From the NCBI GenBank assembly GCA_030535915.1, contig JAUNQZ010000007.1:1-32254 (forward strand): a DNA stretch of 32,254 nt. Reading direction: 5' to 3'. Position numbers and translations under genes: made by a program. Under the pieces are notes generated by a model, which saw only the letters and a list, made by a program, of their open reading frames with translations, had not been told where the DNA came from and made no database searches. This stretch comes from a bacterium. GTDB lineage: Bacteria; Verrucomicrobiota; Kiritimatiellia; RFP12; DVOR01. Each line of letters begins with the position of its first letter. The first letter of the stretch is position 1. This document shows, in pieces, positions 1 through 32,254 of the stretch.

Positions 1-70
1 ATTGACGAGCAAAAAGGGCGACTTTGACAATCAAAATCATCAGCCTTGATTTTAGGGGCTTTTGAGAGGG
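1..70. repeat. dispersed structured repeat, copy A (partial)
   Basis: Bases 3-63 match 16035-16096 with few substitutions (shared core GACGAGCAAAAAGGGCGAC, then a CATCAGCCTTGATTT block). A short hairpin AAAATCA/TGATTTT (33-39 with 47-53) is present. In the other copy its outer A-T pair is replaced by G-C, a compensatory change. The left arm seen in the second copy would lie outside the window. Function unknown. Confidence 0.7.
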
Positions 71-183
71 TGGGGAAAATGGCGTTAAAAACGAAGCAAT
101 TTGAGACGGAAAGAAGCGGAAAAGGCTCTTCTTTTTGCGTGTGTTGGTCGGCGAAAACTTTTGATGGTTGTCGCGTAGATGGC

Positions 184-212
184 TTGCAAGAGAGGGTGTT
201 TTTTGATATACT
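184..212 (+). promoter_or_regulatory. alaS promoter, extended -10
   Basis: The -35 TTGCAA (184-189), a 17-bp spacer and TATACT (207-212) preceded by TGA give a near-consensus extended -10 sigma-70 promoter. A Shine-Dalgarno AAGGAG at 230-235 precedes the ATG at 244. Nothing gene-like lies between 70 and 184. Confidence 0.75.
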
Positions 213-243
213 ATCGCGCGTTTATTTTTAAGGAGTCTATATT

Positions 244-2067
244 ATGGCTAAGTTGACCGCAGATGCTTTGCGTGAAATGTATCTGAAATTCTTTGAATCG
301 AAAGGCCACACGATTATCTCTGGGGCTTCGGTGATTCCGGAAAATGATCCTACCGTACTTTTCACTACGGCGGGTATGCATCCGTTGGTGCCGTATTTGT
401 TGGGTGAAAAGCATCCTGCAGGTACGCGTTTGACCGACGTGCAGAAGTGTGTGCGTACCGGCGACATTGATGCGGTGGGTGATAGTGCTCACTTGACCTT
501 CTTTGAAATGCTCGGCAACTGGTCGCTCGGTGATTATTTCAAGAAGGAAGCCATCGCATGGAGCTTTGAATTCTTGACGAAGCACCTTGGCTTTGATCCC
601 TCGCAGATTTCTGTGACAGTCTTTGAAGGTGAGCCTGGCATTCCGCGTGATGACGAAGCTATTGCTTTCTGGAAGGAACAGGGCGTTGCAGAGGATCACA
701 TCTACCTCAAAGGTCGTGAAGACAACTGGTGGGGCCCTGCAGGTCAGACGGGTCCTTGTGGTCCTGACACTGAAATGTTCGTTGATACAGGTAAAGAACC
801 TTGTTGCGAACAGTGCTCGCCTGGTTGCGGCTGCGGTAAGTATATCGAAATTTGGAACGATGTCTTCATGCAGTATAACAAGACTGCAGATGGCACCTAT
901 GAACCGCTCGCACAACATAATGTTGACACAGGCATGGGTGTTGAACGCACCATTTGCATGATCAATGGTTACAAGACGGTGTATGAATCGGAACTCTTCC
1001 TTCCGTTGTTGAGCAAAATTCGTGAACTCGCAACCGTTGAGTTGCCGGAAGAAAAGCGTGAACGCGCAGAACGCATTATTGCTGACCACATGCGTACGGC
1101 AACAATTATCTTGGGAGACCCCAAGGGTGGTGTTAAGCCGGGTAATGTGGGTGCAAACTATGTGTTGCGCCGTTTGATTCGTCGTGCGGTGCGTTACGGG
1201 ATGGACCTCGGACTTCCGGCGGGCTTTACGGCAACGATGGCAGATATCGTCATTGGTACCTACAAGAACTTCTACCCCGATTTGCTTGAAAAGCGTGAAT
1301 TGATTGTGGCAGAACTTACGGCTGAAGAAAATCGTTTCGCAAAGACCTTGACCCAAGGTCGTCACGAATTCGAAAAGGTCGCAAGCGTAATGGCTCAGCA
1401 CGACCAAACGCAGATTTCGGGTAAGACGGCATTCAAGCTTTATGACACCTATGGCTTCCCCTTGGAATTGACCCAAGAATTGGCAGCAGAGCGTGGTATG
1501 ACCGTTGATATTGATGGTTTCAATAAGGCTGAAGCGAAGCATAAGGAAGCCTCGAAGCAAGGCGAAGGCGTTTTCAAGGGCGGCTTGGCTGACCATTCGG
1601 AACAAACCACGCGTTTGCATACAGCGACTCACTTGTTGCATAAGGCGTTGAAGCTTGTGCTCGGCGACCATGCCAACCAGAAAGGTTCCAATATCACGCC
1701 GGAACGTTTGCGTTTTGACTTCTCCCACGGAGAGAAGATGACGCGTGAACAGTTGGATCAAGTGGAAGACATCGTGAACGAACAAATCAATCGCGCATTG
1801 GCGATTCAGTGCGACACGATGACCATTGAGGAAGCTAAGGCCGGTGGTGCTACGGCACTCTTCACCGCAAAGTATGGTGAACAGGTTAAAGTGTATACAA
1901 TGGGTGACTTCTCCAAGGAAGTTTGCGGTGGCCCGCACGCGCAAAACACCTCTGAACTCGTGGCTTTCAAAATCTTGAAGGAAGAGAGTTCGTCTGCAGG
2001 CGTTCGCCGTATCAAGGCCATCATTGGTGAGCCCGCGCTCGAAAAGCGTAAGGCTGCAGGTAAGTAA
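244..2067 (+). CDS. alaS: alanine--tRNA ligase, compact form
   Basis: Charges tRNA-Ala, and tmRNA, with alanine in the cytoplasm. The N-terminal half is a class II catalytic core (FFESKGH, PDTEMF, GMGVERT) followed by the helical tRNA-recognition region (NYVLRRLIRRAVRYG). The editing domain carries its zinc/active-site residues H459 and H463 (HTATH) and C561 and H565 (CGGPH). At 607 residues it is far shorter than the usual ~870. The beta-barrel that normally precedes the editing domain is replaced by a short KGGLADHSEQTT linker, and the C-terminal oligomerisation/C-Ala domain is absent. A Cys-rich insert (CCEQCSPGCGCGKY) lies in the catalytic half and could bind metal. The reading frame is intact with good codon use, so this looks like a natural compact form and not a broken gene. 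AAGGAG lies 8 nt before the ATG. Confidence 0.95.
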   Translation: MAKLTADALREMYLKFFESKGHTIISGASVIPENDPTVLFTTAGMHPLVPYLLGEKHPAGTRLTDVQKCVRTGDIDAVGDSAHLTFFEMLGNWSLGDYFKKEAIAWSFEFLTKHLGFDPSQISVTVFEGEPGIPRDDEAIAFWKEQGVAEDHIYLKGREDNWWGPAGQTGPCGPDTEMFVDTGKEPCCEQCSPGCGCGKYIEIWNDVFMQYNKTADGTYEPLAQHNVDTGMGVERTICMINGYKTVYESELFLPLLSKIRELATVELPEEKRERAERIIADHMRTATIILGDPKGGVKPGNVGANYVLRRLIRRAVRYGMDLGLPAGFTATMADIVIGTYKNFYPDLLEKRELIVAELTAEENRFAKTLTQGRHEFEKVASVMAQHDQTQISGKTAFKLYDTYGFPLELTQELAAERGMTVDIDGFNKAEAKHKEASKQGEGVFKGGLADHSEQTTRLHTATHLLHKALKLVLGDHANQKGSNITPERLRFDFSHGEKMTREQLDQVEDIVNEQINRALAIQCDTMTIEEAKAGGATALFTAKYGEQVKVYTMGDFSKEVCGGPHAQNTSELVAFKILKEESSSAGVRRIKAIIGEPALEKRKAAGK

Positions 2068-2073
2068 TAAACG

Positions 2074-2105
2074 CCTCCCTGTTAAAATAATGCTTGACAG
2101 GGAGG
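2074..2105 (+). terminator. hairpin after alaS, overlapping the next promoter
   Basis: CCTCCCTGT (2074-2082) pairs perfectly with ACAGGGAGG (2097-2105) around a 14-nt loop. Only a weak T-run follows, so it may be a terminator or an attenuator. Its right arm contains most of the next gene's -35 element. Confidence 0.4.
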
Positions 2106-2123
2106 AGCTCTTTGTGATATTTT
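2094..2123 (+). promoter_or_regulatory. promoter of small basic protein
   Basis: Consensus TTGACA at 2094-2099, an 18-bp spacer, and TATTTT at 2118-2123 preceded by TGA (extended -10). Confidence 0.55.
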
Positions 2124-2171
2124 ATCACGCATTTCACATCGCTATTTATTAGAGATTCGGAGGATTTAAAC

Positions 2172-2375
2172 ATGGGAACAGGACGTACCCTCAATAAGAA
2201 GCCCGCAACTCGCCCGGTGAAGTCTGCTGGTGCTCGTCGTCGTCGTGATGCAGTGCAGCGCAAGCGCCTCGTGGCTCTTGGTATGGACGAAGCTACTGTT
2301 GCTAAGCTCAACGCTGTCCAGATCCGTGACTACCTTCGCACCCCGGTCAAGACTAAGGCCGCGTGCGCAAAGTAA
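2172..2375 (+). CDS. small basic protein, PVC signature-protein-like
   Basis: A 67-residue, strongly basic protein. Residues 1-35 are rich in Lys/Arg (KSAGARRRRDAVQRKR). They are followed by a short predicted helical part, RLVALGMDEATVAKLNAVQI, and a Lys-containing end. CGGAGG at 2158-2163 precedes the ATG, and the gene has its own promoter and terminator, so it is a monocistronic and probably well expressed gene. Size, charge and layout resemble the nucleic-acid-binding signature protein described for the PVC superphylum. That assignment is from memory of the family and is not certain. A ribosome-associated role is an alternative. No catalytic motif is visible. Confidence 0.75.
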   Translation: MGTGRTLNKKPATRPVKSAGARRRRDAVQRKRLVALGMDEATVAKLNAVQIRDYLRTPVKTKAACAK

Positions 2376-2404
2376 GGCGAAAAGGCTCTTACAGTATCGC
2401 AATG

Positions 2405-2438
2405 GCACATCCGACATGTCGGGTGTGCTTTGCTTTTT
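2405..2438 (+). terminator. rho-independent terminator
   Basis: GCACATCCGACA (from 2405) pairs with TGTCGGGTGTGC (to 2428) with one G-T wobble, followed by TTTGCTTTTT. It ends the small basic protein transcript. Confidence 0.8.
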
Positions 2439-2471
2439 AAGTCGCACCTTGTAGAAGAACGGGGAAATGAG

Positions 2472-3800
2472 ATGAAGCCTTTTTTAGAACGATTGGCGGC
2501 GCGTCGTAAGTTTGGCATTCGGCCGACATTGGATACGATGGAGGCGCTTTGTGCAGCCTTGGGTCATCCCGAGCGTGCGTTTGCAGTAATTCATATTGCA
2601 GGCACAAATGGCAAGGGAAGTGTTGCGGCGCTTTGCGAATCGGCTTTGCGAATTATGGGTTTACCTGTTGCACGCTATACTTCGCCCCACTTAGTACATG
2701 TGAATGAACGCTTCTTTGTCAATGGTGCTTCGGTGAGTGATGTGGCTTTGGATGCGGCATTGGATCGCGTTGAAGCGGTTGCTGCAGAAGCTGGCCTTGA
2801 ACCGACATTCTTTGAAGTGCTGACCGCTTGTGCGTGGTTGGTCTTCCAGGCGGCAGGAGCAAAGATTGTCGTGTGTGAAGTGGGAATGGGGGGGCGTTGG
2901 GATGCAACCAATATTATTGAGGCGCCCTTGCTCTCTATTATTACCCATGTGGATCTTGACCATTGTTCGATTCTTGGCGATACGATTGAAGCCATCGCTT
3001 CTGAAAAAGCTGGCATTATTAAACCCGGGTGTCCTGTTGTGGTTGGCGCAATGGATGCGCGTGCAAAAGCGGTGATTGCGAAGATCGCACAAGAACAGAA
3101 CGCATCGTTGTATGACGCCTCTCAAGAGATTTCAGTTGCTTCGCATCGTCGTACACTACAAGGACAAGTATTGACCTGCACATCTGTGACGAATGGGAGC
3201 TATCCTGCGGCGTTAACGCGTCTCTCAGGAACCTATCAAATGGAGAATGCCGCAACAGCGCTTTGTGCGTTAGAGCATCTCGCCGAACGCGGTCTTGAGG
3301 TTCCGCCGAAAGCATTTATTGAAGCCTTGCGAACGGTACAATGGCCAGGACGTTGTCAATTGATTGCCAATGATCCTCCAACCATTCTTGATGGTGGACA
3401 TAATCCTGACGCATTGCGAGCATTACGAGAATCTTTAAAATCCATGCATGTGCGTCATCGCGTGGCATTAGTGTGTGGGTTTTGCGCAGATAAGGCCGTG
3501 CGTCAAGCGTTGAAGGAAATCTTACCGATAACAACCGCCGTTTGGACCGTGCCAATTGCCAATGAACGCTCCCTTACTCCCGAAGCCCTTGCAGAGGATG
3601 TACGCGCGTTAGGACAGTCGCGTGTGGTCGCGATGGATTCGGTTGAAGCGGGTCTTGACGCCGCCTCAGCTTGGGCACAAGAAAACCAAGGGACCGTGGT
3701 TATTTGTGGTTCGCTTTTCCTTGTTGGAGAGGTGCTCCTTTTACGAGGAGAAGACGAGGGTGATGGGTTAGATCCAAGTGAGGGGATTCGTGCGCATTGA
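2472..3800 (+). CDS. folC: folylpolyglutamate synthase / dihydrofolate synthase
   Basis: Adds glutamate to folates (and probably to dihydropteroate), using ATP, in the cytoplasm. The Mur-ligase-like P-loop GTNGKGSV is near residue 39, followed by the family's YTSPHLVHVNERF stretch, the EVGMGGRWDATN motif, HVDLDH and SEKAGIIKPG. The C-terminal domain begins around LDGGHNPDAL. The 442 residues fit the family. The start at 2472 is chosen because GGGGA lies 7 nt upstream and because the protein then begins as family members do. An in-frame ATG 42 bases earlier has no ribosome site. The end overlaps the next gene by 23 bases, suggesting translational coupling. Confidence 0.92.
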   Translation: MKPFLERLAARRKFGIRPTLDTMEALCAALGHPERAFAVIHIAGTNGKGSVAALCESALRIMGLPVARYTSPHLVHVNERFFVNGASVSDVALDAALDRVEAVAAEAGLEPTFFEVLTACAWLVFQAAGAKIVVCEVGMGGRWDATNIIEAPLLSIITHVDLDHCSILGDTIEAIASEKAGIIKPGCPVVVGAMDARAKAVIAKIAQEQNASLYDASQEISVASHRRTLQGQVLTCTSVTNGSYPAALTRLSGTYQMENAATALCALEHLAERGLEVPPKAFIEALRTVQWPGRCQLIANDPPTILDGGHNPDALRALRESLKSMHVRHRVALVCGFCADKAVRQALKEILPITTAVWTVPIANERSLTPEALAEDVRALGQSRVVAMDSVEAGLDAASAWAQENQGTVVICGSLFLVGEVLLLRGEDEGDGLDPSEGIRAH

Positions 3801-4557
3801 TCCGCCTGTGAATGTTGATATTCGTTGGGTTTATGAAAATGAACATTTTATGGTCATTGATAAGCCTGCGGATCTCCCTGTGCATAGTAGCGGAAGTTAT
3901 CTTTGGCATACCCTCGAGACATTTTTAAAACGGCGTCGTCCAGGGAATACCATTCATCTCGTTTCGAGGTTGGATCGTGAAACGAGTGGGCTCGTCCTTG
4001 TTGCAAAAGATGCAAAGACGGCGGCTGTGCTTGGGAAGCGAAAGAAGCGTAAATTGTATCATGTGCTTGTTGAGGGAATATTCCCTGCGGGACGTTGGTG
4101 TGCAGTAGGGGAGATCCATCGAACGAATGAACCTCCGGTCTATTCAATGCGTCGACTGTATCATGCACAGTTGTTACCTGAATGCCCAAAGGTGCTTTCG
4201 CCAGATCGTGGGGCGGCAACATGGTTTGAAGCGATTGCTCCTGGACCATGGCCAAACACAACGCTTTTAAACGCCGAGTTAGTGACAGGACGGACACATC
4301 AAATTCGAGCGAGTCTTGCCACATTGGGTTATCCGGTCATTGGCGATAAAATCTATCATACCGACCCAGAACGCTTTTTGCGTTTTCGTGAAGATACCTT
4401 AACCGAGGACGATAAGCGAGCGTTGCGTTTACCCAATCAAGCTTTACGAGCGGTTGAGTTGGCTTTTGATGATTATTGCTTTAAGACGGTTCGTCCCACA
4501 TGGACTGCGGCGGATGCAACATGGGAACCGAACGCAACAACATTGATGCTTTTGTAA
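3778..4557 (+). CDS. RluA-family pseudouridine synthase
   Basis: Converts specific uridines in rRNA or tRNA to pseudouridine. The catalytic motif HLVSRLDRETSG carries the conserved Asp, and VTGRTHQIRASLATLGYPVIGDKIY is the typical C-terminal RluA/RluC block. There is no N-terminal S4 domain, so it resembles the short RluA/TruC branch. The exact target cannot be told from sequence. The start is GTG at 3778; a second in-frame GTG at 3790 sits only 4 nt after AGGGG. Either choice overlaps folC and implies one transcript. An unusually long acidic/charged stretch (residues ~195-220) precedes the C-terminus. Confidence 0.88.
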   Translation: MRGFVRIDPPVNVDIRWVYENEHFMVIDKPADLPVHSSGSYLWHTLETFLKRRRPGNTIHLVSRLDRETSGLVLVAKDAKTAAVLGKRKKRKLYHVLVEGIFPAGRWCAVGEIHRTNEPPVYSMRRLYHAQLLPECPKVLSPDRGAATWFEAIAPGPWPNTTLLNAELVTGRTHQIRASLATLGYPVIGDKIYHTDPERFLRFREDTLTEDDKRALRLPNQALRAVELAFDDYCFKTVRPTWTAADATWEPNATTLMLL

Positions 4558-4574
4558 GTTTGTTGTGATATACT
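4543..4574 (+). promoter_or_regulatory. promoter with -10 abutting the GH16 start codon
   Basis: TATACT (4569-4574) preceded by TGA is a perfect extended -10. Only six bases separate it from the ATG at 4581, so transcription would begin at or next to the A of the start codon. The -35 is weak (TTGATG at 4543-4548, with a long 20-bp spacer). No usable Shine-Dalgarno is present. Confidence 0.6.
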
Positions 4575-4580
4575 AAAGGT

Positions 4581-5600
4581 ATGTGTAAGTTATTTTTGAG
4601 ACTATTACTGCTTCTTCTTGTCCGTGTGGGGTTCGGCGCGGAACAATTGGTTTGGCGTGAAGAATTTAATGGTTCGAAACTCAACACGACCTATTGGACG
4701 CCTGAGATTAATTTTGTTCGTAATGTTGAAGCCGTTCAAATCTATACGAATCGCCCAAAGAATTTAATGCTCCGTGGCGGGCATTTAATTTTAACGGCGC
4801 ATAATGAATATTTTGAAAGTACGAATTGGAAACCCGAAAGTAAGCATTGGTGGGAAAGTCGTAAAGCGGCAAATTACACTTCAGGGTCCATTAATAGCAA
4901 GGGGAAACTTCAATTTCGCTATGGACGCGTAGAGATTCGTGCAAAGATTGAGCATGGTCGAGGGGTTTGGCCGGCATTGTGGTTGATAGGTGATAATCCT
5001 GGAGGATGGCCTTCGTGTGGTGAAATTGATATCCTTGAATTTGTTTCACAGAATCCAAAGACGGTTCATGCGACCTTGCATTATACTAAGAATGGGAAAT
5101 ATACGCATCCAACAAATCCTTATCAAGCGAAGAAAGCTATCGCTGGCGATTGGCATATTTATGGAATGAACTGGACGCCAGAAAAGCTTGAGTTGACTTT
5201 TGATGGAGACGTTATTTTTACACATCAGCTTGATCAAGCAACGCAAAACGATGGGAAGAATCCTTTTCGTGATGGCGTTTATCACTTTATTATTAATCTT
5301 GCGCTTGATGGTTGGGCAGAGGCTCCTGTTGCGGCGGATTATCCGCGCGCGTTCACAGTTGATTACGTGCGACTTTATCAAGATTGTGCTGTGGAAGGAA
5401 CAACATTGTTAATCAATGGAGAAACTCCTTCTACCAAAACGACTCAACGGGCGACAAATCAAAAAGCAAAACATAAAACAACGCCTCGTAAAAAGAAAAA
5501 AGAGAAGTCTAGAACGCAGCGATTCATAATTGATACATCTAAAATGGATAAGAAAGAAAAACACGGAACGGAACGGATCCAACCGGATTCCCGATTGTAG
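4581..5600 (+). CDS. secreted GH16 beta-glucanase (laminarinase-like)
   Basis: Hydrolyses beta-1,3(4)-glucans outside the cytoplasm. Residues 1-20 form a signal peptide (basic start, leucine run, cleavage predicted after GFGA). The GH16 jelly-roll follows, with GRVEIRAKIEHGRGVWPALWL and the catalytic signature GEIDILEF, in which E148 is the nucleophile, D150 the helper and E153 the acid/base. The late strand FTVDYVRLYQD closes the domain near residue 270. The remaining ~70 residues are an unusual tail, extremely rich in Lys, Thr and Arg (KTTPRKKKKEKSR), with no recognised domain. It might bind anionic surfaces. Upstream is a promoter predicted to give a leaderless transcript. Substrate specificity within GH16 is inferred. 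Confidence 0.88.
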   Translation: MCKLFLRLLLLLLVRVGFGAEQLVWREEFNGSKLNTTYWTPEINFVRNVEAVQIYTNRPKNLMLRGGHLILTAHNEYFESTNWKPESKHWWESRKAANYTSGSINSKGKLQFRYGRVEIRAKIEHGRGVWPALWLIGDNPGGWPSCGEIDILEFVSQNPKTVHATLHYTKNGKYTHPTNPYQAKKAIAGDWHIYGMNWTPEKLELTFDGDVIFTHQLDQATQNDGKNPFRDGVYHFIINLALDGWAEAPVAADYPRAFTVDYVRLYQDCAVEGTTLLINGETPSTKTTQRATNQKAKHKTTPRKKKKEKSRTQRFIIDTSKMDKKEKHGTERIQPDSRL

Positions 5601-5637
5601 AAGAAATGATGCATTAAAGCATACGTTTGATTTTAAT

Positions 5638-5778
5638 TTAATCCCGCAGCGCTTCTTTAATGATGATAATGGCGTTTGGGAGGTCTTCAAAATAGCCTTT
5701 GCCGCTCCTTTTGCCAGATGTTAATAGGGCTTGATTTGCATAGACATTGAGAAGTGGGTGTGTTATACTATGCTTCAC
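5638..5778 (-). pseudogene. possible remnant of a coding region
   Basis: On the minus strand a 46-codon frame (GTG start) ends with a protein-like stretch (LTSGKRSGKGYFEDLPNAII, then IIKEALRD and a stop). It has no clear ribosome site and no long upstream frame. It overlaps the MATE promoter on the other strand. It reads like the C-terminal end of a decayed gene, but the family is not recognised and chance cannot be excluded. Confidence 0.25.
5741..5769 (+). promoter_or_regulatory. promoter of MATE transporter gene
   Basis: TAGACA (5741-5746), a 17-bp spacer, and TATACT (5764-5769) with an upstream TGT (extended -10). Confidence 0.65.
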
Positions 5779-5813
5779 TTTAGAATGAACCTTTCATGAT
5801 TTGAGAGAAGGTT

Positions 5814-7196
5814 ATGTCCGTATCGAACAAGACTTTGTTAAAAGATGTTTTACATGTTATGTGGCCATTGGTTTTTGCTATGGCTGCAAATACATTGATG
5901 ATGTTTGTAGATCGTCTCTTCTTAGCTCGCTATAGTGCAATCTCTATTCAAGCTGCAGTTCCGTCGGGAATTTTAGCCTTTATCGCACTTGCATTCTTAC
6001 AAAATGTAACGGCTTATTCTGGTACATTTGTTGCTCAATATGCAGGGAGTGGAGCTCGGGCTGCGTGTGCTCGAGCAATGGGACAGGGCCTTTGGTTGGC
6101 GGTTTTGTGTTTGCCCATTTTAGCGGTTTCAATCCCTCTTGGGGATTGGGTCTTGGAACTTATTGGTCATGCTCCGAAAGTTTTGGCACAAGAAAAGAGT
6201 TATTATCTTGTCTTGACCATTGGTAATATGTCAATCCCATTTATTGCAGCGGTTTCAGGATTTTATTCGGGATTAGGACGAACACGACTTGTAATGGTTG
6301 CTAACCTTATTGGCAATGCGCTTAACATCGCACTCGACCCATGGTTCATTTGGGGTGGATGGTTCTTGCCAGAGATGGGGATTGTTGGAGCGGGGCTTGC
6401 AACGGCATTGTCACAATTTGTTGTGCTGTGTATTTTACTTTTCTTTGTGTTCCGCGAGCGTCACTTAGGGACATTGCAACGAATGAAGGTTGCGTTTGTT
6501 TTTAAACCACAACTCATTTGTCGTATTATTCGGTTTGGTATCCCAAGTGGAGCGCATGTCTTTTTAGACTGTGCGACCTTTACAGTGTTTGTCTTTTTAA
6601 CAGGTCGCATGTGTGAACTTGATTTTGCGGTAAGTAATATTGCTTTTTCCATTAATCATTTGATTTTTGGTCCGCTTTTGGGCATTGCAATGGCATCAAC
6701 GATTGTTGTTGGTCAACGCATGGGCGAGGGGGATACCTCTGCCGCGACGCGTGCGGGTTGGATTTCGCTTGGTCTTGCTGCAATTTATGTCCTACTTTGT
6801 GTGATTATTATTGGACTCTTTTGTACGCCAATTTTAGAAATCTTTTTACCTTCGGATGCGACATTCTCTCGAGATGCATATTTTGCATTAGGTAAAACAT
6901 TGGTTGCCATCTTTTTAGGGTGGGCTTTCTTTGATGCGGTGAATATGGTGATTGGCGGTGCATTAAAAGGTGCTGGCGATACACGCTATATTCTTAGGGC
7001 GATTATTGTGATTTTGTTTGGTTTTTGGATTCCTGCGCTTTTCATCGCTTACTTCTATTGGGGTATTGTTGAAATGTGGCTTTCGCTTTTAATTTATGTT
7101 GCCTTTTTAGCTAGTGCTTATGGTATTCGCTTTGTATTGGGGAAATGGAAAAATATTCGACTTATTGATTCGACTGCAACAAAAGGAAATCCTTAA
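5814..7196 (+). CDS. MATE family efflux transporter
   Basis: Inner-membrane exporter of the multidrug and toxic compound extrusion family, driven by a Na+ or H+ gradient. The 460 residues form roughly twelve hydrophobic segments in two halves. The first half opens with MWPLVFAMAANTLMMFVDRLFLARY and includes FYSGLGRTRLVMVANLIGNALNIALDPWFIWG. The matching block in the second half is GGALKGAGDTRYILRAIIV. These are typical MATE signatures. The start is the first Met after GAGAGAAGG; the ribosome site is close to the ATG. The gene has its own promoter and no terminator is obvious after it; cdsA follows with its own promoter. The substrate cannot be predicted. Confidence 0.92.
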   Translation: MSVSNKTLLKDVLHVMWPLVFAMAANTLMMFVDRLFLARYSAISIQAAVPSGILAFIALAFLQNVTAYSGTFVAQYAGSGARAACARAMGQGLWLAVLCLPILAVSIPLGDWVLELIGHAPKVLAQEKSYYLVLTIGNMSIPFIAAVSGFYSGLGRTRLVMVANLIGNALNIALDPWFIWGGWFLPEMGIVGAGLATALSQFVVLCILLFFVFRERHLGTLQRMKVAFVFKPQLICRIIRFGIPSGAHVFLDCATFTVFVFLTGRMCELDFAVSNIAFSINHLIFGPLLGIAMASTIVVGQRMGEGDTSAATRAGWISLGLAAIYVLLCVIIIGLFCTPILEIFLPSDATFSRDAYFALGKTLVAIFLGWAFFDAVNMVIGGALKGAGDTRYILRAIIVILFGFWIPALFIAYFYWGIVEMWLSLLIYVAFLASAYGIRFVLGKWKNIRLIDSTATKGNP

Positions 7197-7218
7197 CGTT
7201 GGAATTCTATAATTTCTA

Positions 7219-7247
7219 TGGTCAAGGGTACTTTTTTGTGATATACT
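7219..7247 (+). promoter_or_regulatory. promoter of cdsA-dxr
   Basis: TATACT (7242-7247) preceded by TGA is an extended -10; a weak -35 TGGTCA (7219-7224) stands 17 bp upstream. Confidence 0.6.
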
Positions 7248-7275
7248 AATAATAGACATCGAAAAAGGAGTATTT

Positions 7276-8178
7276 ATGGCATCAGCAAAACGTGTTATTT
7301 GTGGACTTTCTGTTGCAGTCGTATGGCTTTTAGCTATCTTTGTCTTGCCGTTGGTGACAAATTCTTATTTGCCGCTTGTAGCGATTTTGTGTGCGGCAGC
7401 AATTATTTGCCTTTTTGAACTTTGCTCAATGTTGAAAAAAAAAGGTTATTGTTTGCCGTTTCGAATGTTAGCCTGTTTAACCATTTTGTGGTTTGGTGCA
7501 CTCTATTGGTCGCCGGGTATCGTAGGAAGCTTGCAACCTTATATGATTGGCTTCATTTCGATGCTTTTGCTTTTCCGCATTTTGTTAGATAAGAATTTTG
7601 AAAAGCCAATGGAGACGGCGGCATTGTCTGTTGTTGCATTTCTCTATATCCCTTATATGTTGTCGTATATGATTCCGCTTGCGATTAGTCGTTCAAGTGA
7701 TGTGAATTTCTCTGGAATATTCCTTGTCTTTTCAATCGTATTGATTACGAAGATGAGCGATACAGGGGGATACTTCATTGGTTCGGCATTTGGTAAACAT
7801 AAGATGTGTCCTCGCCTCTCGCCTGGTAAAAGTTGGGAGGGGACTATTGGTGGATATCTTTTTTCGTTAACAGCCGCGGCGATTATTGTAGCATGTGCAC
7901 ATATCTTTCATGATGTTGGCTTCCTTTCGCAAATACGTCTTTATGCGCCGAATTGGTTGATGATTGCTTGGTTCTTCTTGACGGTGATTGTTATGGTCAC
8001 GGTTGGTATTCTTGGCGATTTATTGGAATCTCTCTTTAAGCGTCAGTGTGAAGTGAAGGATTCGTCTGCACTCTTCCCCGCAATGGGCGGCTTCTTTGAT
8101 ACTTTTGATAGTATCATTTTCATTCCCGTGACATTCATCATGATGATGGAATTAGGACGCAATCTCCTCCTCGGTTAA
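7276..8178 (+). CDS. cdsA: phosphatidate cytidylyltransferase
   Basis: Makes CDP-diacylglycerol from phosphatidic acid and CTP in the inner membrane, the branch point for bacterial phospholipids. About eight hydrophobic segments are visible. The family block is present: SDTGGYFIGSAFGKHK, LSPGKSWEG, and GILGDLLESLFKRQCEVKDS. The last motif reads FPAMGGFFDTFDS, where the classical signature has PGHGGxxDRxDS; the His and Arg are replaced by Met and Thr. I recall planctomycete and verrucomicrobial relatives also departing here, so the enzyme is probably active. AAGGAG lies 5 nt before the ATG. One base separates it from dxr, so the two are co-transcribed, a common pairing in bacteria. Confidence 0.93.
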   Translation: MASAKRVICGLSVAVVWLLAIFVLPLVTNSYLPLVAILCAAAIICLFELCSMLKKKGYCLPFRMLACLTILWFGALYWSPGIVGSLQPYMIGFISMLLLFRILLDKNFEKPMETAALSVVAFLYIPYMLSYMIPLAISRSSDVNFSGIFLVFSIVLITKMSDTGGYFIGSAFGKHKMCPRLSPGKSWEGTIGGYLFSLTAAAIIVACAHIFHDVGFLSQIRLYAPNWLMIAWFFLTVIVMVTVGILGDLLESLFKRQCEVKDSSALFPAMGGFFDTFDSIIFIPVTFIMMMELGRNLLLG

Positions 8179-8179
8179 T

Positions 8180-9325
8180 ATGAAAAAACGATTAGTCATT
8201 TTAGGAGCGACCGGATCCATTGGAGAAAGTACGCTCCGAGTGGTTGAGGCACATCCTGATCGCTTTGAAGTTGTAGGTCTTGCAGCAGGCCGAGATGCGG
8301 TTGGCTTGCGGGCTTTGGCTCAAAAGTGGCAGGTGAAACACCTTGCGCTTTCAGCTGAAAATGACGAGGGGATTCCTTCGGGCGTGGATGCATTGTGTGA
8401 GCTCGCTTCGCTTCCAGAGGCAGACATCGTTGTGATGGCGATTGCCGGAATAGCCGGCTATGCACCTACAATGGCCGCCATCCGAGCAGGACATGACATT
8501 GCGCTTGCAACGAAAGAAGTGCTTGTCATGGCTGGCGATGAAGTAATGGCTTTACGAGCAGAGAAGGGTGTGCGCATTCTTCCCTTAGATTCGGAGCACT
8601 CTGCTATTTTCCAATGTCTTCAGTCGATGGCAACAATGCCCGCTTGTGTGCGTCCGCATCATGCCGATCCTACAACCTTTGCAGAGACGCGTATCGCAGA
8701 AGTGATTCTCACCGCCAGTGGGGGGCCTTTCTTTAAGCAAGCAGATTTGGATTGGGGAAAGGTTTCTGTCGCCTCTGCATTGAATCATCCTCGTTGGTCA
8801 ATGGGACCAAAGGTGACAATTGATTCCGCAACAATGATGAATAAAGGGCTTGAAATGATAGAGGCCCTTCATCTCTTCCATCTTGATCCTAAACAGTTGC
8901 GTGTTTGGGTGCATCCTCAGAGTATTGTCCACTCCTTTGTACAGTTTAAAGATACGGCATTGATTGCACAGCTTGCACAGCCCGATATGGCTTTACCTAT
9001 CCAATATGCATTGACGTGGCCTGATCGAGCGTTGCATGCGCCTGTGCCAGAGATGACATTGGCTCAAATGCAAAATCTTGAATTCGCAGAACCCGACCTC
9101 AATCGCTTTCCCTGCTTGAAACTCGTTTTTGAAGCACTCCCTAGAGGATCGTGGACACATCCTATTTTGACACTTGCAAATGAAGTCGCGGTGAAGGCAT
9201 TTCTTGCTGAACAAATCTCTGCTGCGGCGATTGCTCCTATTATTGAAGCAGGACTTTCGCGAGGACCTCAATCCTTTGAAGAAATCCTTGCTCATGCCGA
9301 GGAAGATGTTGTTCGTTGGGCATAA
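8180..9325 (+). CDS. dxr: 1-deoxy-D-xylulose 5-phosphate reductoisomerase
   Basis: Converts DXP to 2-C-methyl-D-erythritol 4-phosphate with NADPH, the committed step of the MEP isoprenoid pathway. The dinucleotide-binding GATGSIGEST is at residues 9-18, LATKEVLVMAG follows, the metal ligands lie in PLDSEHSAIFQ, and the substrate loop ALNHPRWSMGPKVTIDSATM leads to the conserved MNKGLE. HPQSIVHSFVQFKD is also diagnostic. Its 381 residues match the family. It starts one base after the cdsA stop. The usual next gene in such clusters, the RseP protease, is absent; manA follows instead. Confidence 0.96.
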   Translation: MKKRLVILGATGSIGESTLRVVEAHPDRFEVVGLAAGRDAVGLRALAQKWQVKHLALSAENDEGIPSGVDALCELASLPEADIVVMAIAGIAGYAPTMAAIRAGHDIALATKEVLVMAGDEVMALRAEKGVRILPLDSEHSAIFQCLQSMATMPACVRPHHADPTTFAETRIAEVILTASGGPFFKQADLDWGKVSVASALNHPRWSMGPKVTIDSATMMNKGLEMIEALHLFHLDPKQLRVWVHPQSIVHSFVQFKDTALIAQLAQPDMALPIQYALTWPDRALHAPVPEMTLAQMQNLEFAEPDLNRFPCLKLVFEALPRGSWTHPILTLANEVAVKAFLAEQISAAAIAPIIEAGLSRGPQSFEEILAHAEEDVVRWA

Positions 9326-9363
9326 GTATCAATCAAATAAATAAGCGCTAAGTATTATTTTCT

Positions 9364-10284
9364 ATGAAAATGCATCCCCTTTATCCATTGACATTTCGTC
9401 ACATCTACAAGGATTACCTTTGGGGTGGAAATCGTATTGCGGAGCAATATCATCGTTCAACAACGCCAATCCCTTGTGCAGAAAGTTGGGAACTTTCAGG
9501 GATGCCGGGATGTGCCTCGACGGTGGCGCACGGTGCGTTTGAAGGTGTTGGGCTTGATGAACTTGTGTCGGCTTTTGGTAGAGATCTTTTGGGAGAGAAG
9601 GCGCTCTCTGCAGAAGAGTTCCCTTTGCTTGTTAAAGTTCTTGACGCACATCAACGACTCTCGGTACAAGTGCACCCAGATAAAGTTGCTGCCGCGAAGT
9701 TGGGCGGTCGTCCAAAACATGAAATGTGGTATATTCTTGATGCGGACGAAGAGGCTGGTATTTGGGCTGGTATGGATACAGAGGCAACGCTTGAAGATTT
9801 GCCTGAAAAGTTGATTTTCCATAAAACGCACGCGGGTGAAATTTATGATTTGCCAGCGGGTCTTGTTCATGCTGTTGGAGCTGGTAATTTTATTTATGAG
9901 GTTCAACAAACGAGTGACACGACCTATCGTATTGATGACTGGGGTCGCGGTCGAGAATTACATATTGAACAAGCCCGTCAAGCTTTAAAGCCTGAGTTGC
10001 GTCCAATTCGCCGTGTATTAGAAGAACGCCATCGTCATCTCCATCTTGCGAAAGGTATGCAAGGGTTTGACTTTGCCACGCTTGATCTTGTGCGTCCTCG
10101 CACCCTTCGTACAACCGCACAAAGTTTTATGATTCTCTTCTGCGCGAATGGCAAAACAACGCTTGAACACATGGGGCCTTATCCGCTGACGCTTCTTCCA
10201 GGGGATCTTGTGCTTGTTCCGCCAAAATTGGGCGTTGCTCTAACGCCGCTTGCGCCCTCTAAATTGTTGGTTACAACATTATAA
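9364..10284 (+). CDS. manA: mannose-6-phosphate isomerase, type I
   Basis: Interconverts fructose 6-phosphate and mannose 6-phosphate, feeding mannose use or GDP-mannose synthesis. The zinc-binding cupin motifs are present: SVQVHPDK and KHEMWYIL, then the LPAGLVHAVGAG loop and EVQQTSDTTYRIDDWGR. The length of 306 residues fits the short form found in many gut anaerobes. Two in-frame ATGs (9364 and 9370) are possible starts; no strong ribosome site precedes either. It lies 38 bases after dxr and may be read from the same transcript. A terminator follows at 10308. Confidence 0.93.
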   Translation: MKMHPLYPLTFRHIYKDYLWGGNRIAEQYHRSTTPIPCAESWELSGMPGCASTVAHGAFEGVGLDELVSAFGRDLLGEKALSAEEFPLLVKVLDAHQRLSVQVHPDKVAAAKLGGRPKHEMWYILDADEEAGIWAGMDTEATLEDLPEKLIFHKTHAGEIYDLPAGLVHAVGAGNFIYEVQQTSDTTYRIDDWGRGRELHIEQARQALKPELRPIRRVLEERHRHLHLAKGMQGFDFATLDLVRPRTLRTTAQSFMILFCANGKTTLEHMGPYPLTLLPGDLVLVPPKLGVALTPLAPSKLLVTTL

Positions 10285-10307
10285 GTATCGCGTACAAAGA
10301 ATCTACG

Positions 10308-10340
10308 AAATGGTGATAGCGATGTCACCATTTTTGCTTT
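10308..10340 (+). terminator. rho-independent terminator after manA
   Basis: AAATGGTGA (10308-10316) pairs with TCACCATTT (10325-10333) around an 8-nt loop, followed by TTGCTTT. Confidence 0.75.
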
Positions 10341-10504
10341 AATTTTATGAATTTACACCAAAGAAAGAAAATTTATTTTTTAGTTTTTTAATCTTTTTAT
10401 AAAAAAGTTAACGCGAGTTGTAGATTATCGAGAGTTGTTTACGTTTTAGGAATACGCGGAAATCTTGTTGGTGTAGAAGTTTTTCATCTTTTTTTAAAAA
10501 AAAC
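10341..10504. other. AT-rich gene-free leader region upstream of rpoD
   Basis: Very AT-rich, with many A and T runs (for example TTTTTTTAAAAAAAA just before the -35). No open frame, tRNA or convincing hairpin was seen. The A/T tracts could act as an UP element or a bent-DNA activator of the strong promoter that follows. Confidence 0.4.
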
Positions 10505-10533
10505 TTGCAATTTACTTAAATGTGTGATATATT
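10505..10533 (+). promoter_or_regulatory. rpoD promoter
   Basis: TTGCAA (10505-10510), a 17-bp spacer, and TATATT (10528-10533) preceded by TGA. A second -10-like TATAAT lies at 10538-10543 and may offer an alternative start. The leader to the ATG at 10601 is about 60 bases. Confidence 0.7.
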
Positions 10534-10600
10534 TTGGTATAATTGTACGCCAGTGAGAATGAACAAGAGAGAGTAATGTCTACATTCGGAGTACAATAAC

Positions 10601-13000
10601 ATGGCGAAGGTTGAAAAAAAGACGACAAAGCCGTCCACAACAAAAAAAACAACCCCTTCAAAAAATGCGCCCGCCAAAGCTGTGAAAGCTGCTGCAAAGA
10701 CGCCTGTTAAAAAGCCGACCAACCCTGTAGAAAAATCTACAGCGAAGCCGACTCCTGTAAAAAAAGTTACGGTGGCGAAAGCGCCTGCAAAAAAGGTAAC
10801 CTCTAAGAAGGCGGAGCCTGTTAAAGCAATCGCAAAAAAGCCTGCCACTACGAAAACTCCCGCAAAGAAAACGTCTCCTGTCAAAAAAGAAGAGTCCGTA
10901 AAGGCAACAAAAATCATTGCCAAGAAGGATGAAGTTGTTGCTGTTGAAACACCTATCAAAAAGCCCGCGAACCGAAAGTCAAAGAAGCGTGCAGATAAAG
11001 TGACGGCGAATCTTGAGAAGGATTTAGACTCTCTCTTGGAAGTGGATAACACACAAGCAGAATATGTTGAGGTTAATGTCGGTGATCTGATGGCATTAGT
11101 CGATATGGAAGGCGATGACCATGAACCTTTGCCAGAAGAACTTTCCAATGAAAAACTCTTGGAAGGTGTGAAGGAAAAGGATAGCGAAAATGTTGGTGGT
11201 GACAATTACGATGTCGCTCGCCATGGTCTTATTCGCGAACTTGAAAGTCGCGGCACAGAAGAAGACGAAGAATTTTCTGAAAGCGTAATGACCGGCATGA
11301 TGTCGGATGCAACGATTGTTTGGAGAAGCTCTGAAGAAGAAGCCAATAAGCAACGCGCATTGGAAGAACTCGAAGAACTTGAAGAACGCGAAGAATGCCG
11401 TGAGCGCTTAAAGCAGCTTGTCGCACTTTCCGAAACACAGAGCCGTGTGTTATCGTTGAAGCAAGTGAATGAATATTTGCCACCCGAAATTATTAAGGAT
11501 ACGGCGATTGAGCGTTTCTTGAACTTGCTCGCAACAATGCAGGTAAAGGTTGTTGCAGAAGAAGATTTTGAAGATGCTGTTGCAGAACAGAGCGAAGAAT
11601 TTACAACAAGTGGCGTTGATTTCATTGACGACCCTATCCGCATGTATTTGCATCAAATGGGTCAAGTCTCGCTCTTGTCGCGCGAACAAGAAGTTTCTAT
11701 TTGTAAGCGTATTGAAAAGAGTGAAGCTATTATTGTGAATGTCTTTAATAAGCTTCCTGTCGCGCCTCGTTTGTATGCGTATGTTTTGGATGGTTTGGAT
11801 AAAGGCCGTGAGCGTTTTGACCGTGTTGTAACGGATAAGTATACCGATAGCCGTGACAATTATGTTGAAATGATGCGTCCCGAACAAGACATTCTCAATA
11901 AGATGGCAGAAGAACTCTCCACGGCGTATCAAGCACTCGTTGCTGCAGATGGTGATCATGTTGAGGAAAAAGCTGCTCAAGCACATCTTGATACGCTGTT
12001 CCAGCAAATGCGTGCAAAGTATGAATCGTTAAAGTTTAAGCAGAAGATGCTTGAAACGATTTGTTCTTTTGCAGAAGACAACTTCTATCGCCCTTACAAA
12101 GATTTGATGTTGAAACTTAAGAAGTTGAAGCGTCAAGGCGACAGTAAGAAAAAACGCCAAAAATTGCTTCAGGTTGAGGCTGAACGTGTTGAACACGAAA
12201 AGCGCTTCGGCATGCCGGCCAAGCTTTTTATGCATGATTTTGAAGAGCTTCGTGCTGCCCTCCGCGAGGGTGCTCAGGCTCGTAAGGAGATGGTGGAAGC
12301 CAACCTCCGATTGGTTATTTCAATTGTTAAGAAGTATATGAACCGCGGTTTGAGCTTCTTGGACCTTATTCAAGAGGGTAACACCGGCTTGATGAAAGCT
12401 GTTGAGAAGTTTGAATATCAACGCGGTTATAAGTTCTCGACGTATGCGACATGGTGGATTCGTCAGGCTGCAACGCGTGCAATCGCAGATCAGGCCCGAA
12501 CGATTCGTATTCCTGTACACATGATTGAAACAATCAATAAACTTTTGCGTGTCCAGAAAAAACTCCTCCAGGAGCTGGGCCGCGAACCTACCCCAGAAGA
12601 GATTGCCGATGAAATGGGCGTCTCTGTTGAACGTGTGCGCAGTGTCTGCCGCATGGCTCAACAGCCCATTTCCTTGCAAAGCCCCGTGGGCGACGGAGAA
12701 GATGCCCACTTCGGTGACTTCATTGAAGACAAGGGTGCGGAGCGTCCTGAAGATGCTGCTGCATTTACCTTGCTTCGTGAACGCCTCCGTGAGGTGCTCT
12801 ATTCACTCAATGAACGCGAGCGCCAGGTTCTCGATTATCGTTTCGGCTTGAAAGACGGCTATTCTCGTACGCTCGAAGAGGTCGGCAAATTATTTGACGT
12901 CACTCGCGAACGTATTCGCCAAATCGAGGCGAAGGCTTTGAAAAAGCTTCGCCACCCTACACGTATCAAAAAATTAGCGGGTTTCCTTGGCGAGCGCTAA
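10601..13000 (+). CDS. rpoD: primary sigma factor RpoD with long basic N-terminal tail
   Basis: Housekeeping sigma-70 directing RNA polymerase to promoters. Residues 1-~133 are almost entirely Lys, Ala, Pro and Thr (histone H1-like KKPxxK and AKK repeats). An acidic linker and a region 1.1-like part follow ([20 protein letters not shown]). Region 1.2 starts near residue 343 ([21 protein letters not shown]). Region 2 contains [17 protein letters not shown] and the -10-reading [14 protein letters not shown]. Region 3 includes [13 protein letters not shown]. Region 4 ends with the helix-turn-helix [20 protein letters not shown]. The 799 residues exceed the ~610 of E. coli because of the tail. 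The start agrees with GGAG upstream (10589-10592). An RRM gene follows closely. Confidence 0.96.
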
Positions 13001-13072
13001 GGGAATTCGTGGCGCAGGCCCGCAGTGGCTGCGTTGGACCTAAAAAGAAAGAAGAAAGAGGAAAAGAGAGAG

Positions 13073-13393
13073 ATGAGTTGGTTCTCAATTTTCTGGCCCT
13101 TTGGCAAAAAAGCTCCCGCCAACAAAGGGCAAAAAGAACTGATTGAAATCTATGTCGGCAACTTGAGCTATGACATGACTGGCGAACAGCTTCGTAAGGC
13201 ATTCGCTAAGTATGGCACAATCAAGAGTGCTCGCGTGATTGAAAATCGTTATAATCATAAAAGCAAAGGCTTCGGTTTCGTTGAGATGATTTATCGTTCT
13301 GAAGCAGAAGCTGCAATTAAAGCCCTTCACGACAAAAATGTGATGGGTCGTCGTCTCCGTGTGAATGAAGCGAAGAATAAAATTAAAGACTAA
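13073..13393 (+). CDS. RRM-domain RNA-binding protein
   Basis: A small (106-residue) RNA-recognition-motif protein. RNP2 reads IYVGNL and RNP1 KGFGFVEM, the beta-sheet residues that stack on RNA bases; the domain covers residues ~24-100. Residues 1-12 (MSWFSIFWPFGK) are unusually aromatic, followed by a Lys/Pro linker, and could anchor the protein to a membrane or a partner. The start at 13073 is chosen because a purine-rich ribosome site (AGAGGA/GAGAG) precedes it. An in-frame GTG at 13025 would add a charged stretch that is the ribosome-site region translated. It lies between rpoD and glgP, probably in the rpoD transcript. Bacterial RRM proteins of this kind are thought to bind single-stranded RNA; the target is unknown. 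Confidence 0.88.
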   Translation: MSWFSIFWPFGKKAPANKGQKELIEIYVGNLSYDMTGEQLRKAFAKYGTIKSARVIENRYNHKSKGFGFVEMIYRSEAEAAIKALHDKNVMGRRLRVNEAKNKIKD

Positions 13394-13413
13394 TCGAACG
13401 AAGGATTCAAACT

Positions 13414-15915
13414 ATGTCTATCGCTAAAAATAAAGCTGCACCCGTTGCTCCAGTGAAACTTCCCTCGCAGCACCCTTCTGTGGATAATACCGCTAAAGGT
13501 CTCGCACAAGACTTCCTTTGGAACATGCGTTTCTCTATGGCAAAGAGCAATGATCGTGCGACCGAACGTGACTGCTACTCCGCTCTCGCTTATGCTGTTC
13601 GTGATCGTATCGTTGATCGTTGGATGGCTACACAAGATGCTTATCGTGCTGCAAAAGTTCGTCGTGTCTATTATCTCTCCCTCGAGTTCCTCATTGGTCG
13701 TCTTCTCGGCAACAATGTGATTAACTTGGGTCTTGAAAAGGAATGTCGCGAGGCAATGGATTCCCTCGGTCTCGATTGGAATCGTCTCCGCGACTACGAA
13801 ATGGATGCAGGTCTTGGTAATGGTGGTCTCGGTCGTCTCGCGGCTTGCTTCCTTGACTCTCTCGCAACGCTCAACCTCCCTGCAATGGGCTATGGTCTCC
13901 GTTACGATTATGGTATCTTCCGTCAACGCGTCGTCAATGGCGAACAGCGTGAAGAACCTGATAATTGGTTGAAGTACGGTTATCCTTGGGAAATTCAGCG
14001 TCCTGAATACACCTGTCTCGTTGGCTTCGGCGGTCATGTTGAACATTACAAGGGTCGCACCGGTCGTGATGAATGGGTGTGGGTCCCTGCTCAACAGGTT
14101 CAAGCCGTTCCTTATGACTTGCCGGTTGTTGGTTACAAGGGTACCACAATTGGTACGCTTCGCCTCTGGTCGGCACATGCAACCAATGAATTCTCGCTCG
14201 AAGAGTTCAACCGTGGATCTTATGTTGAAGCGGTGGAAGCGAAGGTGCTCGCAGAAAACTTGACCAAGGTGCTTTACCCCAACGATTCTACAACGCAGGG
14301 TAAGGAACTCCGCCTCCGTCAGCAGTATCTCTTCGTGGCGGCATCGGTGCATGATATCATCCGTCGTTTCCGTGACGAAGGTCATGATTGGAAGCATTTG
14401 GCAAAGTATGTCTTCATCCAGCTTAACGATACGCACCCGACGCTCGTCATCCCTGAATTGATGCGTATCCTCGTGGATATCGAAGGTATCGCTTGGGATG
14501 AAGCATGGAAGCTCGTTCGTGCATGTACGGGTTACACCAACCACACGGTGTTGCCTGAAGCACTCGAAAAGTGGCCTGTGCCGTTGATGGAACGCGTCCT
14601 TCCTCGTCACATGCAGATTATCTATGAAATCAATGCTCGTTTCTTGCAGCAGGTGGCGAATCTCTATCCTGGGGATCTCGCACGTCTTGGTCGCATGTCG
14701 CTCATTGATGAAGCTGGTGACAAGTATGTCCGCATGGCGAACCTCTGCCTCGTGGGTACTTCTGCCATCAATGGTGTTGCGGCTCTCCACTCGGAAATTC
14801 TCAAGAAGACGATTTTCCGTGACTTCTTTGAATTGATGCCTGACCACTTCTCCAACAAAACCAATGGTATCACTCAGCGTCGTTGGCTCCTCAAGGCAAA
14901 CCCCCGCCTCGCCAACCTCATCACAGACTCCATCGGTGACAAGTGGATCACGAATCTCTCTGAACTCTCCAAGTTGAAGGCTTTTGCAAACGACGCATCC
15001 TTCCTCGAAGAATTCGCAGACATCAAGCGTGCTAATAAGCAGATTCTCTCTAACACGATCTTCAATACCCTTGGCTTCCAGGCTAACCCGGATGCAATCT
15101 TTGATGTCCAGGTGAAGCGTCTTCACGAATACAAGCGTCAGTTGTTGCTCGTGCTCTATATCATCGTGCTCTTCAACCGTTTGATTGAAAAGCCTGATAT
15201 GGATATTCATCCGCGTGTCTTCGTCTTCGGTGCTAAGGCTGCTCCGGGTTACTGGGTTGCAAAGCTCATCATCCGTCTTATCCACGGTGTCGCCGAAGTC
15301 GTCAACAACCATCCGCTCGTCAAGGGGCGCATCACGGTTGCCTTCCTCCCCGACTATCGCGTCTCCCTCGCAGAAAAGATCATTCCGGCAGCAAACGTTT
15401 CCGAACAAATCTCTCTCGCAGGTACAGAAGCTTCGGGTACAGGTAACATGAAGCTCATGCTGAATGGTGCTCTCACTCTCGGTACACTCGATGGTGCAAA
15501 TGTCGAAATCGCTGAAGAAGTCGGCAAGGACAACATCTTCATCTTCGGTCTTAAGACAGAAGAAGTGGATAAACTCCGCCCGACCTATAACTCTCGTGCG
15601 ATTTATGAATCCGATCCAGAAATCAAGCGTGCACTCGATATGATTCGCCGTAATGTCTTCTCCTTGATGACGCCTGGCGTTTTCGAACCGCTCTTGAAGA
15701 ACCTTATCGATTTCAACGACTACTACATGTTGCTTAAGGATCTCCCGGCCTACATCAAGGCTCAGGATCGCGTTGAAGCGCTCTATCGCAACCCGAAGGC
15801 ATGGAACAAAGCCTCCTTGATGAACACCGCATGTGCAGGTAAGTTCTCCTCTGACCGTACCATTGCGGAATACGCCAAGGATATCTGGCACCTTGATCCC
15901 TTCATTGCGAAGTAA
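13414..15915 (+). CDS. glgP: glycogen/maltodextrin phosphorylase
   Basis: Releases glucose 1-phosphate from alpha-1,4-glucans with inorganic phosphate; cytoplasmic and PLP-dependent. Landmarks: YYLSLEFLIGRLLGNN near the N-terminus, GLGNGGLGRLAACFLDS, NDTHPTL, RLHEYKRQLL, and the PLP block TEASGTGNMKLMLNGALTLG, where Lys680 carries the cofactor. The length (833) matches the family. AAGGA is 8 nt before the ATG. Codons in this gene favour C-ending forms (CTC, GTC, ATC), as in gapA, suggesting high expression. The gene lies 20 bases after the RRM gene and ends at a strong terminator. Confidence 0.97.
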   Translation: MSIAKNKAAPVAPVKLPSQHPSVDNTAKGLAQDFLWNMRFSMAKSNDRATERDCYSALAYAVRDRIVDRWMATQDAYRAAKVRRVYYLSLEFLIGRLLGNNVINLGLEKECREAMDSLGLDWNRLRDYEMDAGLGNGGLGRLAACFLDSLATLNLPAMGYGLRYDYGIFRQRVVNGEQREEPDNWLKYGYPWEIQRPEYTCLVGFGGHVEHYKGRTGRDEWVWVPAQQVQAVPYDLPVVGYKGTTIGTLRLWSAHATNEFSLEEFNRGSYVEAVEAKVLAENLTKVLYPNDSTTQGKELRLRQQYLFVAASVHDIIRRFRDEGHDWKHLAKYVFIQLNDTHPTLVIPELMRILVDIEGIAWDEAWKLVRACTGYTNHTVLPEALEKWPVPLMERVLPRHMQIIYEINARFLQQVANLYPGDLARLGRMSLIDEAGDKYVRMANLCLVGTSAINGVAALHSEILKKTIFRDFFELMPDHFSNKTNGITQRRWLLKANPRLANLITDSIGDKWITNLSELSKLKAFANDASFLEEFADIKRANKQILSNTIFNTLGFQANPDAIFDVQVKRLHEYKRQLLLVLYIIVLFNRLIEKPDMDIHPRVFVFGAKAAPGYWVAKLIIRLIHGVAEVVNNHPLVKGRITVAFLPDYRVSLAEKIIPAANVSEQISLAGTEASGTGNMKLMLNGALTLGTLDGANVEIAEEVGKDNIFIFGLKTEEVDKLRPTYNSRAIYESDPEIKRALDMIRRNVFSLMTPGVFEPLLKNLIDFNDYYMLLKDLPAYIKAQDRVEALYRNPKAWNKASLMNTACAGKFSSDRTIAEYAKDIWHLDPFIAK

Positions 15916-15941
15916 ACATACTACTTTTAAGTGGTAAATTA

Positions 15942-15979
15942 AAAAGAAGCGAAGTGCAAAAGCACTCCGCTTCTTTTTT
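15942..15979 (+). terminator. strong rho-independent terminator after glgP
   Basis: AAAAGAAGCGAAGTGC (15942-15957) pairs with GCACTCCGCTTCTTTT (15962-15977) with one mismatch around an AAAA loop; T-run on both sides. Confidence 0.9.
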
Positions 15980-15997
15980 GGAAAGAAATGGGGATTT

Positions 15998-16096
15998 TCA
16001 AAGTCGCCCTTTTTGAAGCTCAAAGTCGGTTGTTTTGACGAGCAAAAAGGGCGACTTTGACGATCGAAATCATCAGCCTTGATTTCAAGGGCTTTT
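15998..16096. repeat. dispersed structured repeat, copy B (complete, with 18-bp inverted arms)
   Basis: TCAAAGTCGCCCTTTTTG (15998-16015) and its exact reverse complement (16043-16060) form perfect 18-bp arms around a 27-nt centre. A second hairpin GAAATCA/TGATTTC follows (16066-16072 with 16080-16086). The right half matches bases 3-63 of the window. It lies between a terminator and the next promoter, like a REP/BIME or small MITE. No open frame is supported here. Confidence 0.75.
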
Positions 16097-16226
16097 AGGA
16101 GATGCCTTAGATGTACCAAAAAAAGTGTAAAAATGAGGTCTTTGAACAAAGAGAATGTGAATCTTTTTTGACTTATTTTTTCGAGTGATGAAGGAGTCCC
16201 AGCGAATGCCGAGGCGTGGTTTAGAC

Positions 16227-16256
16227 TTGCGTCTATGATTCTATTTATGTTATAAT
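16227..16256 (+). promoter_or_regulatory. promoter of the GT2-ftsH group
   Basis: TTGCGT (16227-16232), an 18-bp spacer, and TATAAT (16251-16256) preceded by TGT. GGAGG at 16280-16284 sets the ATG at 16291. Between 16097 and 16226 I see no gene or convincing structure. Confidence 0.65.
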
Positions 16257-16290
16257 AATAGGGATTAAAACAACTCAATGGAGGTCTACT

Positions 16291-17226
16291 ATGCCTAAAG
16301 TCGCAGTCTTGTTGCCTTGCTACAACGAATGCATTACAATTGAGAAAGTTGTTAAGGATTTTAGAGAACAATTGCCAGAAGCAGACATTTGGGTCTACGA
16401 TAATAATAGTACGGATGGATCTGCAGAACTTGCATTGAATGCAGGAGCGCTTGTGCGTCGTGTGACACAACAAGGCAAGGGGCATGTTGTGCGTCGTATG
16501 TTCCAGGAAGTTGAGGCGGATGTCTATGTGATGGTTGACTCTGATGACACCTATCCTGCAGATGAAGTCCATAAGTTAATCGCTCCGATTCTTTCTGGTG
16601 AAGCAGATATGGTCAATGGTGATCGACTTTCCTCTACATACATGACGGAAAACAAGCGCAAAGGTCATAATTTTGGAAACACCTTAGTTTGCACCTTGAT
16701 TCGTGTGCTCTGGGGTAAACGCGTAAATGATGTGATGACGGGTTATCGTGCTTTTTCGCGTCATTTTGTAAAGTCTTGTCCAGTTTTGGCACAAGGTTTC
16801 GAAATCGAGACGGAAATGACACTTCATACCATCGACAAGCGTATGAGCTTGGTTGAAGTGCCGATTCAATATCGTGATCGCCCAGAAGGTAGCGTTTCAA
16901 AGTTAAATACGGTAAGCGATGGTTTTCGTGTCTTAAAGACGATTTTTAATCTGTTCCGCTTCTATCGTCCAGAGTTGTTCTTTGGAATCGTAGGCACGCT
17001 CTTCTTGTTGTTGGCGTTTGTATTTTTCTTGCCGGTTTTAATTGATTATTTTAGCACAGGCCGTGTTGCTCGTCAGCCGACATTGAACTTCTCGGGGTTC
17101 TTGGCGATTGCAGGTCTCTTGTCCTATGGAGTTGGTTTAATCCTCGGTGCATGTAAAAAACAATCAGATCAAATGTTCGAAATTATCGTTTCTCAAGAAA
17201 AGGGACGAGAAGTTCGAGGATCGTAA
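16291..17226 (+). CDS. GT2 glycosyltransferase, polyprenyl-phosphate sugar type
   Basis: Likely transfers a sugar from a nucleotide donor to polyprenyl phosphate at the inner membrane. The N-terminal GT-A fold starts VAVLLPCYNECITIEKVV, with a DNNSTDGS turn and the metal/nucleotide motif VDSDD at residues 82-86. The acceptor-side RAFSRHFVKS and EIETEMTLH follow, as in dolichyl-phosphate mannosyltransferase-like enzymes. Two C-terminal membrane segments (about 229-251 and 266-287) anchor it. The 311 residues fit. GGAGG lies 6 nt before the ATG. The donor sugar is not predictable, though manA nearby shows that mannose phosphate can be made. ftsH begins 4 bases after the stop. Confidence 0.9.
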   Translation: MPKVAVLLPCYNECITIEKVVKDFREQLPEADIWVYDNNSTDGSAELALNAGALVRRVTQQGKGHVVRRMFQEVEADVYVMVDSDDTYPADEVHKLIAPILSGEADMVNGDRLSSTYMTENKRKGHNFGNTLVCTLIRVLWGKRVNDVMTGYRAFSRHFVKSCPVLAQGFEIETEMTLHTIDKRMSLVEVPIQYRDRPEGSVSKLNTVSDGFRVLKTIFNLFRFYRPELFFGIVGTLFLLLAFVFFLPVLIDYFSTGRVARQPTLNFSGFLAIAGLLSYGVGLILGACKKQSDQMFEIIVSQEKGREVRGS

Positions 17227-17230
17227 GTAT

Positions 17231-20092
17231 ATGACAAATAAAAATTCGAATACACCCCCTAACTTAACAGACAAAAAATCGAATGGCGGCGCACCAACGG
17301 GGAGTCGTCGTCCGTTTATTGTTTGGATTCTTTTAGGTGTTATCTTTTTTGCGATTTTTAAATCTTTCTCTAGTTCAACGGAGGAAGCGCGTGTTATGTC
17401 GCAACGCGATTTTTGGGAACGCATTGATGCGGGTTACAAACAATCGCTCTATCAGTTGCAATTGGCATCTCAGGCTGCTCAAATTGAAAAAGAAGCTCAA
17501 GCCGAAAAAGAGACGACTCCTCCAATGCCAACCGTTGAGGAAAAGATTGAACCGATTACGCCTGTTGTAGCAAATGAGTCGTCGACACCACCACAGGTGC
17601 CAGTTGTGATTTTGAATCAGTCGCCTGCAAATTTGCCGTCGGTTGTTAACGCTGCTGTTCCTAAAGTGAAGTTGATTCGTCAAGATGATAAGACCATTGT
17701 GACGGGCACCTGGAATCCTACTCAAGCAGAAGTTCAAAAAGACCCAAAGGCTAAAGGCTCTCCCTTTGAGGTGGAGTTTGTTAGTATCATGGATTTGGAA
17801 CGCCGCCTTGTTGAGAAGGGGGTCAACTTTGATGTGGAGCATCAGTCAAGTTGGTTTAAGGCGATTTTAATCTCTGTTTTACCGTTGGTTGTTGTTTTCG
17901 GTCTTTTTTACTTCCTTATTTTGCGTCGTACAAAGGGAGATGACAGTCCGTTTACCTTTGGCAAATCTCGCGCGAAGATGTTGAATAAAGAAGAGGCAAA
18001 GATTCGCTTTAAAGATGTCGCAGGTGTTGAAGAAGCAAAAGAAGAAGTGGCTGAAATCGTTGAATTCCTTCGCGACCCTAAGCGTTTTGAAGCACTTGGC
18101 GGTAAAGTGCCTAAGGGCGTCCTCTTGATGGGTCCTCCCGGAACGGGTAAAACGTTGCTTGCAAAGGCAATTGCAGGTGAGTCTGAGGTGCCCTTCCTTT
18201 CCATCAGTGGATCTGATTTTGTAGAAATGTTTGTCGGTGTCGGCGCAAGCCGCGTGCGTGACATGTTTGCACAGGCGAAGAAGAGTGCGCCTTGTATTCT
18301 TTTCATTGACGAAATCGATGCAATCGGCCGTACGCGTTTCACTGGTATTGGCGGTGGTCATGATGAACGCGAACAAACCCTTAATGCAATGCTTGTTGAA
18401 ATGGATGGTTTTGAGGGGAATTCCGGTGTGATTGTTATGGCGGCTACGAACCGTGTGGATGTGCTTGATCCAGCATTGACGCGTCCGGGGCGTTTTGACC
18501 GTCAAATCAATGTTGATCTCCCAACGGTGGATGGTCGCCTCGCTATTTTGAAGGTTCATGCAGCGAAGGTCCGCCTCGGCGAAGATGTTTCGTTGGAGCG
18601 CGTTGCTCGTGGCACGCCTGGATTCTCTGGAGCGGAGCTTGCGAACCTTCTCAATGAAGCTGCATTGCTTGCGGCGCGTCGTCGTGGAACTTCGGTTTCT
18701 CAAGAAGATCTTGAAGAAGCGCGTGATAAGGTGCTTTGGGGACGTGAACGCCGTTCGTATGTGATGACGGATGCTGATAAGCGTTGCACCGCTTGGCATG
18801 AAGGTGGTCACGCATTGGCTCAACTCTTGCTGGATAATACCGAGCCTCTCCACAAGGTGACCATTATTCCGCGAGGGCGTGCACTTGGTGCTACAATGTC
18901 TTTGCCTGAACGCGATGTTCTGAATCATACCAAGGATGAGATGAAGGACATGCTTGTGGTGTGTGCTGCAGGCCGTGTGGCTGAAGAAATGCTTACGGGT
19001 AAACTCTCAACAGGCGCTGCACAAGATATTAAGATGGCAACGAATGTTGCTCGTCGAATGGTGTGCGCTTATGGTATGAGTGAAACCCTTGGATTCCAGG
19101 CCTTTGGTGATAATGAAGAGCAAGTTTATCTCGGTCGTGAAATTGGTCGTCGCCAAAGCCACTCTGAAGCAACCGCTTGTGCAGTGGATGCGGAAATTTC
19201 AAAGCTCTTGCGTGAAGCGTATCAGCGGGCAGTTGATTTGCTCTCTGCAAATCGCGACCGCTTGGCATTGCTTGCAAATTATCTTATGGAAGTTGAAGTC
19301 GCGGATGGTCGCGATGTTGAAGCTCTCGTTTATACGGGAATCCCTCCTGCGACAAAAAGGAAAAAGGAGACAAAAATGGATACGACACCTCAAGCACGCG
19401 TGATTGCTGTTGATGGACCTAGTGGAGCTGGTAAATCGTCTGTCTCAAAGGCTGTTGGGCAACGTATGGGTTTCCTCCATGTTGACTCTGGTGCGCTTTA
19501 TCGTATTGTGACATGGCAATGCCTTGAAAACAATATTGACACATCAAATCCTGAGGCTGTAGCAGCTTTTGCTAAAACGCTTCAAATCAATTATAGCGCA
19601 GAAGAGGGGCGTATCGTTTATGAAATTAACGGCATCCGTCCCGACAAGGAATTGCGCGAGCCTCGCATTAATGCACATGCATCTCCTGTTGCTACTGTGC
19701 CTGAAGTGCGTAAGCGTATTACGGATGACCTCCGTTCGTTGACAAAGTTTGGCGATTTGATTATTGAAGGTCGCGACATTACAACTGCGGTATTCCCAGA
19801 TACGCCGGCGCGTTTTTATCTCGAAGCGGATCCCGCTGTTCGTGCAGCGCGTCGTCAGCTTGAAGAAGTTCAAAAGGGGGTCGCCAATCAATCTGTGGAA
19901 GAAGTGAAAGCATCGCTTCTTGCGCGTGATAAGATTGACTCCTCGCGTGCATGTGCTCCATTGCGTAAGGCAGATGGTGTCATTGCGATTGATTCGACTT
20001 ATTTGACTCTTGAAGAAGTTATTCAAGCGGTTATTGATCAACTTCCTGCGGAATGGAAGACTGAAGCCAAGAAGGATGAAACGCATGCCTAA
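17231..20092 (+). CDS. ftsH: FtsH protease joined in frame to cytidylate kinase
   Basis: Residues 1-~715 are the membrane-bound AAA+ zinc metalloprotease FtsH. TM1 is at ~29-45, a long Pro/Glu/Val-rich periplasmic part reaches ~210, and TM2 is at ~211-232. Walker A GPPGTGKT is at 301-308 and Walker [10 protein letters not shown] has D360/E361. The second-region-of-homology motif [11 protein letters not shown] follows, then the zinc site HEGGH at 523-527 with a distal Asp near 599. No stop codon follows the FtsH end ([18 protein letters not shown]); the frame runs straight into a complete cytidylate kinase from residue 716. AAGGAG (19364-19369) and an ATG at 19376 at the junction would also let the kinase be made separately. 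Start 17231 is chosen because GAGGA precedes it; an earlier ATG lies inside the GT2 gene. Either a true fusion or a lost or misread stop. Confidence 0.88.
19376..20092 (+). CDS. cmk: cytidylate kinase (C-terminal part of the joined frame)
   Basis: Phosphorylates CMP and dCMP with ATP. The P-loop GPSGAGKSS follows shortly after the Met; [15 protein letters not shown], the [20 protein letters not shown] stretch and [14 protein letters not shown] are the NMP-binding motifs of the bacterial enzyme. [21 protein letters not shown] is the lid/C-terminal block. The 238 residues (from 19376) match a stand-alone Cmk. A perfect Shine-Dalgarno AAGGAG 6 nt upstream supports independent initiation even though the FtsH frame is open through it. 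Its last 8 bases overlap purN. Confidence 0.9.
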   Translation: MDTTPQARVIAVDGPSGAGKSSVSKAVGQRMGFLHVDSGALYRIVTWQCLENNIDTSNPEAVAAFAKTLQINYSAEEGRIVYEINGIRPDKELREPRINAHASPVATVPEVRKRITDDLRSLTKFGDLIIEGRDITTAVFPDTPARFYLEADPAVRAARRQLEEVQKGVANQSVEEVKASLLARDKIDSSRACAPLRKADGVIAIDSTYLTLEEVIQAVIDQLPAEWKTEAKKDETHA

Positions 20093-20702
20093 GCTTCGTC
20101 TTGCTGTACTTGGTTCGGGTTCGGGTAGCAATATGCAGTCCATCGTGGATGCAATTGAAGCCGGCACCCTTGATGCGGAAATCGTATGTGTCCTTGCAGA
20201 TGTTGCAGATGCGAAGATTCTTGAACGTGCCGCTCGCCATAATTTATCTCATCAGTATGTTTCATGTGCACCATTTAAGACAAAGTTAGACGGGGACGCA
20301 CAAGAGGAATACATCCGCATTATGAAAGCGGCGGGAGCAGACACGGTTGTTCTTGCAGGCTTTATGCGAATTGTGAAGCAAGGTCTTTTGGATGCGTTTC
20401 CAAATCGTGTGCTGAATATTCATCCTGCATTGCTTCCTGCATTTCCAGGACTTCATTCATGGAAGCAAGCGCTTGACTACGGAGCGAAGGTCGCAGGCTG
20501 TACGGTTCACTTTGTAGATGCTGGGACAGATAGTGGACCCATTATCGTTCAGAAATGTGTCCCTGTGGAAGAGGGCGACACACCGGAATCACTTCATGCA
20601 AGAATTCAAGTCCAAGAGCATATTGCATTTCCAGAAGCGTTGCGTTATCTTGCTGCGGATGCTCTCACGATTAAGGGTCGCGTTGTCCATATCAAACGCT
20701 AA
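20085..20702 (+). CDS. purN: phosphoribosylglycinamide formyltransferase
   Basis: Transfers a formyl group from 10-formyl-THF to GAR in purine synthesis. The start LRLAVLGSGSGSNMQSIVDA is the phosphate-binding loop. The catalytic block reads LAGFMRIV, then LNIHPALLPAFPGLHS (Asn and His of the active site), and VHFVDAGTDSGPIIVQ with the catalytic Asp. The 205 residues are normal. The start at 20085 overlaps the Cmk stop by 8 bases, with GAAGGA 8 nt upstream, so coupling is likely. An earlier ATG at 20010 lies within cmk and gives a non-family extension. A perfect hairpin terminates transcription. Confidence 0.95.
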   Translation: MPKLRLAVLGSGSGSNMQSIVDAIEAGTLDAEIVCVLADVADAKILERAARHNLSHQYVSCAPFKTKLDGDAQEEYIRIMKAAGADTVVLAGFMRIVKQGLLDAFPNRVLNIHPALLPAFPGLHSWKQALDYGAKVAGCTVHFVDAGTDSGPIIVQKCVPVEEGDTPESLHARIQVQEHIAFPEALRYLAADALTIKGRVVHIKR

Positions 20703-20725
20703 ACGCCCAAGTCGTATTTGCATGT

Positions 20726-20770
20726 ATAAACGAAAGAACACCGAACATTGTGCGGTGTTCTTTCGTTTAT
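20726..20770. terminator. bidirectional terminator between purN and rsmD
   Basis: ATAAACGAAAGAACACCG (20726-20743) pairs perfectly with CGGTGTTCTTTCGTTTAT (20753-20770) around a 9-nt loop. It lies between convergent genes and has T-rich sequence on both strands. Confidence 0.9.
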
Positions 20771-20789
20771 GAACGATTTGTTTGTTAAA

Positions 20790-21386
20790 TTAAACCTCGC
20801 GACGATAAATTACGAGACGCGTTTTTCCGTAGAGGCGATCTTTTTGTAAGGTATAGCCAGGGATGTCTACGGGATCGGTACGATAATCTGTTTCTGTAAC
20901 AAGGAGACCTCCTGGAACGAGCAAGTTGCGTTCTGCAAGTACTTGTGCGATAGGGGCGAACCCATGCTCTTGAGCCCAGAGATAAGGAGGGTCACAAAAC
21001 ACAATGTCAAAAGCTTGGCTGAGCATTGACGGAGGAGCAAATGTACGACCATGTTTTTGTTGTGCTTCCGTAAGGCCAAGCCATGCGAGTGCATCGGTAT
21101 TTTTGGCATAGAGAGAATCAACTTGAAAGGTTTCAAGATTCTTTAATAATGTTTGATAAACCTTGCGATCTTTTTCAAGAAATGTTACTTGTTTTGCTCC
21201 GCGAGAAAGTGCATCAAGACCGACGGCACCAGATCCAGCAAAGAGATCAAGAAAGCGTGCGCCTTTGATGACATACATGAGTAGGTTAAAGAGTGCTTCT
21301 CGGACGCGATCTTGCGTTGGACGCACAAGGTCCGATTTAGGCATTAAAAGAGGTCGGCCGCACCATTCACCACCAGAAATTCTCAT
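20790..21386 (-). CDS. rsmD: 16S rRNA (guanine966-N2)-methyltransferase
   Basis: Methylates G966 of 16S rRNA in the small subunit. The N-terminus MRISGGEWCGRPL is followed by the substrate motif RPTQDRVREALFNLL. The SAM-binding loop is LDLFAGSGAVGLDALSRGA and the catalytic DPPY is at 132-135. Length 198 is typical. GAAGGAG lies upstream of the ATG. Start and previous stop overlap as ATGA, so it is translationally coupled to the membrane-protein gene. It is the last gene of the minus-strand operon. Confidence 0.94.
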   Translation of the reverse strand: MRISGGEWCGRPLLMPKSDLVRPTQDRVREALFNLLMYVIKGARFLDLFAGSGAVGLDALSRGAKQVTFLEKDRKVYQTLLKNLETFQVDSLYAKNTDALAWLGLTEAQQKHGRTFAPPSMLSQAFDIVFCDPPYLWAQEHGFAPIAQVLAERNLLVPGGLLVTETDYRTDPVDIPGYTLQKDRLYGKTRLVIYRREV

Positions 21387-22006
21387 TGGATATCTCCTTC
21401 TATTAAAGGACGTTGGGGATAATGTGTTTGAATATAGGAAATAAATTCTGTAGGTGTTAGAACAAGAGGCGCCTCATGAAGACGCTGAAGAATAATTGTT
21501 TTAAGTTCTGGCTTTATTAATTCATGAGCACCATTAAAGTTTCGTAGGGTCGGGGGGAAGGTGACAGATGTAATTCCGTCGGCATAAAGGAGCGCTGTTG
21601 CGGATAAGGTTGTTACAGTATAGGATTGTCCTTTATAGGAAACCGAAGCAGGAATAATCCATATTGATCGAGGATGCGCATTTTCACTTTGAAAGTCTGG
21701 ACGCGTTACAATTGCTTCTTGCTTTGTAAAATCAAAACGAAAACGAGAACCTTTATGTGCAACACCGAGATAAGGCTCTGGATCAATGGGTTGTGGAAGG
21801 TTTTTAAGATAAGGATTCGAGAGGCCTTTAGTTGCTGTTTGGACCTCTTGTCGGCCAGGTGTAATTGCTCGTGGAAGCCACCCCATAAAAGCCGCAAGAA
21901 GATAGCCGCTAAAGAGAATGCCCATCGCGAGTAATCCATATCGAATCACTTTTTGGTCACGTTGATCGTGCGCGGTGAAATGTTCTGGAGGAATGTCTTG
22001 CTTCAT
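21383..22006 (-). CDS. single-pass membrane protein of unknown function
   Basis: Family not recognised. From the ATG at 22006 the protein has 207 residues: a short polar N-terminus (~20), one membrane segment (IRYGLLAMGILFSGYLLAAF, roughly residues 21-40), then a soluble part that should face the periplasm. This contains FRFDFTKQEAIVTRP, WIIPASVSYKGQSYTVTTLS and TSVTFPPTLRNFNGA. The ...VTTLSATALLYADGITSVTFPPTLR... pattern resembles the leucine-rich BspA-type repeat phrase 'I..IA..AF....L..I.IP.S', seen here only once, so a single degenerate repeat is possible. The start overlaps the pdxA stop as ATGA and its stop overlaps the rsmD start the same way. Confidence 0.8.
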   Translation of the reverse strand: MKQDIPPEHFTAHDQRDQKVIRYGLLAMGILFSGYLLAAFMGWLPRAITPGRQEVQTATKGLSNPYLKNLPQPIDPEPYLGVAHKGSRFRFDFTKQEAIVTRPDFQSENAHPRSIWIIPASVSYKGQSYTVTTLSATALLYADGITSVTFPPTLRNFNGAHELIKPELKTIILQRLHEAPLVLTPTEFISYIQTHYPQRPLIEGDIQ

Positions 22007-22947
22007 TGTGTGAGTTCCTGTGCACAGCGAATTGCGGCAATCATACTTGTTGCAGAGGCGACCCCCTTCCACGCAAGATTGAACGCAGTTCCATGGTCGG
22101 GACTTGTTCGTAAGACGGGTAAACCTAATGTTACATTAACACCTTGATCAAAGGCTGAAAGTTTAAAAGGAATTAAACCTTGGTCATGATACATCGCAAC
22201 AAAACCATCATAATTTGTTGCTCCATTGGAGGGGATGAGTGCGGTGTCTGGAACAAGAGGCCCAATAAAGTCCGCCCATTCTTGTGCTTCATTTATTGCA
22301 GGCAGTATAACGCGCGCTTCTTCATCGCCAAAGGCCCCATTTTCCCCGGCGTGAGGATTAAGTGCGAGTACGCCTATTTTGGGTCTCCGATCAAGACGTC
22401 GCGAGAGAGCTTCTGCAGTGTCTTTAAAAACGCGTAAGAGTCGTTCGCGCGTTAACCATTGGGGTACATCGCGTAATGCAATATGAATCGTTGCCAAAGA
22501 AAGAACCATTTGAGGGCCAAAGAAGGCCATAGTTGCTTCTTCTCGACCACAGAGTCGTGCAATTAGTTCGGTATGTCCAGGAACATTGGCGTGCCCCGCA
22601 AGATGTAAAGCTGCTTTACTAAAAGGAGCGGTAATAATGGCGCGCATTTCTCCTTGGAGGGTCGCCTGCGTCGCTGCAACCACGGATTGATAAGCGAGTT
22701 CTCCTGTTGCAACTTGATTTGTCCCTGGTTGAATGTCTTCCGTCGGAACACTAAGCGGAATGTTATGCCATACGATGTTTGAGGGGATGGGAACACCTGC
22801 ACTTTTACATGCCCGTTCAAAGAGTGCTTGATGCGTAAAGAGGTGGAATGTTTCTTCGGGAAAAACTGCACATGCGCGGGCGGCAATTTCTGGCCCGATA
22901 CCAGCGCCATCGCCACCTGTAATTGCTAGAGGAAGAAGAGTTTTCAT
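22003..22947 (-). CDS. pdxA: 4-hydroxythreonine-4-phosphate dehydrogenase
   Basis: Oxidises 4-phosphohydroxy-L-threonine in the DXP-dependent route to pyridoxal phosphate. The start LPLAITGGDGAGIGPEI is the family phosphate-binding turn (usually TPGDPAGIGPE, so Pro is Gly here twice). ITAPFSKAALHLAGHANVPGHTE holds the first metal-ligand His and the substrate region. LNPHAGENGAFGDEE and YHDQGLIPFK give the other metal ligands, and TSPDHGTAFNLAWKG the C-terminal block. The ATG at 22947 is preferred because family members begin just before this motif; a GTG at 22959 is an alternative. No strong ribosome site. It fits with Dxr-pathway metabolism and the PLP-requiring GlgP. Confidence 0.94.
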   Translation of the reverse strand: MKTLLPLAITGGDGAGIGPEIAARACAVFPEETFHLFTHQALFERACKSAGVPIPSNIVWHNIPLSVPTEDIQPGTNQVATGELAYQSVVAATQATLQGEMRAIITAPFSKAALHLAGHANVPGHTELIARLCGREEATMAFFGPQMVLSLATIHIALRDVPQWLTRERLLRVFKDTAEALSRRLDRRPKIGVLALNPHAGENGAFGDEEARVILPAINEAQEWADFIGPLVPDTALIPSNGATNYDGFVAMYHDQGLIPFKLSAFDQGVNVTLGLPVLRTSPDHGTAFNLAWKGVASATSMIAAIRCAQELTQ

Positions 22948-22962
22948 AATGCGTATCACGCT

Positions 22963-23850
22963 TTAAAGAATTGTCGCTTCTGCGTATCGATCGTGGCGTG
23001 CAAAGTCTTTATGAATTTGACTTTGAGAATAACCGGCACAGTCAAGGAGTCGTTGAACGGAGAGTCCTTGGTCATCTCCAATTTCAAGAAAAATCGCACC
23101 GCCGGGACGAAGGATTTGTGTGCCATCAAGAATAATCTGTCGTAAGATGTCAAGACCATCTTCTCCGCCATCAAGCGCAGTTCGAGGCTCATGGTTTAGG
23201 ATGAGTGGTGGTAACGCATCGGTCTCTTTTGTAGAGATGTAAGGAGGATTAGAGACAAGAATATCAAAAGCTCGTTGCGGAAGCGTTGATGCGCCATCGG
23301 CAAGTTCAAAGGTCACGCGCGTTGAGAGATTCAATCGTGTGGCATTTTCTTTTGCGAGGGAAAGCGCCTCCGGAGAAATGTCAACTGCATGAAATTGTTT
23401 TGTACAAGACTTGTCCGCCGCAGCGAGTGCGAGAATAATCGCTCCAGTTCCTGTCCCAATATCAACAATATGTGTTGCGCGTTGCCATACTTCAGAGTGA
23501 AGAATTCGTTCAACAAGTTGCTCTGTTTCAGGTCTCGGGATAAGCGCGCGGGCATCTGTTTTGAGTGTGATATTATGAAATGGCCACTCGCCGACAACAT
23601 ATTGAATCGGCTCACCTTTGGCTAATCGTAGAAATGCTGCTCTTAAGGTTTCAATTTCGTCTACTGTTGCGATGCGTTGTTGTTCTAAAAGCAATCGCCC
23701 AGGAGGAATACGTAACACTTCCGAAACGAGAATTTCGGCTTGCGTTTGTGCTTCTTCTGGAGAAATCTTATGACGACACAAATACGCAGCACCTCCCTCG
23801 AGGAGCTGCGTAACTTTATGAGCCGATGGATTAGAAGGGCATGTCGTCAT
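22963..23850 (-). CDS. prmC: peptide chain release factor N5-glutamine methyltransferase
   Basis: Methylates the GGQ glutamine of RF1 and RF2, needed for efficient termination. The N-terminal helical domain is at residues ~1-75. LIPRPETEQLVE introduces the SAM domain, whose binding loop is DIGTGTGAIILALA. The glutamine-binding NPPY is at 201-204 (SNPPYIST), and EPRTALDGGEDGLDILRQII is the family C-terminal motif. The 295 residues fit. The start at 23850 overlaps the upstream gene by 20 bases; an earlier Met would lie deep in that gene. Part of the seven-gene minus operon. Confidence 0.95.
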   Translation of the reverse strand: MTTCPSNPSAHKVTQLLEGGAAYLCRHKISPEEAQTQAEILVSEVLRIPPGRLLLEQQRIATVDEIETLRAAFLRLAKGEPIQYVVGEWPFHNITLKTDARALIPRPETEQLVERILHSEVWQRATHIVDIGTGTGAIILALAAADKSCTKQFHAVDISPEALSLAKENATRLNLSTRVTFELADGASTLPQRAFDILVSNPPYISTKETDALPPLILNHEPRTALDGGEDGLDILRQIILDGTQILRPGGAIFLEIGDDQGLSVQRLLDCAGYSQSQIHKDFARHDRYAEATIL

Positions 23851-24190
23851 CAGGAATCGAATCTGTCGTGAAATCGTCTTCGGGTATTTCAATCGGTTCT
23901 ACCGTTGAACCATCTGTCTCAACGCGTTCAACCTTAAAGGCTTGCAAATCGGTAAAGTAACGATCTTGCCACTTATTTCCACGAAGAGAGAAGGTTACTC
24001 GTAATTGATCACCTTTTTTAAAGGCATCAATGAGGGAGCATTGATTTCGCGTCAATGTCATTTTAATATCTTGAGGATAGCGATCGTCTTCTTCACGGAG
24101 GATAAATTCACGCTTGGTAAAGCCAGAAGCAAAGGTCATGGTTTCCATGACTTCAACGAGGGTTCCTTCAATTTCGAAACTTTTACTCAT
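23831..24190 (-). CDS. DUF3127-like OB-fold protein with SSB-type C-terminal tip
   Basis: A 119-residue protein. Residues ~1-92 resemble DUF3127, a small single-stranded-DNA-binding-like OB domain: EGTLVEVMETMTFASGFTKREFILREED, then KKGDQLRVTFSLRGNKWQDRYFTDLQAFKVER. The tail is acidic and ends DDDMPF, almost identical to the DDDIPF tip with which bacterial SSB recruits repair and replication enzymes. This is an inference from pattern; I cannot verify the family by search. It lies 29 bases after ruvA, which encodes a recombination protein, and overlaps prmC. Ribosome site weak (GAAAG). Confidence 0.75.
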   Translation of the reverse strand: MSKSFEIEGTLVEVMETMTFASGFTKREFILREEDDRYPQDIKMTLTRNQCSLIDAFKKGDQLRVTFSLRGNKWQDRYFTDLQAFKVERVETDGSTVEPIEIPEDDFTTDSIPDDDMPF

Positions 24191-24219
24191 AGGATACTTT
24201 CTTTATGTCTTTTTGAGGA

Positions 24220-24819
24220 TTAACGACGCAAGGATAAGCGAATAAGTTCTTGTACACTCGCCTTTGGATTTGATTCATAGGCGGCTTGAGCCATCTTTTG
24301 AGCATCGTCAGGTTTATTTCCCAGCGCGATGAGAGAGAGAATCGTGTCGCGTAAGGTCGCGGGAGCTTCAGTCCGACCCGATTCTTTACTACGCATTGAG
24401 ATGGCTTCCAGAGGATCTACTTTATCCTTGAGTTCAACAATAATGCGTTCTGCAGTCTTTTTGCCGACACCAGAAATAGACGAGAGGCGTTTAACATCCC
24501 CTTCCGCTATGGCCGTGGCGAGCTCTCCAGGCGTGAGACCTGAGAGGACATTAAGTGCAAGTTTGGGACCAATCCCCGAAATCGAGAGGAGTGTTTGAAA
24601 GAATTCTCGTTCACGAGGGGTCGCAAAGCCAAAAAGTAAATGATCGTCTTCTCGAATGATATGCGAAGTATAGAGCTTGCACATCTCACCCATTGCAGGA
24701 ATACGATCAAAAGTGGAGAGCGGAACAGCAACCGCATACCCCACACCTGCGCATTCAACAACAATGCCGGTTGGAAGTTTTTCAATAATTTGTCCGTGTA
24801 AATGGGTAATATAGGCCAT
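24220..24819 (-). CDS. ruvA: Holliday junction branch migration protein RuvA
   Basis: Binds four-way DNA junctions as a tetramer and loads the RuvB motor. Domain I (OB fold) spans ~1-64 (MAYITHLHGQIIEK, ECAGVGYAVAVPL). Domain II has two helix-hairpin-helix motifs, LLSISGIGPKLALNVLSG and LSSISGVGKKTAERIIVELKDK. A flexible linker and domain III (LIALGNKPDDAQKMAQAA) complete 199 residues. No Shine-Dalgarno is evident; it starts 12 bases after the regulator gene's stop, so reinitiation or coupling is likely. ruvB and ruvC are not in the window. Confidence 0.96.
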   Translation of the reverse strand: MAYITHLHGQIIEKLPTGIVVECAGVGYAVAVPLSTFDRIPAMGEMCKLYTSHIIREDDHLLFGFATPREREFFQTLLSISGIGPKLALNVLSGLTPGELATAIAEGDVKRLSSISGVGKKTAERIIVELKDKVDPLEAISMRSKESGRTEAPATLRDTILSLIALGNKPDDAQKMAQAAYESNPKASVQELIRLSLRR

Positions 24820-24831
24820 AAATGTGAATAT

Positions 24832-26175
24832 TTAGTCACGCATACCATATTTGCGAATCAAACGCTGTAGATAAGCGCGTTCAATTCCCGCGATACGAGC
24901 GCATTGGGAAATGTTTTGAGCTTTGCGTGAAAGTAAATCGGAGAGGTACTTGCGCTCAAACTCTTCAATAATTTCATTTTTAAGATCTTTAAATGGGCGA
25001 TCTGCAGAAATGGTAATGTCGCTATCGCCACACGATGGACAATCATTTCCACTTTCCGCCTGTAATTTGGCCTCGCTTTGCAAATTGCCTTGTAAAAATG
25101 CTCCAATGTCTGCGGGAATGCGTCCCAATGACTGGATGCGTTCAATTAAGGTTCGTAATTCACGAATATTTCCTGGCCAATTATACCGCATGAGGAATGC
25201 AACCGTTGAGGCTTGCTGACACCAATCCATAACATGTTCACTCACATGGAGACGTTCTGCGATGGAGTTGATGAGAAGGGGAATGTCATCGCGCCGACGA
25301 CGCAAAGCCGGCATTTCAATTACAATTACAGCAAGTGCACAGTAGAGCGGTTGATAGAAATCTCCTTGTTTAGCAAGTTGTGCTAAATCTTGTTTAGAGG
25401 CAAAAATAAAACGAATGTCTTGTCGCGTCTCTAATGCGCGTAGGACTAATGGTTGTAAGTCCGTAGGCATCATGTCAATAGAATCAAGGAAAAGTGTTCC
25501 ATTGGAGGCGAGCTCTAATGCACTCGGCGTGGTTCCATTACCAAAGAGTTCAATCTTTGCCAATTCTAAATTATTGGCATACGCATTACAATCAAGTGTA
25601 ATAAAGGGGGCTTCCGCACGAGGAGATTCTGAATGGATGTCACGCGCGAGTTCTTCTTTGCCAGTTCCTGTTTCTCCTAAAATCAAAACGGAACTTGTCG
25701 CATTTCGTGCTTGTTCTGCAAGATAAAACACATGTCGCATAAGGGGTGTGCGACCAATTGAGTGCCCGAATTGTTCACGAGCGCTCATAACAAGATGGGG
25801 ACGGTCTTGCACAATAGGAACAATGATGCGTGTTCGGCCCAATTGAACTTCGGTATTCGGGGTAAGTCGAGCAGAGGTGACTTTAACCCCCTCAATACTT
25901 GTTCCGTTGGTAGACCCCAAATCATTAATCATCAAGCCGCCTTGTCCATCAGAGACAATTTCACAATGTTGACGCGAAACCGTTGGCTCCGCAATGGACA
26001 AGTCGTTTGAAAGTCCAGATCCAATCGTAAAAGGAAGCTTTGAAATAAGATATTCGCGTCCTTCAAGAGGCCCCGATGTTACGAGTAAACGAGCCTTTCC
26101 ACCCGTTCCCGAAGAGGGCATAACGGTTGGAATTAAAAGCGTTTGATGCAATTGCGATGTAGATGTCTTACTCAT
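24832..26175 (-). CDS. FHA-AAA+-Fis regulator lacking GAFTGA
   Basis: Built like a sigma-54 enhancer-binding protein. An FHA phosphothreonine-binding domain is at ~30-120 (SNDLSIAEPTVSRQHCEI, DLGSTNGTSIEG), an AAA+ domain at ~140-350 and a Fis-type HTH at ~395-447. Walker A GETGTGKE is intact (167-174) and NWPGNIREL (sensor II) is present. The Walker B region reads GTLFLDSID: the catalytic Glu is Ser. The GAFTGA loop that touches sigma-54 is missing; after ELFG the chain goes straight to NGTTPSALELASNGTLFLD. It is therefore unlikely to activate sigma-54 polymerase in the usual way. CPSCGDS near 379-385 is a possible metal knuckle. Start 26175 fits the promoter; longer in-frame starts would lie upstream of the -10. 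Confidence 0.88.
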   Translation of the reverse strand: MSKTSTSQLHQTLLIPTVMPSSGTGGKARLLVTSGPLEGREYLISKLPFTIGSGLSNDLSIAEPTVSRQHCEIVSDGQGGLMINDLGSTNGTSIEGVKVTSARLTPNTEVQLGRTRIIVPIVQDRPHLVMSAREQFGHSIGRTPLMRHVFYLAEQARNATSSVLILGETGTGKEELARDIHSESPRAEAPFITLDCNAYANNLELAKIELFGNGTTPSALELASNGTLFLDSIDMMPTDLQPLVLRALETRQDIRFIFASKQDLAQLAKQGDFYQPLYCALAVIVIEMPALRRRRDDIPLLINSIAERLHVSEHVMDWCQQASTVAFLMRYNWPGNIRELRTLIERIQSLGRIPADIGAFLQGNLQSEAKLQAESGNDCPSCGDSDITISADRPFKDLKNEIIEEFERKYLSDLLSRKAQNISQCARIAGIERAYLQRLIRKYGMRD

Positions 26176-26182
26176 ACATATT

Positions 26183-26211
26183 AGTATAGCATATTCGCAT
26201 CTAAAATACCA
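26183..26211 (-). promoter_or_regulatory. promoter of the minus-strand operon, abutting the start codon
   Basis: On the minus strand, TATACT (26188-26183) preceded by TGC is an extended -10. Seven bases separate it from the ATG at 26175, so the mRNA should begin within a base or two of the start codon. The -35 is poor (TGGTAT at 26211-26206, 17-bp spacer). Confidence 0.6.
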
Positions 26212-26308
26212 CCTCTTTTTTGAATGAAAAAGTGTCTGCCATTTTGTTAAAAAAAGATTAGAATGAGAGTGAGATATGTTCTTATTAAACCGCGTTTTTA
26301 AAAAACGC

Positions 26309-26338
26309 TTGACCCCGTTCATTTATTTATGTTACACT
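26309..26338 (+). promoter_or_regulatory. gapA promoter
   Basis: TTGACC (26309-26314), an 18-bp spacer, and TACACT (26333-26338) preceded by TGT. The ~60-base leader holds a small interrupted hairpin, TTGG-CTCC with GGAG-CCAA (26351-26359 with 26370-26379), and AAGGAG (26394-26399) 5 nt before the ATG. It lies in the divergent intergenic region with the FHA regulator. Confidence 0.6.
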
Positions 26339-26395
26339 AAGTGTATTCATTTGGGCTCCGTTCGTTGTTGGAGTGCCAAGTTAATACAACAATAA

Positions 26396-27406
<1,011 letters not shown>

Positions 27407-27432
27407 GCAAAGACTCGCATTTAGCGAATCTC

Positions 27433-27464
27433 AAAAAACACCGCGTTCACCCGCGGTGTTTTTT
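27433..27464 (+). terminator. terminator after gapA
   Basis: AAAAAACACCGCG (27433-27445) pairs perfectly with CGCGGTGTTTTTT (27452-27464) around a 6-nt loop. Confidence 0.9.
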
Positions 27465-27566
27465 ATATTTTCTTTGCTTCTCCCATCAATCTTTGGGGGG
27501 AGGGGAACCGCACAAGGCGCCGCGTATGCTTCGTTGTCCACCTCTTTCATCGCTAATGGATTGCGG

Positions 27567-27596
27567 TTGCGAAACCCTATTCATTTTTGATATAGT
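27567..27596 (+). promoter_or_regulatory. promoter of uup, abutting the start codon
   Basis: TTGCGA (27567-27572), an 18-bp spacer, and TATAGT (27591-27596) preceded by TGA. Eight bases separate the -10 from the ATG at 27605, which predicts a leader of about two bases. No ribosome site is present. Confidence 0.6.
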
Positions 27597-27604
27597 ATCG
27601 CACC

Positions 27605-29386
27605 ATGGCTTTAATTACACTACATCATGTCACGGTGGGTTTCGGAAACGCCCCCGTCCTCGAAGATATCTCTGTCTCTATTGAACCTGGTGCGCGTGCG
27701 TGTATCACCGGTCGTAATGGAGAGGGAAAGTCGACCCTCCTCAAAGTTATGGCAGGGCTCATCCCGCCAGACCGAGGCGAAGTCTTACGCGATGCATCGG
27801 TTCGCGTGGCTTACCTGCCACAAGACGTCCCGGAGGACCGCCCTGGGACCGTGCGGGAAATCTTAACACAAGCCACGCACGATCTTGAGCGCCTCCATAT
27901 TGCAGAAGCCATTGCAACGCGTCTTGAACTTAATCTTGAAGCAGACTTTAATGCGCTCTCTGGCGGGATGCGTCGTCGTGTAATTCTTGGTTGTGCTCTC
28001 GCTAAAGAACCACACCTTTTGTTATTGGATGAGCCAACAAACCACCTTGACATTGCTTCTATCAAATGGCTTGAAGGTTTCCTCGCGACCGCACCTTTTG
28101 CGTGCCTCTTTATTACACACGACAGAGCCTTTTTACGAGCCGTTGCAAAGACTGTCTATGACCTTGACCGAGGACTCCTCTCGGGTTGGGATTGTGATTA
28201 CAATACATTCCTTCGTCGTAAAGCGGAATTGCTCGCCGATGAGGCTGTCTATTGGGAGAAGCGTTCAAAGAAATTGTCGGAAGAAGAAGCCTGGCTTCGC
28301 CGTGGTGTGAAGGCGCGTACCTGTCGTAATGAGGGGCGCGTCGCTGCATTATTAAAACTACGCGAGGAGTTCTCCCAACGTCGCACACAAAGTGGTACCG
28401 CCTCGCTCTCGTTAGGCAATGCTGAGCGAACGGGTGATTTGGTTTATCGTTGTGAAAATGTAACCTTTGGCTACACGCCTGAGAAACCGATTTTGACGGA
28501 TGTTAACCTGCGGATTTTACGAGGCGAACGCATCGGTATTCTCGGTGAAAATGGTGCGGGTAAAACGACCTTGCTTAAGTTGATTCTTGGTCAATTGACA
28601 CCTCAATCGGGACATCAACAACTCGGCTCGCGTGTACAGACCGCGTTCTTTGATCAACTTCGTGGAGCGCTTAATCCTGAGGCAACCGTTGCTGAGAATG
28701 TTGCCGAGGGTAAAGAATATGTCTCTATCAATGGCGTCCGTAAACATATCTTTGGTTACCTCGGCGATTTTCTCTTCACGCCCGAACGTGCGCGTACACC
28801 TGTAAAAGCGCTCTCTGGTGGTGAACGCGCCCGTCTTCTCCTTGCTCGCCTTTTCCTCAACCCGGGGAATGTGCTTGTGATGGACGAACCTACCAACGAC
28901 CTTGATGTTGAAACGCTTGAACTCCTTGAGGAAGAACTCGCCAATTATGGGGGAACCCTCCTCCTTGTCTCGCACGATCGAGAATTTATCGATCATGTAG
29001 CGACCTCTGTCCTCGTGATTGAAGAGGGTCGCGTAACAACTTATCCTGGCGGCTATAGCGATTGGCAAACAGCGCGTGCGCGTCAACAAGCGGAAACGCA
29101 AAAGACCTCCGCCACGCGTGAAAATGTTCCAGCCGTACCCTCGCAACCTAAACGCGACAATGCTGCAACGCGCCTTTCTTATAAGGAGCAACAACTCCTA
29201 AAAACGCTCCCAGATAAAATTGAAGCACTTGAGACGCGTATTGCAGCCCTCAACGAAGCCCTTACGCAACCCGATGCTGATTATGCTGCTCTCTCTGCAG
29301 AACTCTCTACTGCAGAGGCAGATCTTGAGACAAGCCTTGAGCAATATTTTGAAATCGAAACGAAAGCGGAAGCCCTCAAACATTAA
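27605..29386 (+). CDS. uup: ABC-F family ATPase, Uup type
   Basis: Soluble ATPase with two ABC domains and no membrane part; ABC-F proteins act on ribosomes, and Uup is also linked to genome stability and branched DNA. ABC1: Walker A GRNGEGKST, signature LSGGMRRRV, Walker B LLLLDEPTNHLD. The linker carries WLRRGVKARTCRNEGRV, typical of Uup. ABC2: GENGAGKTT, LSGGERARLLLARLFL, VMDEPTNDLD. The C-terminal ~90 residues (LSYKEQQLLKTLPDKIEALE onward) are the Uup coiled coil. Length 593 is close to the family. Predicted leaderless. No terminator is seen before the protease gene 64 bases downstream. Confidence 0.93.
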   Translation: MALITLHHVTVGFGNAPVLEDISVSIEPGARACITGRNGEGKSTLLKVMAGLIPPDRGEVLRDASVRVAYLPQDVPEDRPGTVREILTQATHDLERLHIAEAIATRLELNLEADFNALSGGMRRRVILGCALAKEPHLLLLDEPTNHLDIASIKWLEGFLATAPFACLFITHDRAFLRAVAKTVYDLDRGLLSGWDCDYNTFLRRKAELLADEAVYWEKRSKKLSEEEAWLRRGVKARTCRNEGRVAALLKLREEFSQRRTQSGTASLSLGNAERTGDLVYRCENVTFGYTPEKPILTDVNLRILRGERIGILGENGAGKTTLLKLILGQLTPQSGHQQLGSRVQTAFFDQLRGALNPEATVAENVAEGKEYVSINGVRKHIFGYLGDFLFTPERARTPVKALSGGERARLLLARLFLNPGNVLVMDEPTNDLDVETLELLEEELANYGGTLLLVSHDREFIDHVATSVLVIEEGRVTTYPGGYSDWQTARARQQAETQKTSATRENVPAVPSQPKRDNAATRLSYKEQQLLKTLPDKIEALETRIAALNEALTQPDADYAALSAELSTAEADLETSLEQYFEIETKAEALKH

Positions 29387-29450
29387 TCCTTTGTTAAGGT
29401 CTTCCTCGATATGTTAATGATTAGAATCGTTTGTTAAGTTAAGGTTTCCT

Positions 29451-30176
29451 ATGAAAACTTTCTTCTCACTTTTACTTTTAAGTTTCCTTTTTGGATGCAC
29501 AACGACAACACTCCATGCAGGACTCCCCTCAAGTGTTCAAGCATATCTTCCTGTGACCGCATTGCAACGCTCTGTGGTAAAGATGTTAACGATTCGAGGC
29601 AATGATGTGGGCGAGGGGAGTGCCTTCTTCGCAGGAGCTCCTGGACACCTCGTTACCAATGCACATGTTGTTGATGGCGCCTCACATTTTTATGTGTTTA
29701 TTACAGCACCTGACGGACAATCTGTAGCAATTCACCAAGCCACGATGAAGCACATGGATAAAACACATGACTTAGCCGTACTTGAAGTGCTTGGAGAAAA
29801 TCTTCCACCTGCAATTCCCCTTGCTACAACCGATGCTTTACTCATGCAAGATGTCGTTTCCATTGGCTACCCAGGAGACATTGACGAAGACTATGCCAAA
29901 AGCATTATCGCAAAGCGTTTGCGTCCCGGTAATGTTTTTAACGAACCCGCCGTCCTCGCTTATCTTTTGCCACACTTTACCAAAGGTCACATTGGTAAAA
30001 TTGTTCCAGGGCGCTTCTATCATACTGCTGCAATCGACCGCGGAAACAGTGGTGGCCCCCTCGTCAATCAAGCCGGCGAAGTCGTTGGTATTAACCGCTC
30101 CGCCACCTCTGACCCCTTCTATCCCTTTTACTTCGCCATCCCCGTCCAACACCTCCGTGAACTTCTCGTTAAATAA
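29451..30176 (+). CDS. trypsin-like serine protease, predicted lipoprotein
   Basis: DegP/trypsin-type protease exported as a lipoprotein. The signal ends in the lipobox LFGC with Cys16 as the lipidated residue. The catalytic triad is visible as H72 (VTNAHVV), D107 (THDLAVLEV) and S200 (RGNSGGPLV). There is no PDZ domain: the chain ends soon after the protease fold at 241 residues, so it is a minimal member, unlike DegP or DegS. A basic loop (SIIAKRLRPGNVF) is inserted before the Ser. AAGG lies 6 nt before the ATG; no convincing promoter was found in the 64 bases after uup. It lies next to the cassette at 30183. Substrate unknown. Confidence 0.88.
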   Translation: MKTFFSLLLLSFLFGCTTTTLHAGLPSSVQAYLPVTALQRSVVKMLTIRGNDVGEGSAFFAGAPGHLVTNAHVVDGASHFYVFITAPDGQSVAIHQATMKHMDKTHDLAVLEVLGENLPPAIPLATTDALLMQDVVSIGYPGDIDEDYAKSIIAKRLRPGNVFNEPAVLAYLLPHFTKGHIGKIVPGRFYHTAAIDRGNSGGPLVNQAGEVVGINRSATSDPFYPFYFAIPVQHLRELLVK

Positions 30177-30182
30177 TTTTTA

Positions 30183-30319
30183 ATAAAGGGGACCGTAGAA
30201 AGTCCGGTCAATGGATCGACGCCTGCATTTTTATAAAGGGAACCATAGAAGGTCCGGTCAATGGACGGGCTCCTGTATTTATCCTCGCTTTTGGTCTTCA
30301 CCATAACTTCGCGTGACAG
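30183..30319 (+). repeat. left repeat array (two 50-bp units plus tail)
   Basis: Units begin ATAAAGGG and share TAGAA, GTCCGGTCAATGGA and an ATTTWT end; period 50 bases (30183 and 30233). The tail TATTTATCCTCG...ACTTCG...TGACA (to 30319) is also found, inverted, inside the right array. Each unit holds small palindromes such as CC-GTC...GAC-GG. Confidence 0.75.
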
Positions 30320-30320
30320 A

Positions 30321-30911
30321 TTAAGGACACCAAGAAACGATACCTGTTGCTGGATGTTTTTTCCGCCATTGGATAAAATCAGGATAATTGCGTATTCCGT
30401 CAGCGATTACAGCTTGATAATATTCAATTCCCATAATGTGTTCATCATCAGGTGTGCGATATTTGAGTTCCAAAATCGCGCGTCGTGTTTCAGGGGTCAA
30501 AACGGCTTTGATTCTTTCGGCCACCGCTTCAAAATATCCGTCAAACTGCGAGCCCTTTAAAATCTGAATCATATCAATTTGCCACACTTCGTTGTCAAGC
30601 ATAAACCAGACATGAAATTCTAGACAGGATTCTTCCGTATTGGCAAGATTGCGGTATTCCATACGAGTAACTGCCGGATTGGCACAAATTTTTTGAACAG
30701 CTTTGAAACTTTCAGCAATATCCAATTGATCCGTGTAAATATGAAAATCAATATCTCTGTGCTTCATCAATAATCCCATCGCCATCGAGCCAACCTGATT
30801 GACGACAGCACCAATGGATTCCCAAGCCTGCCGAACACCGCTTTTTTCAATAACCTGCAAGGCTTTTTCAAAGTTGTTTTGAGCAATAACTTCAATCTTG
30901 TTGATGTCCAT
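30321..30911 (-). CDS. nucleotidyltransferase-fold protein of unknown role
   Basis: A 196-residue protein. The motif VGSMAMGLLMKHRDIDFHIY matches the GS...DxD pattern of nucleotidyltransferase-fold enzymes, with the two Asp residues as likely metal ligands; a later Asp in EVWQIDMIQ may be the third. Close relatives in gut bacteria are, as I recall, often labelled 'phosphoglycerate mutase family', which the motifs here do not support. LKYRTPDDEHIMGIEYYQAV is a conserved-looking C-terminal block. Start 30911 has AAAGGGA upstream. Codon use is less biased than in the neighbours, with more Gln/Asn/Ile and A-ending codons, and the gene sits alone inside inverted repeats, consistent with acquisition. 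Substrate (nucleotide, antibiotic or RNA) unknown. Confidence 0.8.
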   Translation of the reverse strand: MDINKIEVIAQNNFEKALQVIEKSGVRQAWESIGAVVNQVGSMAMGLLMKHRDIDFHIYTDQLDIAESFKAVQKICANPAVTRMEYRNLANTEESCLEFHVWFMLDNEVWQIDMIQILKGSQFDGYFEAVAERIKAVLTPETRRAILELKYRTPDDEHIMGIEYYQAVIADGIRNYPDFIQWRKKHPATGIVSWCP

Positions 30912-30939
30912 AGCAAATCCCTTTATTTGAGCGTTTCTT

Positions 30940-30968
30940 AATATACCACCTTCCAAAGGGAGTTGCCA
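30940..30968 (-). promoter_or_regulatory. promoter of the cassette gene
   Basis: On the minus strand: TGGCAA (30968-30963), a 17-bp spacer, and TATATT (30945-30940) preceded by TGG. The gene thus carries its own promoter inside the cassette. Confidence 0.6.
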
Positions 30969-31004
30969 ATGTGAAAGGATGATTTTTTGCAAAACACGAG
31001 ACGC

Positions 31005-31190
31005 TTGTCATACGAAGTCTCGGAGACGACAAAAATCGAGGATAAATAGAGAACCCATCTATTGACCGGGTCTTCTATAACCCCCTTTATTAAAAATGTA
31101 GGCGTCGATCTATTGGCGGTTCTTCTACAAGCCTCTCTACTAAAAGAGAGGAGTCCCTCTATAGACTGGACCTTCTATAAACCCCTCTAT
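31005..31190 (-). repeat. right repeat array (three 50-bp units plus tail, inverted)
   Basis: Units at 31041-31090, 31091-31140 and 31141-31190 are exactly 50 bases each. Read on the minus strand, the first two mirror the left array in order (the ATCGACGCCT and ATTTATCCTCG blocks), and the third is extra. Units differ at many positions but keep TAGAAG and the palindromic GGTC...GAT part. Confidence 0.75.
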
Positions 31191-31198
31191 AAAAAATA

Positions 31199-31224
31199 AA
31201 AACGCACGAATCTCCGTGCGTTTT
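31199..31224 (-). terminator. ssrA terminator
   Basis: AAAACGCACG (31199-31208) pairs perfectly with CGTGCGTTTT (31215-31224); on the minus strand it follows the tmRNA 3' end by 8 bases and is succeeded by a long T-run. Confidence 0.85.
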
Positions 31225-31232
31225 ATTGAAAT

Positions 31233-31584
31233 TGGTGGAGGTGGCGGGAGTTGAACCCGCGTCCAAGACAGCTTCACAGCGATGTCTACGTGCGTAGCCA
31301 ATCTATTATCTTATCGTCTGCACGCCGATTGGCAGGCTGACAAACGACTTACCTTCATGATGATACAAGGTTGTGTTCCCGAGGGTCCGGTTCACAGCAG
31401 GATCTGCTAATCGACGCTTCCACACTCAGCAGACATCGGTGCTTCAGCGACGCGGAATAACTTAGGCCGCGTAGGCGAAATTAGGTTTCGCAGTTAGTTT
31501 TTGATCGATATTTAACGGGGCCAACGATCATCCCCGGCACGCAACCGAAGTTCCGACTTGCCCTGTCGAGACCTGGTCACCCCC
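31233..31584 (-). ncRNA. ssrA: transfer-messenger RNA (tmRNA)
   Basis: Rescues stalled ribosomes and tags the nascent peptide. The mature 5' end is GGGGGTGACC (31584 downward). It pairs with the 3' CACCTCC, followed by A and an encoded CCA ending at 31233; pair 3 is G-U, the alanine identity element. The T arm GCGGG-TTCAACT-CCCGC is clear. The resume codon is GCG at 31491-31489 and the reading frame gives AKPNFAYAA with stop TAA at 31464-31462. The end Ala-Ala is the usual protease signal, but the residue before is Tyr where most tags have Leu. The resume site is preceded by AACTAACT. Length 352 is normal for the one-piece form. Confidence 0.96.
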
Positions 31585-31598
31585 AAAAAAGGAGCGCA

Positions 31599-31627
31599 AT
31601 GATAACATATTTCAACATAATATGCAA
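31599..31627 (-). promoter_or_regulatory. ssrA promoter
   Basis: Minus strand: TTGCAT (31627-31622), a 17-bp spacer, and TATCAT (31604-31599) with TGT before it. The short precursor leader would be removed to form the 5' end at 31584. Confidence 0.7.
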
Positions 31628-31960
31628 GTTGAATATGCTTCAATTGAAAGATTCTTCACTGCTAGTGGATGCTCTATCTTTAAACCTAAGTATCCTGTTT
31701 TAAGTATTCTTTTGAAAAGAACAACACCTCTAAATCGCTGAAAGATTACCTCAAAAATGATCACTCCCTCACCATACACTTCAAGCTTAATCCTTTTAAT
31801 TTAATCCATAAAATAGCTTTTAAAAATTGTCTAAATCAATTTATTCTCAAAACAAAAGAAGCCACTTCAACGAATGCTCCACATATCAAACACAACCCCA
31901 CGATTCTTACTTTAAATATCATTGATAATAAATTTCAATGTTGCAGGTCATTATTTCAAT
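31628..31960. other. AT-rich gene-free region
   Basis: No supported gene, RNA or repeat. One plus-strand frame stays open for over 100 codons (about 31690-32020), but it has no ATG or ribosome site, an atypical composition rich in Asn, Phe and Ile, and runs into the palindrome array, so it is not called. Confidence 0.4.
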
Positions 31961-32039
31961 TATCGGCGATATTCTTTTTAAATATCGCCGATAATCATTT
32001 CGAATATCGCCGAGATATTTGATTTAATTATCGCCGATA
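31961..32039. promoter_or_regulatory. array of four phased TATCGCCGATA palindromes
   Basis: The 11-bp palindrome TATCG-N-CGATA occurs at 31961-31971 (central G), 31983-31993, 32005-32015 (one mismatch, CGAGA) and 32029-32039. Centres are 22, 22 and 24 bases apart, about two helical turns, so a protein would bind on one face. Flanks are AT-rich. It looks like an operator or partition-type array for a gene or element beyond the right edge; the binding protein is unknown. Confidence 0.65.
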
Positions 32040-32112
32040 AACGCATTCACTTTCGATGAAACAAACAGTACATTTCAGCCTCTTCCATTTCTGGAATAAC
32101 GGAAATGAATGC

Positions 32113-32186
32113 TTGACTCCATTTACATCTTACATTTTATAATTTTCATATTTCTGTATCTCTTACATTGTAAATTGCAAATGTAA
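32113..32186 (+). promoter_or_regulatory. possible promoter and operator reading out of the window
   Basis: TTGACT (32113-32118) and TATAAT (32138-32143) are 19 bp apart, slightly long. Just downstream TTACATT (32163-32169) and AATGTAA (32180-32186) form an inverted repeat that could be an operator. No gene is seen before the window ends. Confidence 0.3.
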
Positions 32187-32254
32187 TGGACCAAAAGATT
32201 ACGTTTAGGCAATAGATTGAAACACTTCATGATCTGTTTTTCTTTCAGTGATAC

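Follow-up and report, generated by a model that had tools for sequence, protein, structure and literature searches.

In Streptococcus pneumoniae, BOX elements have the structure boxA-boxB(n)-boxC (PMC3049150), and in Porphyromonas gingivalis, BrickBuilt is a MITE in which a leader and a tail enclose a minisatellite (PMC4596501). Pairs of MITEs can also mobilise the DNA that lies between them, as in the TIME composite elements (PMC4133298). Here we describe a nucleotidyltransferase (NTase) gene that stands between two facing repeat arrays beside ssrA, in a stretch of 32,254 nucleotides from an uncultured gut bacterium of the Kiritimatiellia, hereafter called the window. The repeats resemble BOX in having two unlike end modules and a variable number of tandem central modules, and in being dispersed, MITE-like, restricted in host range and present also as lone modules. 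The host and the sequences are different, and the comparison is one of architecture, not of boxA, boxB or boxC sequence. Moreover, in contrast to BOX, the arrays here often stand alone, and we found no IS whose ends match. With BrickBuilt, the repeats share the minisatellite inside a MITE, the small inverted ends and the species-specific, intergenic distribution, while the unit is 50 bp long instead of 23 bp and the host is again a different one. The TIME composites are similar to the window in that pairs of miniature elements surround other genes, but they possess functional outer inverted ends and their transposition is proven, whereas the pair in the window is without outer ends. The family is a new one of the known BOX/BrickBuilt modular type, as matched by architecture.

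About 46 merged loci with these units or ends are present in the genome (1.67 Mb, 173 contigs, 91% complete). The copies of the 50-bp unit and of the ends were located by search, and were then read stretch by stretch. Three modules compose the family: endB (~108 bp), the 50-bp unit and endA (~50 bp), in the order endB, 50-bp unit (0-2), endA. The intact copies hold zero or one unit, and the copy with two units, in which endB precedes both, is cut at a contig end. Outside the MITEs, lone 50-bp units occur in arrays of one to three. Several of the repeat loci are located at contig ends, which is expected because repeats break assemblies. At L025, at L062, at L066 and in the window (31148-31224), the 50-bp arrays start exactly at the T-tract behind a hairpin that resembles an intrinsic terminator, suggesting that these arrays prefer to insert at T-tracts.

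The intact copies span 154-208 bp, have no coding capacity and bear terminal inverted repeats (AGNCTGTCGCRCGAA); in one intact copy, the inverted ends match over 18 nt at 83%. Many copies have CTAG on both edges, which may be a target duplication or the element's own ends. The 169-nt C28 copy folds into a hairpin of -83.3 kcal/mol (z -9.7 versus mononucleotide shuffles). The intact copies are hairpin MITEs, and hence non-autonomous DNA of the mobile type. In the window, the left arm alone forms no hairpin (z 0.8), and the right arm folds weakly. The 50-bp unit was also considered as a structured RNA, but single units fold only weakly (mean z -1.2 versus mononucleotide shuffles). REP elements moved by RAYT were rejected on the absence of Y1_Tnp (PF01797) from the 91%-complete genome. 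The searches for DDE_Tnp_1 and Y1 revealed no intact transposase, and a single broken DDE_Tnp_1 fragment that lacks the ends of this family. A previous analysis of the window from its letters alone (the sequence-only reading) had proposed a search of related genomes for the 50-bp unit; among the 16 congeneric genomes searched, neither the units nor the ends have any copy. The exact endA pattern matched nothing outside its own genome in the genome-contig and viral-contig collections, and the exact pattern of the 50-bp unit had no match in the viral contigs.

The part of the window around the NTase gene contains the following features, given with coordinates and strand.

29451-30176, +, trypsin-like serine protease gene, with no close relative in the genus
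30177-30227, +, left 50-bp unit 1 (nhmmer E 3.4e-15)
30228-30277, +, left 50-bp unit 2
30278-30321, +, left endA module (MITE end), E 4.3e-14, tip towards the gene, without the terminal CTCCTAG
30318-30995, segment similar at the DNA level to loci of Lentisphaerota MAGs (81-84% for L082-L084)
30321-30911, -, NTase gene, encoding 196 aa from its ATG, or 223 aa if translation began at an upstream TTG
30940-30969, -, promoter-like site of the NTase gene, TTGGCA-18-TATATT, with similar sites in several donors
30998-31046, -, right endA module, degenerate, E 2.8e-4, tip towards the gene
31050-31096, -, right 50-bp unit, innermost (E 4.8e-14)
31098-31145, -, right 50-bp unit, middle (E 9.9e-13)
31148-31196, -, right 50-bp unit, outermost (E 5.9e-14), beginning at the ssrA terminator U-tract
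31199-31224, -, ssrA intrinsic terminator
31233-31584, -, ssrA (tmRNA), tag AKPNFAYAA

Two left units (30177-30277, +) face three right units (31050-31196, -), each array ends in a conserved inner tail of ~45-50 bp, and the NTase gene (30321-30911, -) is located between them. The sequence-only reading had described mirrored arrays with inner tails, two units on each side and a right border at 31190. The mirrored arms are indeed present, matching at 76-79% over 110-141 bases (E ~1e-19), far above chance. The two units on the left, which are 82% identical, are as described, while the right array contains three units instead of two and runs to 31197. The same reading correctly recognised that the arrays bracket exactly one gene with its own promoter (one ORF and the promoter-like TTGGCA-18-TATATT), and that the right end meets the ssrA terminator, at the U-tract of which the array begins. 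On the other side, the left array begins immediately 3' of the protease stop codon, and the end of the NTase ORF at 30321 directly abuts the left tail.

Both arms in the window are half-elements, composed of units and endA, with endB missing on each outer edge. The endA tips are the outer ends of the intact element, and in the window they both point at the NTase gene. The gene therefore lies outside both elements, and is not carried as cargo by a composite element. The similarity between the two tails is 64%, whereas other endA copies in the genome resemble the left one at up to 80% (over 50 columns) and the right one at up to 78%. Since the tails are closer to other genomic copies than to each other, they are not a co-evolved or matched pair. 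The units point the other way: the CAAT variant is found in four of the five window units and in one of the 31 others, and the mean similarity between left and right units is slightly higher than that to other units (0.69 versus 0.61), and thus the arms have some shared history.

Half-elements of units and endA pointing inward on a gene were seen only at this site in the genome. We looked for other cargo between the same arrays, as had been suggested; there is no second convergent pair among the 46 loci, and hence no such cargo in this genome. A density of ~46 loci in 1.67 Mb would by chance alone yield 0.2-0.3 convergent pairs within 0.7-1 kb. This estimate is rough, as the search for weak units was confined to the surroundings of loci already found. 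A left-right pairing of such size is not rare. Four other genes, encoding an FMN reductase, a sigma factor, a flavodoxin and a resolvase, are each singly bracketed by the repeat. These genes are native: the genus contains relatives that are about 34-69% identical to them.

Next, we consider the gene itself. The encoded protein belongs to the Pol-beta nucleotidyltransferase superfamily, and the invariant G41, S42, D53, D55 and D113 residues (GS...DxD and the third Asp) are intact. In the predicted structure (pLDDT 94), the nearest folds are the Cid1-type terminal transferases, with a moderate TM of 0.5-0.6. No Pfam or NCBIfam family scored above its cut-off, and PADLOC assigned no defence family. 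The dN/dS is 0.05-0.12, and the gene is, as judged from sequence comparison, under purifying selection and kept functional.

Where did the gene come from? Its closest relatives are in five Lentisphaerota MAG loci, with 80-89% protein identity and with rumen and cecum among the samples, while the relatives in congeners have just 45-50% identity. In the tree, the window NTase is placed within the Lentisphaerota clade with 98% SH-aLRT; the AU test does not reject its grouping with the congeners (p 0.29). By these relationships, the gene is judged to have been horizontally acquired from a Lentisphaerota-like gut bacterium. At both ends, the DNA similarity to the donors stops no more than a few bases from the repeat tail. 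The Lentisphaerota donor loci that were checked contain no such repeats and no similar flanking inverted repeats.

In the Lentisphaerota MAGs (L082, L083, L084, L085 and L086), the NTase gene and about 80 bp upstream of it are located at mostly unrelated sites, and therefore it seems to be a gene that often moves on its own. The NTase is absent from the phage and viral records, and the plasmids hold relatives at 56% or lower; carriage of the gene by phage is unsupported.

The ssrA-adjacent DNA is different in the congeners examined, and the arrangement of the window is absent there. In G016, alaS is upstream of ssrA and a tRNA-like gene is downstream, and in G009 the same tRNA-like gene is beside ssrA together with an IS110-type gene (all names read from sequence). 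In G009, this gene (L151 812-1744), by eye a transposase gene of the IS110 type, is downstream of the tRNA-like gene near ssrA. The protease gene beside the arrays (29451-30176) has no close relative among the 16 congeneric genomes, and may have been acquired too. The varied neighbourhood of ssrA and the protease without relatives in the genus indicate that the whole stretch is plastic. The sequence-only reading had held that arrays confined to this site, and retained together with the gene in every relative, would speak against its proposal. In fact, the arrays occur genome-wide, and the congeners have neither the arrays nor the gene at ssrA. Upstream of ssrA, the AT-rich stretch 31959-32040 contains four palindrome-like copies of ATCGSCGAT, one of them imperfect, with 22-24 bp spacing, perhaps a protein-binding array.

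How did the NTase gene come to lie between the two arrays? We consider it probable that it is an acquired gene that has two half-copies of the BOX-like MITE as its borders, in the plastic region downstream of ssrA. A Lentisphaerota-like gut bacterium would have been the source of the gene and its promoter, and the gene would have been retained since the enzyme is useful. The BOX/BrickBuilt-like element has spread as a hairpin MITE through the intergenic regions of the species, presumably by a transposase acting in trans, and the arrays of 50-bp units vary in their number of copies and are likely to recombine. The arrays would then border the gene because repeats litter the intergenic DNA; perhaps the MITE ends were also the points of breaking and joining when the foreign DNA was integrated. 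It is the way in which the gene was joined in that we infer here, while the repeat family, the loss of endB, the direction of the ends, the foreign source of the gene, the purifying selection on it and the matching borders are all directly supported by the data. The foreign-DNA borders fit both inner tails to a few bases, a tighter agreement than random decoration would predict, and a point against this explanation. The CAAT variant and the slightly raised similarity between left and right units also count against it, as does the AU test in not rejecting a grouping of the window NTase with the congeners. Only the tight fit between the foreign DNA and the MITE tips is not accounted for.

A stricter version of this explanation holds that two independent repeat insertions flank the gene and are unlinked to its arrival. 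The 0.2-0.3 pairs expected by chance and the four other close repeat pairs around native genes favour such a coincidence, but the junctions lie a few bases from the stop codon and the edge of donor homology, on both sides, and endB is gone from both sides; on balance, it is rather unlikely that chance alone was at work. Alternatively, the gene may have been joined in one event, at the break left by MITE excision or between adjacent endA ends. Such a capture at the MITE tips would explain why the foreign similarity (30318-30995) ends at both endA tips, why inward half-elements are found only in the window, and why the left and right units have the CAAT variant in common. However, both tips are degenerate and mutually dissimilar, the genome holds no second case, the other bracketed genes are native, and there is no reconstructible intermediate. 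We accordingly find it improbable. The general form of this idea is that the ends of BOX-like MITEs are joining points, at which short segments of foreign genes are taken up by MITEs that have broken or been excised, with gene-facing half-elements left behind; we put it forward, on the basis of the tight border fit, as a conjecture, and a quite doubtful one.

The sequence-only reading had favoured a non-autonomous mobile gene cassette. Part of this survives, in that the repeats are hairpin-MITE DNA and the gene came in horizontally, while the cassette itself fails on the anatomy of the arms. Inverted arrays that form the ends of a cassette and are recognised in trans, as in the TIME composites, would agree with the 76-79% inverted arms around one horizontally acquired gene, and the mobilisation of DNA between MITE pairs is known (PMC4133298). 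Nevertheless, the outer endB ends are absent and the inner ends are directed at the gene, no target duplication was seen, no other cargo lies between convergent arrays in the genome and its other bracketed genes are native, the donor loci are without the repeats, and no intact DDE_Tnp_1 or Y1 transposase was found, so that a cassette is highly improbable. The probabilities given to these alternatives overlap with that of the acquired gene bordered by MITE half-copies, because the latter would hold whether or not the repeats had a role in the arrival.

These findings add an apparently species-restricted repeat family of the BOX/BrickBuilt type in an uncultured gut lineage, and provide a well-bounded example of a single gene passing between gut bacteria that are only distantly related. 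If the borders coincide for a causal reason, this would suggest a way in which miniature elements assist foreign genes in settling.
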